Source: Magnetovibrio sp.
GTDB lineage: Bacteria > Pseudomonadota > Alphaproteobacteria > Rhodospirillales > Casp-alpha2
Assembly (NCBI GenBank): GCA_002690705.1
Contig: NZFO01000006.1
Coordinates: 124,001-188,000, forward strand
DNA: 64,000 bases
Direction: 5' to 3'
Shown here: in pieces, positions 1 to 64,000 of the stretch
Layout: every line of letters begins with the position of its first letter
Position numbering within the stretch: position 1 is the stretch's first letter
Notes under the pieces: model-generated
Seen by the model: the letters and a program-made list of their open reading frames with translations, nothing else
The model's database searches: none
What the model was told of the DNA's origin: nothing
Position numbers and translations under genes: made by a program

Positions 1-366
1 ACCTTGTTTAATTTTCCAAATTTAATCCAGGATATTCCAAATAGGACGCTCTCTGCTTATCAATTGAAAGTTCCTGATTTGTCCGAGGCGATACTGGAAA
101 AAAATACGTTTGATTTAAAGCTGTATAATTGGGTTTGCGATAACTCACGCATGCCATTTGTTGAGGAAATTGCAGATGAAGTCTCGCCGTTTACTGTAAT
201 AATGTATGAGAATGAAAAGGAAACCCATTCGGCCGTTAAGTGGAGGCTATTCTCCACGGAAATTGTGGTTTCGTTATTGGATAACGAACCCGAGTTAATG
301 GATGATGTTGGTGCTCTGTATAAACGATGCGTAATTGTAAGTGATAATCCCAAGAGGAGTGGTTAA
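1..366 (+). CDS. hypothetical protein, 5' end outside window
   Basis: The frame is open to the left edge, so this is the C-terminal part (about 121 codons) of a gene starting outside the window, although a TTG at position 4 could in principle start it. I do not recognise it. The sequence has a central W-x-C segment followed by a stretch ending in KWRLFSTEIV. This loosely recalls the layout of alphaproteobacterial PAS_5-type domains (a Trp followed later by an R-x-x-G/S-T-x-I-V strand), but the likeness is weak and unproven. No signal peptide, membrane segment or metal motif is visible. It converges with lipA across about 150 bases in which I saw no clear terminator. Confidence 0.5.
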   Translation, partial: TLFNFPNLIQDIPNRTLSAYQLKVPDLSEAILEKNTFDLKLYNWVCDNSRMPFVEEIADEVSPFTVIMYENEKETHSAVKWRLFSTEIVVSLLDNEPELMDDVGALYKRCVIVSDNPKRSG

Positions 367-514
367 ACCACCTTCAATTCTTTATCGGATAGAAACAAAG
401 CCATCAATGACTGTTACAAAGTTTTTGACTTTTTCTATATGTTGTTGTGTTTAGGCCGTTGACATGCTGTAAAGAGCGAATATCCTAGATATTAATATTA
501 CGTAATCTTTTTAT

Positions 515-1483
515 TTAGGCGCTCATTAAACTAACTTCTTTTTCTCGCGCTATCTGCAATTTTGCGAAGTCAGCATCGGCGTGATAACTGGATCGAGTTA
601 AAGGCGTGGACGCAACCAATAAAAAGCCTTTAGACTCACCAATGTGTTTCAACTCGTCAAATTCTTTGGGTGTTACGAAGCGATGGACAGCTGCATGACG
701 AGTCGTTGGTGCTAAGTATTGCCCAATGGTGAGGAAATCTACATTTGCAGCGCGTAAATCATCCATTACCTTTAGGATTTCATTCTGCTCCTCCCCAAGG
801 CCCAGCATAATCCCAGATTTGGTAAAGATATTCGGGTTCATTTTTTTGACATCAGCTAAGTTTTTGAGTGAGTGAGAGTAACGTGCCCCGGGGCGAATGG
901 TTGGATATAGCCGCGGGACCGTCTCTAAATTGTGGTTGAAGACGTCCGGGCCAGATCTAGTAACTATTTCAAGGGCATCTGGTTTGTTCCGGAAGTCAGG
1001 AGTAAGGATCTCAATTGTTGTCTTTGGTGAACGTTCCCGAATAAGTTTAATGCATCTGGCGAACTGCGAAGCTCCACCATCGGTGAGGTCGTCACGGTCG
1101 ACACTGGTAATGACTACATGGGCCATTCCAATAGTTGCCACTGAGGTTGCTAAGTTTTCGGGCTCCATCAGGTCAACGACCCCGGGTTTCCCCGTAGCGA
1201 CGTTGCAGAATGCACAGGCACGCGTACAAATATCACCAAGGATCATTACGGTTGCATGCCTCTTTGACCAACACTCACCTATATTTGGGCACGCGGCTTC
1301 CTCGCAGACCGTATTTAAATTTTTTTCGCGCATAAGGTCTCGTGTTAACGTGTAGGCTGTTGATGTCGGGGCTTTAACCTTGATCCATTCAGGTTTCTGA
1401 ATTGATGGATTGGGCTTGTTCCTCGCCTTTTCGGGGTGTCGAAGTCGGCTATTTTTAGGAGGTAGATATTCAATGTCGCTCAT
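515..1483 (-). CDS. lipA: lipoyl synthase
   Basis: Radical SAM enzyme that inserts two sulfurs into octanoyl groups on lipoyl domains, making the lipoate cofactor needed by the neighbouring pyruvate dehydrogenase subunits. The 322-residue protein has both cluster motifs: the auxiliary CX4CX5C (C60, C65, C71) and the radical SAM CX3CX2C (C86, C90, C93, in CTRACAFC). The conserved C-terminal [10 protein letters not shown], whose serine ligates the auxiliary cluster, is present. Length is normal for the family. It lies downstream of lpdA on the same strand, 279 bases away. The product it modifies is encoded within 5 kb (lipoyl domains of PdhB and PdhC), so the clustering is functional. Confidence 0.97.
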
Positions 1484-1762
1484 AATACTTGCTTTTAAAC
1501 TTTATGCTTTTTAAGTTTTGAAGTTTGCTACTAACTAATGAATGTTTGATAACGATAGGTTCGGGCCTTTTTTCAACATTCTACACAAAAAAAAACTGAT
1601 AAGTTTATTATTTTGTCAGACTTTCTTAATTTTTTACGGAACAATTGCCCCGGGAGATCTTTTTTTTGGGAGGCACAGTCTATTTTTTGAGACGGCCTAC
1701 CTTCCTGCCCTGCCCCAAAAAACGCAACCAGTAATATTTTTCATCAAATTATTGTATGTTTC

Positions 1763-3166
1763 TTATAAGTGAAGAACACGATCATAAGCATCGAGTGCCG
1801 ACTCATGTAACATTTCAGATAAAGTAGGATGTGGGAAGATAGTATGAATCAGATCTTCCTCTGTAGTTTCGAGGCCTATGGCTACGACGAAGCTTGAGAT
1901 TAACTCTGTTACTTCTGCTCCCACCATATGTGCGCCAAGTAACTCTCCAGTGTTGGCATTGAAAACAGTTTTAATTAAACCGTTTGTTTCACCTAGTGCA
2001 ATTGCTTTGCCATTACCAATAAACGGAAAGCGACCGATCTTCAGCTTATGCCCTGCTTCTATGGCCTCCTCCTCCGTCATGCCAACGCTGGCAATTTGAG
2101 GATGACAAAATGTACACCCCGGTATCCTAGCTTTGTCAATCGGATGCGTATCAAGACCGGCGATGTTTTCAATGCAGATGACGCCCTCATGTTCTGCTTT
2201 ATGCGCTAGCATGGGAGGCCCCGCCACATCGCCAACGGCGTAGACGCCGGGCTCATCGGTACAGCCATAGCCATCTACTACTATACAACCCCGATCAGTC
2301 TTTACTTTGGTTGTATCGAGGCCAATATCCTCAATGTTACCGATAACTCCAACTGCAGAAATCACCCTATCGACTGTGACTTGGCGAGCCTCCCTTTTTC
2401 CATCCTGAATAGTCGCGGTGACGTTACTCGCGGTTTTATTGAGAGCGGTGATTCTTGCATTGGAGATGATTTTAATACCGTTTTTCTCAAATTGTTTTTG
2501 GGCTAAGTCGGCTATTTCGGAATCTACGGCCGTAAGTATCCTTGGCATTACCTCAATGACTGTTACATCTGCGCCCATTGCATTGTAAAAACTGGCAAAC
2601 TCGATACCTATCGCTCCTGACCCAATAACTAATAGAGATTTTGGCATGATGTTCGGCCTTAAAGCTTCGAAATAGGTCCATATCAGCTTACCGTCAGGTT
2701 CTATCCCCGGTAATACGCGCGGTCGTGAACCGGTGGCGATAATAACGTGTTTAGTGGAGAGACCTCTAACAGACCCGCCATCGTTATTTAGAACCTCAAC
2801 TTTGTTCGGGCCATCTAATCTTGCGCGACCATCAAGGACGGTGATTTTATTTTTTTTTAAGAGGTTAGTGACGCCGTTGTTTAGTTGCTTAGAGATGGAG
2901 CGGGATCGATTAATGACTTTATCTAGATCAAAACTAATGTTTTCTGCGGCTAAGCCGAAATCATGGGCATTTTTAATATAGGTCCAGATTTCTGCGGAGC
3001 GCAGCAACGCCTTAGTTGGTATACAACCCCAATTGAGGCAGATTCCACCCAAGTGCTGGCTTTCAACTACACATGTCCTTAAACCTAGTTGAGATGCGCG
3101 AATAGCACTTACGTAGCCGCCCGGACCACCACCAATTATAATTGCGTCGAAATCCATATCGGCCAT
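1763..3166 (-). CDS. lpdA: dihydrolipoyl dehydrogenase (E3)
   Basis: FAD-dependent E3 subunit that reoxidises dihydrolipoyl groups of the pyruvate (and possibly 2-oxoglutarate) dehydrogenase complex using NAD+. Visible are the N-terminal FAD motif GGGPGGY (residues 12-18), the redox disulfide in GGICLNWGCIPTK (C43 and C48), a second Rossmann GSGAIGIEFASF, the FAD-binding GDVAGPPMLAHKA and the C-terminal catalytic HPTLSE. At 467 residues it is full length. A GGAGG ribosome-binding sequence sits about 9 bases before the ATG. It is in the same direction as pdhABC but separated from pdhC by a decayed cupin gene; the E3 ribosome-binding site lies inside the tail of that remnant. Confidence 0.97.
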   Translation of the reverse strand: MADMDFDAIIIGGGPGGYVSAIRASQLGLRTCVVESQHLGGICLNWGCIPTKALLRSAEIWTYIKNAHDFGLAAENISFDLDKVINRSRSISKQLNNGVTNLLKKNKITVLDGRARLDGPNKVEVLNNDGGSVRGLSTKHVIIATGSRPRVLPGIEPDGKLIWTYFEALRPNIMPKSLLVIGSGAIGIEFASFYNAMGADVTVIEVMPRILTAVDSEIADLAQKQFEKNGIKIISNARITALNKTASNVTATIQDGKREARQVTVDRVISAVGVIGNIEDIGLDTTKVKTDRGCIVVDGYGCTDEPGVYAVGDVAGPPMLAHKAEHEGVICIENIAGLDTHPIDKARIPGCTFCHPQIASVGMTEEEAIEAGHKLKIGRFPFIGNGKAIALGETNGLIKTVFNANTGELLGAHMVGAEVTELISSFVVAIGLETTEEDLIHTIFPHPTLSEMLHESALDAYDRVLHL

Positions 3167-3169
3167 AAT

Positions 3170-3529
3170 TTATGTTTCCTCCAGTTGATCACATGTCAAC
3201 TTGCTAACTGGTGTATCACCCGTGTTGATGACCCCATTACGTTCAACTATCGTCCTCCCGTATTGTGTTGGTTGACGGCCTAGGCTCGACACTTTCGGAT
3301 ATTATTTGTAATTTCCCGGGTTTGAGAGTCATTGAATGGGCTCGGAATTTGATAATCATTGCTCTATTAATGACCAAAATAACTCGTTGACCTCTTCATG
3401 CTTGTGCCAACTGAATTCACCTTACATCTTGACTATTTAGATCTCGTAGTTACCAAGATTGGCAATAACTCTTGGGGACCAGTTATCTTTGCAATTTAAT
3501 AAGTTAGTACCTAACTCGGTCTCATCCAT
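3170..3529 (-). pseudogene. decayed cupin-domain protein
   Basis: This stretch carries the remains of a small cupin. An ATG at 3529, preceded by GGAGG, opens a frame reading MDETELGTNLL and then NWSPRVIANLGNYEI. Two in-frame TAA codons follow, where homologues I know have ordinary residues (often K), and then GEFSWHKHEEVNELFW, the cupin metal-binding HxH...E strand. A frameshift near 3361 is needed to continue into MIIKFRAHSMTLKPGK, the next cupin strands. A further shift near 3250 gives IVERNGVINTGD, matching the usual family ending (V/I-x-E-P-x-G-V-x-N-T-G-D), and the frame ends with TAA at 3170. Total length (about 119 codons) fits one-domain cupins. At least two stops and two shifts make a functional product unlikely. 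The reading was done by hand on the minus strand; sequencing error is not excluded but would have to hit several places. Confidence 0.82.
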
Positions 3530-3548
3530 TTCTAGCCTCCAATCAGCC

Positions 3549-4856
3549 CTAAAGCATCAATTGCAGTGGGTCCTCTATGACGACCTTCAGTTCATTTATG
3601 AACTTGGCTGCAACGGAACCATCAATGCAACGGTGGTCTACTGCGAGTGTTACAGTCATCACGGTCGCTACAGCAAGTTTACCACTTTTTATTACGGCGC
3701 GTTCCTCAGCTACTCCGACTGAGAGGATCGCCCCTTGCGGGGGATTAATGATGGAGGTAAAAGCTTTAATTCCGTGCATGCCGAGGTTAGAAATTGTAAA
3801 GGTGCCTCCCTCGAACTGCTCTGGTTTAAGCTTGCCCTTTCGTGCTTTTTTTATGAGTTCATTGGACTCGGCCGCAATAGCTGCTAGGCCCTTACCACCT
3901 GCGTCTTTGATAATTGGTGTGACCAATCCACCCTCTACTGCAACCGCCAAGCTAATATCAAAACGCTTAAAACGTAAAATGGCCTCGTTGGTATATGTGA
4001 CATTGCAATTTGGAACACGAGATAACGCTATAGCTACGGCTTTAATTATTAAATCATTAATAGTGATTTTGTATTGGATGTGGTCTCTGCTGTTTAATTC
4101 CTCTCGGACGCTTGTCAGCGCATCCACGTAGATGTCCGCACTCAAGTTGAAATGCGGAGTATCGCGAGCGGAAGTGGTCAATCGTTCGGCGATGCGTTTG
4201 CGCATGGAAGAATTTTGAAAAACCTCGAATTCTGGCATACTTGAAAGTATTGGGCTTTCGGTGGAGATCGCTTGTGCGGCACCAGATGACACCTGAGTAC
4301 CAACTTGAAACTTACTTTGTGATACACTCGTTGAACTGGAGCTCACGGCTTGTTCTACATCACGTTTAATGATGCGGCCGTGAGGGCCAGATCCCTCCAG
4401 TTTCCCCAAGCTTATGTTATTCTGAACCGCTAAACGTTTGGCCAATGGGCTCGCAAAAACACGGGGGACACTTGTTTTCACAGGGTCGCCATCGACTTTT
4501 GGAACCAGATTGCCGCTGGGCCCTCGTGTGCTTTCTGGGTTCGGTTGGGTTTTATTTGTGGAGAAGGCTCCGAGCGAAAATTCACTTATGCCGCCCAAAA
4601 CAGTGTCATCCTCCCCCTCCTCTAAGAGTAAAGCGATAACTTGGTTAACTGAGACCGATTCTGTGCCATCAGCAATTAGAATTTTACCAAGTGTTCCTTC
4701 ATCAACAGCTTCAATTTCCATTGTCGCCTTATCGGTCTCAATCTCGCAAAGGATGTCTCCGGGGTCGATTCGTTCACCCTCTGATTTGAGCCACTTTGTG
4801 AGCGAACCCTCAGTCATTGTTGGCGAAAGCGCGGGCATTAGGATTTCTATTGGCAT
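3549..4856 (-). CDS. pdhC: pyruvate dehydrogenase E2, dihydrolipoamide acetyltransferase
   Basis: Core acetyltransferase of the pyruvate dehydrogenase complex, passing the acetyl group from lipoyl to CoA. Domains in order: one lipoyl domain (residues 1-78, lipoylated lysine K43 in ETDKATME), an Ala/Pro/Ser-rich linker, a peripheral-subunit-binding domain (about 134-170, FASPLAKRLAVQNNI then GPHGRIIKRDV), a second linker, and the catalytic domain from about residue 210, ending with the active-site DHRCIDGSVAAKF. Length (435 residues) is normal for a single-lipoyl E2. It follows pdhB after 11 bases and so is translated in the same operon. The N-terminal 45 residues closely resemble those of PdhB. 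Confidence 0.96.
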   Translation of the reverse strand: MPIEILMPALSPTMTEGSLTKWLKSEGERIDPGDILCEIETDKATMEIEAVDEGTLGKILIADGTESVSVNQVIALLLEEGEDDTVLGGISEFSLGAFSTNKTQPNPESTRGPSGNLVPKVDGDPVKTSVPRVFASPLAKRLAVQNNISLGKLEGSGPHGRIIKRDVEQAVSSSSTSVSQSKFQVGTQVSSGAAQAISTESPILSSMPEFEVFQNSSMRKRIAERLTTSARDTPHFNLSADIYVDALTSVREELNSRDHIQYKITINDLIIKAVAIALSRVPNCNVTYTNEAILRFKRFDISLAVAVEGGLVTPIIKDAGGKGLAAIAAESNELIKKARKGKLKPEQFEGGTFTISNLGMHGIKAFTSIINPPQGAILSVGVAEERAVIKSGKLAVATVMTVTLAVDHRCIDGSVAAKFINELKVVIEDPLQLML

Positions 4857-4867
4857 ATTTTATTTTC

Positions 4868-6223
4868 CTATTCCGCGTAACTAATGGCTTTGGTCGCTGC
4901 CACGACTTTGTCTGCATTTGGAAGTGTTAAAGCCTCAAGGTTAGCCGCGTAGGGCATTGGAACGTCCTCACTGCTTACCCGTTTTATTGGCGCATCTAAG
5001 TAATCAAAAGCCTCCTCCATTACGCGAGCAGCAAGTTCACTTCCAATACCACACGTGCCCCAACCTTCCTCTACATTGACTAACCGATTAGTTTTTTTCA
5101 CTGATTCGATGATGGTCTCTGTATCTAATGGACGTAGGCTTCGTAAGTTTATAACCTCAGCATCGATCCCTTCATCAGCAAGTTTCTCAGCAGCTTCAAG
5201 TGCATAGCCCACACATATAGAAAAGGCTGTAATTGTGACATCATTTCCGGGTCTTTCGATTTTCGCTTTACCGATTGGCAAAGTGAAATTCTCGTTATCT
5301 GGGATCTGAAAACTTTGTCCATAGAGCATTTCATTTTCGAGAAATACAACTGGGTTTGGGTCTCTTATCGCTGACTTTAGGAGGCCCTTTGCATCCTCAC
5401 CCGACCATGGTGAAACAACTTTAAGGCCGGGAACTTGCGCATACCAGGCAGCGAAGCACTGGGAATGTTGGGCTGCAACGCGCGCCGCCGCTCCGTTAGC
5501 CCCACGGAAAACCATAGGAGCACCCATTTGTCCGCCAGACATGTAAAGTGTTTTTGCTGCTGAGTTAATAATTTGATCAATGGCTTGCATCGCAAAATTA
5601 AATGTCATGAACTCGACGATGGGTCGAAGACCGCCAAATGCGGCTCCGACCGCTAGTCCGGTAAATCCGTGTTCGGTGATCGGTGTATCAATCACGCGTT
5701 TGTCGCCGAATTCTCCCAATAGCCCCTGACTTACTTTATATGCCCCCTGATATTGAGCAACCTCCTCGCCCATTAGAAATACACTTTTGTCATTTCGCAT
5801 CTCTTCTGCCATGGCGTCTCTCAAAGCTTCTCGGATGGTTAAAACTCTTGTTGGGCTCCCCGAAACGCTAGAAAAAGGTGTTTTTGAAGGTTTAAGCGAT
5901 GGCTTTGTCACGGTCGATGTTGAGACGTGGGTAGACTTTATATCCATTTTTGTTGATGTATCAAAAGTAACAATATTCTCATCTTCTTCCGCAATAACTG
6001 CAATTGGCGTATTTACGGTAACTCCCTCACTACCTTCAGGAACAAGTATTTTTTTAAGCACACCTTCGTCGACGGCTTCAACTTCCATTGTCGCTTTATC
6101 AGTCTCAATTTCACATAGTACATCGCCGCTTGTAACTGGCTCGCCCTCACTTTTAGCCCATTTGGCAATAGTACCCTCGGTCATTGTGGGTGAAAGTGCC
6201 GGCATTAATACCTCGATGGCCAT
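4868..6223 (-). CDS. pdhB: pyruvate dehydrogenase E1 beta subunit with lipoyl domain
   Basis: Beta subunit of the thiamine-diphosphate E1 heterotetramer that decarboxylates pyruvate. Residues 1-78 form a lipoyl domain (K43 in [10 protein letters not shown]), joined by a Ser/Thr/Pro linker to the transketolase pyrimidine-binding domain (about 128-300; [18 protein letters not shown], then [19 protein letters not shown]) and the C-terminal transketolase domain. An extra lipoyl domain on E1 beta is a known trait of alphaproteobacterial complexes. It is 451 residues long for that reason, against about 330 for a beta subunit without it. Order pdhA-pdhB-pdhC with short gaps (47 and 11 bases) indicates one transcript. 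Confidence 0.96.
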
Positions 6224-6270
6224 TCTTGCTAATCTCCTTTAGTTTCTCTAAGCGCTTATTCCGCTTAAAT

Positions 6271-7311
6271 CTAGGCGAGAATATTGGTATAAAGCTCAGA
6301 CTCCTCGGGTTCAGGGCTTTGTTGTGCAAACTCAGCTGCCATAGTAACCGCTGCCTTAACTTCACGATCGATCTCTTTGAGGTCCCCCTCATTAGCTGCA
6401 CCGGCATCTAAAATTTTCGTGCGAAGAGTATCTATCGGGTCGGTTTCTTGACGGACTTGGCTCACTTCCTCTTTGGAACGATATTTAGCCGGATCCGACA
6501 TAGAGTGTCCTCGATAGCGATATGTTTTCATCTCGAGAATGTATGGACCCTTACCTGATCGACACCAATCGGACGCTAGTTCGGCGGCAGCACGGACTTG
6601 AACCACATCCATACCATTAACTTGCTCACCGGGAATACCGAATGACTCTCCACGTTTGTATAACTCAGTGACAGCGGAGGCTCTCTCAATTGACGTTCCC
6701 ATGCCATATTTATTGTTTTCTATTACATATATAACGGGTAACTTCCACAAACTGGCCATATTAAAAGCTTCGTAAACTTGTCCTTGGTTAATTGCACCAT
6801 CACCGCAATATGCATGGCACACCCCACCATCAGTTAAATAGTTATGGGCGAAGGCTAATCCTGTGCCTATTGGTATTTGCGCACCGACAATACCATGGCC
6901 ACCAAAAAAATTTTTCTCACGGCTAAACATATGCATTGAGCCGCCTTTTCCTTTTGAATAACCGTCTTTCCTGCCTGTTAATTCAGCCATCACCCCTTTA
7001 GGGTCCATGTCACAAGCTAGCATGTGCCCGTGATCTCGGTAACTGGTGACAACGGTATCTACGGGACTTGCAGCAGCTTGCATCCCAACCACGACCGCCT
7101 CTTGCCCGATGTATAAATGACAGAAACCGCCAATCAAACCCATGCCATATAGCTGACCAGCCTTCTCTTCAAATCGCCGGATTCCAAGCATACTGCGATA
7201 GTATTTAAGTAATTCGGGCTGTGACCCATCTAATACTTTCTTTCCGGGTCTACTTTTTTTCTCTATTTTTTTTGCAGCTCGGGGTCCGGACTTTTTTGGG
7301 GCTCTGGCCAT
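6271..7311 (-). CDS. pdhA: pyruvate dehydrogenase E1 alpha subunit
   Basis: Alpha subunit of pyruvate dehydrogenase E1, holding the pyrophosphate and Mg2+ of thiamine diphosphate. The N-terminal 25 residues are Lys/Arg/Pro rich. Diagnostic segments are YRDHGHMLACDMDPKGVMAE, GKGGSMHMF and the ThDP motif GDGAINQGQVYEAFNMA ending in ENNKYGMGTS; the phosphorylation-loop-like YRYRGHSMSDP is also present. Length 346 is typical. The start is supported by AGGAGGGAG about 6-8 bases before the ATG. It is the first gene of the pdh operon; the 172-base AT-rich region upstream (7312-7483) probably contains the operon promoter, but I could not fix its -35 and -10 boxes. Confidence 0.96.
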   Translation of the reverse strand: MARAPKKSGPRAAKKIEKKSRPGKKVLDGSQPELLKYYRSMLGIRRFEEKAGQLYGMGLIGGFCHLYIGQEAVVVGMQAAASPVDTVVTSYRDHGHMLACDMDPKGVMAELTGRKDGYSKGKGGSMHMFSREKNFFGGHGIVGAQIPIGTGLAFAHNYLTDGGVCHAYCGDGAINQGQVYEAFNMASLWKLPVIYVIENNKYGMGTSIERASAVTELYKRGESFGIPGEQVNGMDVVQVRAAAELASDWCRSGKGPYILEMKTYRYRGHSMSDPAKYRSKEEVSQVRQETDPIDTLRTKILDAGAANEGDLKEIDREVKAAVTMAAEFAQQSPEPEESELYTNILA

Positions 7312-7483
7312 GATGTACTCCCTCCTAACTAGGCCGCGATATTGGGGTAAAATTTTATTAACAAACCATTTTAAGTTTAAGCTAAGGGGAGAGACGGTAC
7401 AACAAAATAGGACTGAATTAACCCCACTTTTTGCACGCTTTCAAAAAAATTAATTTAATTTTGATTAATTTTAGGTAATCTGG

Positions 7484-7852
7484 TTACGCTACATTACGTA
7501 ATTTGGTCTCAGTATGGGTTTTAACGGGTTCATGCCATTGCCAATGGCAGCCCTCGGATGCGATGCAATCATTAAGATCGATAGTATGTGGTATGAGGTC
7601 GCTGGAGGTTTTTTGCCAGGCCTGCATAGCGTGAAAGGTTTTCCAATAAACGATCTTAACCGGGCGGTTACCATTAGCTATGTCATCTGCAAAACCGATA
7701 AAACCGCTAAACAACATTGCTGCTGACAAAGTTGTTGCCAACGCATCAGAAAATTGTCCGGCATTTGTCTCTGGGCTTGGCGCGGTGAAAAGCGCGGTAA
7801 AAAATGGAGGTTTATCGAGATCAACGAAACGAGGCATTGTCAAAAAAACCAA
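7484..7852 (-). CDS. ABM-fold (antibiotic biosynthesis monooxygenase-like) small protein
   Basis: A 122-residue protein, or 117 if translation starts at the internal Met6 (MPRFVDL, position 7837). After an N-terminal strand FFTALFTA it reads GFIGFADD and then VKIVYWKTFHAMQAW. This matches the pattern of small ABM-superfamily dimeric ferredoxin-like proteins (a strand, a GF-G-x segment, then V-x-YW-x-x-x-x-A-x-x-AW). It resembles the protein encoded immediately upstream (7821-8291) and overlaps that gene by up to 32 bases, suggesting tandem paralogues. The two are more degenerate than typical family members and no substrate can be named. Family membership rests on pattern reading only. Confidence 0.55.
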   Translation of the reverse strand: MVFLTMPRFVDLDKPPFFTALFTAPSPETNAGQFSDALATTLSAAMLFSGFIGFADDIANGNRPVKIVYWKTFHAMQAWQKTSSDLIPHTIDLNDCIASEGCHWQWHEPVKTHTETKLRNVA

Positions 7853-8291
7853 CGATAGATGGAATTACATTTGTTAGACGACGCTTGAGCGGTAGCCTGT
7901 TAGTTTGGATCTGAGTGGGCCTTTCAGCAATGAGGTGTTTGCGTCTTTTGTGAGAAATAGGCTCTTTGACCGAAGCTACCTTAATCTTAAAAAGTGAGTC
8001 GATAGGATTGTTTGGAAATGTACTTTTAATTTGTTTAACGCATATTCGATACCATTCTGTGTAAGCTGCCATATCGCTCCAATACACTACGGATAGCCAA
8101 AGCCCACTTTCGTCACGTGTTGTCTCAAGACCCATGAAGCCCATTTGTGCGGGAGCTAAACTCACCATTTCATCAGTTGGTCGCCGCTTGGGAACAGTAA
8201 AGTTATCGACACCAGTGGTATCGTAAAAAATTACAGCGATGAACGGTGGATTAGGAGTCTCTGCAAGAACCCAATTTTGCGCTAAAGACAT
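7821..8291 (-). CDS. ABM-domain protein with basic C-terminal extension
   Basis: A 156-residue protein whose first 115 residues fit the ABM (antibiotic biosynthesis monooxygenase / dimeric alpha-beta barrel) pattern: FIAVIFYDTTG, DEMVSLAPAQMGFMGLET, then LWLSVVYWSDMAAYTEW and KIKVASVKE. The last 40 residues (KRRKHLIAERP onward) are basic and absent from ordinary one-domain members; they may be an extension or a read-through created by a local frameshift. Its ATG overlaps the ftsB stop (position 8291 shared), implying translational coupling with ftsB. The paralogue at 7484-7852 follows. Such proteins act as heme-degrading or quinone monooxygenases in some cases, but nothing here fixes a reaction. 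Confidence 0.68.
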   Translation of the reverse strand: MSLAQNWVLAETPNPPFIAVIFYDTTGVDNFTVPKRRPTDEMVSLAPAQMGFMGLETTRDESGLWLSVVYWSDMAAYTEWYRICVKQIKSTFPNNPIDSLFKIKVASVKEPISHKRRKHLIAERPTQIQTNRLPLKRRLTNVIPSIVGFFDNASFR

Positions 8292-8626
8292 TAATATTTC
8301 CTCTCTGAATCTATGAATACGACGTCGTCGCGATGGCCAAAATTAAGCATTAAACGCGCGCGTTCGTCGAGCATATCCGGATCAAGGCTGCCCGGATTGA
8401 GTAAACGAACGCGCTTTTCGAGGAAGGATTTTTGATCGTCAGTTTTTTGGGCCATGGTTTCCGCACGCACAACTTGCTTTTGAAGTTGCCACCAGGCAAA
8501 CAAACCACGATCACCCTGAAAAGTGTGATAGGCAAAATAACAAGTCATCGCCAAACCCAAAAATGGAATGCCGACCGCTTTGATATACTTATGAACCCCA
8601 TATTGGAGAATCATCTTAAGAACCAC
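8291..8626 (-). CDS. ftsB: septum formation initiator FtsB/DivIC
   Basis: Small bitopic division protein that bridges early and late divisome components with FtsL and FtsQ. The 111-residue sequence has one membrane segment (about residues 17-33, VGIPFLGLAMTCYFAYH), the family signature GDRGLFAWWQLQKQV, a coiled coil (about 45-80), and the alphaproteobacterial ending SLDPDMLDERARLMLNF. It lies between eno and the pdh genes, a position conserved in many Alphaproteobacteria. The following ABM gene starts on its last base. Confidence 0.9.
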   Translation of the reverse strand: MVLKMILQYGVHKYIKAVGIPFLGLAMTCYFAYHTFQGDRGLFAWWQLQKQVVRAETMAQKTDDQKSFLEKRVRLLNPGSLDPDMLDERARLMLNFGHRDDVVFIDSERKY

Positions 8627-8691
8627 ACCTTTTGAGAACCAAGAGTAATTGGCAATCCAAAATCCGATCCAAAGATTACCCCTTAGGTCTT

Positions 8692-8709
8692 AACAAGCCG
8701 TTACTTGTT
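8692..8709 (-). other. hairpin downstream of eno
   Basis: AACAAG, six loop bases and CTTGTT form a perfect 6-bp stem 27-44 bases after the eno stop, in the short eno-ftsB spacer. There is no clear T run, so it may be a weak terminator or a processing/stability hairpin rather than a classical terminator. Confidence 0.3.
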
Positions 8710-8735
8710 GCTCAGAGCTAACTTAATTGAAGCCG

Positions 8736-10040
<1,305 letters not shown>

Positions 10041-10075
10041 TCATGTTTATGTCGGTTTTTTAATAGGCTTGATGT

Positions 10076-10927
10076 CTAAGGCAAATCCATAATTGGATGG
10101 CGTTTGGCGATTATATCGAAATCAATGAGCATTTCTATTATATCTTTCAGATCTGAAATGGGGATCATATTGGGTCCATCAGAAGGTGCATTATCTGGGT
10201 CTTGGTGAGTTTCTATAAAAATAGCAGCCACACCTATCGCAACTGCTGCGCGCGCTAAAACCGGCGCAAACTGACGTTGGCCTCCAGATGTAATGCCATG
10301 TCCACCCGGTTGCTGAACAGAGTGGGTTGCATCAAAAACTACCGGATGACCAGTGCTGGCTAAAATAGCCAAGCTCCGCATATCCGCGATCAAGGTATTA
10401 TAACCAAAGCTTACGCCCCGCTCGCATAACATGACATCGAGGTTACCGTCGTTAGTGATTTTCTTCACCACATTGGCCATATCCCATGGGGCTAGGAATT
10501 GCCCTTTCTTTACGTTGATCGGTTTTCCAGTTGCTGCTGCAGCCCGCAGAAGGTCTGTCTGGCGGCATAGAAAAGCTGGAATTTGCAGGACATCAACGAC
10601 TGCTGCAGCTAATCCACATTGCTCTGCCGTGTGGATATCGGTTAATGTTGGGAGACCTGTTTTGTTACGAACTTCGTTAAATATCGGCGCCGCCTCTTCT
10701 AAGCCGAGTCCGCGAGCGCTATCAACGCTAGTCCGATTGGCTTTGTCAAAAGAGGTCTTAAAGATCATACCTACACCAAGAGCGTTGGATATATCGGCTA
10801 ACTTTCCTGCGATATCTAGTGTGTGCTGACGGCTCTCCATTTGACATGGTCCTGCGATAACTATCAGTGGTAGGTTGTTCCCAACCCGTAAATCTCCGAC
10901 CTGAATATGGTGTTGCTTGACGGTCAT
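10076..10927 (-). CDS. kdsA: 2-dehydro-3-deoxyphosphooctonate aldolase (KDO8P synthase)
   Basis: Condenses phosphoenolpyruvate with arabinose 5-phosphate to give KDO 8-phosphate for the lipopolysaccharide inner core. Motifs: VIAGPCQMESRQHTLD near the N-terminus, MIFKTSFDKANRTS, LPTLTDIHTAEQCG, LQIPAFLCRQTDLL, NVKKGQFLAPWDM, and DATHSVQQPGG. At 283 residues it is full length. The start lies 5 bases after the pyrG stop, so the two are co-transcribed. The enzyme connects this operon with the lipid A genes around 46-51 kb. Confidence 0.97.
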   Translation of the reverse strand: MTVKQHHIQVGDLRVGNNLPLIVIAGPCQMESRQHTLDIAGKLADISNALGVGMIFKTSFDKANRTSVDSARGLGLEEAAPIFNEVRNKTGLPTLTDIHTAEQCGLAAAVVDVLQIPAFLCRQTDLLRAAAATGKPINVKKGQFLAPWDMANVVKKITNDGNLDVMLCERGVSFGYNTLIADMRSLAILASTGHPVVFDATHSVQQPGGHGITSGGQRQFAPVLARAAVAIGVAAIFIETHQDPDNAPSDGPNMIPISDLKDIIEMLIDFDIIAKRHPIMDLP

Positions 10928-10932
10928 GATCT

Positions 10933-12588
<1,656 letters not shown>

Positions 12589-12665
12589 TCACAAAAGATA
12601 AAGAGACTACTGATTTAACCGAGGCCTCCACCTAAGGTAAAAGTATCTATTCTCAACGTGTTGCA

Positions 12666-12986
12666 TCAATTTCCGATAGGCGCGGCTGGATCTGCCGGGA
12701 CTGAAGGTTGGGTGGCTGATTCTGTTGGTGGGGCTAAAATCGATGGCGATTCGGTCTCGCTAGACGCTAAAATTGCTAAAATCATGCTAGTTACAAAAAA
12801 ACTAGCAGCTAAAAAAGCGGTCGTGCGAGTTAACAAGTCAGCTGCCGCGCGACCAGTCATGAATCCACCCCCACTGCCGCTGCCGCCACCCATGCCGAGG
12901 GCACCTCCCTCGCTACGTTGGATCAAAATCACACCAACGAGTCCGAGCGCAATCAAGAGATGAATGACTAAAATAATCGTTTGCAT
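12666..12986 (-). CDS. secG: protein translocase subunit SecG
   Basis: Small non-essential membrane subunit of the SecYEG channel. The 106 residues show two membrane segments (about 3-21 and 53-73) separated by the family loop IQRSEGGALGMGGGSG followed by the conserved RAAADLLTRTTA. A Pro/Ser/Ala-rich cytoplasmic or periplasmic tail ends the protein. In many Alphaproteobacteria secG lies between tpiA and pyrG; here tpiA is about 20 kb away and dpaL is upstream instead. Confidence 0.93.
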   Translation of the reverse strand: MQTIILVIHLLIALGLVGVILIQRSEGGALGMGGGSGSGGGFMTGRAAADLLTRTTAFLAASFFVTSMILAILASSETESPSILAPPTESATQPSVPADPAAPIGN

Positions 12987-13058
12987 GGCTCAGAAAACCT
13001 CATGGAAAGGAGAAACTGACTTGTAGACTTTCGCGTCAGATAAGTAAATCCGTTTCCC

Positions 13059-13073
13059 TACACATTATGTGTA
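13059..13073. promoter_or_regulatory. 15-bp perfect dyad upstream of secG
   Basis: TACACAT-T-ATGTGTA is a perfect inverted repeat with a one-base centre, 73 bases upstream of the secG start codon in the dpaL-secG spacer. The short centre suits a protein-binding operator rather than an RNA hairpin. No regulator can be assigned. Confidence 0.35.
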
Positions 13074-13109
13074 ATAAAATTTGGATAATCCTATGAGGAT
13101 CTCGATATG

Positions 13110-13125
13110 TTATAAAATTTTATAA
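13110..13125 (-). terminator. AT-only palindrome after dpaL
   Basis: TTATAAAATTTTATAA is a perfect 16-base palindrome starting 12 bases after the dpaL stop. It could be a weak 3'-end structure of the dpaL transcript or an AT-rich promoter element for secG. There is no GC-rich stem, so a strong intrinsic terminator is not supported. Confidence 0.25.
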
Positions 13126-13137
13126 TCCAATCGGTGA

Positions 13138-14322
13138 TCAATTTTCATCCAAAATATTAGTATAGATTTCTGGATCCGTTATGCCCTCCGACCCGATTAA
13201 TAATATACGTGACGCTTCAGTGATCTGGATCTTCTCGCGTAATTTTGCCTGTAATGCGCTTGTAACAAAACCTGCCAAGCCTGCAATCCCACTCTCACCG
13301 GCCTCGATAGCGGTGTCACCCGCGAGGGGGCGGGCCATAAGGCGGACGGCTGGGCCAACTAAACTCTCTGGAATTGTGAGAAAATCAGATGCTTCTTCAG
13401 CAAGGATGTGCCAAGCAAGTTGAGAGGGTTCCCCGCAGGATAAACCGGCCATTAGGGTTTCTGTGACGATCTTGGTTTGAGTTGCCTTACCATTCTCCGC
13501 GCTTTCGAAGAGACATGGGGCTAACTCCGGCTCTACAACTACTACATGTGGGCTGGCATCTCTCCATGCTTGGCGAAAGTAAGCCGCGACCGCTGCTGCT
13601 AGGCCTCCCACCCCGCCTTGCAAGAACACGTGACTAGGGGGTGTTTTCATAGTCTCGCATATTTCTCTCGCCATTACTCCGTACCCAGCCATGACTTGGC
13701 GCGGGATATCAATGTAACCGGTCCAAGATGTGTCAGAAACGATGGTCCAACCATATGCTTGAGCCTCTCTTCTGGTTGCGGCAACGCTAGCGTCGTAGTC
13801 CCCCATAACGCGGATAACTTCGGCGCCAAGATCACGCATAGCTTGAGCTCGGCTGCTACTAACTTCAGCATGAATATAAATCCGACATGGGCTTCCTAGA
13901 CGTCTCGCCCCCCAAGCAACAGACCTGCCGTGGTTACCATCGGTTGCCGTAACGAGTGTGATTTTTGCCGCTAGGTCAGCATATTCGGGACTGGTGATTT
14001 TAGAGATTGAAATGTCATGGCCAACCCGTGTGGAAATTTTCTCACGTATTACGTTTGCTGCTGCGTAAGCACCACCCAACGCTTTGAAGCTTCCAAGCCC
14101 AAACCGTGAGCCTTCGTGTTTATAAAAGATTTTTTCAACATTAGTTGATTGAGCCAAGGCAGGCAGTTGCAACAGGGGGGTTGGAGCATACCCAGACCAA
14201 GTTCTTATTTCGTTGTACGCTTCGTTGAAATCACTCTCGGAAATCACGTGTTTAAATGCTTCACCGGCCTGACGTAAACCTAGAGTATGACGAGCTTTAG
14301 CGACCTGAAATGTATCGAGCAT
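13138..14322 (-). CDS. dpaL: diaminopropionate ammonia-lyase
   Basis: PLP enzyme of fold type II that breaks 2,3-diaminopropionate into pyruvate and ammonia. Visible are GYAPTPLLQLPALA, the PLP lysine K80 in FGLGSFKALGGAYAAANV, TDGNHGRSVAWGA, the phosphate-binding GGVGGLAAAVAAYFR, and the C-terminal ILLIGSEG. The ATG at 14322 (394 residues) is preferred over a GTG 45 bases upstream; it has AAGGG about 9 bases before it and gives the usual family length near 398. It is divergent from bpt, with a 256-base shared upstream region. Threonine synthase or serine dehydratase relatives are the alternative, but the RFGLGSFK-LGGAYA stretch is characteristic of this enzyme. Confidence 0.88.
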   Translation of the reverse strand: MLDTFQVAKARHTLGLRQAGEAFKHVISESDFNEAYNEIRTWSGYAPTPLLQLPALAQSTNVEKIFYKHEGSRFGLGSFKALGGAYAAANVIREKISTRVGHDISISKITSPEYADLAAKITLVTATDGNHGRSVAWGARRLGSPCRIYIHAEVSSSRAQAMRDLGAEVIRVMGDYDASVAATRREAQAYGWTIVSDTSWTGYIDIPRQVMAGYGVMAREICETMKTPPSHVFLQGGVGGLAAAVAAYFRQAWRDASPHVVVVEPELAPCLFESAENGKATQTKIVTETLMAGLSCGEPSQLAWHILAEEASDFLTIPESLVGPAVRLMARPLAGDTAIEAGESGIAGLAGFVTSALQAKLREKIQITEASRILLIGSEGITDPEIYTNILDEN

Positions 14323-14578
14323 GTGGCTTGGCCCTTGCAAATAAATACCGCCACAGCAGACAACCACTAGGCACCTGCGGAAGCAACCCTCATTAGTATT
14401 ACTTTAAAAATTTTCAAAAGTAATCTGTGTGCCAAGTTGAAGGAACAGCCGCACTAGTAATAATTGTGACGCAAAATTAGAGTTATTTCTTTTTAACAAA
14501 TTGTGTTAGGCATATTGCCGCCTGCCATGCCTTGTCGTAGTTTTATTCCATGGGCTAAGTGGCGAGGTTTCCTCTGAG

Positions 14579-15391
14579 ATGAAGCACGACTTAATTTTCA
14601 ACACCCGATTTTTTTTCTCGACGGCACCTTTGCCCTGTCCGTACTTACCTGATCGAATGGAGCGCCGTGTAGTAACCGAGCTAATTGGCCGCGATACTTT
14701 GGAAATGCATGAACAGTTGTCATTGGCTGGGTTCCGGCGCAGCCATGGTATCGCTTATGCGCCGGCTTGTGCGGGATGCAATGCGTGTAAGGCAGTCCGT
14801 GTCTTGGCAAATGAATTTAAATGTGGTCGTGCACACCGGCGTGTAAGGAGAAGAAATGCAGATATCATTGCTCAGCCACTTGCTCCGTTTGCCACGGAGG
14901 AGCAATTTCAACTATTTGCCGCTTATCAGAGAGCACGACATAGCGATGGTGAAATGTCAAAGATGGACTTCTTTGAATATCAGGGGTTAGTTCAAGACAC
15001 TCCCGTAGAAACTGAAGTAGTTGAATTTAGAGATTTATCGGGAGATTTAATAGCCGTTTGTTTGACGGACCGGATGATCAATGGTCTGTCCGCAGTCTAT
15101 AGCTTTTTTGACCCTAAGTTAGATCGACGCAGTTTGGGAACATATATGATACTTTGGTTGATCGAAGAAGCACAGCGGCGATCTATGGCGTATGTCTATC
15201 TTGGGTTCTGGATAGCTGAGTGTGCTAAGATGGCTTACAAACTAAAATTCTCACCCTTAGAAGTCCGGACCAGTGGGGGTTGGGGCGTGTTGGGTGGTAA
15301 GGCAATCGAGCGCGAAATACTCGGGGGAACCAGCTCTCGAGATTATACCCCTGAAGCACCGATAAATTTGACTTTTAGTGAGATTCTGTAA
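14579..15391 (+). CDS. bpt: aminoacyl-tRNA--protein transferase (N-end rule, Bpt/Ate type)
   Basis: Transfers an amino acid (leucine in characterised bacterial Bpt enzymes) from tRNA to proteins with N-terminal Asp or Glu, marking them for ClpAP degradation. Family marks: CPYLPDRMERRV near the N-terminus, HGIAYAPACAGCNACKAVRV with its cluster of Cys residues, YQRARHSDGEM, and the C-terminal YVYLGFWIAECAKMAYKLKF. At 270 residues it is somewhat longer than typical (about 240-250), with an extended C-terminus. It is often annotated as arginyltransferase in Alphaproteobacteria. It stands alone, divergent from dpaL and convergent with the TRAP genes. Confidence 0.93.
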   Translation: MKHDLIFNTRFFFSTAPLPCPYLPDRMERRVVTELIGRDTLEMHEQLSLAGFRRSHGIAYAPACAGCNACKAVRVLANEFKCGRAHRRVRRRNADIIAQPLAPFATEEQFQLFAAYQRARHSDGEMSKMDFFEYQGLVQDTPVETEVVEFRDLSGDLIAVCLTDRMINGLSAVYSFFDPKLDRRSLGTYMILWLIEEAQRRSMAYVYLGFWIAECAKMAYKLKFSPLEVRTSGGWGVLGGKAIEREILGGTSSRDYTPEAPINLTFSEIL

Positions 15392-15420
15392 GCCACTGAT
15401 ATTAATACGTAAATTTATTT

Positions 15421-18090
15421 TTAAAAATCTAGAGAAATGTCTCGATGGTGAGATTGGCAACTTGCAACAGCCTCGGCTTGCTCATCCGATAAACGATCTT
15501 GTTGCCTTGCGCCAATCGTTAATCGAATGGCATTTTCGTAATTAGTTAGATCGGTAGCGAGCTGTTTTTCCGCTCTTTTTCGCCATTTCATCTCAGCTGT
15601 ATGAGCATTCAAAGCTTTGATTAATTCAGCAGCTGCTTTATCTAAATTGGGACTTTTACCCCGAAGAGCCCGGCGCGCACGTGATAGTTTTGATTTTATC
15701 GGATGAGCTCCAGCGATAGCACCGACATCCATTTCTACAGACTTGATAAACTCTATTGCTGCTTCAGGAGTACTCGTGAAAATAATTTTTTCGAGCCTTT
15801 TAATTCGTCCTCTGAGGTTAACTAACGCCGGTGAAGAAGCAATGATTTTGCGCAAGTTTACTATGGGTTCGTAGGCATCATCAACCGAGCGTCGATAGAG
15901 CTGCCTCGCCTTTTTTTCTGCACCTGCCAATTTCACATAAGTCTCACGTATCCTTTCCCAACCAATAGGATAGTGGGTTTGGACTAAATTTAATTCGTTT
16001 TTTAACCCAGCAATTTTTATATTGATATGTCTTTTTTTTGCCACGTTATCGGCCGTTTGGGTGAGACGTTTGAGATATTGAGCCTTTTTTTCTAGTCTAT
16101 TGAGCTCACGTTTAATAGACGTTGTTCTGACTCGTAAGTCCCGTATTTTTGAATGAGGATCAACATACTCCGGGAGGAAAGACTCAAGAGAAGCCTTAGC
16201 TGAACGAACTTTTGCGACGGTTGGTAAGACTCTGCTTGCGGCTGCCAGACCCTCATTCATGTTGGCTTTTAAGTCATTTGGTAGATAAGAGATATTAAGT
16301 TTATTAGCGTTGTTAATGCTGACTTTCAGTGCTTCCGCCTTGAGATCATATTGTGTAAAGAGATAATCTTCTAGGCAGAGCTGCAAGCGAGGGTTAGTTG
16401 GTGGCGGCGCTGTGTCTGATGTTAAATAGACTTTACTTGGCAAATAATTAACGAGTGGCGGAAATAAACCAACAATTAACAAACCAGTCAGCTGCAGTGC
16501 AATAAAGGGCGCAACGCCTTTATACATGGAGACTGTTCGCACAATAGTAGGGGCAACGCCGCGTAAATAGAAAAGAGCGAACCCAAATGGCGGTGTTAAG
16601 AATGAAGTCTGCATATTGACCCCTATCATAACGCCAAGCCAAACAGCGGTTACATTAGCAGATGGGTCAGCCAATAATATTGGAGCAATAATTGGTACTA
16701 CGACAACGGCAATTTCAATAAAATCCAAAAAGAATCCTAAAACAAAAATTACAGCCATAACAACAATGAATTTTGTAATAAAGCCACCAGGGAGTCCCGT
16801 TAGGAAGTTACGAACAAGCTCCTCTCCGCCAAAAGCCCGGAAAGCTGCAGTTAACATGGCGGCGCCCAATAAAATTATAAAAACCAAAGACGTCGTTTTC
16901 GCTGTTTCGATCATTACCCCTTCTAACGTGTTATCTATTTTATAAGCTCTCCAACCACTCCATATAAGGGCGCTTAGGAAAATAATTGATGCAATAGCCG
17001 CCAGAGTGACCCCTATCACGTCATCACTGTTTTGGATATTCTTAACGTTGATGTCGAAGATATGGATTAGAACAGCGAGGGTTGCGACAGAGGCAGCAGC
17101 AAGGATAGCAGGAGTGAACGCGCCTTTACCGCCGGCTTTCAATCGGTATCCAGCCATAATCAGAGCCCCGACTGCCCCAATCGCCCCAGCTTGATTAACC
17201 GTCGCAATGCCGAGAATAATTGAACCCAAAACCGCAAATATAAGCGCTAACGGGGGCATAAGCACCACGAGAACCCGTAGAATAAATTTTCTATCTATGT
17301 TACCGTCGAAAGGGGCAGCGGGGGCTGCACTTGGCCTAAAGAGGGCGACCAAAAGAATGTACATCACATAGAGCCCCACTAAGACTATGCCAGGTAAAAA
17401 GGCACCCAAAAACATGTCACCTGCGCTGGTTGAGGTCAGGTCGAATTCGGACGGAAGTGCAGTTTGGCCCGTTGCTTCTTTGTAGTCGGCAGTTCGCATT
17501 GCGCTGGCTTGATCTGTCGCATTTGAAAGCTGGTCTGCAAGAATGATTAATACGATAGAGGGTGGGATGATTTGCCCAAGCGTCCCTGAAGCACTTATTG
17601 TTCCGGTCGCAAGTGCGTGGTTGTAATTGTTGCGGAGCATAACTGGCAAAGATATTAACCCCATGGCGATAACTGTAGCGCCTACAATTCCAGTTGTAGC
17701 CGCCAGAAGAGCACCAACTAAAACTACTGAGACTCCAAGGCCCCCTGGAACTGGACCAAATAATTGTGCCATGGTGATTAATAAATCTTCTGCGATCTTT
17801 GAACGCTCCAGCATTATGCCCATAAAGATAAAAAGTGGGATAGCGATTAATGTGTCGCGTTCAGCTTCCCAATAAATTCCACGAAAATTAGTTACACCAG
17901 CACTGAGCCATTGTAAGGGATCGCCGTGAGCAAAATAAGCGGATACGTCTCCGGTAAATACCCAACCAGCTAGAGCTGCCAACGAAATAGAAAAAATAGC
18001 TGATCCTGGAAGTGCAAAGGCAACCGGAAAGCCTCCCCCAAGTGCAAAAATCATCGTCAGAATCAATATGATGAGAAAAACGATTTCCAT
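15421..18090 (-). CDS. dctM: TRAP transporter large permease with long C-terminal tail
   Basis: Na+-coupled large membrane subunit of a tripartite ATP-independent periplasmic transporter. Residues 1 to about 555 contain many membrane helices with DctM patterns (AIPLFIFMGIMLERSK, GLISLPVMLRNNY, SASGTLGQIIPPSIVLIILAD, IGVNMQTSFLTPPFGFALFY). A polar insert (about 190-225) interrupts the region. The following 335 residues are hydrophilic, rich in Lys, Arg and Ala, with heptad-like coiled-coil stretches and no membrane helix; ordinary DctM proteins of 430-600 residues lack this. The 889-residue frame is uninterrupted. It is the last gene of dctP-dctQ-dctM, 63 bases after dctQ. The tail is unassigned. 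Confidence 0.93.
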   Translation of the reverse strand: MEIVFLIILILTMIFALGGGFPVAFALPGSAIFSISLAALAGWVFTGDVSAYFAHGDPLQWLSAGVTNFRGIYWEAERDTLIAIPLFIFMGIMLERSKIAEDLLITMAQLFGPVPGGLGVSVVLVGALLAATTGIVGATVIAMGLISLPVMLRNNYNHALATGTISASGTLGQIIPPSIVLIILADQLSNATDQASAMRTADYKEATGQTALPSEFDLTSTSAGDMFLGAFLPGIVLVGLYVMYILLVALFRPSAAPAAPFDGNIDRKFILRVLVVLMPPLALIFAVLGSIILGIATVNQAGAIGAVGALIMAGYRLKAGGKGAFTPAILAAASVATLAVLIHIFDINVKNIQNSDDVIGVTLAAIASIIFLSALIWSGWRAYKIDNTLEGVMIETAKTTSLVFIILLGAAMLTAAFRAFGGEELVRNFLTGLPGGFITKFIVVMAVIFVLGFFLDFIEIAVVVVPIIAPILLADPSANVTAVWLGVMIGVNMQTSFLTPPFGFALFYLRGVAPTIVRTVSMYKGVAPFIALQLTGLLIVGLFPPLVNYLPSKVYLTSDTAPPPTNPRLQLCLEDYLFTQYDLKAEALKVSINNANKLNISYLPNDLKANMNEGLAAASRVLPTVAKVRSAKASLESFLPEYVDPHSKIRDLRVRTTSIKRELNRLEKKAQYLKRLTQTADNVAKKRHINIKIAGLKNELNLVQTHYPIGWERIRETYVKLAGAEKKARQLYRRSVDDAYEPIVNLRKIIASSPALVNLRGRIKRLEKIIFTSTPEAAIEFIKSVEMDVGAIAGAHPIKSKLSRARRALRGKSPNLDKAAAELIKALNAHTAEMKWRKRAEKQLATDLTNYENAIRLTIGARQQDRLSDEQAEAVASCQSHHRDISLDF

Positions 18091-18153
18091 GAATAGATTT
18101 CCAGTTATCTGAGGACTCTAAAGAACTCTGGGTAGACGGCTTTCTGACTTAAT

Positions 18154-19134
18154 TTATGATTTTGGATTGGGTTCAATTTCGTTTAACAAGACCGCAGCAT
18201 TTCGCAGCAAATAACTCGTAAATTGAATTAACATTGAGACAGCAAAAATTAATAAAAATCCAGCGAGAAGATATTTTACGTACATCCCATATCCGCTCTG
18301 AGTAACTTCAAAGCTTAAAAGCGGACCAGAGATGGAATTTGCGCGTCCCCACATCCCGGTGGTTAGGATAATCCAACAAAGCGGCATTCCGAGAAAAACG
18401 GACCCCAATGCATTGGTCCAAGCTTTACCCCGCTCTGTAAAACTAGCATAGAGCACATCTACACGGACATGCCCTTCTTGAAGCAATGTGTATGCACTTG
18501 CAAATAAAAATAATGCGCCATACCAGAACCTAACAAGATCGCCCATAAACGCTTGCTCATACGAGAAAATAAACCGAGCAATCACTATTTGAATTTCCGC
18601 TGCGACGATTAAAAGTGCTAACCATGGGAAACCAAGTGTTCGCGAGAAATAAGCTATTACGATTGAAATTCCTAATATTGGGAAGTGAACATAGGTACCT
18701 CGATATTTTGAGCGCCCCAATTCTGAGGCAAATTGTGGGTCAACTAATTTGATAAGAAGGCCTTCGACCCGGAGAAAGGAAATCGCCATATCTACTATGC
18801 CAATAATGAGCACGGCCCAAAATACCGCACGAATAAGATATTGTGTAAATCTTGAGAGCATGTTCGAGTCATCGTGTAGGGTCCTGTCTGGAGAACGCAG
18901 AACTATAAAGATCACAGTTGTAATAGGAACAAGATAGACCAAAAGTTGTAACCCAGCCCATGAGTGCAAAGTGGGCGCTTTAGTTACGAATACGCTTAGT
19001 CCCGGCCACTTCCAATAAAAATTTAAATAACTACTTAATAAAAAACTGCCGCACATAGAAACGGAGGCTAGTGCAAAAACCCGCAAAGCTGGTATTACCA
19101 CTTTTCTTTTAAATTGTGTGGATACTTGCGGCAC
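18154..19134 (-). CDS. dctQ: TRAP transporter small permease, enlarged
   Basis: Small membrane subunit of the TRAP transporter. The DctQ core occupies the C-terminal half, marked by LLQEGHVRVDVLYASF followed by two further helices. The N-terminal half adds about three or four membrane segments, giving 326 residues against the usual 160-220; enlarged DctQ subunits are known among TRAP systems for oxo-acids and related substrates. It lies between dctP and dctM. A strong hairpin separates it from dctP (19250-19290), which probably gives less permease than binding protein. Confidence 0.9.
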   Translation of the reverse strand: MPQVSTQFKRKVVIPALRVFALASVSMCGSFLLSSYLNFYWKWPGLSVFVTKAPTLHSWAGLQLLVYLVPITTVIFIVLRSPDRTLHDDSNMLSRFTQYLIRAVFWAVLIIGIVDMAISFLRVEGLLIKLVDPQFASELGRSKYRGTYVHFPILGISIVIAYFSRTLGFPWLALLIVAAEIQIVIARFIFSYEQAFMGDLVRFWYGALFLFASAYTLLQEGHVRVDVLYASFTERGKAWTNALGSVFLGMPLCWIILTTGMWGRANSISGPLLSFEVTQSGYGMYVKYLLAGFLLIFAVSMLIQFTSYLLRNAAVLLNEIEPNPKS

Positions 19135-19249
19135 ACTATCAAGTCCCTATAAAGAAGGCCCATTTGACATATTTGTGAATGCCCCGTCAAAAATTCGAGA
19201 GTGAAACTTGCACGTTTAGGTCAACGTTTTGGCAGTGTTTATAAAGCGG

Positions 19250-19290
19250 TTACACTCAACGAGCCCCAGTTTGGCATTCGTTGAGTGTAA
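19250..19290 (-). other. intercistronic hairpin between dctP and dctQ
   Basis: TTACACTCAACGA and TCGTTGAGTGTAA form a perfect 13-bp stem around a 15-base interval, in which GCC and GGC can extend the helix across a 2-base bulge. It begins 15 bases after the dctP stop. No T run follows in the direction of transcription, so partial termination or protection of the dctP mRNA 3' end from nucleases is more likely than full termination. Such structures are common after binding-protein genes in transporter operons. Confidence 0.75.
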
Positions 19291-19304
19291 ACCAATTTCA
19301 CCGA

Positions 19305-20483
19305 TTACAGTCCAAGGGCACGGTTTCGCTGGGACAGGAAAGCTTGGTCAGAAATCTTTGACCAACCACCAAGATCCTTTCGTGCTGCGACAAAGCTGGC
19401 ATCAATTTTCTTTGCCAGAGCGCTATGTTCACGCACGCCGGCGAAGACCTCTTCAGCTGCTTCTGCAAAGCTATCGTATACGTCATCGCTAAATTTACGA
19501 AGTTTTACGCCTTGTTCTGTAACCAACTTCGTCAACGCTGACCCAGAATTCATGTTATATTCTGCCATCATCATATCATTTTCCATAGATGCCGCACCTT
19601 CGACAATAGCTTTTTCGGACTTGGATAAACTATCCCAGAATTTTTTGTTCACTCCCAAAGCAAGCATTGAGCCTGGTTCGTGCATTCCCGGGTAATAGTA
19701 ATATTTAGCTGCTTCATAGAACTTCATAAAGCTGTCATTCCAAGGGCCGACCCACTCAGTCGCATCAATAGCACCAGAGACTAAATTTTCATAAATTTGT
19801 CCGCCTGGCAAAGAGACTGGTGATGCCCCCAATTTAGCCATCACATCGCCACCCAATCCGGGGATTCGCATTTTTAACCCTTTAAGATCATCGGCTGAGT
19901 TGATTTCTTTGTTAAACCATCCTCCCATTTGACAACCGGTATTACCTGCCATAACGCATTTTAGTCCAAATTCAGCTGCAAGCTCATCCCAAAGTTCTTG
20001 GCCGCCGCCAAACCGGATCCACGCATTCATCTCGGTGTAAGTCAGTCCAAATGGGACTGAAGTAAAGTAGCCCCAACCTAGATGCTTTCCTTTCCAATAG
20101 TAATCTGCAGCGTGGTAAGCTTGGGCGTTTCCGGATGATACTTCATCAAACGAGTCAAAAGCGCCTACACGCTCTTTTGCAGCGAAATACTCAACTTGAA
20201 TTTGCCCATCACTCATATCAGCAATACGTTGTGCGCAACGCTGAGCACCAGTACCGAGGCCGGGAAAGTCTCGCGGCCAGGTGGAAACAACAACCATTTT
20301 TTTTATATTTTTTGCAATGGCAGGTGTTGCTAATTGTTCGTCTTTCTTCGTTTCCTGTTTCTCGTCGCAGGCAGTTAATGCAACTGCTGAGGCACCAACT
20401 ACCCCTGCTGTTATCGCACCTTTTACGAGAAAATTACGCCTCGACACATCTTCCTCTCGGATCTTAATATCTTTTTTTTTCAT
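19305..20483 (-). CDS. dctP: TRAP transporter periplasmic substrate-binding protein
   Basis: Captures the solute in the periplasm and delivers it to DctQM. The ATG at 20483 (392 residues) is favoured: it has GGGAGA about 9 bases upstream, while the longer frame from 20558 adds 25 residues before the signal. A Tat-type signal (SRRNFLVKG, residues 14-22) leads to a lipobox-like ALTAC (C39), so it is probably an anchored lipoprotein. The body has the DctP pattern: LKGLKMRIPGLGGDVMAKLG, PGGQIYENLVSGAIDATEW and YYYYPGMHEPGSMLALGV. These features resemble the TakP/FcbT1 group, which includes oxo-acid and aromatic-acid binders; the actual substrate is not deducible. Confidence 0.93.
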   Translation of the reverse strand: MKKKDIKIREEDVSRRNFLVKGAITAGVVGASAVALTACDEKQETKKDEQLATPAIAKNIKKMVVVSTWPRDFPGLGTGAQRCAQRIADMSDGQIQVEYFAAKERVGAFDSFDEVSSGNAQAYHAADYYWKGKHLGWGYFTSVPFGLTYTEMNAWIRFGGGQELWDELAAEFGLKCVMAGNTGCQMGGWFNKEINSADDLKGLKMRIPGLGGDVMAKLGASPVSLPGGQIYENLVSGAIDATEWVGPWNDSFMKFYEAAKYYYYPGMHEPGSMLALGVNKKFWDSLSKSEKAIVEGAASMENDMMMAEYNMNSGSALTKLVTEQGVKLRKFSDDVYDSFAEAAEEVFAGVREHSALAKKIDASFVAARKDLGGWSKISDQAFLSQRNRALGL

Positions 20484-20962
20484 CTTGCACAGTCTCCCAT
20501 CGTTTGTGATATCAGCATATATTATTGGGGATATTTTTTTGAGCGTTGCGTTCCGCAAGTCTCTGAGTTCTAACTATACCCCAATCGACACTCCCGCAGT
20601 TTAAGGACTCGTGGGTTACATATCTAGCACGTTTTGACACACCAGTTTTTTAAACGCTCAATTAATTAGGGACGGAAGTTTCCTTTCACTATATTGTCGA
20701 GCTTTTTTGGAAAGTAGATCTTGGTGATCTATCAGGACCCGGGAGGCTAAGAATTTAACGGCCATTGTATACGAGGAGCTCTAAAATCTGCACTCAGAAA
20801 TCATATTTCTTAGGATTTAATCCAAAAAGTAATTAAAATCTGTGATGGTAATGTCGAGGTTAAAATTCTTTCAGAAATGACTAGTAACGACCACCATTCA
20901 GCGACCATTCATGGTAATATAGTCGCAATAACAGGACGGTAAAAATTATACCTACCTCCATA
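20484..20962. other. 479-base intergenic region upstream of dctP
   Basis: This region lies between the parC stop and the dctP start, both on the minus strand. It should hold the dctP promoter; an AT-rich stretch near 20515-20530 is a candidate -10 region, but I could not place a convincing -35. I found no coding pattern, tRNA or transposon ends. A short imperfect direct repeat (CGACCACCATTCA / CGACCATTCA) lies near 20888-20910. Confidence 0.5.
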
Positions 20963-23194
20963 CTAGCGGAAAACGTTTGACCTAGGAAACCCCTTAAAAG
21001 GAGGGGACCCAGCCTGCCCGCGTTTTCCAACCCATGAATTGATGTCGGTCTCTAATCGGGTTCCTGCCCCGGTTTTCCATGTCAAACCCTCTTTTACGTT
21101 GAGCGTTGTTAAGTCAGCTAACCCGCCCTTTGAATATCGTTGCATAATCACCCCTGCACCGCGTCCGATCTTTGGCAACTCATTTAATGGAAAGAGCAAA
21201 AGCCTTCGATTGGTACCAATTACGGCAACATGGTCATGATTAACTCCTATTTCTTTGATGGCTTTGGCCTCTTGGCCTGGTTTTAAATTAAGGACTTGCT
21301 TGCCATTTTTAGTTTGGGCGACGAGTTTATCCTCACTGACAGCGAAGCCCCTGCCGGAGTCTGATGAGATTAAAAAGTCTCGTCCTCCTCTAAAGATAAA
21401 CATGTCGATGATATCCTCACCGTTTGGTAGATCAATCATCAAGCGCACGGGCTCGCCATGTCCTCGCCCGCCCGGTAATTTTTCAGCCCCAACCGTATAG
21501 AATCTGCCGTTGGTAGCAAACAAAATTAACTTATCGATGGTTTCTGCATGCAGTAAAAATTTCAACCGATCGCCATCTTTAAATTTTATGTTACGTGCAT
21601 CGTCAAGGTGACCACGAGCAGCTCTTATCCATCCTTTTTCCGAATAAATTACGGTAACCGGTTCTCTCTCAATCATAACGTTTAATGGCATAACAAGAGT
21701 TTTAGGCGATTCCTTAATAGTAGTTCGTCGTCTGCCTAATTCGGTTTTTTGTCCGAATGACTCTCTGATATCAGAAATTTCTCTCCCAATTAATGTCCAC
21801 CGCTGTTTTTCATCTTTTAAGAGGTTACGCAGTTTTTTGCTATTAGCTGTGAGCTCGGAGTTTTCGCGCCGTATCTCTCTCTCCTCTAGTTTACGAAGCT
21901 GGCGAAGGCGCATATTTAAAATGGCTTCGGCCTGGATATCAGTTACCGCCAATACCTCAGTCAATTTTGATTTTGCTTCGTCGGTCTCACGGATAATGCG
22001 GATCACTTCATCCAGATTTAGATAAGCAACAAGCAAGCCACCTAAAACTTCTAAGCGGTGTTCAATTTTTTCAAGTTGATGCTTGGTTTCGCGAATTAGG
22101 ACAACATGGCGATGGTCAAGAAAAGCCTGTAAGACTTCACGCAAATTCATAACGCAGGGCACATTGTCTGCACTTAAAACGTTCATATTCAAACTGATAC
22201 GGCTCTCAAGATCTGTGAATTTAAAGAGATGTTCCATTAATAGTACCGGATCGATCGTGCGGTTCTTTGGCTCGAGAATTACGCGGACGGTATCTGTAGA
22301 CTCATCTCGAATGTCTGCCAACATCGGTAATTTGCGCGCCAGCATCATTTCGGCAACTTTTTCGATCAAGCGGGATTTTTGGACTTGGAACGGAATTTCC
22401 TGAATAATTATGTGATAATGTCCATTCGATAGATTTTCTCGTTCCCACCTCGCGCGCAGTCGAAAAGTACCTCGACCCACCTTATATGCGCCGATAATAG
22501 TTTTACGATCCTCAACCAAAACTCCTCCCGTGGGGAAATCGGGGCCCGGAATAATCTCGGCAAGTTTTTCAAAGGTTACGCGCGGGTGCTTAATTAGATG
22601 TAAAAGTGCATTACAAATCTCGCCTGCGTTATGGGGAGGTATCGATGTCGCCATGCCAACCGCAATCCCTGTAGCTCCATTAGCTAAAAGATTTGGAAAC
22701 CGGGCTGGTAAAATTATTGGCTCATTATCTTCTCCGTCGTAAGTGTCTCGGTAATCTACTGCATCGCGGTCTATGCCCTCAAGTAATGCCCATGCGACCG
22801 CGGTCATTCGAGCCTCGGTATAGCGCATGGCCGCGGCATTATCGCCATCAATATTGCCAAAATTCCCTTGCCCCTCTACTAGAGGGTAGCGAACAGCAAA
22901 ATCTTGAGCTAATCGCACCATGGCGTCGTAAATAGCTTGGTCCCCGTGGGGATGGTATTTACCCATTACATCCCCAACTACGCGAGCGCATTTTTTGAAA
23001 CCGGCCGTGGGATCTAATTTTAGTTGTCGCATCGCATATAAAAGCCGGCGATGAACAGGCTTTAATCCGTCACGGACATCAGGCAGTGATCTAGCCATGA
23101 TGGTTGAGAGGGCATATGACAAATAACGCTCACTGAGCGCGTCGGCTAAACGAGTTTCCCTAATACCCTCTACTTTCACCGTATTCGACATCAT
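20963..23194 (-). CDS. parC: DNA topoisomerase IV subunit A
   Basis: Cuts and rejoins DNA to separate linked daughter chromosomes, working with ParE. The N-terminal domain begins [31 protein letters not shown], with [14 protein letters not shown] and the active tyrosine Y125 in [11 protein letters not shown]. The C-terminal part has degenerate beta-pinwheel repeats. I start it at the ATG at 23194 (743 residues), preceded by CGGAA; an upstream ATG would add 19 residues not expected in the family. The total fits alphaproteobacterial ParC rather than the longer GyrA, and the gene's place next to recO and era also fits. The csp gene is divergent. Confidence 0.95.
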
Positions 23195-23335
23195 TTTGTT
23201 CCGTGAAATTTCAGACACTATATATAGTATGCTTCTATCACTTTCCGTCAATCTGTACGATTAATAAAAAATTTAAAAGGTGATCTTAAATCTTTAAAGA
23301 CGCGTAAACAAAACAGATCAAAGTGGAGAAAGCGC

Positions 23336-23551
23336 ATGCATGGCGGAACAGTAAAATGGTTTAATCGTAAGAGAGGCTTTGGGTTTATAAAGCCAGATGG
23401 TGGGGGTGAGGACGCGTTCGTGCACATCAGCGCTGTCAAACAAGCTGGTCTCACTACATTACTTGATGGACAAAAAATACAATTCGAGCTCGCAAAGCTC
23501 GAAAATGGTCGCACAGCCGCCGCTTCACTTCTCATGGTTGGTGCTGAATAA
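23336..23551 (+). CDS. cold-shock domain protein
   Basis: A 71-residue CspA-type nucleic-acid-binding protein. It has the start GGTVKWFNRKRGFGFIKPD with RNP1 (KRGFGFI) and RNP2 (DAFVHIS), and a C-terminus with the final strand IQFELAKLENGRTAAASL. GGAG lies about 8 bases before the ATG. It is the only plus-strand gene in this stretch, divergent from parC across about 140 bases and convergent with recO. The family acts as RNA chaperones; whether it is cold-induced cannot be told. Confidence 0.93.
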   Translation: MHGGTVKWFNRKRGFGFIKPDGGGEDAFVHISAVKQAGLTTLLDGQKIQFELAKLENGRTAAASLLMVGAE

Positions 23552-23613
23552 TTCGTGAGCACAGGAGTTTCGAACACATCACGGCAGGGTCCCAAACCTG
23601 ACCGAATGGAAAT

Positions 23614-24342
23614 CTAGGCCTTTAAGCGGTCCATAAAGCGCGCGCGGGCATCTGGTGTGCGCCCTAACGCGCTAGGGTAAAACACATTTTTATTTAACAT
23701 ATAACCTGTGGTTCTTAACCCTTGGACAATGTCGAAACGAGCTGGCATGCCTCCGCCCGGAAGCAAAAATGCTGGCAACGGTAACATTTTGCTTTCATAT
23801 GGTTTAGCGGCATTGATACTAACTGCTCTCCCGGTTTTTGGAGACACAAAGGCAAGATCTTTTGTAACGCCCGTAGCGGCACACGCTTTTAGGTCTAGGC
23901 CAAACCCAAGTTCCTGTAATAAACCTACTTCCCATTTTACGTAAACTGTCATCCATACTAAATCTTCCTCATGCGCTAAGGCCTTAATGAGCAAACGAAT
24001 ACCCTCAAATATAGCCACATAGTTCTCCCGTTCTGGCAGCGACGCGTCTAAAATAGCGCACGCACTGCATAGAGCTGCAAGTCGCATTGGTTCATGCAGG
24101 ACTTCGGATGTTACAGTGGATTCAAGTTCACAACTGAATGTTCCAAGATGCTCAGGTAATCTTCCATGCCATGTCACGTAAACACAATTGCCGGGTTGAT
24201 ATAGGCCGCGAGCTCGCCGACCAGAACCACCTCTTACCAACCCAAGATGTCGTCCATGACTCCGCGTGAGCAACGTGACGATTGCAGCCGTCTCCCCGTG
24301 CTTGCGTGAAGATAAAACTATTCCCTCGTCGCACCATTTCAT
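23614..24342 (-). CDS. recO: DNA repair protein RecO
   Basis: Recombination mediator of the RecFOR pathway, loading RecA on gapped DNA. The N-terminal OB fold is visible as the family start WCDEGIVLSSRKHGETAAIV with LVRGGSGRR; the helical C-terminal region includes YVKWEVGLLQELGFGLDL and a CAATG segment. At 242 residues it has normal length. It sits between era and parC, the arrangement usual in related genomes, although a 560-base non-coding stretch separates it from era. Confidence 0.93.
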   Translation of the reverse strand: MKWCDEGIVLSSRKHGETAAIVTLLTRSHGRHLGLVRGGSGRRARGLYQPGNCVYVTWHGRLPEHLGTFSCELESTVTSEVLHEPMRLAALCSACAILDASLPERENYVAIFEGIRLLIKALAHEEDLVWMTVYVKWEVGLLQELGFGLDLKACAATGVTKDLAFVSPKTGRAVSINAAKPYESKMLPLPAFLLPGGGMPARFDIVQGLRTTGYMLNKNVFYPSALGRTPDARARFMDRLKA

Positions 24343-24902
24343 AATTGCATTGTAACTTCATTTTCCAAAGTTTGTTCGAAATTGTGACTCCTTCTAAATA
24401 TTTGATTTTTTTTGTACTAAGGTTGCAGCACCGACAGGCAAAATGCCGGAGTTCATTTAATGAGTGATTATTAGAGCCTTAGTTCTATTTTTTAATGTTT
24501 CTTAATAGATGGTTACTGTTTCTTTTAATGTGTCTGTAGTTATATGATTGCGGCTGCTAAGAGAATGATATGGTGCACCGGGGGAAATAATATTTTGCTG
24601 TTATTTGCGTATTAATTTAAGTTGATTTAAAGGCATCAAAGATTAAATCCCGGTTGGGATTTACCACCCACTCGTAAGTCAAGGCAGACAGTTTTAATGG
24701 GGTCTCCATACCAGTGTGCGCCCTTCGTCTATTTCGTGCGGGTACTTTTTAATATGCTTTGATATCGTGGAAGAGCATAAGCGCCAGGGTAAAGAACTGC
24801 ACGGTCGGACTTGTTTAGATTTATTGCATTTTTAAAAAGGTGCGAGGTTGGGTATGAGTGTAACTTTAATAGAACCTGAGAGATAGCCTATCTTCGTCAA
24901 GT
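24343..24902. other. 560-base region between era and recO, no gene recognised
   Basis: No convincing reading frame, tRNA or known RNA family is seen here. There is one tight hairpin, AAATCCC-GGTT-GGGATTT (24645-24662, perfect 7-bp stem with a 4-base loop). era and recO are usually close together in relatives, so the length is unusual; it may hold gene remains decayed past recognition or an unannotated small RNA. Confidence 0.5.
24645..24662. other. perfect 7-bp hairpin in era-recO spacer
   Basis: AAATCCC, GGTT, GGGATTT: a symmetrical stem with a 4-base loop ending in T residues on either strand. It could be a short intrinsic terminator or part of a small RNA. No promoter was identified nearby. 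Confidence 0.35.
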
Positions 24903-25796
24903 CTAAGCGTTGAAATCCAAGCCCCAATCGTGATACCGATCTGGATCATCCCCCCAATTTTTTCGGACTTTTACAAATAAAAAAAGATGAACACGGCACC
25001 CAAAAATGATTTCAAGCTCTTTTCGGGCAGCCTCGCCGAGCTTTTTAATCTGTGACCCGTTTTTCCCCAGTAAAATTGCTTTTTGAGTAATTCTTTGCAC
25101 GAAAATAACTTGATTAATTTTCACAGAACCGTCCTTTTTATCTTCCCAGTTCTCTGTCTCCACAGTTGTGGCATAGGGCAATTCTTGTCGCAGTTGAAGA
25201 TAGAGTTTTTCCCGGGTAATTTCTGCCGATAAAAGACGCTGGGGCATGTCTGTGACCTGATCTTCAGGAAATAACCAAGGACACTCAGGCAATAGAATCG
25301 AGAGATGGTCGAGCAAGTCTTTTAACCCGTCACCAGTTCTTGCGCTGATCATAAAAATATCGTCGAAGATATCAAACTCTGCGAGCTTACCCGTTAATTG
25401 TAGTAGCGCATCTTTTCGCAAGAGGTCTATTTTGTTGATGGTCAATATCACGCGGTGATTTGATCTAATCAATTTATCTATAATTGCGTTTGTATTTGGA
25501 TCTATTCCACGTGTTGCATCCACAATTAGTAGAATCAGGTCAGCATCGTGTGCCCCTCCCCAAGCGGCAGCGACCATAGCTCGGTCTAATCTCCTTATGG
25601 GTTGAAAAATACCTGGGGTATCAATGAAGATCACTTGTGTCTGGTTACGCATACAAATGCCCAAAACTCGCGCTCGGGTAGTTTGGACTTTTGGTGAAAC
25701 TATAGTTACTTTAGTACCAACAGCTCTGTTTATGAAGGTTGATTTTCCAACATTTGGTGCTCCAACAACTGCTATAAAACCGGCCTTTTTTGTCAT
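24903..25796 (-). CDS. era: GTPase Era
   Basis: GTPase that binds the 3' end of 16S rRNA and acts in 30S assembly. G1 motif GAPNVGKST (residues 12-20), G3 DTPGIFQP, G4 NKID; the C-terminal KH domain contains VQRITQKAILLGKNGSQIKKLG and the ending HLFLFVKVRKNWGDDPDRY. 297 residues is typical. It follows rnc after 14 bases, in the conserved lepB-rnc-era order, and so belongs to that operon. Confidence 0.96.
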   Translation of the reverse strand: MTKKAGFIAVVGAPNVGKSTFINRAVGTKVTIVSPKVQTTRARVLGICMRNQTQVIFIDTPGIFQPIRRLDRAMVAAAWGGAHDADLILLIVDATRGIDPNTNAIIDKLIRSNHRVILTINKIDLLRKDALLQLTGKLAEFDIFDDIFMISARTGDGLKDLLDHLSILLPECPWLFPEDQVTDMPQRLLSAEITREKLYLQLRQELPYATTVETENWEDKKDGSVKINQVIFVQRITQKAILLGKNGSQIKKLGEAARKELEIIFGCRVHLFLFVKVRKNWGDDPDRYHDWGLDFNA

Positions 25797-25810
25797 TTTG
25801 GTTGTAGTGC

Positions 25811-26491
25811 TTAATTTGGAGACAGAAGTTGAAGAATAGTCGCTGCGGCGTATTGTTCTGCGGTCCTTTTAGAACTGCCCCGCCCCCTTGCTGGTAATTC
25901 ATCATCGATAATAACTTCCACAGTGAAGATAGGAGCGTGATCTGGCCCATCGCATTGAATGACCGAATATGAGGGAAGCGATTTACCTGAGGCTTGTGCC
26001 CATTCCTGAAGAGCTGTTTTTGGATCTTTTCGTGGTTCTGTATCATCTTTTAACAAAGGCTCCCAATATCGTGCCACAAATACCTGAGCTGCATTTAGGC
26101 CGCCATCTAAATATAGAGCACCAATTATCGCCTCGCAGGTGTTGGCAAGCACACTTGGTTTTGTCGCGCCTCCTGTATAGCGCTCACCATCGGATAAAAA
26201 AATATGTGGCCCCAAATTGATTTTTAATGCGATGTGCGACAAGGCTTCGCGTCGAGCTAATGCAGTGAATCGATAACCAAGTTGCCCCTCCCCTTCACTT
26301 CTAAACTCTTTACACAACATTTCCGCGATAATAAGCCCTAGGACACGGTCCCCTAAAAATTCCATTCTTTCGTTTGAATGCAATCTGTTTTCTACAAAAC
26401 TTGCATGAGTAAGTGCTACTCGTAATAATTTAGGGTCTCTGAACTTGTAGCCAAGTCTGATTTCAAGTGAATGCGGATCGAGGACACTCAT
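25811..26491 (-). CDS. rnc: ribonuclease III
   Basis: Double-strand-specific endonuclease for rRNA precursors and structured mRNAs. The catalytic signature NERMEFLGDRVLGL is present, with TCEAIIGALYLDGG supplying the second acidic set and a C-terminal dsRNA-binding domain (DPKTALQEWAQASG, then GRGSSKRTAEQYAA). I place the start at the ATG at 26491 (226 residues), which overlaps the lepB stop as ATGA. A longer frame from 26551 would overlap lepB by 60 bases and add 20 residues that do not belong to the family. Confidence 0.95.
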   Translation of the reverse strand: MSVLDPHSLEIRLGYKFRDPKLLRVALTHASFVENRLHSNERMEFLGDRVLGLIIAEMLCKEFRSEGEGQLGYRFTALARREALSHIALKINLGPHIFLSDGERYTGGATKPSVLANTCEAIIGALYLDGGLNAAQVFVARYWEPLLKDDTEPRKDPKTALQEWAQASGKSLPSYSVIQCDGPDHAPIFTVEVIIDDELPARGRGSSKRTAEQYAAATILQLLSPN

Positions 26492-27276
26492 TTGATCTTC
26501 GCGAAGAAACGTTCTGTGCGAAGCGATGTAGGCCATTGCCATATTTTCCAAAAACTGCCATCAATTGAGAAGAACTTAACTTCAGCGCGTCCGACTAAGT
26601 TAACTCGGGGTATGAAGCCAACATCGGGATAGCGACTATCCTTAGAACGATCCCGGTTATCCCCCATACCGAAATAGTGTCCCTCGGGGACGGTGTAGAC
26701 TTCGGTGTTATTACTGAAACCAACATCAGTTTCTTTGAGAACATAATATTTACGACCGTTTGGCAATGTTTCCTGATAGCGGGGTGTCCTTTGAAATCGG
26801 CCTGTATATTGATTGTATAAAACGACTTCTCCAGCCCGCTTACGCTTTGTTGCTGTGCCATTTATATAAAGAATACCGTTTTTCATCTGAATTTTGTCGC
26901 CAGGCAAGCCTACAATCCGCTTGATGTAGTCGGTTGAGTTGTCGGTTGGAAGCTTAAATACCGCAACGTCACCGCGCTCTGGTTCATCGAAAAAAATACG
27001 ATCAAAAATTAATGGTAGGCTTAAGGGTAAAGAATGTCGCGAGTAACCGTAAGACAGCTTGGAGACAAATAAATAGTCACCGATAAGAAGCGTTGGCCTC
27101 ATTGAACCAGATGGTATGTTGAATGGCTCGTAGGCCGCTGTGCGCACGCACATTGCCAATACGACGGCTATGAGCACCGTCCGAATAGTTTCCATCCAAC
27201 CGGCCTCAGTTTTATGGCTTTTGACCTTTGAAGAGGGTTGTGCTGAGTCCGACGACTTTGGGTTATGATCGACCAT
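26488..27276 (-). CDS. lepB: signal peptidase I
   Basis: Membrane serine protease that removes Sec and Tat signal peptides outside the cytoplasmic membrane. One N-terminal membrane segment (about 30-48) is followed by the nucleophile S58 in NIPSGSMRPTL and the general base K119 in YIKRIVGLPGDK. The conserved GHYFGMGDNRDRSKDSR box is near the C-terminus. The first 25 residues are polar. Length 262 is normal. GAAGGG lies about 9 bases before the start. Its stop overlaps the rnc start. Confidence 0.95.
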   Translation of the reverse strand: MVDHNPKSSDSAQPSSKVKSHKTEAGWMETIRTVLIAVVLAMCVRTAAYEPFNIPSGSMRPTLLIGDYLFVSKLSYGYSRHSLPLSLPLIFDRIFFDEPERGDVAVFKLPTDNSTDYIKRIVGLPGDKIQMKNGILYINGTATKRKRAGEVVLYNQYTGRFQRTPRYQETLPNGRKYYVLKETDVGFSNNTEVYTVPEGHYFGMGDNRDRSKDSRYPDVGFIPRVNLVGRAEVKFFSIDGSFWKIWQWPTSLRTERFFAKIK

Positions 27277-27341
27277 AATTAGAACCCTTCATTTAGAGCG
27301 CGCAGATAAGGCCAGCGCACTGCCGGCAAGTCAAGTGCGAC

Positions 27342-27761
27342 CTAGAACAAGTTATGGGGTTCACCTAGCAATACTGCTTCAATAATTACGAAAGCACTAG
27401 CAATGGGGTATTCATCTGTTTGAGTAACAAAGATGTTTGCACGCATACCATGGGGAATTAACGAGTGAAGTCGTTTCAATGCACCTCCGCTGAGTTTCAT
27501 GTAAGGTTGGCCAGTGGGTAAATTTTGGACACTCATATCACGCCAAAACACTCCTTGGCGCAACCCTGTACCAAGGGCTTTTGCGCAAGCTTCTTTTGCA
27601 GCAAAGCTCTGCGCGTATGAAAAAGCAGGATTTTGGCGGCGGCTAGCTTTGGCTTGTTCAACGTCTGTAAAAAGCCGGTTCGTAAATTTACTACTGAACC
27701 GCTCAAGCGTTTTTTCTATTCGGCGCATATCGCAAAGATCCGTGCCAATACCAATAATCAT
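27342..27761 (-). CDS. acpS: holo-[acyl-carrier-protein] synthase
   Basis: Transfers phosphopantetheine from CoA to acyl carrier protein. The family start MIIGIGTDLCDMRRIEK (Mg2+ ligand D8) and the second motif SFAAKEACAKALGTG (E57) are intact. The ATG at 27761 gives 139 residues; the same frame is open upstream to 27842 and overlaps pdxJ, but those residues do not match the family. The ribosome-binding site is weak, consistent with translational coupling to pdxJ, whose stop is 28 bases upstream. Confidence 0.92.
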   Translation of the reverse strand: MIIGIGTDLCDMRRIEKTLERFSSKFTNRLFTDVEQAKASRRQNPAFSYAQSFAAKEACAKALGTGLRQGVFWRDMSVQNLPTGQPYMKLSGGALKRLHSLIPHGMRANIFVTQTDEYPIASAFVIIEAVLLGEPHNLF

Positions 27762-27789
27762 GGTGAAACTTGTAGCCAGCAAAACTCTC

Positions 27790-28566
27790 TCATGCGATTC
27801 GCATACCATCGCTCTGAGCTCGAGCTTTGTCCATAAGAGCACGCATATGTTTAATGGAGCTGTCTAGACCACCAAAGATAGCCTCGCCGATTAAAAAATG
27901 ACCAATGTTTAATTCTGAAATATTTGAGATAGCGGCAATGGATGCTACCGTTTCATAGGTTAAACCATGACCAGCGTGGCATTCAAGACCCAGGTCAGTT
28001 GCGCTTTTTACAGCGTTTAGAATTCGTGCATGTTCCATTTCGCGAGCTACTTGCCGGGCTTCACAATATGCACCGGTATGCAATTCAATAACTGGTGCCC
28101 CGATTTCATAAGCGGCGTCAAGTTGCAATGGCTCGGGTTCTACAAAAAGCGATACTCGGATTCCTGCGTCACTCAGCACTGCAATAAATGATTTTAAGTG
28201 ATTCCGGCCCTTCATAACGTCAAGGCCGCCCTCAGTAGTTCGTTCTTCCCGCTTTTCTGGGACGATACAAGCGGCATGTGGTTTATGCTTAAGCGCTATT
28301 TTTAACATTTCGTTTGTTGCGGCCATTTCAAAATTGAGTGGTACAACAAGTTGATCGGTAAGTCGCTCTATGTCTGTATCAGAGATGTGCCGCCGGTCCT
28401 CCCGGAGGTGGGCAGTAATTCCATCAGCACCGGCGTCTTCCGCAAGTTTGGCTGCTCGTACAGGATCAGGGAAGCCACCGCCTCGAGCATTACGGATGGT
28501 GGCAACGTGATCGATATTAACGCCCAAGCGAAGAGGTTTGTTTTTTTGGGCGATTAGTTCAGACAC
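27790..28566 (-). CDS. pdxJ: pyridoxine 5'-phosphate synthase
   Basis: Final ring-closing enzyme of de novo vitamin B6 synthesis, joining 3-amino-1-hydroxyacetone phosphate with deoxyxylulose 5-phosphate. TIM-barrel motifs: RLGVNIDHVATIRNARGG, GADGITAHLREDRRHI, NFEMAATNEML, CIVPEKREERTTEGGLD and a C-terminal ELNIGHFLIGEAIFGG. It starts with GTG at 28566, with GGGAG upstream. 258 residues is slightly longer than E. coli PdxJ. In related genomes pyrE usually lies between this gene and rsh; here that 277-base space is empty. Confidence 0.96.
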   Translation of the reverse strand: MSELIAQKNKPLRLGVNIDHVATIRNARGGGFPDPVRAAKLAEDAGADGITAHLREDRRHISDTDIERLTDQLVVPLNFEMAATNEMLKIALKHKPHAACIVPEKREERTTEGGLDVMKGRNHLKSFIAVLSDAGIRVSLFVEPEPLQLDAAYEIGAPVIELHTGAYCEARQVAREMEHARILNAVKSATDLGLECHAGHGLTYETVASIAAISNISELNIGHFLIGEAIFGGLDSSIKHMRALMDKARAQSDGMRIA

Positions 28567-28843
28567 CTACGTTACTCCCGACTGTTTTCAACATGCAATA
28601 GATTATCCTGTAACGGATTTTTCGTTGTTAATCCAGAGTTTCAACTTGGTAACTTAATTCCTTTTTTTTATTTACCTTCATAGCCGCTACAAGTGGATCA
28701 AAATAAACTTTATTTGTTGCTGAAAACCCTCATCACTTACCTACATATAGTGAGTGTGAGAGGCGAATAGTATTAGCGGACTTCGCATAAATTCTTACCC
28801 TGCTATCGATGATGAGTGTTATTGACGGGCAGTAAGCGGCAAT

Positions 28844-31018
28844 TTAACCGCGCCCACGATCAACGGCGTTAATAGCGGGGGTTGCTCTTAGCACTGCGAT
28901 AACATCAGTCAAGTGTTTTACGTCCTTCACTTCAATGTCGATTAAAATATCAAAGAACTCCTCTGACCGGTTGACGATTTTGAGGTTCGATATATTACCT
29001 CCATTCTTGGCGATAACGGTTGAGAGATCACCGAGACTGCCCGGTACGTTGAGAACGCTTAGATTTATCCGGCCAACGTGCATTTCAGGTGAGTTTTCTG
29101 GGATCTCCCACGAGAGGTCTAACCAGCGTTCTGACATATTGGTAAAAGCCTCCAAAGTCTCACAATCAATAGTATGCACTGTTACGCCGCTGCCGATTGT
29201 TATAATCCCTACAATTCTGTCTCCGGGTAAAGGATGACAACATCCGGCCATATGCATCGCCATCCCCGGGATAAGGCCTTTGATTGAGATACGGCGCAGT
29301 ACCTCACCGTTTTTTGGTTTTTTACGGCGCGCCTGAGCGAAAGAGACTACATTCTCAACTAGAGCTTTTCCGCGGCTTTTTCTGAGAACCGGATAAACGG
29401 CCTCTAAAACTTGGCGACCCGAAACGTTTCCGTTGCCGACCTCTGCATAGAGACTACTTACGCTGTCTTGCTTAAAAATACTAAGCACACCGGCGAGCCC
29501 TTTCTCCGTCAGCTCATAGTCAGCTTTGCTAAAAGCATGCTGAAGAATTGAGTGGCCAAGTTTCTCGTATTCTTGCTTTTCCTGAAGTCTAATGAAACGC
29601 CGTATGTGGGCACGGGCTTTGCCAGTGACCACAAAGCGCTCCCAAGGTGGCGAAGGTGTTTGGGCTTTAGACGTGATAATTTCTACTTGGTCACCATTCT
29701 GAAGTTGTGTTCTCAAGGGCATCATTCGACCATTAATTTTTGCACCCACACAGCAATCTCCTACTTCCGAATGCACCGCGTAAGCGAAGTCGACCGCGGT
29801 AGCGCTGTGAGGAAGATTTATTAAGTCACCCCGGGGAGTAAAACTGAATACCTGATCGGAGAACATCTCTAATTTTGTATGTTCGAGGAATTCTTCTGGT
29901 CCTGCCGTATGTTCAAGAATTTCTAATAGTTCCCGAAGCCACCTGTATTGTGGCCCTTCGCTGTCGGGTATACCCTGCTTATAATTCCAATGCGCTGCTA
30001 CACCATATTCAGCAATTTCGTGCATACGACGGGTGCGGATTTGCAGTTCGATGCGATGCCGCTCGGGTCCAAAAACACTCGTATGGAGGGAGCTATACCC
30101 ATTTGGCTTGGGGGTCGAGAGGTAATCTTTGAAACGGCCAGGTACCGCCGGATATGCTGCATGCGCAACGCCAAGTGTGTGGTAACATGTTTCCACGTCA
30201 CTTACAATAATTCGGAATGCCATTGTATCGGATAGCTGTTCGAAACCGACATCGTTTTTTTTCATCTTCCGCCAAATTGAATAGGGGGTTTTTTCTCGTC
30301 CGTTTACCTCTGCCTTTATTTTATTTTTGGATAATAACTCTTGCAGTTCCTCGATAATTACGCTGATTAGGTCTTCGCCTTTTGCCCGCAAAAAATCGAG
30401 TCGATTTAAAATCGATTGCCGACCATCACAATTGAGTTCGGCAAAGGCTAAGTCTTCAAGTTCTTGCTTCATCTCTTGCATACCGATGCGCTCGGCTAGG
30501 GGTGCATAGATATCCATAGTCTCTCGAGCGATCCGTTGGCGTTTTTCCAGCTGACCGATATAATGCAGGGTTCGCATATTATGCAGACGGTCAGATAATT
30601 TTACGAGCAGGACACGAATATCCTCTGACATAGCGAGTACAAACTTGCGAAAATTTTCTGCTTGTTTGGCTTGATCTGATTGAAATTCTATTCGTGTGAG
30701 CTTTGTTACACCGTCTACCATCCGAGCCACTGGATCTCCAAATTGCCCAGATATTTCGTCTAGAGTAACCTCAGTGTCTTCGATCGTGTCATGAAGTAGA
30801 GCAGTAATTATCGTATCAGTGTCAAGTTTGAACTCTGTTAGAATTCCAGCAACTTCAAGGGGATGTGAGAAATAGGGATCGCCTGACGCCCGTTTTTGTG
30901 AACCATGTGCCTTCATCGCAAAAACGTAAGCACGATTTATCAACTCTTCGTTTGCTAGAGGGTCGTAGGCTTTAATTTTCTCGACAAGTTCAAACTGTCT
31001 AATCACAGTCCTGACCAT
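28844..31018 (-). CDS. bifunctional (p)ppGpp synthetase/hydrolase (Rsh)
   Basis: RelA/SpoT-family enzyme making and degrading the stringent-response alarmone. The HD hydrolase domain is intact (residues about 45-150; FSHPLEVAGIL, ALLHDTIEDTEVTLDEI), as is the synthetase domain (about 235-350; ending PNGYSSLHTSVFGP, with AEYGVAAHWNYKQG). TGS (FTPRGDLINLPHSATAVDFA) and C-terminal ACT domains follow. At 724 residues it is the full-length Rsh type; Alphaproteobacteria normally have a single such protein. It is 88 bases downstream of rpoZ, the common rpoZ-rsh pairing. Confidence 0.95.
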   Translation of the reverse strand: MVRTVIRQFELVEKIKAYDPLANEELINRAYVFAMKAHGSQKRASGDPYFSHPLEVAGILTEFKLDTDTIITALLHDTIEDTEVTLDEISGQFGDPVARMVDGVTKLTRIEFQSDQAKQAENFRKFVLAMSEDIRVLLVKLSDRLHNMRTLHYIGQLEKRQRIARETMDIYAPLAERIGMQEMKQELEDLAFAELNCDGRQSILNRLDFLRAKGEDLISVIIEELQELLSKNKIKAEVNGREKTPYSIWRKMKKNDVGFEQLSDTMAFRIIVSDVETCYHTLGVAHAAYPAVPGRFKDYLSTPKPNGYSSLHTSVFGPERHRIELQIRTRRMHEIAEYGVAAHWNYKQGIPDSEGPQYRWLRELLEILEHTAGPEEFLEHTKLEMFSDQVFSFTPRGDLINLPHSATAVDFAYAVHSEVGDCCVGAKINGRMMPLRTQLQNGDQVEIITSKAQTPSPPWERFVVTGKARAHIRRFIRLQEKQEYEKLGHSILQHAFSKADYELTEKGLAGVLSIFKQDSVSSLYAEVGNGNVSGRQVLEAVYPVLRKSRGKALVENVVSFAQARRKKPKNGEVLRRISIKGLIPGMAMHMAGCCHPLPGDRIVGIITIGSGVTVHTIDCETLEAFTNMSERWLDLSWEIPENSPEMHVGRINLSVLNVPGSLGDLSTVIAKNGGNISNLKIVNRSEEFFDILIDIEVKDVKHLTDVIAVLRATPAINAVDRGRG

Positions 31019-31106
31019 TATTTTACCGGTTTAGTGGGATCCAAGCTTGTTGTGAGATCGCTCGATCTGCGTCGTTCTTTTGGAGCCCCCGGACCATGAG
31101 GCTAAT

Positions 31107-31508
31107 TTACTTAGGGTTCCCATCTAACACAGCTATAATGTCTCCATCTCCTCCAGATACCCCCGAAATATTGTCTAAAGGCATAGTTTCTGGAGTGGTT
31201 CCTCGTGGGCTGACGCTATCACTGTCTGTTTCCCCTTGAACACCCGTCAAATTCACTTCTTCATCTTCAGGCTCGTCCATCTCAACAAAGCTTTGCAGAC
31301 CCCTAATCAATCCCTCCTCGAGTTCGTCAAGCGCGACAGATTCATCCGCAATTTCACGGAGCGCGATCACAGGATTTTTGTCGTTATCTCGTTCAAGCGT
31401 GAGCTCGGCCCCTGCAGAAACGTTACGAGCACGTTGCGCGGCCATCATTACTAAGTCAAATCTATTTGGAATTTTATCGACGCAGTCTTCCACGGTGACG
31501 CGAGCCAT
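31107..31508 (-). CDS. rpoZ: RNA polymerase omega subunit
   Basis: Small subunit that assists assembly of the beta' subunit and is needed for (p)ppGpp binding to polymerase. The N-terminal 80 residues carry the omega pattern [32 protein letters not shown] and [10 protein letters not shown]. The remaining 50 residues form an acidic, Ser/Gly-rich tail typical of long alphaproteobacterial omegas. It is adjacent to rsh, a functional neighbour. folK follows the same direction upstream. Confidence 0.95.
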
Positions 31509-31586
31509 TAATAATTCCCCTCAAATCTACAAACCATGCGCGTGTATATGTCGTGAGCAGCAAAGATGCAAGAGAGTTCGATGTTT

Positions 31587-32132
31587 TTACGTTACCCACT
31601 CCGTTCCATAAATGCCACTGGCATCTGCTATGATTCGGGTTTGCTGATCGCTCGGCAAGTTTTCGGCAAGCTGAGATATACTTTTTTGACTTTGCGGATG
31701 ATACCAATCGGGCAAGATATCGCGAAGTGGTAAAACGGTAAAAGCACGCTCATGCATGCGAGGGTGCGGTAATAAGGGTGGCCTGACAGCCGAATTGTTA
31801 ATTTTGTTACCGTAAGCTAAAACATCTAAATCGACTACTCTGGCGGCGTTGGGTTTGCCCCGCTCACGCCCAAGACTCACCTCAATATCTAAGAGCAGGT
31901 CCAAAAGATCGTCCGGAAGCAGCTTAGTGGAAATAGTTGCAACGCCATTAATATACCATGGTTGGTCAGATAACGGCACAGGCGCGCTTTCATACCAAGG
32001 TGAGCGTTTTACTACCCTAGCTCCGCGCGACGCCAAGGAATAAAGAGCCGCACCACAAGCTGCGCGCGGCGATTGGAATCTCCCAGTTAAATTACCCCCA
32101 TAACCGATGATGATAGGAGCAATGTTGCTCAT
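31587..32132 (-). CDS. folK: 2-amino-4-hydroxy-6-hydroxymethyldihydropteridine pyrophosphokinase
   Basis: Transfers pyrophosphate from ATP to the pterin precursor in folate synthesis. The sequence starts IIIGYGGNLTGRFQSPRAA, has the substrate-binding SPWYESAPVP and PWYINGVATI, and carries the HPPK signature region RVVDLDVLAYGNK followed by LPHPRMHERAFTVLPL. 181 residues is normal. It leads the folK-rpoZ-rsh group and is divergent from the NYN-domain gene across a 230-base region. Confidence 0.94.
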   Translation of the reverse strand: MSNIAPIIIGYGGNLTGRFQSPRAACGAALYSLASRGARVVKRSPWYESAPVPLSDQPWYINGVATISTKLLPDDLLDLLLDIEVSLGRERGKPNAARVVDLDVLAYGNKINNSAVRPPLLPHPRMHERAFTVLPLRDILPDWYHPQSQKSISQLAENLPSDQQTRIIADASGIYGTEWVT

Positions 32133-32362
32133 TTTTCCGAGACCCCTCTAATTCGCTCGCTGACCCGCAAGTATTTTGATACCCTTGTTATTCCGTTGGT
32201 ATCCAACTATTTTTCGCTGATGACTTGAATAACCCCGGCATAAGTCTTTTTTGGCTCGACAGACCTTTAGAATTTAAAAGCACCATGGCATTGATGTTTT
32301 GGGTCCATTGTAAACACTCTGGACTTAGTGACTGCATCTTTATTTCACAAGGTTATTTTGTA

Positions 32363-32971
32363 ATGACGTTTTATCCACAAGAACGATTGGCTTTATTTAT
32401 TGATGGTTCAAATTTGTACGCCGCAGCTCGAGCTCTTGATTTTGATATAGATTACAAACGTCTGTTAGATGCTTTCGCTGAAAAAGGGCATTTGATTAGA
32501 GCATTCTATTACACGGCACTTATTGAGGACCAAGAATACTCCCCCATTCGACCGCTGATAGATTGGCTTGATTATAATGGTTATACAATGGTCACAAAAC
32601 CAACTAAAGAATTCACAGACGCGTCTGGCCGGCGGAGAATCAAAGGCAATATGGATATTGAATTAGCAATTGATGTCTTGGAAATGTCAGAACATCTTGA
32701 CCACGTTATAATTTTCTCTGGTGACGGAGACTTTAGGTGTCTTGTTGAAGCCGTTCAGCGAAAGGGTTTGCGTGTCAGCATTGTCAGCACCGCTCTTTCC
32801 CAGCCACCGATGGTAGCAGATGAGCTTCGGCGTCAAGCTGATAATTACATAGAACTGAACACTTTACGCGGCTGTATTTCCCGTAATGAAATTGAGGGTG
32901 CCAGCAATTCGCAGCCGATACGAGATGATTTTTATGCCGACACTTTAGAAGACTTGGTGGAGAACAGATAG
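32363..32971 (+). CDS. NYN-domain (LabA/DUF88-type) protein
   Basis: Member of the NYN PIN-like nuclease superfamily; characterised relatives act on RNA, but no substrate can be named here. Acidic positions of the active site are kept in LALFIDGSNLYAAARAL (D14), GNMDIELAIDVLEMS and HVIIFSGDGDFRCLVEA. I start it at the ATG at 32363 (202 residues), because MTFYPQERLALFIDG is the usual alphaproteobacterial N-terminus; the frame is open 138 bases farther but without likeness. The downstream UDG gene begins 21 bases after its stop. The NYN gene next to folK/rpoZ/rsh is common in this bacterial group. Confidence 0.9.
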   Translation: MTFYPQERLALFIDGSNLYAAARALDFDIDYKRLLDAFAEKGHLIRAFYYTALIEDQEYSPIRPLIDWLDYNGYTMVTKPTKEFTDASGRRRIKGNMDIELAIDVLEMSEHLDHVIIFSGDGDFRCLVEAVQRKGLRVSIVSTALSQPPMVADELRRQADNYIELNTLRGCISRNEIEGASNSQPIRDDFYADTLEDLVENR

Positions 32972-32992
32972 AGTGAGAAGGCTTCTTCAAAA

Positions 32993-33634
32993 TTGCCTTT
33001 AAAAGCGCCCGATCGGGATTGCGCGGAATGTCCTCGGTTGCGCGGATTTTTGTTAAAATATCGCCAGAGTGACCCTGATTGGCATAACGCGCCTGTTCCC
33101 TCATTTGGCTCTATTGACTCTGACTTTTTAATAGTTGGTTTAGCACCGGGTCTTCGGGGGGCAAATCGCACTGGTCGTCCTTTTACCGGCGACCATGCAG
33201 GCGACTTTTTATATTCTGCACTAATTGACCATGGTTTCGCTTATGGTCATTATGGGAGACACTCCCAAGACGGACTTAACCTAGTAGGCTGCAGAGTCAC
33301 CAACGCCGTTCGCTGCGTGCCGCCGCAAAACAAGCCTGTTGCAGCTGAGGTAGCTGCCTGCCGCACATTTTTGGTTAATGAATTGCAGGGTATGAAGAAC
33401 CTAAAAATTATTCTTGCGCTTGGCGGATTGGCGCATGGCGCAATTTTGGCAGCTTTTGGATTGCGCAAAAGTGCATATAAATTTGGTCATCTAGCATGTC
33501 ACTCCGTCCCCCATCGCAAGGTGTTGCTAAACAGCTACCATTGCTCCCGCTACAATACAAATACAGGCCGTTTAAATGAGCAAATGTTTTCTGATGTTTT
33601 GACCAAGGTCAGTGACCTACTCAAGTCAACATAA
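32993..33634 (+). CDS. uracil-DNA glycosylase, family 5 (UdgB-like)
   Basis: Removes uracil (and often hypoxanthine or xanthine) from DNA. The family 5 pattern is present: motif A in GLAPGLRGANRTGRPFTGD, where family 4 enzymes carry an acidic residue, and the C-terminal loop SYHCSRYNTNTGRL. Cysteines (C10, C13 and others such as in VTNAVRCVPP) can hold a 4Fe-4S cluster. The only in-frame start after the upstream stop is TTG at 32993; GAGAAGG lies about 9-11 bases before it. 213 residues is normal. It is probably co-transcribed with the NYN gene. Confidence 0.9.
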   Translation: MPLKAPDRDCAECPRLRGFLLKYRQSDPDWHNAPVPSFGSIDSDFLIVGLAPGLRGANRTGRPFTGDHAGDFLYSALIDHGFAYGHYGRHSQDGLNLVGCRVTNAVRCVPPQNKPVAAEVAACRTFLVNELQGMKNLKIILALGGLAHGAILAAFGLRKSAYKFGHLACHSVPHRKVLLNSYHCSRYNTNTGRLNEQMFSDVLTKVSDLLKST

Positions 33635-33818
33635 TACCAATATTTTTTCTTTAACGAACATATTGTGCTTGAACAAAATTCGTCAGTTTTCCGGTGTGGT
33701 GCAGAATAATTACCCAGATCTTAAACGGTTTAGTTATGATTAAGTATGGTTGATATCCGCCTCGCCCCCAAATTCGTAGCAGGTTACAGCCCTCATGGTA
33801 TATCTGTAAATATTTGTT

Positions 33819-34586
33819 CTAGCTAGAGATAGCCTGTGTTATTTTCCAAAAATCACTCACCTCCAGGCTGGCGCCACCTATAAGCCCGCCATCAACGTCT
33901 GGCAGCGCCAATAAATCCAGAGCATTACTGGGTTTCATAGAACCCCCGTACAGAATACGTATTTTTTGGCTTTCATGATTACCGATCAGTTTTGCTAAGT
34001 CGTTTCGGATAAGGGCATGAACCTCTTGAGCTTGTTCGGGAGTTGCGACTTTGCCTGTCCCGATTGCCCAAACAGGTTCGTACGCGATAACAGTGTTCTT
34101 GGCGTTAGAGTCTTCTGGTAGTGAGCTTTTTAATTGACGCTTATTAACTTCCTCGCTTTTTCCATCTGCATATTCTTGGAACGTTTCGCCGATACAAATG
34201 ATGGCAGTCAGACCCGCGGCATGAGCGGCTACTGCTTTTTCTCTCACATTTTCATCGGTTTCCCTATGATCTGTGCGACGCTCTGAATGTCCAACAATAG
34301 TATATTTACAACCCATTGATTTAAGTAACGCGGCGCTTGTGTCGCCCGTATGGGCGCCCGATACATTGGCGTGACAATCTTGGCCACCGACTGAAACCCC
34401 CTTCCCCTTTACGATCTCGACCACAAGACCGATAAGTGGCGTAGGAGGACAAACTACCACTTCAAAAGGTGCTTTTTTAACCTTCGCCATGCGGTTTGCG
34501 ATGCCGCCTGCGAGTAACCGCGCGTCGTTTTTTAATCCGTTCATTTTCCAATTTCCTGCGATCAGTGCGTGGCGCTTGGCAGGCAT
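33819..34586 (-). CDS. tpiA: triosephosphate isomerase
   Basis: Interconverts dihydroxyacetone phosphate and glyceraldehyde 3-phosphate. Catalytic residues are visible: K14 in IAGNWKMNG, His in YTIVGHSERR, Glu in IAYEPVWAIGTGKVA, and the phosphate loop RILYGGSMKPSNA and GGLIGGASL. The ATG at 34586 (255 residues) is chosen, preceded by GAGAGGA; a TTG 21 bases farther up is less likely. It is convergent with the UDG gene. It is separated from secG-pyrG-eno, where it lies in many relatives. Confidence 0.96.
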   Translation of the reverse strand: MPAKRHALIAGNWKMNGLKNDARLLAGGIANRMAKVKKAPFEVVVCPPTPLIGLVVEIVKGKGVSVGGQDCHANVSGAHTGDTSAALLKSMGCKYTIVGHSERRTDHRETDENVREKAVAAHAAGLTAIICIGETFQEYADGKSEEVNKRQLKSSLPEDSNAKNTVIAYEPVWAIGTGKVATPEQAQEVHALIRNDLAKLIGNHESQKIRILYGGSMKPSNALDLLALPDVDGGLIGGASLEVSDFWKITQAISS

Positions 34587-34952
34587 ATCGATGATCCTCT
34601 CAATCAAATTCTATTTACCCAGGTTGGTTGTCTGCGAAGGTATAGTTGATGTCAATCTAATGGTAAGCATTTAAGCGACGTAGCTGAGTGTTTTGGTCAA
34701 GATAAAACGAAGGCTTAACTCTCTCAAGATCGTTAATAACCATGCCGTATTATTGATTTTTCGGAGAGGCGTAACGTGCACTGAATTATTTTACCTACGC
34801 TTATAGTATCACTGTAGCAGTTTCACAAATTAATAAAAAAAATGAGCATGCCATAGATATTGGCAATACACCTCAAGCTGCAGCACCTCGGTAATGGGGA
34901 TAATAATTTTGATAGCAGTGGGGTTGAAAGTAAGGAGGTATAGAGAAAAATA

Positions 34953-34980
34953 TGGGTGCGTAATTTTCTAATTACGCCCA
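34953..34980. terminator. hairpin in the tpiA-hyi spacer
   Basis: TGGG plus CGTAATT pair with AATTACG plus CCCA, separated by a 2-base bulge on one side and a TTCT loop, giving an 11-bp stem. On the minus strand it lies downstream of the hyi-like gene and is followed by TATTTTTCTC, so it can act as an intrinsic terminator for that gene. Confidence 0.5.
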
Positions 34981-35147
34981 TGCAAGTCAGCAGCGAACTC
35001 ACCAATAGTAGCTTTGGTAAAGCCTATTTGTGATCCAAGAACGATTATTATGGCACTATATTCACTTTTTGCCTTGCTCGGTCTGCCAACCAATCCAATC
35101 ACTTGATTCCCAATTTTGTTAAAAAAAGGTTTTCTAAAAGCGGTCAA
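34968..35147 (-). CDS. possible small protein, unknown
   Basis: A minus-strand frame open for about 70 codons; a TTG at 35147 would give 59 residues. The product would include VIGLVGRPSKAKSEY and GFTKATIGEFAADLHGRN, with no homology that I recognise. It lies 48 bases downstream of the hyi-like gene and its end lies within the hairpin at 34953-34980. There is no convincing ribosome-binding site, and a frame of this length can occur by chance. Confidence 0.2.
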   Translation of the reverse strand: MTAFRKPFFNKIGNQVIGLVGRPSKAKSEYSAIIIVLGSQIGFTKATIGEFAADLHGRN

Positions 35148-35195
35148 GCCGGCATGATCCGACTTTCTACGCGGAGACTATTACTCAGGTACTTA

Positions 35196-35981
35196 TCACT
35201 GGTTATTGGATGCACTCCGAAACCACCCTAGGCCCGCTTCAGTAAAAGTTGCTGGGTTGTACTCGCACCCCACATAACCTGTATAACCCAATTTATCGAG
35301 GCGTTTGAAGATATAGGGGTAATTTATTTCGCCAATATCTGGTTCGTGGCGGCTCGGCACCCCCGCAATCTGGATATGGCTGATATTCGGTAAGAATTCC
35401 TCTAATTTAGTAATTAGGTCACCCTCCGTAATTTGCACATGGAAAAAATCAAACTGTAAGCCAAGGTTAGGGTGCCCTACTCGCTCAATGATGTCGCGAG
35501 CTTCGGACTGTCTGGAGAGCAGGTATCCGTTTACGTTCCGGGTATTTAAGGGTTCGATTGTGACGTTGATCCCTGCTTTACCAAAAGTCTCTGCTGCATA
35601 GCTCAAATTGGTTATGAAGGTGTCCACCACTTTTGTATCCGATAACCCGTTCGCCACAATACCTGCCATGATATGAACAATTTTGGTGTTTAGGGCTTTG
35701 GCGTAAACCATGGTTTGGTCTAAGGAGTCCCGGAACTCAGTTTCGCGGCCAGGAAGAGCAGAAATCCCGCGTTCGCCGTTTTCCCAATCTCCGGGTGGTG
35801 AATTGATTAAGACTTGTGTGAGACCGCTTTCTTTGAGCTTCGCACTGAGCTCGTCAGCATCGCTACTGTATGGATATAATATCTCGACTGCATTAAAACC
35901 CGCGGCTCGTGCCGCATTAAAGCGGTCAAGTAGAGGCACCTCAGTAAACAGTAATGTCAGGTTAGCGGCGAACTTGGGCAT
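35196..35981 (-). CDS. hydroxypyruvate isomerase family protein
   Basis: TIM-barrel sugar isomerase-like protein of the Hyi/OtnI group; characterised members interconvert hydroxypyruvate with tartronate semialdehyde, or isomerise 2-oxo-tetronates. Visible marks: FAANLTLLFTEVPLLDRF, AARAAGFNAVEILYPY, metal-ligand Glu in NVTIEPLNTR, QFDFFHVQITEGD, HIQIAGVPSRHEPDIGEINY, and a final GCEYNP. Length 261 fits. It stands alone with long flanking spacers, with no glyoxylate or sugar-acid genes nearby, so its exact substrate is open. Confidence 0.85.
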   Translation of the reverse strand: MPKFAANLTLLFTEVPLLDRFNAARAAGFNAVEILYPYSSDADELSAKLKESGLTQVLINSPPGDWENGERGISALPGRETEFRDSLDQTMVYAKALNTKIVHIMAGIVANGLSDTKVVDTFITNLSYAAETFGKAGINVTIEPLNTRNVNGYLLSRQSEARDIIERVGHPNLGLQFDFFHVQITEGDLITKLEEFLPNISHIQIAGVPSRHEPDIGEINYPYIFKRLDKLGYTGYVGCEYNPATFTEAGLGWFRSASNNQ

Positions 35982-36354
35982 GGTGTTTTTAATTCATGCT
36001 CTGGAGCAAGTTGGAATCATGTAAGTAATGAAAGACTATCGTGATAACATCATCGGCTTTTGTCAGTATTTACTTGCTGCCGGGGCGAGATACTGTTGCT
36101 ATGCGGTACACATAATTAGTAACAAAAATTACTATTAGTAACAATCATCTGTAATGAAACTGAAATTTTGCTAGCAAATATTTCAACCCCATAGATGGTG
36201 GTAAAACGATCGAACTCTTGATGTCCAGGTTGGGTTTGAAGAGTTGATACCAAACATATTTCTGCCGGCAATTAGGAGCTTTTAGTGGACTCCAAGATAG
36301 TGCATGAATGGGCTAGAACACGAGGTAAAACGCGGTTTCATTCGGTGACCTCCG
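35982..36354. other. 373-base spacer upstream of the hyi-like gene
   Basis: Contains two 11-base direct repeats ATTAGTAACAA (36115-36125 and 36134-36144; starts 19 bases apart) and an inverted pair AACTCTT/AAGAGTT (36213-36219, 36239-36245). No gene recognised. The direct repeats could be a tandem operator for the hyi-like gene, about 135-165 bases upstream of its start. Confidence 0.45.
36115..36144. repeat. pair of 11-base direct repeats ATTAGTAACAA
   Basis: Two exact copies with starts 19 bases apart, roughly two helical turns, in an AT-rich spacer. A dimeric regulator could bind here. The sequence is simple enough for a chance origin. Confidence 0.3.
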
Positions 36355-36585
36355 TTAATAATGTGGCGGTGGTTTTTCCCCAACTAGTGGTCGTTCCATA
36401 GACTCCTCTACGCTTTGAAGGCGTCCCTTCAACCGTTCGATTTGCTTTTTCATTTCATCAATTGCTTTCCACTGGTCTGCAACCATGTCACTCAAATCGT
36501 TTATCACTATATCTTGATGAGCAACGTGGCTTTCAACGCTGGCAAACCGATCTAATTTTTGATCGCTCGTATTATCGATCTTCAT
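36355..36585 (-). CDS. slyX: SlyX family protein
   Basis: Short coiled-coil protein of unknown biochemical role. The 76 residues show the family pattern: VESHVAHQDIVINDLSDMVADQW, a second helix KKQIERLKGRLQSVEES, and the conserved C-terminal KPPPHY. Its ATG overlaps the stop of the GIY-YIG gene (ATGA, 36582-36585), so translation of the two is coupled. Confidence 0.9.
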   Translation of the reverse strand: MKIDNTSDQKLDRFASVESHVAHQDIVINDLSDMVADQWKAIDEMKKQIERLKGRLQSVEESMERPLVGEKPPPHY

Positions 36586-36869
36586 TTATGTACACCCTTT
36601 TTTAATCCCATCAATAGCGATAAGTCTCTTCTGAGACGTCGGTCTCGCTTTAAATGCCATTCCCGACTCATAGCTGCTTCTCGGCTTTGAAACATTTCTA
36701 CGTAAAGTAATTTCCACTGCCGGCCACGCGTTGATCGAGCACCCTTCCCAGCGTTGTGCCGTTTTACTCGTTGATCCAAATTATTTGTCCATCCCACGTA
36801 AGTTCTTAGCCTGCCAGCTTCATCACAGCTGCCCAAAATGTAGACATAACATTTATCGGACGTAATCAC
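36582..36869 (-). CDS. GIY-YIG nuclease domain protein (YhbQ/UPF0213-like)
   Basis: A 95-residue stand-alone GIY-YIG domain. It begins CYVYILGSC, then TYVGWTNNLDQRVKRHNAGKG with the conserved Arg and His, GRQWKLLYVEMF, and a region with catalytic-type Glu in AAMSREWHLKR. Such proteins nick or bind DNA in the cases studied, but function is often unknown. It is coupled to slyX by a 4-base overlap. Confidence 0.9.
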   Translation of the reverse strand: MITSDKCYVYILGSCDEAGRLRTYVGWTNNLDQRVKRHNAGKGARSTRGRQWKLLYVEMFQSREAAMSREWHLKRDRRLRRDLSLLMGLKKGVHK

Positions 36870-36994
36870 GGCCGTTCAATCATTTTTGGCCTAACAAAAA
36901 TCTCACCCAGTAAAATATTGTCATAACAAGTTACCTCAGATGAATTCCACTAAATTTCGTGATTCGTAACGGTTTCAAGTTCAGTGGAGGCAGT

Positions 36995-37282
36995 TTAAAC
37001 GATTTTGTATTTAGTAGCATATTGAATTCCCATGATCTTTATGTATTGAGGAAGAAAGGGCACGTTCAGGATAATTAAGTCCTTAAAAAGACCACCTTTG
37101 TGCGTCATGAGCGAAGTCGAGTATCGGTCTGCAATATCATCCCTAGGTATGCGTTTTTGCCGCGGAATAAACTTTTTTCGAGTCTTTAGTTCTTTTATTG
37201 ACGAAAACAGATGAATTATACATTGCAGGTTAAGCGTCGTAATACGATACAATATCAGTCGTTTATCCCTCTTCGATATCAT
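36995..37282 (-). CDS. hypothetical protein, doubtful
   Basis: A 95-codon frame rich in Lys, Arg, Ile and Leu. I recognise no family. It could be a real orphan gene, since the segment PRDDIADRYSTSLMTHKGG reads like protein, but it has no convincing ribosome-binding site and no operon partner, and the region is AT-rich. Confidence 0.25.
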   Translation of the reverse strand: MISKRDKRLILYRITTLNLQCIIHLFSSIKELKTRKKFIPRQKRIPRDDIADRYSTSLMTHKGGLFKDLIILNVPFLPQYIKIMGIQYATKYKIV

Positions 37283-37447
37283 TATTAAATTTGTGGTAGA
37301 TGGAAGGTAGGAGAAGAATTACCCCTCCTGTTAATGCCAATCGAGACATGTTTCAGATTTTCAAACCTTTACATAATGGAAAAAGGTATTTTAGTGAATT
37401 GGAATACACGGGATACATATTCTCCACATACGAAAAGGTCAGCCCAA

Positions 37448-37465
37448 GGAGACTTGACCGTCTCC
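37448..37465 (+). promoter_or_regulatory. hairpin just upstream of trpG
   Basis: GGAGAC, six bases, GTCTCC: a perfect 6-bp stem ending 24 bases before the trpG ATG. trpG has no clear Shine-Dalgarno sequence, so leader structure may influence its translation. No Trp-rich leader peptide was found. Confidence 0.3.
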
Positions 37466-37489
37466 GGTTGAAGTTACATAACTTTTCAA

Positions 37490-38074
37490 ATGTTTCTTTT
37501 GATAGATAACTACGACAGCTTTACGTACAATCTTAGTCATTATATGGGTGAGGTGGGAGCGGATGTGAGAGTGCATCGCAACGATGGAATTAAAATTGAC
37601 GAAATAATTACAATGGCACCGGAAGGCATCATTATTTCACCGGGGCCATGCGACCCAGAGAGAGCGGGTATTTGTCTAGATTTGATCGAGCAACTGAGGG
37701 GTATGTTCCCAATTTTTGGTGTTTGTCTTGGGCACCAATGCATTGGTCAAGCTTTTGGGGCTGTGATTGAGCGCGCTCCGAAACCAATGCATGGCAAAGT
37801 GAGTGACATATCCCATCAAGGTGCAAAGATATTCTCCGACGTGCCGACACCATTCAGGGCAACACGTTATCATTCGCTTACTATACAAATCGGATCGGTT
37901 CCGGAATGTTTGGAAATTACTGCAGAGAGCGATGATGGGGTTATACAGGGGGTGTCACATAAAACACTGCCAATCCATGGCGTTCAATTTCATCCTGAGA
38001 GTATTGCATCTGAGTATGGACACCTTATTCTGAGGAACTTCATTGAACTTTCTCGAAAAAGGAATGCTGTATGA
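37490..38074 (+). CDS. trpG: anthranilate synthase component II (glutamine amidotransferase)
   Basis: Supplies ammonia from glutamine for anthranilate synthesis, or for aminodeoxychorismate in folate synthesis when shared as PabA. Class I amidotransferase motifs: FLLIDNYDSFTYNL, SPGPCDPERAG, the nucleophile C79 in GVCLGHQ, and the His-Glu pair in GVQFHPESI. 194 residues is typical. It is the first gene of trpG-trpD-trpC-moaC-moeA; its stop overlaps the trpD start. Its partner TrpE is not encoded in this window. Confidence 0.95.
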   Translation: MFLLIDNYDSFTYNLSHYMGEVGADVRVHRNDGIKIDEIITMAPEGIIISPGPCDPERAGICLDLIEQLRGMFPIFGVCLGHQCIGQAFGAVIERAPKPMHGKVSDISHQGAKIFSDVPTPFRATRYHSLTIQIGSVPECLEITAESDDGVIQGVSHKTLPIHGVQFHPESIASEYGHLILRNFIELSRKRNAV

Positions 38075-39108
38075 GCGAGGAAATGAAACCGTTCCTTGCA
38101 GCTATTGCTGGTGGTGCTAGGCTCTCGGTGGCTGACTCTCAAAAAGTATTTACATTGATTATGTCTGGGAAAGCACTGGAGTCGCAGATAGCCGCCCTGC
38201 TCATGGGTATGCGGATGCGAGGTGAGAGCATACAAGAAATTTCCGGAGCGGTGCACGCCATGCGTGCTAAAATGATGACCGTCTCCGCGCCAGAGGGAGC
38301 AATAGATATTGTTGGTACCGGCGGTGATGGTCTTGGTACCCTAAATATTTCCACTGCCACAGCGCTGGTCGTCGCTGGCTGCGGCGTGCCGGTAGCTAAA
38401 CATGGAAACCGAGCAGTTTCATCGAAGTCAGGCGCTTCAGACGTGCTTATGGAATTGGGTATCAATTTGAATTGTAACCTTGATTACATCGAGCGATCCA
38501 TTTCTGAAGCCAAGATTGGATTTTTAATGGCACCAAGACACCATAGTGCCATGGGCATTGTTGTGCCTGTCCGTTCAGCAATGGGAGTTCGTACGATCTT
38601 CAATATTTTAGGGCCAATGTCTAACCCAGCGAAGGTTAAACGCCAGCTGACTGGTACCTTTGACCGCGCACTCATCGAACCGATGGCGCAGACACTAGCT
38701 AATGTCGGATGTGAAGCGACGTGGGTCGTGCATGGCGCTGATGGTTTAGACGAATTAACAACGACTGGAACCACCTATGTTGCAGCCTTGAAAGATGGAA
38801 AGATAACAACCTTCGAGGTAACACCGGGGGACGCGGGGCTGGCTCGGGCTAATCTGGATGATCTTAGGGGCGGTGATGCGGCCGCCAATGCCGTTGCTAT
38901 AAGGTCTTTAGTTGCTGGTGAAAAAGGTCCCTATCGAGACGTTGTTTTATTAAACGCTGCTGCAAGTTTGGTCGTGGCATCTAAAGCCGATGATCTCAAG
39001 GCAGGAGTTTTACAAGCGTCTGCTTCTATCGATGATGGTAAGGCTGAGGCTGCTCTAAATTCCATGGTTGAAATTACCAATTTCAGTGAAGTTGCACACC
39101 GTGAGTGA
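38071..39108 (+). CDS. trpD: anthranilate phosphoribosyltransferase
   Basis: Joins anthranilate to phosphoribosyl pyrophosphate in tryptophan synthesis. Conserved: GMRMRGESIQEISGAV, the PRPP-binding IVGTGGDGLGTLNIST, VAKHGNRAVSSKSGASDVLMELG and FNILGPMSNPA. 345 residues, normal. The ATG overlaps the trpG stop (ATGA) and its end overlaps trpC by 8 bases, indicating translational coupling along the operon. Confidence 0.97.
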   Translation: MSEEMKPFLAAIAGGARLSVADSQKVFTLIMSGKALESQIAALLMGMRMRGESIQEISGAVHAMRAKMMTVSAPEGAIDIVGTGGDGLGTLNISTATALVVAGCGVPVAKHGNRAVSSKSGASDVLMELGINLNCNLDYIERSISEAKIGFLMAPRHHSAMGIVVPVRSAMGVRTIFNILGPMSNPAKVKRQLTGTFDRALIEPMAQTLANVGCEATWVVHGADGLDELTTTGTTYVAALKDGKITTFEVTPGDAGLARANLDDLRGGDAAANAVAIRSLVAGEKGPYRDVVLLNAAASLVVASKADDLKAGVLQASASIDDGKAEAALNSMVEITNFSEVAHRE

Positions 39109-39913
39109 TGTTCTCACCAAAATTTGTACGGCGAAGTTACAGCACATAATGGCGTGTAAGCGCATTCGACCAATGTGTGATATTGACAAGGTGGCACGCG
39201 AGGCATCTCCAGTGCGTAAGTTTAGTACCCAACTTGAGGGTGCAGTTAAGTCTATGGGGTACGGCCTTATAGCTGAGATAAAAAAGGCTTCGCCGTCAAA
39301 GGGGCTAATACGTGCTGACTTTAATCCGCAATCAATTGCTAAAGCATACGCACTTGGCGGCGCGTCTTGTTTATCAGTTTTGACGGATGAACCATATTTT
39401 CAAGGTAAAGATGAGTTTTTACAGAGTGCTCGGGCTTCGGTAGATCTCCCCGTGTTGCGGAAAGACTTTATCCTTGATGTCTACCAGATAACCGAATCTC
39501 GGGCTTTGGGCGCAGATTGTATTTTACTCATTATGGCAGCGCTTGACGATGGTCTTGCGCGTGAGTTAGCTGCCGCGGCGCGTGACTGGGGTATGGATAT
39601 TTTAGTTGAGATCCATGATGAAGAGGAGTTGGAGCGAGCGCTGCTTTTAGATAGTGATCTGATAGGTGTCAATAATCGCAATCTTAAAACCTTGGAGGTT
39701 GATATTGGCTTGACGGAACGTCTCGCGCCTTACGTGCCGGCAGACAGAAGACTAGTAAGTGAGTCTGGGCTATATACGCCCGGTGACCTAGCGCGTATGG
39801 CAAAATCTGGCGCGCATTGTTTCTTAGTTGGCGAGTCATTGATGCGACAAGATAACGTGGAGGCGGCGACACGCGCACTTCTTGAGCGCTCGGATATGCC
39901 CTTTCAAGCATGA
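39101..39913 (+). CDS. trpC: indole-3-glycerol phosphate synthase
   Basis: Closes the indole ring in tryptophan synthesis. TIM-barrel residues: IAEIKKASPSKGLIRADFNP, ASCLSVLTDEPYFQGK, LPVLRKDFILDVYQI, GVNNRNLKTLEVD and SESGLYTPGDL. I choose the GTG at 39101, inside the end of trpD, because SDVLTKIC is the family N-terminus; this gives 270 residues. An upstream ATG in the same frame would lengthen the overlap with trpD to 41 bases without matching the family. The stop overlaps moaC (ATGA). Confidence 0.95.
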   Translation: MSDVLTKICTAKLQHIMACKRIRPMCDIDKVAREASPVRKFSTQLEGAVKSMGYGLIAEIKKASPSKGLIRADFNPQSIAKAYALGGASCLSVLTDEPYFQGKDEFLQSARASVDLPVLRKDFILDVYQITESRALGADCILLIMAALDDGLARELAAAARDWGMDILVEIHDEEELERALLLDSDLIGVNNRNLKTLEVDIGLTERLAPYVPADRRLVSESGLYTPGDLARMAKSGAHCFLVGESLMRQDNVEAATRALLERSDMPFQA

Positions 39914-40389
39914 CTGACGATTTATCACATTTTGATGATGAGGGTAATGCCATCATGGTCGATGTGTCTAAGAAATTACAAACTGAGCGAGTAGCCACGG
40001 CAGTGGGCTCAATTTTAATGCAACCCAAAACAATGTCCCTAATACTTTCTGGAGGTGTAAAGAAAGGGGATGTCCTGTCAGTAGCGCAATTAGCTGGCAT
40101 TATGGGTGCCAAAAAAACGCCGGAATTAATTCCGCTGTGTCACCCCCTAAACCTATCCTCAATAAAACTAAATCTTGAATGTGACCGAGACCATAATAGA
40201 ATAGTTATAACAGCAACTTGCAAGCTCTTGGGTCAGACCGGTGTTGAAATGGAGGCATTAACTGCGGTCTCTGTCGCGGCACTGACTGTCTATGACATGT
40301 GTAAAGCTGCTGACAAGGCCATGAAAATTATGGACATTCGTCTTGTTCATAAATCGGGTGGCAAGTCTGGGACGTTTGTTGCGGAGTAA
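39910..40389 (+). CDS. moaC: cyclic pyranopterin monophosphate synthase
   Basis: Second step of molybdopterin synthesis, converting the MoaA product to cyclic pyranopterin phosphate. Conserved: MVDVSKKLQTERVATAVG, AGIMGAKKTPELIPLCHPL, TGVEMEALTAVSVAALTVYDMCKAAD and LVHKSGGKSG. 159 residues, full length. It shares ATGA with the trpC stop and is followed by moeA after 6 bases. Tryptophan and molybdenum cofactor genes in one operon is a recurring alphaproteobacterial arrangement. Confidence 0.97.
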   Translation: MTDDLSHFDDEGNAIMVDVSKKLQTERVATAVGSILMQPKTMSLILSGGVKKGDVLSVAQLAGIMGAKKTPELIPLCHPLNLSSIKLNLECDRDHNRIVITATCKLLGQTGVEMEALTAVSVAALTVYDMCKAADKAMKIMDIRLVHKSGGKSGTFVAE

Positions 40390-40395
40390 TGAATT

Positions 40396-41637
40396 ATGGA
40401 AAATGGTGCGTCGCGTGAATTGCTCTCGGTTGAAGCTGCGCTGCGACGAATATCGGCCGCATTTGAGGTTTTACCAGCAGAACAAGTTACCTTACCAGAT
40501 GCCTTAGGACGAGTTTTGGCCAGCGATATGGCTGCGCGGTTAACTCAACCGCCAGGCCCTGTGTCTGCCATGGATGGTTTTGCCGTCCGCGCGATGGATA
40601 CAAAGAAAACACCTGCGGCGTTGAGACAAATCGGCATGTCTCAGGCTGGGAGAGGATTTGATGGTAAAGTAGGTGTCGGTCAATGCATAAGGATATTTAC
40701 AGGTGCGCCAATTCCGATCGGTGCTGATGCCATCGTGATACAAGAAAATACGGTAATCGACGGTGACACGATCACTCTTGATACTAGTGTTGAGATTGGA
40801 GCTGATATTCGTCCTGCAGGCCTTGATTTTTCGGAGGGCGAGGTGCTCTTAAAAGCTGGCAAATGCATGACAGCAAGAGATTTAGGGTTGGCTGCAGCAA
40901 TGAATATTCCATGGTTAATGGTACGTCGACGTCCGCGGGTCGCGGTTATGGCGACGGGGAACGAGTTAGTGATGCCGGGTGAGCCGCGAAGTATCAACCA
41001 GATTATATCTTCTAATTCTATTGCATTGGAAGCCTATGTGAAAGTTCTTGGTGGAACTCCAATCAATGTTGGGATTGCCCGGGACAATGAAACCTCTCTA
41101 CGCGATGCGCTTTTGGGCGCTGGAGGTGCTGACATTCTTGTCACGTTAGGTGGAGCCTCGGTAGGTGATTTTGATCTTGTCCGCAGCGTTTTGGGACAGA
41201 ACGGACTCTCACTTAATTTTTACAAAATCGCCATGCGACCGGGGAAGCCTCTGATTTTTGGTCACTTAAATAACATGGCTGTTTTGGGATTACCCGGTAA
41301 CCCTGTCTCAGCAGGAGTGACCTCGGTTATTTTTCTCAGAGCAGCTATCGCAATTATGCTAGGTCTTGATGTAAATTTACTCCCTGATACCGCTGAAGCT
41401 GTTCTTGGACGTAACCTGCCTGCCAATGGTACACGGAAAGATTTTATGCGTGCAAAATTATCGAGTGGTAATCATGGTCAATTGGTTGCTACCCCATTTG
41501 AACGACAAGACAGCGCAATGATGGCGAGTTTTTCGGAAGCGGATTGTCTAGTTATCCGAGATCAATATGCGCCGGCGGCTAAAAAAGGTGAGCCTGTATT
41601 TATAGTACGTCTTGATATTGCCGCGGGAGCTTTTTAG
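40396..41637 (+). CDS. moeA: molybdopterin molybdenumtransferase
   Basis: Inserts molybdate into adenylated molybdopterin. The N-terminal part has PPGPVSAMDGFAVRAMD and FTGAPIPIGADAIVIQE; the MoCF domain includes VAVMATGNELVMPGEP, SSNSIALEAYVK, DILVTLGGASVGDFD, MRPGKPLIFG and GLPGNPVSAGVTSVIFL. 413 residues is usual. It is the last gene of the trpG operon; a 240-base space with its own promoter separates it from lexA. Confidence 0.96.
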   Translation: MENGASRELLSVEAALRRISAAFEVLPAEQVTLPDALGRVLASDMAARLTQPPGPVSAMDGFAVRAMDTKKTPAALRQIGMSQAGRGFDGKVGVGQCIRIFTGAPIPIGADAIVIQENTVIDGDTITLDTSVEIGADIRPAGLDFSEGEVLLKAGKCMTARDLGLAAAMNIPWLMVRRRPRVAVMATGNELVMPGEPRSINQIISSNSIALEAYVKVLGGTPINVGIARDNETSLRDALLGAGGADILVTLGGASVGDFDLVRSVLGQNGLSLNFYKIAMRPGKPLIFGHLNNMAVLGLPGNPVSAGVTSVIFLRAAIAIMLGLDVNLLPDTAEAVLGRNLPANGTRKDFMRAKLSSGNHGQLVATPFERQDSAMMASFSEADCLVIRDQYAPAAKKGEPVFIVRLDIAAGAF

Positions 41638-41699
41638 GCTATCTCAACCTTCGAAATGTTTTGAGAAAAGTCATATTTTTAGCACACAAAGCTTTTTAA

Positions 41700-41728
41700 T
41701 TGACACACATCAAGAACCAAATTAGAAC
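41700..41728 (+). promoter_or_regulatory. lexA promoter with LexA box
   Basis: GAAC-N7-GAAC at 41714-41728 is exactly the alphaproteobacterial LexA (SOS) operator form; a third GAAC at 41735-41738 is off phase by one base (N6). A TTGACA at 41700-41705 with a TAGAAC -10-like hexamer 17 bases later (41723-41728) would form a sigma70-type promoter overlapped by the box. The lexA start codon lies 149 bases downstream. This predicts LexA autorepression. Confidence 0.8.
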
Positions 41729-41877
41729 AAAAGAGAACATACCCAATTTAACCTTATTGGTTTTCAAAAATCAAAAAGATGTTAATGGCTCGCTTGTGTA
41801 GCGTAATAAATATTAAACTTTCAGTATATGGTCAATTATTACAGCTTGACGACATTAAAAGATCTGGAGTGTCAACT

Positions 41878-42618
41878 ATGTTAACAAAAAAACAACATCA
41901 ACTGTTGAGTTTTATAGATCAAAAGCTAGGGCGAACTGGGATTTCACCCTCATATGATGAAATGAGGTTGGCCCTTAATCTGAAATCCAAATCTGGTATT
42001 CATCGCTTGATAACAGGTTTGGAAGAGCGTGGCTTCATTCGCAGATTACCCCATCGAGCTAGGGCACTTGAGATAAAAAAATTACCGGAAAATTCAACCA
42101 ATTTGATTAATCAGACTTCAGGAGTAGAACAAAAAAATAGTTTAACGCCGAATGTAATAAGTGGAGCCTTTGGTGACAGTTTTGTGAGTCAATCGTCTGT
42201 AAAACCGAGTGATAACTCTACGAATGATCCAAGCACTTTGAGTTTACCGCTGTATGGACGTATTGCAGCCGGTACACCAATTGAAGCATTGCTGGGCCAC
42301 TCAGCGGAAATAGACGTGCCAGCTGGCCTTTTGGCATCTAACAGGGAGCATTATGCTCTTGAAGTTGATGGAGACTCTATGATTGAAGCCGGTATCCATG
42401 ATGGTGATACGGTGATTATTCAACGCGCCAATACGGCGGATAATGGTTCGGTCGTCGTTGCGCTCGTTGAGGGCACGGAAGTAACTTTAAAACGACTTCG
42501 TCGAAAAGGCGCTGCGATTGCATTGGAGCCTGCTAATAAAAATTATGAGACTAGAATTTTTGGCCCAGACCAAATTCAAGTACAGGGTCTCTTGGTCGGG
42601 TTGATTAGAAAATATTGA
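41878..42618 (+). CDS. lexA: LexA repressor
   Basis: SOS repressor that cleaves itself when RecA filaments form. N-terminal winged helix-turn-helix (residues 1-70): LTKKQHQLLSFIDQKLGRTG, SPSYDEMRLALNLKSKSGIHR. A long Ser/Asn/Thr-rich linker (about 71-120) follows, then the peptidase domain with the cleavage site A131-G132 in GRIAAGTPIEA, nucleophile S167 in GDSMIEAGI and K205 in EGTEVTLKRL. The ATG at 41878 is set by GGAG 8 bases upstream and the family N-terminus; the frame is open 99 bases farther. 246 residues. Confidence 0.96.
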   Translation: MLTKKQHQLLSFIDQKLGRTGISPSYDEMRLALNLKSKSGIHRLITGLEERGFIRRLPHRARALEIKKLPENSTNLINQTSGVEQKNSLTPNVISGAFGDSFVSQSSVKPSDNSTNDPSTLSLPLYGRIAAGTPIEALLGHSAEIDVPAGLLASNREHYALEVDGDSMIEAGIHDGDTVIIQRANTADNGSVVVALVEGTEVTLKRLRRKGAAIALEPANKNYETRIFGPDQIQVQGLLVGLIRKY

Positions 42619-42903
42619 GGTTTGTTAAGAGTGCTAATATATTCCTGAAAAAGGGAGCCACGCTAAGATAGCAATGTACCTCACACAACGATAGAGATTT
42701 TCAAGTTCTTTTTTATTATGTCTTTGCAGATGTCTTAAAGACCCTGTTTCGAGGCAAGCGGTTAAAACCTGCTGTTTTAGGATGGAGGGCACACATATCA
42801 AGGTATTAAATTTGAGATTCTCTAAAAATTATGTTTTTTTCTCATGATTTCCTCAATTTATCAGAGCTTAAAAGGTGATTTAAAAATTGTAAACTTGGGC
42901 AGA

Positions 42904-43416
42904 TCAGTAAACGTGAATAAGCCCTATATCAGCGTCTGTAATGAGGGCGCTGAGTGCCCCCAAACGATTGAGTGTGTTGTGATAATCGAACAAACCCCTC
43001 TGTGAGGGAACAACGTATAGTTCCGCGCTTGCGCCGGGCGCCAAAGTAAACGCTTCCATACACGGTTGTTTTATAATTACATCTTGATACTTAGCTTTAA
43101 CTACTATGCTTTTCTCGAAGAATTCAGGCGCCCTAAAAGATCGAGTCCAAGCATCCTCATTTGCGATTCTGATAATGTATGGGTGATGCTGTTTGAGTTG
43201 TAATAACCCGTGTTTATACAGGCTATCTTTTACAGATTCTCTAAGAATTGTTGCGTTTGACCAGTCAATATAATTGGCTGAACTGCCTTTCAACGAACAA
43301 TACATGTCTGGAAGTATGTCAATGCCGTCGGTCCATACGGTTTCCCCGTTTCTCGTGGATAGGCAGCCTGATAATAGCCCGCACATTATTAAAAAGATAC
43401 CTTTTGCTCTAAGCAT
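42904..43416 (-). CDS. putative lipoprotein, unknown function
   Basis: A 170-residue protein with a short hydrophobic signal and a lipobox LLSGC (residues 14-18), so probably membrane-anchored. I recognise no domain. The mature part has four Trp residues in its first 90 or so, two Cys (in DMYCSLKGSS and KQPCMEAF) that could form a disulfide, and a GASAELYVVPSQRGLF stretch. It is an orphan on the minus strand between lexA and gltX, a place where related genomes usually carry comEC. Confidence 0.7.
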   Translation of the reverse strand: MLRAKGIFLIMCGLLSGCLSTRNGETVWTDGIDILPDMYCSLKGSSANYIDWSNATILRESVKDSLYKHGLLQLKQHHPYIIRIANEDAWTRSFRAPEFFEKSIVVKAKYQDVIIKQPCMEAFTLAPGASAELYVVPSQRGLFDYHNTLNRLGALSALITDADIGLIHVY

Positions 43417-43620
43417 TTTTTCCTACTTCCGCTACGAATAGGTTTGATAGTAAACTGAAACTCGATACTTTCAATGGATCTTCCTTGGTAAAATTATTAA
43501 TGGCAGTAATTATCTCATGACACTGCTGAACCTGAACAAACCTAACATCCTATGCCCTCCTAAATTTTTTGGTAGATGGTACATTTTTAATTTTCACAAT
43601 TTTTTTCGAACTTAGTGTTT

Positions 43621-43638
43621 TGCTTCATGTGTGAAGCA
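43621..43638. promoter_or_regulatory. perfect hairpin/dyad upstream of gltX
   Basis: TGCTTCA-TGTG-TGAAGCA is a perfect 7-bp inverted repeat with a 4-base centre, 63 bases before the gltX start. It could be a protein-binding site or an RNA hairpin in the leader. No regulator is assigned. Confidence 0.35.
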
Positions 43639-43700
43639 GGTATCATATTATTAATCAATGGTTTGTGGATCATGGCTATGAAAGATCTTAATCACACGTT

Positions 43701-45119
43701 ATGACGGTCATTACAAGATTTGCACCTTCGCCTACTGGCTTTTTACATGTAGGTGGAGCAAGAACGGCTTTATTCAATTGGTTATTTGCCAATCACCATA
43801 AGGCTTATGGTGAGGGTGGAGAATTTTTACTCCGTATTGAGGATACAGACCGTAATCGATCGACAAAAAAGGCAGTTGATGCAATTTTTGACGGCCTCTC
43901 CTGGTTAGGTCTCAACTGGGATCATGATGTAATATTCCAAGTTTCTAGAGTTGATCGGCATCTTGAGGCAATTGAGCAATTATTAACATCAGGGCATGCG
44001 TACAGGTGTTATTGCTCTCCTGAAGAGCTTGCTGAAATGCGAGAGCAAGCGCGAGCTCAAGGCCTTCCAATGATGTATAATGGTAAGTGGCGGGATCGCG
44101 ATCCGGCGGACGCACCTGCAGGTGTAGCGCCCACCATCCGTTTAAGATCTTCTAAGGAGGGCATCACTAAAATTACCGACCATGTGCAAGGGGAAATCTC
44201 TGTGAAAAACGAAACGTTGGATGATATGATTTTACTTCGTTCTGACGGGACGCCGACTTACATGCTAGCCGTTGTTGTTGATGATCATGATATGGCAGTA
44301 ACGCATGTAATTCGGGGCGATGACCACCTAACCAATGCGTTCCGGCAAACGCAACTATTTGAAGCACTTGGATGGAATATTCCCGTTTTTGCCCACATAC
44401 CTCTTATACACGCAGCTGATGGCTCGAAATTGTCAAAACGTCATGGCGCACTTGGTGTCGAAGCCTATCGCGACATGGGTTTTCTTCCGGATGCTATTTG
44501 TAATTATTTATTGCGCTTGGGGTGGAGTCACGGTGATGACGAAATAATTTCTCGGGACCAAGCAATTGAGTGGTTTTCCTTAAATACAATTAATAAAAGT
44601 GCCGCTAGATTTGATGTGGAGAAATTAACGTCAATCAATTCCGAATATATTCAGAGCGGTGACACTGAGATTCTGGCTAAACTAATTATGCCCCTTCTTC
44701 AGACCTCCCTTAAGGGACGAGTATCGGAATATGCTACAGAGCGCCTAAATACGGGGTTGGCTAGTATAAAATATAGATCAAAAAATCTTATAGAATTAGC
44801 TGAAAAATCAGTATTTTATGCAAAAAATAGTCCTATTGATGTGGACGATAAAGCTCGTAAAATTCTGACTGAAGATACCTTGTCGCGTTTGCGAGATATT
44901 CTCAAAGGATTTGCTGATATTACAGACTGGCAAAAAGACATTTTGGATTGTTGGCTAAATACTTATATTGAAAATGCGGACATCAAAATGGGTGAGGTCG
45001 CGCAACCACTCCGAGCTGCTCTGACCGGAACTACCGCTTCACCGGGGATTACTGAGGTTTTGAGCGTGCTCGGTAAACATGAGTCTATTCGTCGCTTAGA
45101 GGATGTTACACGGGTATAA
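43701..45119 (+). CDS. gltX: glutamyl-tRNA synthetase
   Basis: Class I synthetase charging tRNA-Glu; alphaproteobacterial GltX may also misacylate tRNA-Gln for later amidation. HIGH-type motif in FAPSPTGFLHVGGARTALF (near the N-terminus), KMSKS-type motif in DGSKLSKRHGALGVEAY (about residue 240). The C-terminal anticodon-binding part is shorter and less conserved. 472 residues, normal. It precedes gltA on the same strand, with 132 bases between the chosen frames. Confidence 0.96.
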   Translation: MTVITRFAPSPTGFLHVGGARTALFNWLFANHHKAYGEGGEFLLRIEDTDRNRSTKKAVDAIFDGLSWLGLNWDHDVIFQVSRVDRHLEAIEQLLTSGHAYRCYCSPEELAEMREQARAQGLPMMYNGKWRDRDPADAPAGVAPTIRLRSSKEGITKITDHVQGEISVKNETLDDMILLRSDGTPTYMLAVVVDDHDMAVTHVIRGDDHLTNAFRQTQLFEALGWNIPVFAHIPLIHAADGSKLSKRHGALGVEAYRDMGFLPDAICNYLLRLGWSHGDDEIISRDQAIEWFSLNTINKSAARFDVEKLTSINSEYIQSGDTEILAKLIMPLLQTSLKGRVSEYATERLNTGLASIKYRSKNLIELAEKSVFYAKNSPIDVDDKARKILTEDTLSRLRDILKGFADITDWQKDILDCWLNTYIENADIKMGEVAQPLRAALTGTTASPGITEVLSVLGKHESIRRLEDVTRV

Positions 45120-45251
45120 GGGTCTACAACTGTCTCAATGATTTAAATCTACACATATAATAAATAGCGATAAGGCGAATTATCGGTGTCATCTGATAAC
45201 AATCGTGAACCTCTAGTTTATTTGATGCGATTACAGGAGAACAAAAAAGAT

Positions 45252-46565
45252 ATGGACCAACACGATAAAGCCCACAATCAAGGTTTTACTCTGACAGACA
45301 ATAGAAGCGGTGCTCACTATCAGTTACCGGTTGTAGAGGGTTCTACTGGCCCAGAGGTAATAGATATAAGGAAACTATACTCAGAAACTGGTTGTTTCAC
45401 TTACGACCCCGGCTTCACCTCAACTGGAAGTTGCGAGTCAAAGATTACGTTTATCGACGGTGATAGAGGCATTCTTCTGTATCGTGGTTATTCAATTGAT
45501 GATCTTGCTGAGAAATCGGATTTTATGGATGTCTGTTACCTTCTTTTGTACGGAGACTTGCCATCTCAAATGCAAAAAAAGAAGTTTGAACTCAATGTTA
45601 CCCTGCATTCGATGTTAAACGAGCAGATCAACTATTTCTTTCGTGGTTTTCGGCGAGATGCACATCCAATGGCGGTGATGTGCGGCGTAGTTGGTGCTCT
45701 ATCAGCCTTTTACCATGACAGCACAGACATTAATGACTCAAAACACCGAATGATCGCATCATACCGGCTTCTTGCAAAAATGCCCACGATCGCAGCGACT
45801 GCATATAAATATTCAATTGGACAGCCGTTCATGTATCCGCGGAACGATCTTAAGTATGCAGATAATTTCCTGTACATGATGAATGCAACGCCCTGTGAGG
45901 ATTATCATGTAAATCCAGTATTAGCTCGCGCTATGGACCGCATACTTATTTTACATGCTGACCACGAGCAGAATGCATCTACGTCAACGGTTCGTCTTGC
46001 AGGTTCAAGTGGCGCTAACCCGTTTGCATGTATCTCAGCTGGAATTGCCTCTCTTTGGGGGCCGGCGCATGGTGGTGCTAATGAAGCGGTGCTGAATATG
46101 CTTGAAGAAATTGAAACAGTGGCCCGTATCCCCGAATTTATCGAAAAAGCCAAAGATAAGGATGATCCTTTCCGTTTAATGGGATTTGGTCATCGCGTAT
46201 ATAAGAATTTCGATCCACGTGCCAAGGTAATGCATCGCACCTGTCACGAGGTTCTTGATGAGTTGGGTATAGAAAACGAGCCATTACTTGATATTGCGAT
46301 GGAATTAGAGCGTATTGCTCTCGAGGATGACTATTTCGTTGAGAAGAAACTTTACCCAAATGTTGATTTTTATTCGGGGATCATTTTTAAGGCGATGGGT
46401 ATTCCTACCAGCTTATTTACAGTTATTTTTGCGGTCGCGCGCACTGTTGGTTGGATCGCGCAGTGGAATGAGATGATTGAGGATCCATCCCAAAAAATTG
46501 GCCGTCCCCGCCAACTATATACGGGTAGTGTTGAACGGAGCTATGCACCACTTCATAAACGGTAA
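45252..46565 (+). CDS. gltA: citrate synthase
   Basis: Condenses acetyl-CoA with oxaloacetate, entry to the TCA cycle. Type II hexameric form: [33 protein letters not shown], active-site His in [13 protein letters not shown] and [14 protein letters not shown], and Asp in [15 protein letters not shown] choose the ATG at 45252 (437 residues); it is preceded by AGGAGA. A GTG at 45186 would add 22 residues and is possible, with AAGGCGA upstream. It is convergent with lpxB, 28 bases away. Confidence 0.95.
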
Positions 46566-46593
46566 AGAATTAGAAAACCGAGTTATTTATGAT

Positions 46594-47775
46594 TTATGTC
46601 TTATCACGGCTATTTTTTTCTTTAATCACAGACAAAACTGTGTCGGCGGCTCGGAACTCTAGGTCATTTTTTGTTAATTCGAATTTTTTAAGCGCATGTT
46701 GGTAGGCTTCTTTTTGTTGTGATTGAAGGTAATTACTGTTCCATATAGATAAGCATGCATTTAAAATTAATTCCGCCCGGCACTGTTCGAGCACAAATTC
46801 CGGAACAGCCTCGCGCTCCAGAAGGATATTCACTAAATTTACGTATTTGGTTGCAACAAGATGTTTAGCAAGAAAAGCGGTAATTGGGGCGACTCTGTAG
46901 CCAATCACCGCTGGTGTACCCGATATTGCTAGCTCTAGTGCCACAGTACCAGATGTGGCTAGCGCTAAACGGGTGGCAGCAAAAGCATCAAATTTACTTT
47001 GGTCACTATCTAAAATATGAGTTTGGACTTTCCAATCCGCCACATTCTTTATCACTTGCTCTTTAACCGACGATACCACCGGAATTATGACGTCGAAGTT
47101 ATCAATGTGGTTTTTTAACATGTGAACTACATCTGCAAAAATTGGGAGCATATGTGAACATTCAACCGTTCGACTACCCGGAAGTACAGTCAAGATTGGT
47201 CTATTTAAATCAATATTCAATTGATTTCTGAGACGTAAAGGGTCCCCAGTTTCAGCATCATTTTGGAGAACTGGATGCCCTACATATGTTGTATCCAATC
47301 CATATTTCTTAAAATATGGAGCTTCAAAAGGCAGTATGGTTAGCAAATGATCGAGGAATTGAGCCACTTTATACGCTCTTCCTGGACGCCAAGCCCAGAC
47401 TGTTGGCGCAACGTAATGTATCAGGGGTATTTCTGAGTCTTTGAGTTTTTTAGCTACGCGGAAGTTGAAATCAGGCGCGTCGATCGTAATCAGTGCCGAG
47501 GGATTCTTTTTTACGACATCCTTCACAGTGATCTCAATTCGTTGAAGTAATTTAGGAAGACGTGATACGACCTCGGTCAATCCCATTACTGCCAAGTCCT
47601 CGATGGGAAATAGAGAATCAAGGCCTTGAGCTGTCATTTTTGTGCCGCCAATACCGGTGAATTCTATATTTCCCCCAGTTTTTTGGATTAATGCCGACAT
47701 GAGTGCTCCGCCTAGTCGATCACCAGAATCCTCACCGGCGATTATATATAGAATAGGTTTTCTTCGATCATTCAT
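46594..47775 (-). CDS. lpxB: lipid-A-disaccharide synthase
   Basis: Peripheral membrane glycosyltransferase joining UDP-diacylglucosamine and lipid X. Start pattern LYIIAGEDSGDRLGGALM, GIGGTKMTAQGLDSLFP, DAPDFNFRVAKKLK, YVAPTVWAWRPGRAYK, LPGSRTVECSHMLPIF and SGTVALELAISGTPAVIGYR. 393 residues. It overlaps lpxI by 8 bases and ends the long minus-strand envelope operon running from cdsA or earlier. Confidence 0.96.
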   Translation of the reverse strand: MNDRRKPILYIIAGEDSGDRLGGALMSALIQKTGGNIEFTGIGGTKMTAQGLDSLFPIEDLAVMGLTEVVSRLPKLLQRIEITVKDVVKKNPSALITIDAPDFNFRVAKKLKDSEIPLIHYVAPTVWAWRPGRAYKVAQFLDHLLTILPFEAPYFKKYGLDTTYVGHPVLQNDAETGDPLRLRNQLNIDLNRPILTVLPGSRTVECSHMLPIFADVVHMLKNHIDNFDVIIPVVSSVKEQVIKNVADWKVQTHILDSDQSKFDAFAATRLALATSGTVALELAISGTPAVIGYRVAPITAFLAKHLVATKYVNLVNILLEREAVPEFVLEQCRAELILNACLSIWNSNYLQSQQKEAYQHALKKFELTKNDLEFRAADTVLSVIKEKNSRDKT

Positions 47776-48607
47776 GGATAGATTGATTTAAATATGATGT
47801 ATTTACGCCAATAATAAATATTCCCGCTGAATCTGCTGCTGCAATTGTCTTCGCACGTTCCAAGACAAGTGCCTCGCCCGCGGAAACGGCAATGCCTGAA
47901 AGGCCAGCTCGCGATAATGCGGTTATAGTATCTGGTCCTATTGAAGGTAAGTCGACCCGCCGTTCTTGGCCTGGTTTTGCACATTTGATCAATACGCCAC
48001 CAAATGACTGTGAAGATGGTAGTTTAGCTAATAAAGCATCAGTTCCTGACCTGTCCTCCCTAGCAATTATCTCGCCACCAGAGCATACTACGGCTTGCCC
48101 AATATCTTTAGACCCAAGATCCATGGCCGCACTAATCCCAGTATTTATATCTTTAATAAATGCAGAGTTAGGGGAATATTTTGTAATACAGGCTTCTTCA
48201 CACAATAAATTAGGATCTAAATCATCGGCTCCAACAACGTTAAAGCCTTCATCTTCAAGCGCTTTGATTAATGCGCTCAATAGCCTGTTATCACCGCTAT
48301 TAAATACTTTATTTTTAAGCAAGAATGAAGTGGACCATAGATCAGGCCTCAATTGTGTATACGTTGGCTTTAGAACATGTCCCGCAAATACCAAATCAAC
48401 TACCTTTTGACTTTTCATCGTTTTCACAATTTTGCCAGCGGCACCTATTCTCAGCAGCGCTGATGGAAAGTCATTAGCAAGTCCAACATCCGCTTGTTCT
48501 TCTAAAAGAACTAAAAATACCGGGCGTCGCTCTAAGCGGCATTTTTCAGCAAGGTGACGGGGTAGGCCTCCGCCACCAGCGATAATTCCAAGTTTATCCG
48601 GCATCAT
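47768..48607 (-). CDS. lpxI: UDP-2,3-diacylglucosamine pyrophosphatase LpxI
   Basis: Hydrolyses UDP-diacylglucosamine to lipid X, replacing LpxH in Alphaproteobacteria. The DUF1009/LpxI pattern is visible: LGIIAGGGGLPRHLAEKC, a GAAGKIVKTMK segment, ALEDEGFNVVGADDLDPNLL, AMDLGSKDIGQAVV and KCAKPGQERRVDLPSIGPDT. 279 residues. It lies between lpxA and lpxB, overlapping both genes, consistent with ordered translation of the pathway. Confidence 0.95.
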   Translation of the reverse strand: MMPDKLGIIAGGGGLPRHLAEKCRLERRPVFLVLLEEQADVGLANDFPSALLRIGAAGKIVKTMKSQKVVDLVFAGHVLKPTYTQLRPDLWSTSFLLKNKVFNSGDNRLLSALIKALEDEGFNVVGADDLDPNLLCEEACITKYSPNSAFIKDINTGISAAMDLGSKDIGQAVVCSGGEIIAREDRSGTDALLAKLPSSQSFGGVLIKCAKPGQERRVDLPSIGPDTITALSRAGLSGIAVSAGEALVLERAKTIAAADSAGIFIIGVNTSYLNQSIHE

Positions 48608-49394
48608 CCATCGCCGGTTGGCATATTGCTCGGGAAGACTCGGATCTAATAAAATCTACTATCTCCATTACAGGCTCGTTATTGCTAAAATCCTCTATTA
48701 CATCATCTAACCTCTCACCGAGGGTTCCTTCTAGAGCAAAAATCATCCTATAGGCTTTGCGCAAATCATGGATAACTTTACGAGAAAAGCTGCGCCTTTT
48801 TAATCCAACGATATTCAAACCTGACAGCCTCGCCCGATTTCCGATTACAGAACCGTATGGGATAACATCGTTTTCGATACCTGACATACCTCCAATCATT
48901 GCGTGTTTTCCTATCCTAACAAATTGATGCACTGCAGAGAGTCCACCTATAATAGCCCACTCACCGACATGAACGTGTCCACCAAGTGTAGCATTGTTAA
49001 CTAAGATGACATTGTTTTCTATGATGCAATCATGAGCGACATGCGCCCCTACCATAAATAAGCAATTGTCACCAATTTTAGTTATCATGCCACCGCCTTT
49101 GGTACCGGGATTCATCGTAACGTACTCGCGGATAACAGTGTTAACCCCAATTTCAAGTCTGGAGGTTTCACCTGCGTATTTGAGATCTTGAGGTGCGTGG
49201 CCAATGGAAGCGAAAGGAAAAATTCTGGTTCCCGCACCAATCCTTGTACGACCGGTGACAACAGTATTAGACATAATCTCAACGTTATCCTCTATCGTAA
49301 CATTATCTCCGATAACGCAAAAAGGTCCTATGTTTACCTTTTTGCCGATTTTGGCGGTTTTGGCGATTATAGTAGTGGCATGAATATCTGACAT
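48594..49394 (-). CDS. lpxA: UDP-N-acetylglucosamine acyltransferase
   Basis: First step of lipid A synthesis, adding a hydroxyacyl chain to UDP-GlcNAc. Left-handed beta-helix hexapeptide repeats occupy residues 10-190, with the catalytic His in GAHVAHDCIIENN, and a C-terminal helical region (RRSFSRKVIHDLRKAY). The ATG at 49394 (266 residues) follows GGAGATAATC; the TTG 12 bases earlier lies within that ribosome-binding site and is not used. It overlaps lpxI by 14 bases. Confidence 0.96.
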   Translation of the reverse strand: MSDIHATTIIAKTAKIGKKVNIGPFCVIGDNVTIEDNVEIMSNTVVTGRTRIGAGTRIFPFASIGHAPQDLKYAGETSRLEIGVNTVIREYVTMNPGTKGGGMITKIGDNCLFMVGAHVAHDCIIENNVILVNNATLGGHVHVGEWAIIGGLSAVHQFVRIGKHAMIGGMSGIENDVIPYGSVIGNRARLSGLNIVGLKRRSFSRKVIHDLRKAYRMIFALEGTLGERLDDVIEDFSNNEPVMEIVDFIRSESSRAICQPAMDDAG

Positions 49395-49406
49395 GATTAT
49401 CTCCAA

Positions 49407-49868
49407 TCAATTATCGACAATCATTGCAGAAAATGTTGCCTCGCCTATTAAATCACCATTCACGTGACCCTCGCCTTTAAATTTCCAAACGTTTCCCCTA
49501 CTGCGTTTTTTAATAACGGTTAATTCCAAGGTATCACCGGGAGTGACTGGTTTACGAAACCGAGCTTGGTCAATTGTCATAAAATACACCAATCTATTCT
49601 CTTTTTTACTCATGGTGTTCACGACTAGAACTGCTGAGGTTTGTGCCATCGCTTCAATAACCAAAACACCCGGCATAATCGGATGATCAGGAAAGTGACC
49701 TTTAAAAAACGGTTCGTTAATAGTAACATTTTTTATGCCAAGGGCGTTTTCTCCGGGTGTTATAATCTTCACTCGATCAAGAAGTAGGAATGGATACCGA
49801 TGGGGTATCATTTTCATTATGGCATTAACATCAAAAGTCTGATCAATTGTGGTTTTGTCTTTGTCCAT
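49407..49868 (-). CDS. fabZ: 3-hydroxyacyl-[acyl-carrier-protein] dehydratase FabZ
   Basis: Dehydrates hydroxyacyl-ACP in fatty acid synthesis; competes with LpxA and LpxD for the same substrate, which is why it lies between them. Hot-dog fold with IPHRYPFLLLDRV and the catalytic H58 and E72 in KGHFPDHPIMPGVLVIEAM. 153 residues. It is 5 bases after lpxD and 12 before lpxA. Confidence 0.97.
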   Translation of the reverse strand: MDKDKTTIDQTFDVNAIMKMIPHRYPFLLLDRVKIITPGENALGIKNVTINEPFFKGHFPDHPIMPGVLVIEAMAQTSAVLVVNTMSKKENRLVYFMTIDQARFRKPVTPGDTLELTVIKKRSRGNVWKFKGEGHVNGDLIGEATFSAMIVDN

Positions 49869-49873
49869 AACTA

Positions 49874-50890
49874 TTATGATCTCTTTTTCGTTAATTTACT
49901 GATGATTACATGTTCTTTTAACCATTGACGTCGCGGTTTTGCCGGAAACCCAGCTACCGTGATGCCGGGTTCGATATTCCGGAATACGCCGCTTCTTGCC
50001 GCAATTTTTGCACCATCACCAATTTCGATATGTCCTGCAAACCCGGACTGGCCTCCGATAACAACACTATTTCCAATTTTTGTGCTACCCGAGATACCAA
50101 CTTGACTAACGATGATCGTGTGTGCGCCAATTTCAACGTTATGGCCAATATGCACCATATTATCGATCATACATCCGGGACCAATCACTGTATCCGGTCC
50201 TGCACCTCGATCAATAGTTGTGTTTGCACCAATTTCAACGTCATTACCAATGATCACACGACCAAGTTGCGGGACTCGTACTGCACCGGTTAAGGATGAA
50301 GCAAACCCAAATCCATCTTGACCGATGCAAGCTCCTTGGTATACATGGACGCGATCACCAACAATACAGTAACTCAGACTAGCATTAGCTTCGATGCGGG
50401 TATCATTTCCTATTAAACAATGTGGTTCGATTACCACATTAGGCCCAATCCAGCACCTTGACCCTATTCGCACGTTTTCTTCAATCACTGTACCATGTGA
50501 GATATTTGATCCGCTTCCAATTACTGCTGATGGCGCAATCATCGCATGCTTGGAAATATTACCGTCGAAAAGTGGTTTTGGGTAAAATGCCGCCGCAATT
50601 AAGGCGTAGGCAAGGTATGGATCCTCTGCAACGAGCAATGACATTTCCTCGGGCGCTCTGTCAACCATTGCGGCGGCGATGACGCATGCCCCCGCATTGC
50701 TTCTTGAAAATTGAGAAATATATCTTTTGTTATCGAGAAAACTCACATTTGACCTCGTGGCCGCAGTTAATGGTGCAACATCGGTAAACTTGGCCTGAGG
50801 ATTTCCCCTTGCAATTTTAGAATTAGTGATCGATGCAAGGCTTTCCAATGTAAGGGTTTTGGGAGCGCCAAAAAAACGTGGGTCTGCCAT
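49874..50890 (-). CDS. lpxD: UDP-3-O-(3-hydroxyacyl)glucosamine N-acyltransferase
   Basis: Adds the second hydroxyacyl chain in lipid A synthesis. N-terminal uridine-binding domain (about 1-100, VSFLDNKRYISQF), then a hexapeptide left-handed helix with the catalytic His in CMIDNMVHIGHNVEIGAHT and GGQSGFAGHIEIGDG. C-terminal KPRRQWLKEH is typical. 338 residues. It follows the Skp gene by 5 bases. Confidence 0.96.
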   Translation of the reverse strand: MADPRFFGAPKTLTLESLASITNSKIARGNPQAKFTDVAPLTAATRSNVSFLDNKRYISQFSRSNAGACVIAAAMVDRAPEEMSLLVAEDPYLAYALIAAAFYPKPLFDGNISKHAMIAPSAVIGSGSNISHGTVIEENVRIGSRCWIGPNVVIEPHCLIGNDTRIEANASLSYCIVGDRVHVYQGACIGQDGFGFASSLTGAVRVPQLGRVIIGNDVEIGANTTIDRGAGPDTVIGPGCMIDNMVHIGHNVEIGAHTIIVSQVGISGSTKIGNSVVIGGQSGFAGHIEIGDGAKIAARSGVFRNIEPGITVAGFPAKPRRQWLKEHVIISKLTKKRS

Positions 50891-50895
50891 GCGAT

Positions 50896-51471
50896 TTAAT
50901 TCGTTGGCTTTTTGACTGGTACTTGGCTCAATTCTTTATTTAGTCTAGCAAGTGCCTCAGCCGTAACATCTAAATCTCGCGCGACCAAAATCGTTTGATT
51001 ACGCCGAAGTACGATGGAAGCCTGTCTTTTTTGTGCAATGTCAGAAATGATTTTATTTAACTGTTTTTCGACTAAAAACATCGCATCCACTTGCGCTTGA
51101 TCAAGTTGACGCTTGCGTCTCTGAACTAATTTTTGAACACCAATAACTCGCTGTTCAAACTGACGCCTTTCCTTTGCAAATGCCTCCGGTGATAAAATTG
51201 TCCTTTTTTTTGCTAATTCCTTATTTGCTGCGCGCAAAGCGTCCTCTTCATTTTGAATGCCAGCTTGAAATCCTGTTCGATAATTAGCGATTTGGTCGCG
51301 TATATTTGTCACTACTGTTGCTTGCCGTCGGATCTCATCAAGATTTAATACTATAACCTTCAGTGGCAGGTCTGCTGCCTTGCTCTGCACTTTTTGTTGC
51401 TGTGCCAAGGCTACGTTTAGTGGCACGAGAAGAAAATAAATTAAAAAACTATGGATAAAGCGGGTCGACAC
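50896..51471 (-). CDS. skp: OmpH/Skp-family periplasmic chaperone
   Basis: Holds unfolded outer-membrane proteins on the way to BamA. An N-terminal signal peptide (residues 1-23, cleavage likely after ALA before QQQ) leads to a charged helical body with coiled-coil stretches (about 65-125; RKRQLDQAQVDAMFLVEK) characteristic of Skp tentacles, ending in short strands such as ASIVLRRNQTILV. 191 residues. It is 9 bases after bamA, the usual bamA-skp-lpxD order. Confidence 0.9.
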   Translation of the reverse strand: MSTRFIHSFLIYFLLVPLNVALAQQQKVQSKAADLPLKVIVLNLDEIRRQATVVTNIRDQIANYRTGFQAGIQNEEDALRAANKELAKKRTILSPEAFAKERRQFEQRVIGVQKLVQRRKRQLDQAQVDAMFLVEKQLNKIISDIAQKRQASIVLRRNQTILVARDLDVTAEALARLNKELSQVPVKKPTN

Positions 51472-51480
51472 TTGTCTCTC

Positions 51481-53796
51481 CTAAAATTGCGCACCAAAAT
51501 TAATACGGAATGTTTCGGTAATATCGAAATCTTTTTTAACTAAAGGTATAGCAGCATCGATGCCCAAAGGACCAAATGGTGACCGCCACGTCATTCCTAG
51601 CCCGGTTGACAACCGCGGACTCTGGGAGTCTTGGGTATTTGCATCGGTTGGTTCGATCTTCCCCGCACTACCAAAGTCTGTAAATACTCGACCGCGAAGT
51701 CCAAATTCAGAGGGTAACCCTAGTGGAAATTTCAGTGCGACCGATCCTACATACATCCATTCAGCGCCTAGTGCATCGTTTGTTGGATCATCCCGTGGTC
51801 CTACTCCCGCTGTTGCGAAGCCGCGTAAATCTTCTCCACCAACAAAATAACGTTCTTGAAAATGCACGTCTTTACCTAAACCAAAGATGTACCCCACCTT
51901 ACCTCTAGTGTGGACAATCCAATTGTCGGTGACAGGATAATAATATGCTCCAGAGAGGGTATTTCGCGAATGACGAACAGTTCCTCCTAAACCCGCAATG
52001 TCAGTTCGCAAGCGAATCGAGTAGCCATTAGTAGGGGTTAAGTGATTGTCCATGGTCTTGAGATCAATCGTGTGTCCGATCTCAGAAATATATTCAGTAC
52101 CTATTTCCGTCTTGATAAGATCGGCGGCATCATCCGCTACATCTTGGATTTTACTCCGTCTGATTGTATATCGCCATCCCTGAGACGTGTCCTCAGATAA
52201 GCGGTATCCAGCTCGCAGAGAGAATCCGCTGCGAGACGTGTCGATCGAGCTTGTGTCCTGTAAATCCTGGCGAACATGAAAAACATCAAATCCAGCCCTA
52301 ATATCTCGGTTGAGGAAATATGGTTCGGTCAACCCAAAGTCAATCTGGCTTCGGGCACCGGAAATATTAAGCTTTAATCCAACGTTTTGCCCGCGGCCAA
52401 GAAAATTCTTCTCCTGCAGACCTATTTCGCCAATCACACCAACAGATGATGAAAATCCTGCCCCAAGAGAGATTGATCCGGTTGATTGTTCTTGAACATC
52501 GACCGTTACGATTGTTTTATCCGGAGCGCTCCCGGGGATTTTGCCAACGTTTACCCTTTTGAAAAAATTGAGATTTTGTAATCTTTGACGAGATCGACGG
52601 ATTTTAGCTGAGTTAAAAGCATCCCCTTCAACAATTTGAAATTCCCGCCGGATAACTTTGTCTAAGGTTCTAACATTACCGCTGATGTCAATCCGTTCGA
52701 CAAAAACTCTTGGCCCTTCATTCACTTCAAAAATAATGTCGATTTGGTTTTTTTCACGATTACGTTTGACGCGGGGTCGGACATCCACAAAAGCGTAACC
52801 GAGTTCCCCCACTCTATCAGTGATAGCGTCGACTGATTTATCGACAGAAGTAATGTCATACCAATCGTCCTTCTTTAGTTTCACCACGTGAGCTATTTGA
52901 TCAACAGTTAAGTCTCTAAGCTGCGCTTTGACCTCAACATTCCCTAATTTGTAGCGACTACCTTCCTCTACTGTATAAGTGATAAAAAAGTCTTTTCTAT
53001 TCGGCGTTAATTCGGCAATAGCCGAGTTGACTTTGAAGTCTGCATATCCTTGTGAAAGGTAAAACCGACGTAATAACTCGCGATCCAGTGTTAGCCGGTC
53101 AGGATCGTAGACCGAATTGCTGGAAAAAATACGATACCATGTCGTTTCTTTGGTTTCTACGATGCCCCTCAATTCGCGATCGTTATACTTTTTATTACCT
53201 ACAAATCTCACACTTAATATCTCAGTTTCATCACCCTCAACGATCTCGTAAACAAGATCCACACGGTTTTGCGGTAACTTAATCACCTTAGGCTCAACCG
53301 TAACGGCGAAACGGCCCTGTAACCGATACAGTGTTAAAAGGCGTTTAACGTCATTTTGAACTTTGGCGCGCGTATATATTACGCGTGCCCGGAGCGAAAT
53401 CTCTGATTGCAGAGACTCGGTCTCAACAGCCTTATTCCCTTCGAACGCCACGCGATTGATCACAGGGTTCTCTACAATCTTTATTATAAGGTTTGAGCCT
53501 TCTTGCAAGATATTGACATCAGCAAATAAACCAGTCGCGAACAGACTTTTAAGCGATCGATCAATACGTTGTAAATCAAAGGTGTCTCCCTCTCGGATTA
53601 GTAAGTAAGATTTTACTGTACCGGGTTCTATGCGTGCGGCTCCCTGAACCTCTATATTTTTTATAATAATGGCCGTGCCATCTTGTTGTTGTGCCCAAAC
53701 AGGGTACATGGCAAGCGAACACAGCAACGCTGCAAATGCAAGTTTGCTCGATACTATCAAAGCTATGCGAAAAGATTTTCGCAAGTATTCCCCCAA
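51481..53796 (-). CDS. bamA: outer membrane protein assembly factor BamA
   Basis: Central Omp85 protein inserting beta-barrel proteins into the outer membrane. Signal peptide (about 1-35, ending PVWAQQQ), five POTRA domains (about 40-440; IIIKNIEVQGAARIEPGTV at the first) and a C-terminal 16-strand barrel with GSISLGAGFSSSVG, the RGF-loop equivalent GGEDLRGFATAGVGPRD and a terminal FRINFGAQF ending in Phe, the barrel-assembly signal. 771 residues. It lies 12 bases downstream of rseP. Confidence 0.97.
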   Translation of the reverse strand: MGEYLRKSFRIALIVSSKLAFAALLCSLAMYPVWAQQQDGTAIIIKNIEVQGAARIEPGTVKSYLLIREGDTFDLQRIDRSLKSLFATGLFADVNILQEGSNLIIKIVENPVINRVAFEGNKAVETESLQSEISLRARVIYTRAKVQNDVKRLLTLYRLQGRFAVTVEPKVIKLPQNRVDLVYEIVEGDETEILSVRFVGNKKYNDRELRGIVETKETTWYRIFSSNSVYDPDRLTLDRELLRRFYLSQGYADFKVNSAIAELTPNRKDFFITYTVEEGSRYKLGNVEVKAQLRDLTVDQIAHVVKLKKDDWYDITSVDKSVDAITDRVGELGYAFVDVRPRVKRNREKNQIDIIFEVNEGPRVFVERIDISGNVRTLDKVIRREFQIVEGDAFNSAKIRRSRQRLQNLNFFKRVNVGKIPGSAPDKTIVTVDVQEQSTGSISLGAGFSSSVGVIGEIGLQEKNFLGRGQNVGLKLNISGARSQIDFGLTEPYFLNRDIRAGFDVFHVRQDLQDTSSIDTSRSGFSLRAGYRLSEDTSQGWRYTIRRSKIQDVADDAADLIKTEIGTEYISEIGHTIDLKTMDNHLTPTNGYSIRLRTDIAGLGGTVRHSRNTLSGAYYYPVTDNWIVHTRGKVGYIFGLGKDVHFQERYFVGGEDLRGFATAGVGPRDDPTNDALGAEWMYVGSVALKFPLGLPSEFGLRGRVFTDFGSAGKIEPTDANTQDSQSPRLSTGLGMTWRSPFGPLGIDAAIPLVKKDFDITETFRINFGAQF

Positions 53797-53808
53797 CTAT
53801 TCGAGAGA

Positions 53809-54954
53809 TTAAACGAAGAGGTTCTTTATAAATTCTATAACTCGAATGTGCACGAGATCATTCCAAGTAACAAAAACTACTAAACTCAATACCAGAACAA
53901 GACCGAACCTTAAACCGTATTCTTGGATTTTTGGATCTAAGGGCTTTCCGCGAATAGCTTCAACTGCATAAAAAGCTAGGTGTCCCCCATCAAGCATTGG
54001 GATTGGGAAGAGATTGATAAGTCCTAGGTTGACAGAGAGCATTGCCATTAAAAGAATAACGTACACAAATCCCTTTTGCGCCATCTCTCCAGAGATCTGT
54101 GCAATTCTAATTGGGCCGCCTAAATCTTCTGCCGTGCGATTACCTGTGATCATATCACCGACGTAAACTAATATGTTTTTGGTTAATGTGTAAGTCCGAT
54201 CAATACCGACCCATACTGCCATTGCAGGATTTTGGCGCTCAAATATTAATTGCTCCATGTCAGGTCGTATTCCGAGCAAACCGATTTTTGTTATTATGCC
54301 CTCGTCATTTCGGCCCTCTGCTAATCTCGGTGTTGCCGAAAGCATGAGTATTTTGTCACCGCGTTCAATTTGAAAATTTAACTTTTGACCTGGGGCTCTA
54401 AGGATGGTGGACCGAAGTTCTGAGAAATTTATGATTTCTTTGTTATCGACGGCAATAATTTTGTCATTTTTCATCATCCCGGCTTGGCTGGCAGCGCTGT
54501 TCGGTAATACTTCGCCGATAACTGCCAACGAAATTGGTAAGCCTTGAAACATCGCAAGCCCCGCGAAAATAAATATAGCGAATATGAAATTCACGGCTGG
54601 GCCGGCGAACACAATGGCAGCACGTTGTCTGAGGGTTTTATGATTAAACGATACAGCTTTTTCTTCGGGGGTTAAGCTGACAGGTTGCCCAGTCTCATCG
54701 TCATCCATATTTTCGCCAAACATCTTCACATACCCGCCTAGCGGGATCGCACTGATCTTCCACCGTGTGCCGACTGCGTTAGTCCACCCGAATAACTCAG
54801 GACCAAAGCCGATTGAAAATACCTCAATACGAACACCGTTGCGCTTGGCAACCCAGTAATGTCCCCATTCATGCACATAAACGAGCACAGTCAGAACGAA
54901 CAAAAACACGACTATAAAATACCAAGTAAAATCAAAAAAACCCATGGCGTACAA
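53809..54954 (-). CDS. rseP: site-2 protease RseP (M50)
   Basis: Intramembrane zinc metalloprotease that cleaves anti-sigma factors and signal peptide remnants. The zinc motif H28-E29-x-x-H32 in YVHEWGHYW is within the first membrane segment; IPLGGYVKMFGE, a PDZ domain (about 125-205, LPNSAASQAGMMKNDKI) and the second metal region NLGLINLFPIPMLDGGH follow. 381 residues, with at least four membrane segments. A second Met (residue 4) is an alternative start. The position between dxr and bamA is conserved. Confidence 0.95.
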   Translation of the reverse strand: MYAMGFFDFTWYFIVVFLFVLTVLVYVHEWGHYWVAKRNGVRIEVFSIGFGPELFGWTNAVGTRWKISAIPLGGYVKMFGENMDDDETGQPVSLTPEEKAVSFNHKTLRQRAAIVFAGPAVNFIFAIFIFAGLAMFQGLPISLAVIGEVLPNSAASQAGMMKNDKIIAVDNKEIINFSELRSTILRAPGQKLNFQIERGDKILMLSATPRLAEGRNDEGIITKIGLLGIRPDMEQLIFERQNPAMAVWVGIDRTYTLTKNILVYVGDMITGNRTAEDLGGPIRIAQISGEMAQKGFVYVILLMAMLSVNLGLINLFPIPMLDGGHLAFYAVEAIRGKPLDPKIQEYGLRFGLVLVLSLVVFVTWNDLVHIRVIEFIKNLFV

Positions 54955-55002
54955 CCCTATTGAATTAAGTTATTGTTGAATGTGTCTGTTCGAGGTGAAA
55001 TG

Positions 55003-56184
55003 TCAAGATTGCTGGATAGCCCACGCTCTCGACTCCGCGTCAATTTCAATGACGTCTTCAAGCGAAGATATTGAATGAGGTGGAATTTTGTTAAGCGCCT
55101 CTTCTATGGTAGTCGCGATATCGAGGAAGCCAATTTTACCATCTATAAATTTTTGCACAGCCACCTCATTTACTGCATTAAGTACTGTAGGTGCGCTTCG
55201 ACCTGTAATTAGGGCCTCTCGGGCTAAGCGTAGAGCTGGAAAGCGTTCACAGTCAGGCAGTTCGAAGGTAAGCGTGCCAATATCAGCCAATGATAAACGA
55301 GGTGATGGTGTTTGCATTCGATTTGGCCATTCCATCGCGAATGAGATTGGGGTGCGCATGTCTGGCGTTCCCATTTGTGCTAAAACTGAGCCATCCACAT
55401 ACTCGACCATGCTGTGAATAACTGATTGCGGGTGAACCAAGACTTCAATCTGAGGTTCAGCGATTGGAAACAGGTGATAAGCCTCAATTAGCTCCAACCC
55501 TTTGTTCATCATTGTGGCAGAATCAACCGATATTTTTGCGCCCATGTCCCAATTGGGATGGGCTATAGCCTGGCTAGGCGTTACGGATAACATAGAGGAC
55601 TTGTCCATTTGCCGGAAAGGTCCCCCTGAAGCAGTTAAAATTATTTTTGTTACCCGATCAGCTTGGTCAAACTCAAAAACTTGAAATATTGCACTATGCT
55701 CAGAATCCACCGGTAAGAGAGTTGCGCCATGTCGTTCCACTTCACGAGTAAAAATTTCTCCTGCGGAAACTAAGCATTCTTTGTTTGCTAGTGCTACCGT
55801 AGCCCCGCGACGAACAGCTTGTAGCGTGGGTGCAAGGCCAGCCGCACCTACAATCGCGCCCATTACCCAGTCAGTCGGTCGAGATGCGGCTTCAATCAAA
55901 GCCTGCTCGCCGGCTGCCGGCTCAATTTTCGTGCCAGAAAGAGCCATTTTTAGCTCTTGGTACTTACTTGGGTCGGCTACCACCGCGATCTTCGCTTTTA
56001 ATTCAATGGCTTGGCGAGCTAATGCAATTACGTTACTGTTGGCTGTTAGAGCTTCGACTTGGTAGTTGCTTTGTGATCGTTTTATAAGGTCAATTGTGTT
56101 TTTGCCGACGGATCCTGTGGAGCCCAGAATTGTGAGCGATTTTCGATTGGATGCTGCATCCGGCCTTACCGAGCTCACTACCAT
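55003..56184 (-). CDS. dxr: 1-deoxy-D-xylulose 5-phosphate reductoisomerase
   Basis: First committed step of the MEP isoprenoid pathway, which feeds UppS nearby. NADPH-binding LTILGSTGSVGKNTIDL (residues 17-33), ANKECLVSAGEI, the active-site PVDSEHSAIFQ, TASGGPFRQMD, WDMGAKISVDSATMMNKGLE and VHPQSVIHSMVEY are intact. 393 residues. It overlaps cdsA by 7 bases. Confidence 0.97.
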   Translation of the reverse strand: MVVSSVRPDAASNRKSLTILGSTGSVGKNTIDLIKRSQSNYQVEALTANSNVIALARQAIELKAKIAVVADPSKYQELKMALSGTKIEPAAGEQALIEAASRPTDWVMGAIVGAAGLAPTLQAVRRGATVALANKECLVSAGEIFTREVERHGATLLPVDSEHSAIFQVFEFDQADRVTKIILTASGGPFRQMDKSSMLSVTPSQAIAHPNWDMGAKISVDSATMMNKGLELIEAYHLFPIAEPQIEVLVHPQSVIHSMVEYVDGSVLAQMGTPDMRTPISFAMEWPNRMQTPSPRLSLADIGTLTFELPDCERFPALRLAREALITGRSAPTVLNAVNEVAVQKFIDGKIGFLDIATTIEEALNKIPPHSISSLEDVIEIDAESRAWAIQQS

Positions 56185-56828
56185 GTTGACAGCGTCCCTC
56201 CAGAAAAAAATTGAGCTAAACCGTATACGCTTGCAACAGCCAGCAGTCCATCCACTCTGTCGGATAGGCCGCCATGACCGGGAATTAAATTACTCATGTC
56301 TTTTTTATCAAATTGACGTTTATAAAAAGACTCAATTAAATCCCCGCATTGAGATATTGCACCTAAGCACGCCGAAACTAAAAAACAGGTAAAATAATTG
56401 AAATTATTGTAATAAGCTATTGCAATACCCACCAACGCCGCACCGATAACAGCACCAAAAAAACCAGACCAAGTTTTGTTCGGGCTTAATCGAGGAGCCA
56501 GTTTTGGTCCGCCTATCGCGCGCCCAAAAAAATAAGCTACAGTGTCGGATGTCCAAACTAACACAAACAAACAGTAGAGCGTCACTGCGCCATATTGATT
56601 TTGGCTATGTAAGAATAGCAATGCTAGTAATGCAACTAATACGTATATAATGGCCGGGATAGACCACGATAGTTGACCAGAACTTACAGAACAAATCTCG
56701 TAAATTAGAATAGCACCCCCGATGCATACCATTACCTCAAAATATGGCGCACCAAAGTGAATAGCAGCAATTACCGGAGGCACAAGAATTATTGCGGACA
56801 GAATCCTAAGCTTTAATTCAATGGACAT
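56178..56828 (-). CDS. cdsA: phosphatidate cytidylyltransferase
   Basis: Makes CDP-diacylglycerol, the precursor of membrane phospholipids. Several membrane helices; the signature NKTWSGFFGAVIGAALVG and the diagnostic C-terminal KKDMSNLIPGHGGLSDRVDG are present. I start at the ATG at 56828 (216 residues), 4 bases after the uppS stop. The frame is open to 56936, but those extra residues overlap uppS and are not hydrophobic as a CdsA N-terminus should be. It is shorter than E. coli CdsA (285), within the range of this group. Confidence 0.93.
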   Translation of the reverse strand: MSIELKLRILSAIILVPPVIAAIHFGAPYFEVMVCIGGAILIYEICSVSSGQLSWSIPAIIYVLVALLALLFLHSQNQYGAVTLYCLFVLVWTSDTVAYFFGRAIGGPKLAPRLSPNKTWSGFFGAVIGAALVGIAIAYYNNFNYFTCFLVSACLGAISQCGDLIESFYKRQFDKKDMSNLIPGHGGLSDRVDGLLAVASVYGLAQFFSGGTLSTW

Positions 56829-56832
56829 ATTG

Positions 56833-57582
56833 TCACGGCGATAAGGTTGTGCCGAACCGGCGTTCTCGAGATTGAAACTCCGCGATGGCGTTCGCGAGAA
56901 TCTCTTCATTAAATTCTGGCCAATGCTTGTCAACAAAAACGAGCTCTGTATACGCTATTTGCCAAAGTAAAAAATTACTTACCCTTTGTTCCCCTCCGGT
57001 TCTTATTAACAGATCTGGATCAGGTAAATCAGACGTGTAGAGATAATCTGAGATGGTTCTCTCTGAAATATCGTTTGATCTGAGGCGTCCTCTCTCAGTT
57101 TCTTCCGATATCTGTTTAACAGCCATTGTGATCTCAGCCCGGCTGCCGTAGCTAAGTGCAACTGTCATTGTCATATGGTCATTGCCTGCAGTTTTATGTT
57201 CCGCATCAGTAATCAGAGAAACGATATCCTCGTCTAAACGTTGACGATCTCCAATAACCCTAAATCGCACCCCATTTTTATCGAGTTCGTGTAATTCTCG
57301 TTTAAGATAGAGTCTAAGCAAACCCATGAGATCTCGTATTTCTTGAGGTGGTCGACTCCAATTTTCTGAGGAAAACCCGTAAAGGGTTAAGTATCGAATA
57401 CCATGAGTGATGGCGGATTTTACAGTTCGACGTACTGCTTCCGCACCTTGTTGATGACCTGCTGTGCGCGGCAGACCACGGGTCTTTGCCCATCGTCCAT
57501 TACCGTCCATAATAATGGCTAAATGCGCGAGAGTTCGCGGTGATTCCGCAAATTTTGGCAATCTTGATTCAACAGGATGCAT
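56833..57582 (-). CDS. uppS: undecaprenyl diphosphate synthase
   Basis: Cis-prenyltransferase building the C55 lipid carrier for peptidoglycan and O-antigen. Catalytic D26 in AIIMDGNGRWAKTRG, then FSSENWSRPPQEIRDLM, LSYGSRAEI and the C-terminal PDPDLLIRTGGEQRVSNFLL and DKHWPEF. 249 residues. It follows frr by 7 bases. Confidence 0.97.
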   Translation of the reverse strand: MHPVESRLPKFAESPRTLAHLAIIMDGNGRWAKTRGLPRTAGHQQGAEAVRRTVKSAITHGIRYLTLYGFSSENWSRPPQEIRDLMGLLRLYLKRELHELDKNGVRFRVIGDRQRLDEDIVSLITDAEHKTAGNDHMTMTVALSYGSRAEITMAVKQISEETERGRLRSNDISERTISDYLYTSDLPDPDLLIRTGGEQRVSNFLLWQIAYTELVFVDKHWPEFNEEILANAIAEFQSRERRFGTTLSP

Positions 57583-57589
57583 TTTAGGC

Positions 57590-58159
57590 CTAAACTTGCA
57601 TAATTTCAGTTTCTTTGCTGTTAAGTGTATCGTCGATTTTTTTCACAAACTCATCAGTGATGTTCTGCACCTCTTCTGAGTATTCATGTTGTTGATCTTT
57701 CGAAATGTTACCCTCTTTCTCCGCTTTCTTTACGTCATCCATAGCATGACGGCGAATGTTTCTGATGGCTACTCGGGCATCTTCAGAATATTTTCCAGCC
57801 ACTTTTGTTAAATCTTGACGACGTTCTTCTGTTAGGGCAGGAATAGGCACTCGGATCATTTGCCCTTCCGCGGACGGATTGAGGCCCAAGCCGGATTCTA
57901 GGATTGCTTTTTCTACGGCCTGAACCAGAGCTTTATCCCAAACGTGTACAGACAACATTCTCGGTTCTGGAGCGCTTACAGTACCTACTTGGTTCATCGG
58001 CATTTCCGATCCGTATGCTTCAACTGTTACGGGCTCAAGCAAGCTTGTTACAGCGCGTCCCGTCCTCAACCCAGCAAATTCATCTTGAAGGACCCCGACT
58101 GCTCGCTCCATGCGGTGGCGGATATCCTTTTTAACTGATGTAAAATCTGTAAATGTCAT
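57590..58159 (-). CDS. frr: ribosome recycling factor
   Basis: Splits post-termination ribosomes with EF-G. Family pattern: [19 protein letters not shown], the [20 protein letters not shown] segment, [15 protein letters not shown], and [20 protein letters not shown]. 189 residues, slightly longer than the usual 185. It is 37 bases after pyrH, in the rpsB-tsf-pyrH-frr order found in most bacteria. Confidence 0.97.
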
Positions 58160-58196
58160 TTTGCTGCGTCCTTATCTGCATCCCAACCGATTATCT

Positions 58197-58913
58197 CTAG
58201 CCAACCCGTGTAAAGCTGCCTTGTTGGTCAATCACCGCTTGTAAACCGTTAGCTTGTTGTATTGAAAAAATAATTATGGGGATTTCATTCTCGCGGCACA
58301 GCGCAATTGCAGACGTATCCATAACCTGGAGGTTCCGGCTGATAACTTCATCGTAACTCACGCTGTCAAGACGTTGGGCTTTTTTATTGGTCATTGGGTC
58401 TGCGTCATATACACCATCGACTTGGGTTCCCTTTACCAATGCGTCGCAATTCATTTCAGCTGCTCTAAGAGCGGCAGCTGTATCTGTTGTGACAAAAGGA
58501 TTGCCCGTCCCTGCAGCAAAAATAACGATTCTACCCTTTTCCATATGACGTAAAGCTCGCCGGCGGATATATGGTTCACATACAGTTGTCATTGGTATGG
58601 CTGATTGGACCCGGGTTGGCGCGCCTTTCGACTCTAGAACGCTTTGTAATGCCAGAGCGTTGATGATCGTTGCTAACATGCCCATGTAATCGGCACTGGT
58701 TCTCTCAATGCCGGCTGCAGCGCCGGATACACCCCTGAAAATATTTCCGGCTCCAATAACCAAACAAATTTGTATGCCATTTATATGGAGGTCATGGATT
58801 TCAGCACAAATGCGCTCTACGGTATCCGTATCGAGGCCGAATTCTTTGTTCCCTGAGAGACTCTCACCCGAGAGTTTCAAGAGGATACGACGGAACTTCG
58901 TATTGTCGGCCAT
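58197..58913 (-). CDS. pyrH: uridylate kinase
   Basis: Phosphorylates UMP to UDP. Amino-acid-kinase fold with [14 protein letters not shown] near the N-terminus, [52 protein letters not shown] and [10 protein letters not shown]. 238 residues. It lies between tsf and frr; the 124-base spacer after tsf may carry its own promoter. Confidence 0.97.
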
Positions 58914-59037
58914 AGGATATCCTCGTTCATCTAGATGGCAGAGAGTTTGCTATGCTCGACGTAATCCAGCACGGGCTACTTGTATTTTACACTATGCATA
59001 GGTGTAGCCAAGCCTCTCATCGATTAAACTCGTTATT

Positions 59038-59964
59038 TCAAACTCCAGCGACCGCGGCTACCTCCGCGGCAAAATCCTCTTCTTTCTTTTCAAGCCCCTC
59101 GCCAAGTACAAGCAGTTTAAACCCAACCAACTTGATTTCGGAACCGATATCTTTTGACGTGTTTTTGAGAATCGTGGAAACTTTCGTCTCTCCATCGATT
59201 ACAAAAGTTTGGTCGACGAGACAAACTTCTTCGAAAAACTTACGAAGTCTTCCCTCCAACATTTTTTCGATAATTTCCTCGGGTTTTCCAGACTCTCTGG
59301 CCTGGTCCGCTAAAACTGAGCGTTCGCGCTCAATAGCTTCTGGATCCAGATCATCTTTTGAGATTGCCATCGGTTTAGTTGCTGCTATGTGCATAGCTAA
59401 TTGCTTACCGAGCTCTAGTAGTTTGTCTTTTTGCCCTGTTGATTCCAGACCGACAATAACGCCAATTTTTCCGAGGCCTGGTGCGAGAGACCCGTGGACG
59501 TAACTGGCTAATACGCCCGTTTCGATCCCTAAAGTCTCGACGCGGCGCAGTATCATATTTTCCCCAATTGTTGCGACTTGATGGGTAATTTCTTCCTCGA
59601 CTGTTCTGCTTGTCCCCGGATAAATTGCGGTTTTTAGTTTGTTGATATCAGAACCTGCGCTAAGAGCTGTTTCAGCTATACTGGCTACGACACTCTGAAA
59701 AATCACATTACGGGCTACAAAATCTGTCTCGGCGTTGACTTCCACTAGGGCACCCATACTTCCTTTAACCGCAATTCCAATTAATCCCTCTGATGCCGCC
59801 CGGCCTGCTTTTTTTGCTGCTGCTGCCAAGCCTTTAGTTCGCAACCAATCAACGGACGCGTCCAGAGCACCATCATTCTCAGATAGAGCTCTTTTACAAT
59901 CCATCATACCCGCGCCAGTCTTCTCACGAAGTTTTTTAACGAGAGCGGCGGTGATTTGTGCCAT
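59038..59964 (-). CDS. tsf: elongation factor Ts
   Basis: Nucleotide exchange factor for EF-Tu. N-terminal UBA-like MAQITAALVKKLREKTGAGM followed by MDCKRAL, VEVNAETDFVARN (the EF-Tu contact, TDFVARN) and a C-terminal core. The ATG at 59964 (308 residues) is preceded by GAGG; the upstream TTG lies within the ribosome-binding region and is rejected. It is 84 bases after rpsB. Confidence 0.97.
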   Translation of the reverse strand: MAQITAALVKKLREKTGAGMMDCKRALSENDGALDASVDWLRTKGLAAAAKKAGRAASEGLIGIAVKGSMGALVEVNAETDFVARNVIFQSVVASIAETALSAGSDINKLKTAIYPGTSRTVEEEITHQVATIGENMILRRVETLGIETGVLASYVHGSLAPGLGKIGVIVGLESTGQKDKLLELGKQLAMHIAATKPMAISKDDLDPEAIERERSVLADQARESGKPEEIIEKMLEGRLRKFFEEVCLVDQTFVIDGETKVSTILKNTSKDIGSEIKLVGFKLLVLGEGLEKKEEDFAAEVAAVAGV

Positions 59965-60048
59965 CTTCAACCTCAAATTATTCAGAATGTAGGATGAAAT
60001 TAACTAATTTTATCCATGTGTGAAGGTATTTAATCGGTTTATTGGTTT

Positions 60049-60894
60049 TTAGCTAGTATTTCCGGAGGAGATCTCGTGGGTCTGTGGCTTAACTTCTGGT
60101 GAGGCCTTCATCTCGCTAGCAGTATCTGGTTCAGATTTGTCTTCTGTCGGAAGTTGCTCATCAAGTCCTATTTCGGAAGCACCCAGATCCCCCCCACTTG
60201 CGATTACTTCGCTTTGCAGCCCATCAAAGACCGCGCCTGCTATTAAATCGCAATACAGATTTATTGCTCGTAACGCGTCATCATTTCCAGGGATTGGAAA
60301 ATCTACGCCCTTTGGGTTAGAGTTCGAGTCAATCACCCCAACAACGGGAATGCCTAATTTGTTGGCCTCTGCTACTGCTAAATCTTCCTTATTAGTATCA
60401 ATAACGAACAACAGGTCTGGTAAACCACCCATCTCTTTAATTCCGCCCAGAGCGCGCTCCAGCTTATCCCTTTCGCGCGTTAGATTGAGCACCTCCTTCT
60501 TTGTAAGCCCCTCGGTTTCGCCCCCAAGTTTCTCATCGAGCTCACGCAGACGTTTTATCGAGTTCGAAATCGTACGCCAATTTGTCATCATGCCACCTAA
60601 CCAACGATGATTGACGTAATATTGGCCGCAGCGTTTTGCTGCTTCAGCTACTCGTGAACTGGCTTGGCGTTTGGTCCCGACAAATAATACCCGCCCACCC
60701 CCTGAAATGGTGCCACGTACAGCAATCAGTGCTTGCTGCAAAAGCGGCACAGTTTGTTGTAAATCAATGATATGAATATTGTTACGCTCCCCAAAAATAT
60801 ATTGGGCCATTTTGGGGTTCCAGCGCCGAGTATTATGTCCAAAATGTACGCCAGCCTCTAACAGCTGACGCATCGTAAAGTCAGGAATTGCCAT
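60049..60894 (-). CDS. rpsB: 30S ribosomal protein S2
   Basis: Late-binding small-subunit protein. Conserved: [72 protein letters not shown] and [15 protein letters not shown]. The last 50 residues form an acidic, Ser/Glu-rich tail, usual in Alphaproteobacteria. 281 residues. The 238-base space to dnaE holds its promoter and a leader hairpin. Confidence 0.97.
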
Positions 60895-60931
60895 AGTCAG
60901 ATATCCTTCTCCGGTTAAACTTCCGCAGGAT

Positions 60932-60951
60932 GTGGTTCCCTAAAGGAACAC
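60932..60951 (-). promoter_or_regulatory. leader hairpin before rpsB
   Basis: In the rpsB leader, GTGTTCC and GGGAACCAC pair (7 bp, one bulged C) about 40 bases before the rpsB start codon. Autoregulated S2 leaders are known in other bacteria; this one is too short to assign to a known RNA family by eye. Confidence 0.3.
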
Positions 60952-61132
60952 CGGATCGGTACATCAGTTAGTTTCTGGCTGCACCGCAAAACCTGCGTGT
61001 AAGATCACGATGTTCTAAGCTTGCCGAGTGGTTTAAGCAAGGTAAAATTAATTTTCAACAATTTGTTGATGATTTAATGTTAAAGGGATTAATTACAGCG
61101 CTGATTTTTTTGATATTTTCGTGTTTAACAAT

Positions 61133-64000
61133 TTAAGAATGGCGTGTATCAAATGGCTCCACGTTGATAACACCGGGTAAAGCACGAAGTGCTAACTGAG
61201 CATCAGGGGTGAGATTGAAATATCCCGGGAGTTCAAGGTCAGCGTGCCATTTCGCATCAACAGGACAAGTATTTATCCTTATCTTACCTCTCCCCGGGTT
61301 TTGTTTTGCCAGTATCCGCTGGATTGAAGCGATAGCCCCTCTCTCTGAGACAACAATGCGCAGATGTTCGGTGGTACGCTGCGCAGATTGTTCTAGACAA
61401 GCGAACTGATTAGCTAAAATTTTAATGTCATCATTTTTCTCAGCTTGAACGGTACATTTGATAATCAGGGAATTACCAACTTCTAAAAGTTCTTTTGCTG
61501 CCAGCAATGTTTCTGAAAATACTGTGGCTTCAAAAACACCGGATGGATCTGAGAATTGAACAAAAGCATAACGGTTCCCTCGCGCAGAGGTGCGCTCTTT
61601 TTTTGCAATAAGATTCCCCGCGAGTGTGGCTGAATATGTTCCACTGCCAGGTACCAAGGAAGCTGAAGGACGAATTTTCATAGTCTTCAACTTGCTGGAA
61701 TAAGCATCCAGTGGGTGAGCTGATAGGTAAAAACCCACGGCGTCAAATTCTTCGCGCAATCGCTCTATGGCTGGCCAATCAGATGTTTCAGGCAAAAAAA
61801 TATTTGAAAGCGGTGATGTTTCACCAGCAAATAATCCCATTTGATTACTCTCACGGTCACTCTGCGCCGCGGCGGCATGGCGCATTAGTAACTCAATCCC
61901 TTCATAAATACTCCTCCGATTTATCTCGATGCTGTCCAAAGCTCCAGCTCGCACGAGATTTTCTAATTGCCGTTTGTTTATCTGATGGGTGTCAATCCTG
62001 CGGACGAAATCAGTGATATCTGCAAATGCTCCATTATCTTTGCGTTCTCTAACAAGCCATTCCATTGCCCCGCAGCCCACGTTTTTAAGGGCCGCGAGTG
62101 CGTATCTAATGCCCGTACCATGCCCCTTCAAGGTTTCGACTTTAAAGTTGGCTCCAGACTTGTTGATGTCCGGACCAAAAATAGGTATTCCTAAACGGAC
62201 TAATTCTTGCTTAAACACGTTCAACTTATCCGTATTTCCCATGTCTAGGGTCATAGATGCGGCCAAAAACTCAACCGGATGATTTGCTTTCATATAAGCT
62301 GTTTGATAGGCAATCATTGCATATGCTGCGGCATGGGATTTATTAAATCCATAACCAGCAAACTTGTTTACTTGTGCAAATATCTCATTTGAACGCTCGC
62401 CACTAACCCCACGTTTTTTGGCGCCGGAAATAAAGGCTTGGCGTTGCTCATCCATTTCGATTTGGATTTTTTTACCCATGGCGCGGCGCAGTAAATCGGC
62501 ACCGCCAAGGGTATATCCTGAGAGCTTTTGAGCAATTTGCATCACCTGCTCTTGGTAAATCATGATGCCAAAAGTCTCTTTGAGGATTGGCTCTAAGGTT
62601 GGATGCAGGTAGTCAGGTTTTTCTCTACCATGTTTGCGCTCAACATAACTTGGAATATTGTCCATGGGACCCGGACGGTAGAGGGCTACCACGGCGATGA
62701 TATCTTCAAAGGTATCTGGCTTCATACCCCTTAAAACATCGCGCATTCCGGCACTTTCCAACTGAAACACCCCTGTGGTCTCTCCCCTACTGATCATATC
62801 GTATGTCGGCACGTCGGTCAGGGAGAGTGAGGAAAGATCAAGTTTGACACCAGAACTTCGCACTAATTTCTCTGCGGTAGATAGCACCGTAAGAGTTTTC
62901 AAACCCAAGAAGTCAAACTTGACTAACCCGGCCAATTCAACAAACTTCATATTGAATCCTGTAACCGGCATATCGGAGCGTGGGTCGCGGTAAAGCGGAA
63001 TCAATTCGTCGAGTGGCCTATCGGCGATAACTACTCCAGCCGCGTGGGTCGATGCATGTCGGTACATACCCTCAAGCCTTCTCGCAATATCGACCAGACG
63101 CCCAACATCTGGATCGGAACTGATCATTTTTTGAAGTTCGGGCTCTCCCTCAATTGCTTGGCCCAGAGTAACCGGGTTAGCGGGATTGTTGGGGACAAGT
63201 TTGGATATTTTATCGACATATTCGTAGCGCATACCTAAGACACGACCACAATCGCGCAAGACAGCCCTAGCCTGTAATTTCCCAAATGTAATTATCTGTG
63301 CGACGCGGTTGCGACCGTATTTATTCTGAACGTATCGAATAACTTCGTCGCGCCGGTCCTGACAAAAATCAATGTCGAAGTCAGGCATGGAAACTCGTTC
63401 GGGATTGAGAAACCGCTCAAACAACAAACCCCAATGAAGTGGGTCGAGATCAGTAATCTTAAGTGCCCAAGCTACAACTGATCCGGCTCCTGAACCCCGA
63501 CCGGGTCCTACAGGAATGCCCTGATCTTTGGCCCATTGTATAAAGTCAGCCACAATAAGAAAATATCCTGAAAAACCCATTTGGGAGATAATGCCAAGTT
63601 CATACTCTAGTCGATGACGGTATGGCTTAATCGCAGCATCTCGATCTATTGGGTCAATATCTTTTTGCAAAACATGCGAGTCCAGGCGCGAATTTAAACC
63701 GTTTTTTGCTTGGGTACGCAATTCCTCCTCTTCATTTCTGTCTTCGCCGCAGTCAAATGGTGGGAGAATTGGTGCAATAGACTCGACCATAAAAGCACAC
63801 CGTTTAGCTATAACGATTGTATTCTCGATGGCCTCCGGTAAATCAGTGAATAAGGTTATCATCTCGTCGGCTGATTTTAAAAAATGATGCGGTGTTACAC
63901 GTCGTCGATCGTCTTGCGAGAGATATGCTCCCTCAGCAATACAAATCAGAGCGTCATGGGCGTCGAACATATCCGGAGTCGAAAAGTAAACATCATTAGT
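61133..64000 (-). CDS. dnaE: DNA polymerase III alpha subunit, 5' end outside window
   Basis: Replicative polymerase subunit. The frame is open through the right edge (the codons before the first visible Met read TNDVYFSTPD, a typical internal PHP-domain stretch), so about 200 N-terminal residues are missing. 955 codons are visible: the rest of the PHP domain, the polymerase core (SGYFLIVADFIQWAKDQGI, GPGRGSGAGSVVAWAL, the catalytic MPDFDIDFCQDRRDEVI), GYGFNKSHAAAYA, the tandem HhH region, an OB fold and a short C-terminus. It is the first gene read in this minus-strand block, upstream of rpsB. Confidence 0.96.
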   Translation of the reverse strand, partial: TNDVYFSTPDMFDAHDALICIAEGAYLSQDDRRRVTPHHFLKSADEMITLFTDLPEAIENTIVIAKRCAFMVESIAPILPPFDCGEDRNEEEELRTQAKNGLNSRLDSHVLQKDIDPIDRDAAIKPYRHRLEYELGIISQMGFSGYFLIVADFIQWAKDQGIPVGPGRGSGAGSVVAWALKITDLDPLHWGLLFERFLNPERVSMPDFDIDFCQDRRDEVIRYVQNKYGRNRVAQIITFGKLQARAVLRDCGRVLGMRYEYVDKISKLVPNNPANPVTLGQAIEGEPELQKMISSDPDVGRLVDIARRLEGMYRHASTHAAGVVIADRPLDELIPLYRDPRSDMPVTGFNMKFVELAGLVKFDFLGLKTLTVLSTAEKLVRSSGVKLDLSSLSLTDVPTYDMISRGETTGVFQLESAGMRDVLRGMKPDTFEDIIAVVALYRPGPMDNIPSYVERKHGREKPDYLHPTLEPILKETFGIMIYQEQVMQIAQKLSGYTLGGADLLRRAMGKKIQIEMDEQRQAFISGAKKRGVSGERSNEIFAQVNKFAGYGFNKSHAAAYAMIAYQTAYMKANHPVEFLAASMTLDMGNTDKLNVFKQELVRLGIPIFGPDINKSGANFKVETLKGHGTGIRYALAALKNVGCGAMEWLVRERKDNGAFADITDFVRRIDTHQINKRQLENLVRAGALDSIEINRRSIYEGIELLMRHAAAAQSDRESNQMGLFAGETSPLSNIFLPETSDWPAIERLREEFDAVGFYLSAHPLDAYSSKLKTMKIRPSASLVPGSGTYSATLAGNLIAKKERTSARGNRYAFVQFSDPSGVFEATVFSETLLAAKELLEVGNSLIIKCTVQAEKNDDIKILANQFACLEQSAQRTTEHLRIVVSERGAIASIQRILAKQNPGRGKIRINTCPVDAKWHADLELPGYFNLTPDAQLALRALPGVINVEPFDTRHS

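Follow-up and report, generated by a model that had tools for sequence, protein, structure and literature searches.

What occupies the spacer between pdhC and lpdA in the pyruvate dehydrogenase cluster of Magnetovibrio sp.? In the window, which is the whole 64,000-nt stretch of DNA analyzed from this genome (G000), the minus-strand gene order is eno, a divIC-like gene, two ABM-like genes, pdhA, pdhB, pdhC, the spacer, lpdA and lipA, with the neighbors named by reading their translations. The spacer is 382 nt long, from the pdhC stop at 3549 to the lpdA ATG at 3166. The original prediction was that it holds a decayed minus-strand cupin gene, and each of the parts described, a ribosome-binding site, a start, the metal strand, the next strands and the family ending, is present, as are two TAA codons and two frameshifts that can be seen in the sequence (Table 1). 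From the ATG at 3529, the first frame reads MDETELGTNLLNCKDNWSPRVIANLGNYEI, a stop, IVKM, a second stop and GEFSWHKHEEVNELFWSLIEQ. The metal strand, GEFSWHKHEEVNELFW, lies in this frame and MIIKFRAHSMTLKPGK in another; the second-frame stretch is VINRAMIIKFRAHSMTLKPGKLQIISESVEPRPSTNTIR. The first frame then resumes as RTIVERNGVINTGDTPVSKLTCDQLEET, to which the ending ERNGVINTGD belongs, and is closed by a TAA 3 nt ahead of lpdA.

Table 1. Features of the pdhC–lpdA spacer and its flanking genes, in window coordinates
Feature	Position	Strand	Basis or remark
Cupin pseudogene, from a single-domain cupin of ~120 aa	3170..3529	-	Profile alignment; intact orthologue at same site in G001 and G002
Original start codon ATG	3527..3529	-	19 nt past pdhC stop (G001: 24 nt)
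Former cupin ribosome-binding site, GGAGG	3536..3540	-	Direct reading
In-frame TAA	3437..3439	-	At invariant K31, which intact relatives encode as AAA/AAG
In-frame TAA	3422..3424	-	Column of E/Q36 (GAA/GAG/CAG in relatives)
Frameshift 1, net 1-nt deletion	approx. 3370..3380, near 3375	-	Placed by alignment, uncertain by several nt
Frameshift 2, net 1-nt insertion, back to first frame	approx. 3250..3262, near 3257	-	Placed by alignment, uncertain by several nt
Likely lpdA ribosome-binding site (GGAGG), within the remnant's tail	3178..3182	-	Direct reading; GAGAGG at about the same place in several intact relatives
pdhC (E2), upstream neighbor, intact	3549..4856	-	
lpdA (E3), downstream neighbor, intact	1763..3166	-	

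The identity of the remnant is indicated by its closest relatives. A search of sister genomes for an intact copy between pdhC and lpdA, proposed along with the original prediction, was successful: both congeners carry an intact 120-aa cupin at exactly the same site (G001, L007:1429–1791; G002, L015), which strongly supports the view of the spacer as a decayed cupin gene and also supports that of a fairly recent pseudogene. The remnant is orthologous to these genes by position and by sequence, and the genes that adjoin it are intact and syntenic with the sister genomes. The orthologue at L007:1429–1791 matches Cupin_2 (PF07883) with 48.1 bits, where the cut-off is 27.2. A whole-genome profile search of G000 returned only this remnant and no other copy of the subfamily; a compensating paralogue was considered and rejected, as the other Cupin_2 proteins in the genome are distant. 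We conclude, with a probability of roughly 0.94, that the spacer is a pseudogene of a metal-type cupin that was inactivated in the lineage of the window, by lesions that are read from the assembly.

The damage extends beyond the stops and shifts themselves. Each of the two TAA codons is one substitution away from a codon present in relatives. Motif 1, G(X)nHXH(X)4E(X)6G, is complete in the intact orthologue; the remnant keeps the HKH and the E, and the region of the following G is replaced and frameshifted. Motif 2, G(X)5PXG(X)2H, is present in the intact orthologue and lost from the remnant (P78S, G80S and, at a ligand position, H83P), so that the metal site would still be missing if the pieces were rejoined. 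The remnant retains 27 of the 43 invariant residues that can be aligned, compared with 40–47 of 47 in intact relatives. At positions identical in G001, G002 and G007, 47% have changed in the remnant versus 21% in lpdA and 27% in pdhC of the same genome, and 15–27% of these conserved positions have changed in the intact cupins of other relatives. Relaxation is only moderate, with a cupin/lpdA change ratio of 2.2 for the remnant against 1.2–1.9 for intact genes, and changes at codon positions 1, 2 and 3 of the remnant (0.45/0.20/0.66) preserve a third-position excess. With so moderate an excess of change, and with the third position still the one that changes most, the gene probably stayed under selection for much of the branch and died late on it. 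An intact syntenic orthologue, disabling lesions and a relaxed protein constraint of moderate effect, three features by which pseudogenes are recognized, are found at this locus.

The tail of the remnant is a different matter. In several intact relatives the cupin gene ends GAG AGG AT(T/A) stop (GAGAGGAT-TAA/TAG), and because the GAG AGG sits only a few nucleotides before lpdA, the end of the gene doubles as the lpdA ribosome-binding site. The window reads CTG GAG GAA ACA TAA ATT ATG at the cupin end, and where relatives have a clean spacer, the leader is mostly short and rich in purines. The overlap is probably ancestral and may help to keep the last ~20 nt of the remnant. The earlier proposal that the lpdA ribosome-binding site lies in the tail holds, but the accompanying suggestion that it has prevented deletion of the remnant is not well supported, because genera g5, g7, g9 and g14 have a clean pdhC–lpdA spacer of 10–19 nt (10–24 nt with further genera included) and relatives that deleted the cupin kept lpdA; the cupin can evidently be deleted despite the overlap. 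These short spacers also bear on whether a new role has preserved the remnant, with the tail or a 40-aa frame (GTG 3292–3170) being translated and handing ribosomes to lpdA, or with the region serving as an RNA leader. The 40-aa frame does share the old stop, leaving 3 nt to the lpdA ATG in a layout close to that of intact relatives, and contains the lpdA ribosome-binding site; however, so many relatives manage without such a leader that we consider a new role unlikely.

Could the organism instead carry an unbroken gene, with the stops and frameshifts being errors of sequencing or assembly? The genome is assembled into 21 contigs, which would leave room for such errors, but a stretch of 190 nt contains four separate lesions, of two kinds, and neighbors at 50–80% identity to the sisters are open, and errors would not give the replaced invariant and metal-site residues that stand beside the lesions. 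We regard this explanation as very improbable.

The pseudogene reading is also far outside what is expected by chance. The original prediction called for a comparison of the joined fragments with cupin profiles, and when seven intact cupins were built into a profile, the frameshift-aware alignment of the spacer to it reached a score of 199.9, compared with a mean of 27.0 (sd 3.7) and a maximum of 45.4 for 600 dinucleotide shuffles of the spacer; the opposite strand scores 24.7 in the same alignment. A tblastn-type search with the intact protein of a sister recovers the remnant at E 8e-15, with three TAA and two TGA codons inside the match. Pfam finds no match to the separate pieces of the remnant, which are too short, and the family assignment therefore rests on the intact orthologue. 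That the spacer is unrelated non-coding DNA with cupin-like strings, as the missing Pfam matches might suggest, is already refuted by the gap between 199.9 and the shuffle maximum and by the intact orthologue at the same site, leaving it a negligible probability.

The intact gene is by no means restricted to the two congeners. The order pdhC–cupin–lpdA, in the same orientation, is found in G001, G002, G007, G009, G014, G020, G030 and G069 and, further out, in G034, G076, G081 and G114 and in MAGs filed as Kiloniellales, Rhodospirillaceae or unclassified Alphaproteobacteria (L068, L071, L075, L080 and L087). Across the alphaproteobacterial order, intact single-domain cupins recur in this gap (L007:1429–1791, L015, L035, L036, L042, L147 and L169). 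The profile of the pdh-linked cupins matches PDB 3d82, a Cupin 2, conserved barrel domain protein, at E 6e-44. Since many bacteria and archaea have members of the subfamily in other gene contexts, distant groups could have gained the pdh-linked cupin by transfer. A literature search for a cupin in a pdh operon or for the pdhC–cupin–lpdA order found no paper.

Recurrent loss of the cupin within the family is supported by several further cases. Two genomes of another genus, G023 and G044, have a broken cupin at the same site, each with private stops (L024 and L029); between them, changes in the cupin show no third-position excess (0.16/0.09/0.10) and those in lpdA do (0.04/0.01/0.13). In G047 (L040) a single TAA at codon 12 interrupts a gene that is otherwise well conserved. 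The family thus offers a loss series: the gene is intact in G001, has a single stop in G047, carries several lesions in G000, G023 and G044, and is cleanly removed in others. On the LpdA tree, which is a quick one with a weak backbone, absence of a cupin from the slot requires at least 10 changes, gains and losses pooled, 7 of which are forced by well-supported branches. The loss in the window is genuine but fairly ordinary, one of several in the family.

Other spacers are occupied differently. Those of G003 and G016 are equally long and were examined as candidates for a cupin remnant, but were rejected because a different gene lies there: the G003 slot (L023) encodes a DUF6614 protein (141 bits; DUF6614 was tested in G003), and that of G016 (L037) likewise holds a non-cupin gene. 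Yet another small frame is found in the G005 slot (L027). The 145-nt spacer of G017 gives no cupin signal; its last ~35 nt resemble the G044 tail (score 30 versus a shuffle maximum of 25) and fall within the shuffles when compared with G023, and the spacer may be a largely deleted remnant. One tentative proposal, which we think has a minority chance of being right, is that the pdhC–lpdA gap behaves as an accessory-gene slot for a cupin, a DUF6614 protein or another small frame, that it is most commonly occupied by a metal cupin, hitherto undescribed and tied to pyruvate dehydrogenase, such as a small-molecule sensor or a modifier of the complex, and that repeated loss marks a change in how pyruvate dehydrogenase is run.

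The lineage in which the window's copy was lost is strongly AT-shifted and fast-evolving. The LpdA branch of G000 is 0.49 changes per site long versus 0.02 in the two congeners, and G+C at the locus is 45% versus 60–61% in the sisters. The original prediction had likened the loss to that in streamlining marine lineages, but a genome of 3.03 Mb (in 21 contigs) and, in the window, many spacers of 250–600 nt in which no gene can be recognized point against streamlining, although the measure is rough. Coding density is 82% over 344 kb of G000, a figure obtained with a crude gene caller that, by reading of the sequence, misses lepB, trpG and the start of recO, so that the true density is higher. 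Clean deletions of the cupin are found in genomes of ~4 Mb with 63–65% G+C, and cupin loss is therefore no mark of small genomes. An AT-shifted, fast-evolving lineage losing a dispensable gene, through relaxed selection or early reduction, fits as well or better.

Two observations elsewhere in the window may be recorded here. Spacers of several hundred nucleotides without recognizable genes, at 24300–24800, 34608–35195, 20484–20962 and 36900–37400, are possibly older gene remnants. Between divIC and pdhA, the tandem ABM-like frames at 7484–8291 (minus strand) fall below the Pfam cut-off; they were suspected of being broken, which was rejected because both frames are open and have counterparts in the two sister genomes, in the same order and at 50–58% identity.

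In the favored history, the genus ancestor had a small cupin gene of the metal type at the pdhC–lpdA junction, probably co-transcribed with its pyruvate dehydrogenase neighbors and stopping a few nucleotides short of the lpdA start. Nonsense and frameshift mutations then inactivated it in the window's lineage, presumably late on a long, fast, AT-shifting branch. The remnant, apparently no longer expressed, now evolves free of protein constraint, with only its last ~20 nt probably still under selection as an lpdA leader with a ribosome-binding site. The remnant shows that the cupin linked to pyruvate dehydrogenase is dispensable, and is mildly useful in drawing attention to a gene, so far unstudied, that neighbors a central enzyme complex; the loss series makes this cupin testable in the relatives that still have it.

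In its decay, the locus resembles other bacterial pseudogenes that arise by nonsense and frameshift mutation during lineage-specific gene loss, with the same types of lesion, relaxed residues and intact neighbors, and nothing about it is unusual. The intact sister protein is a clear member of the single-domain Cupin_2 cupins, whose solved relatives include PDB 3d82 and 2i45. Compared with the cupins of this family (PF07883), the remnant keeps the HxH and the E of motif 1 but is broken and has lost motif 2. With the alphaproteobacterial pdhC–cupin–lpdA order, the window shares both the place and the orientation of the cupin, but its own gene is dead.
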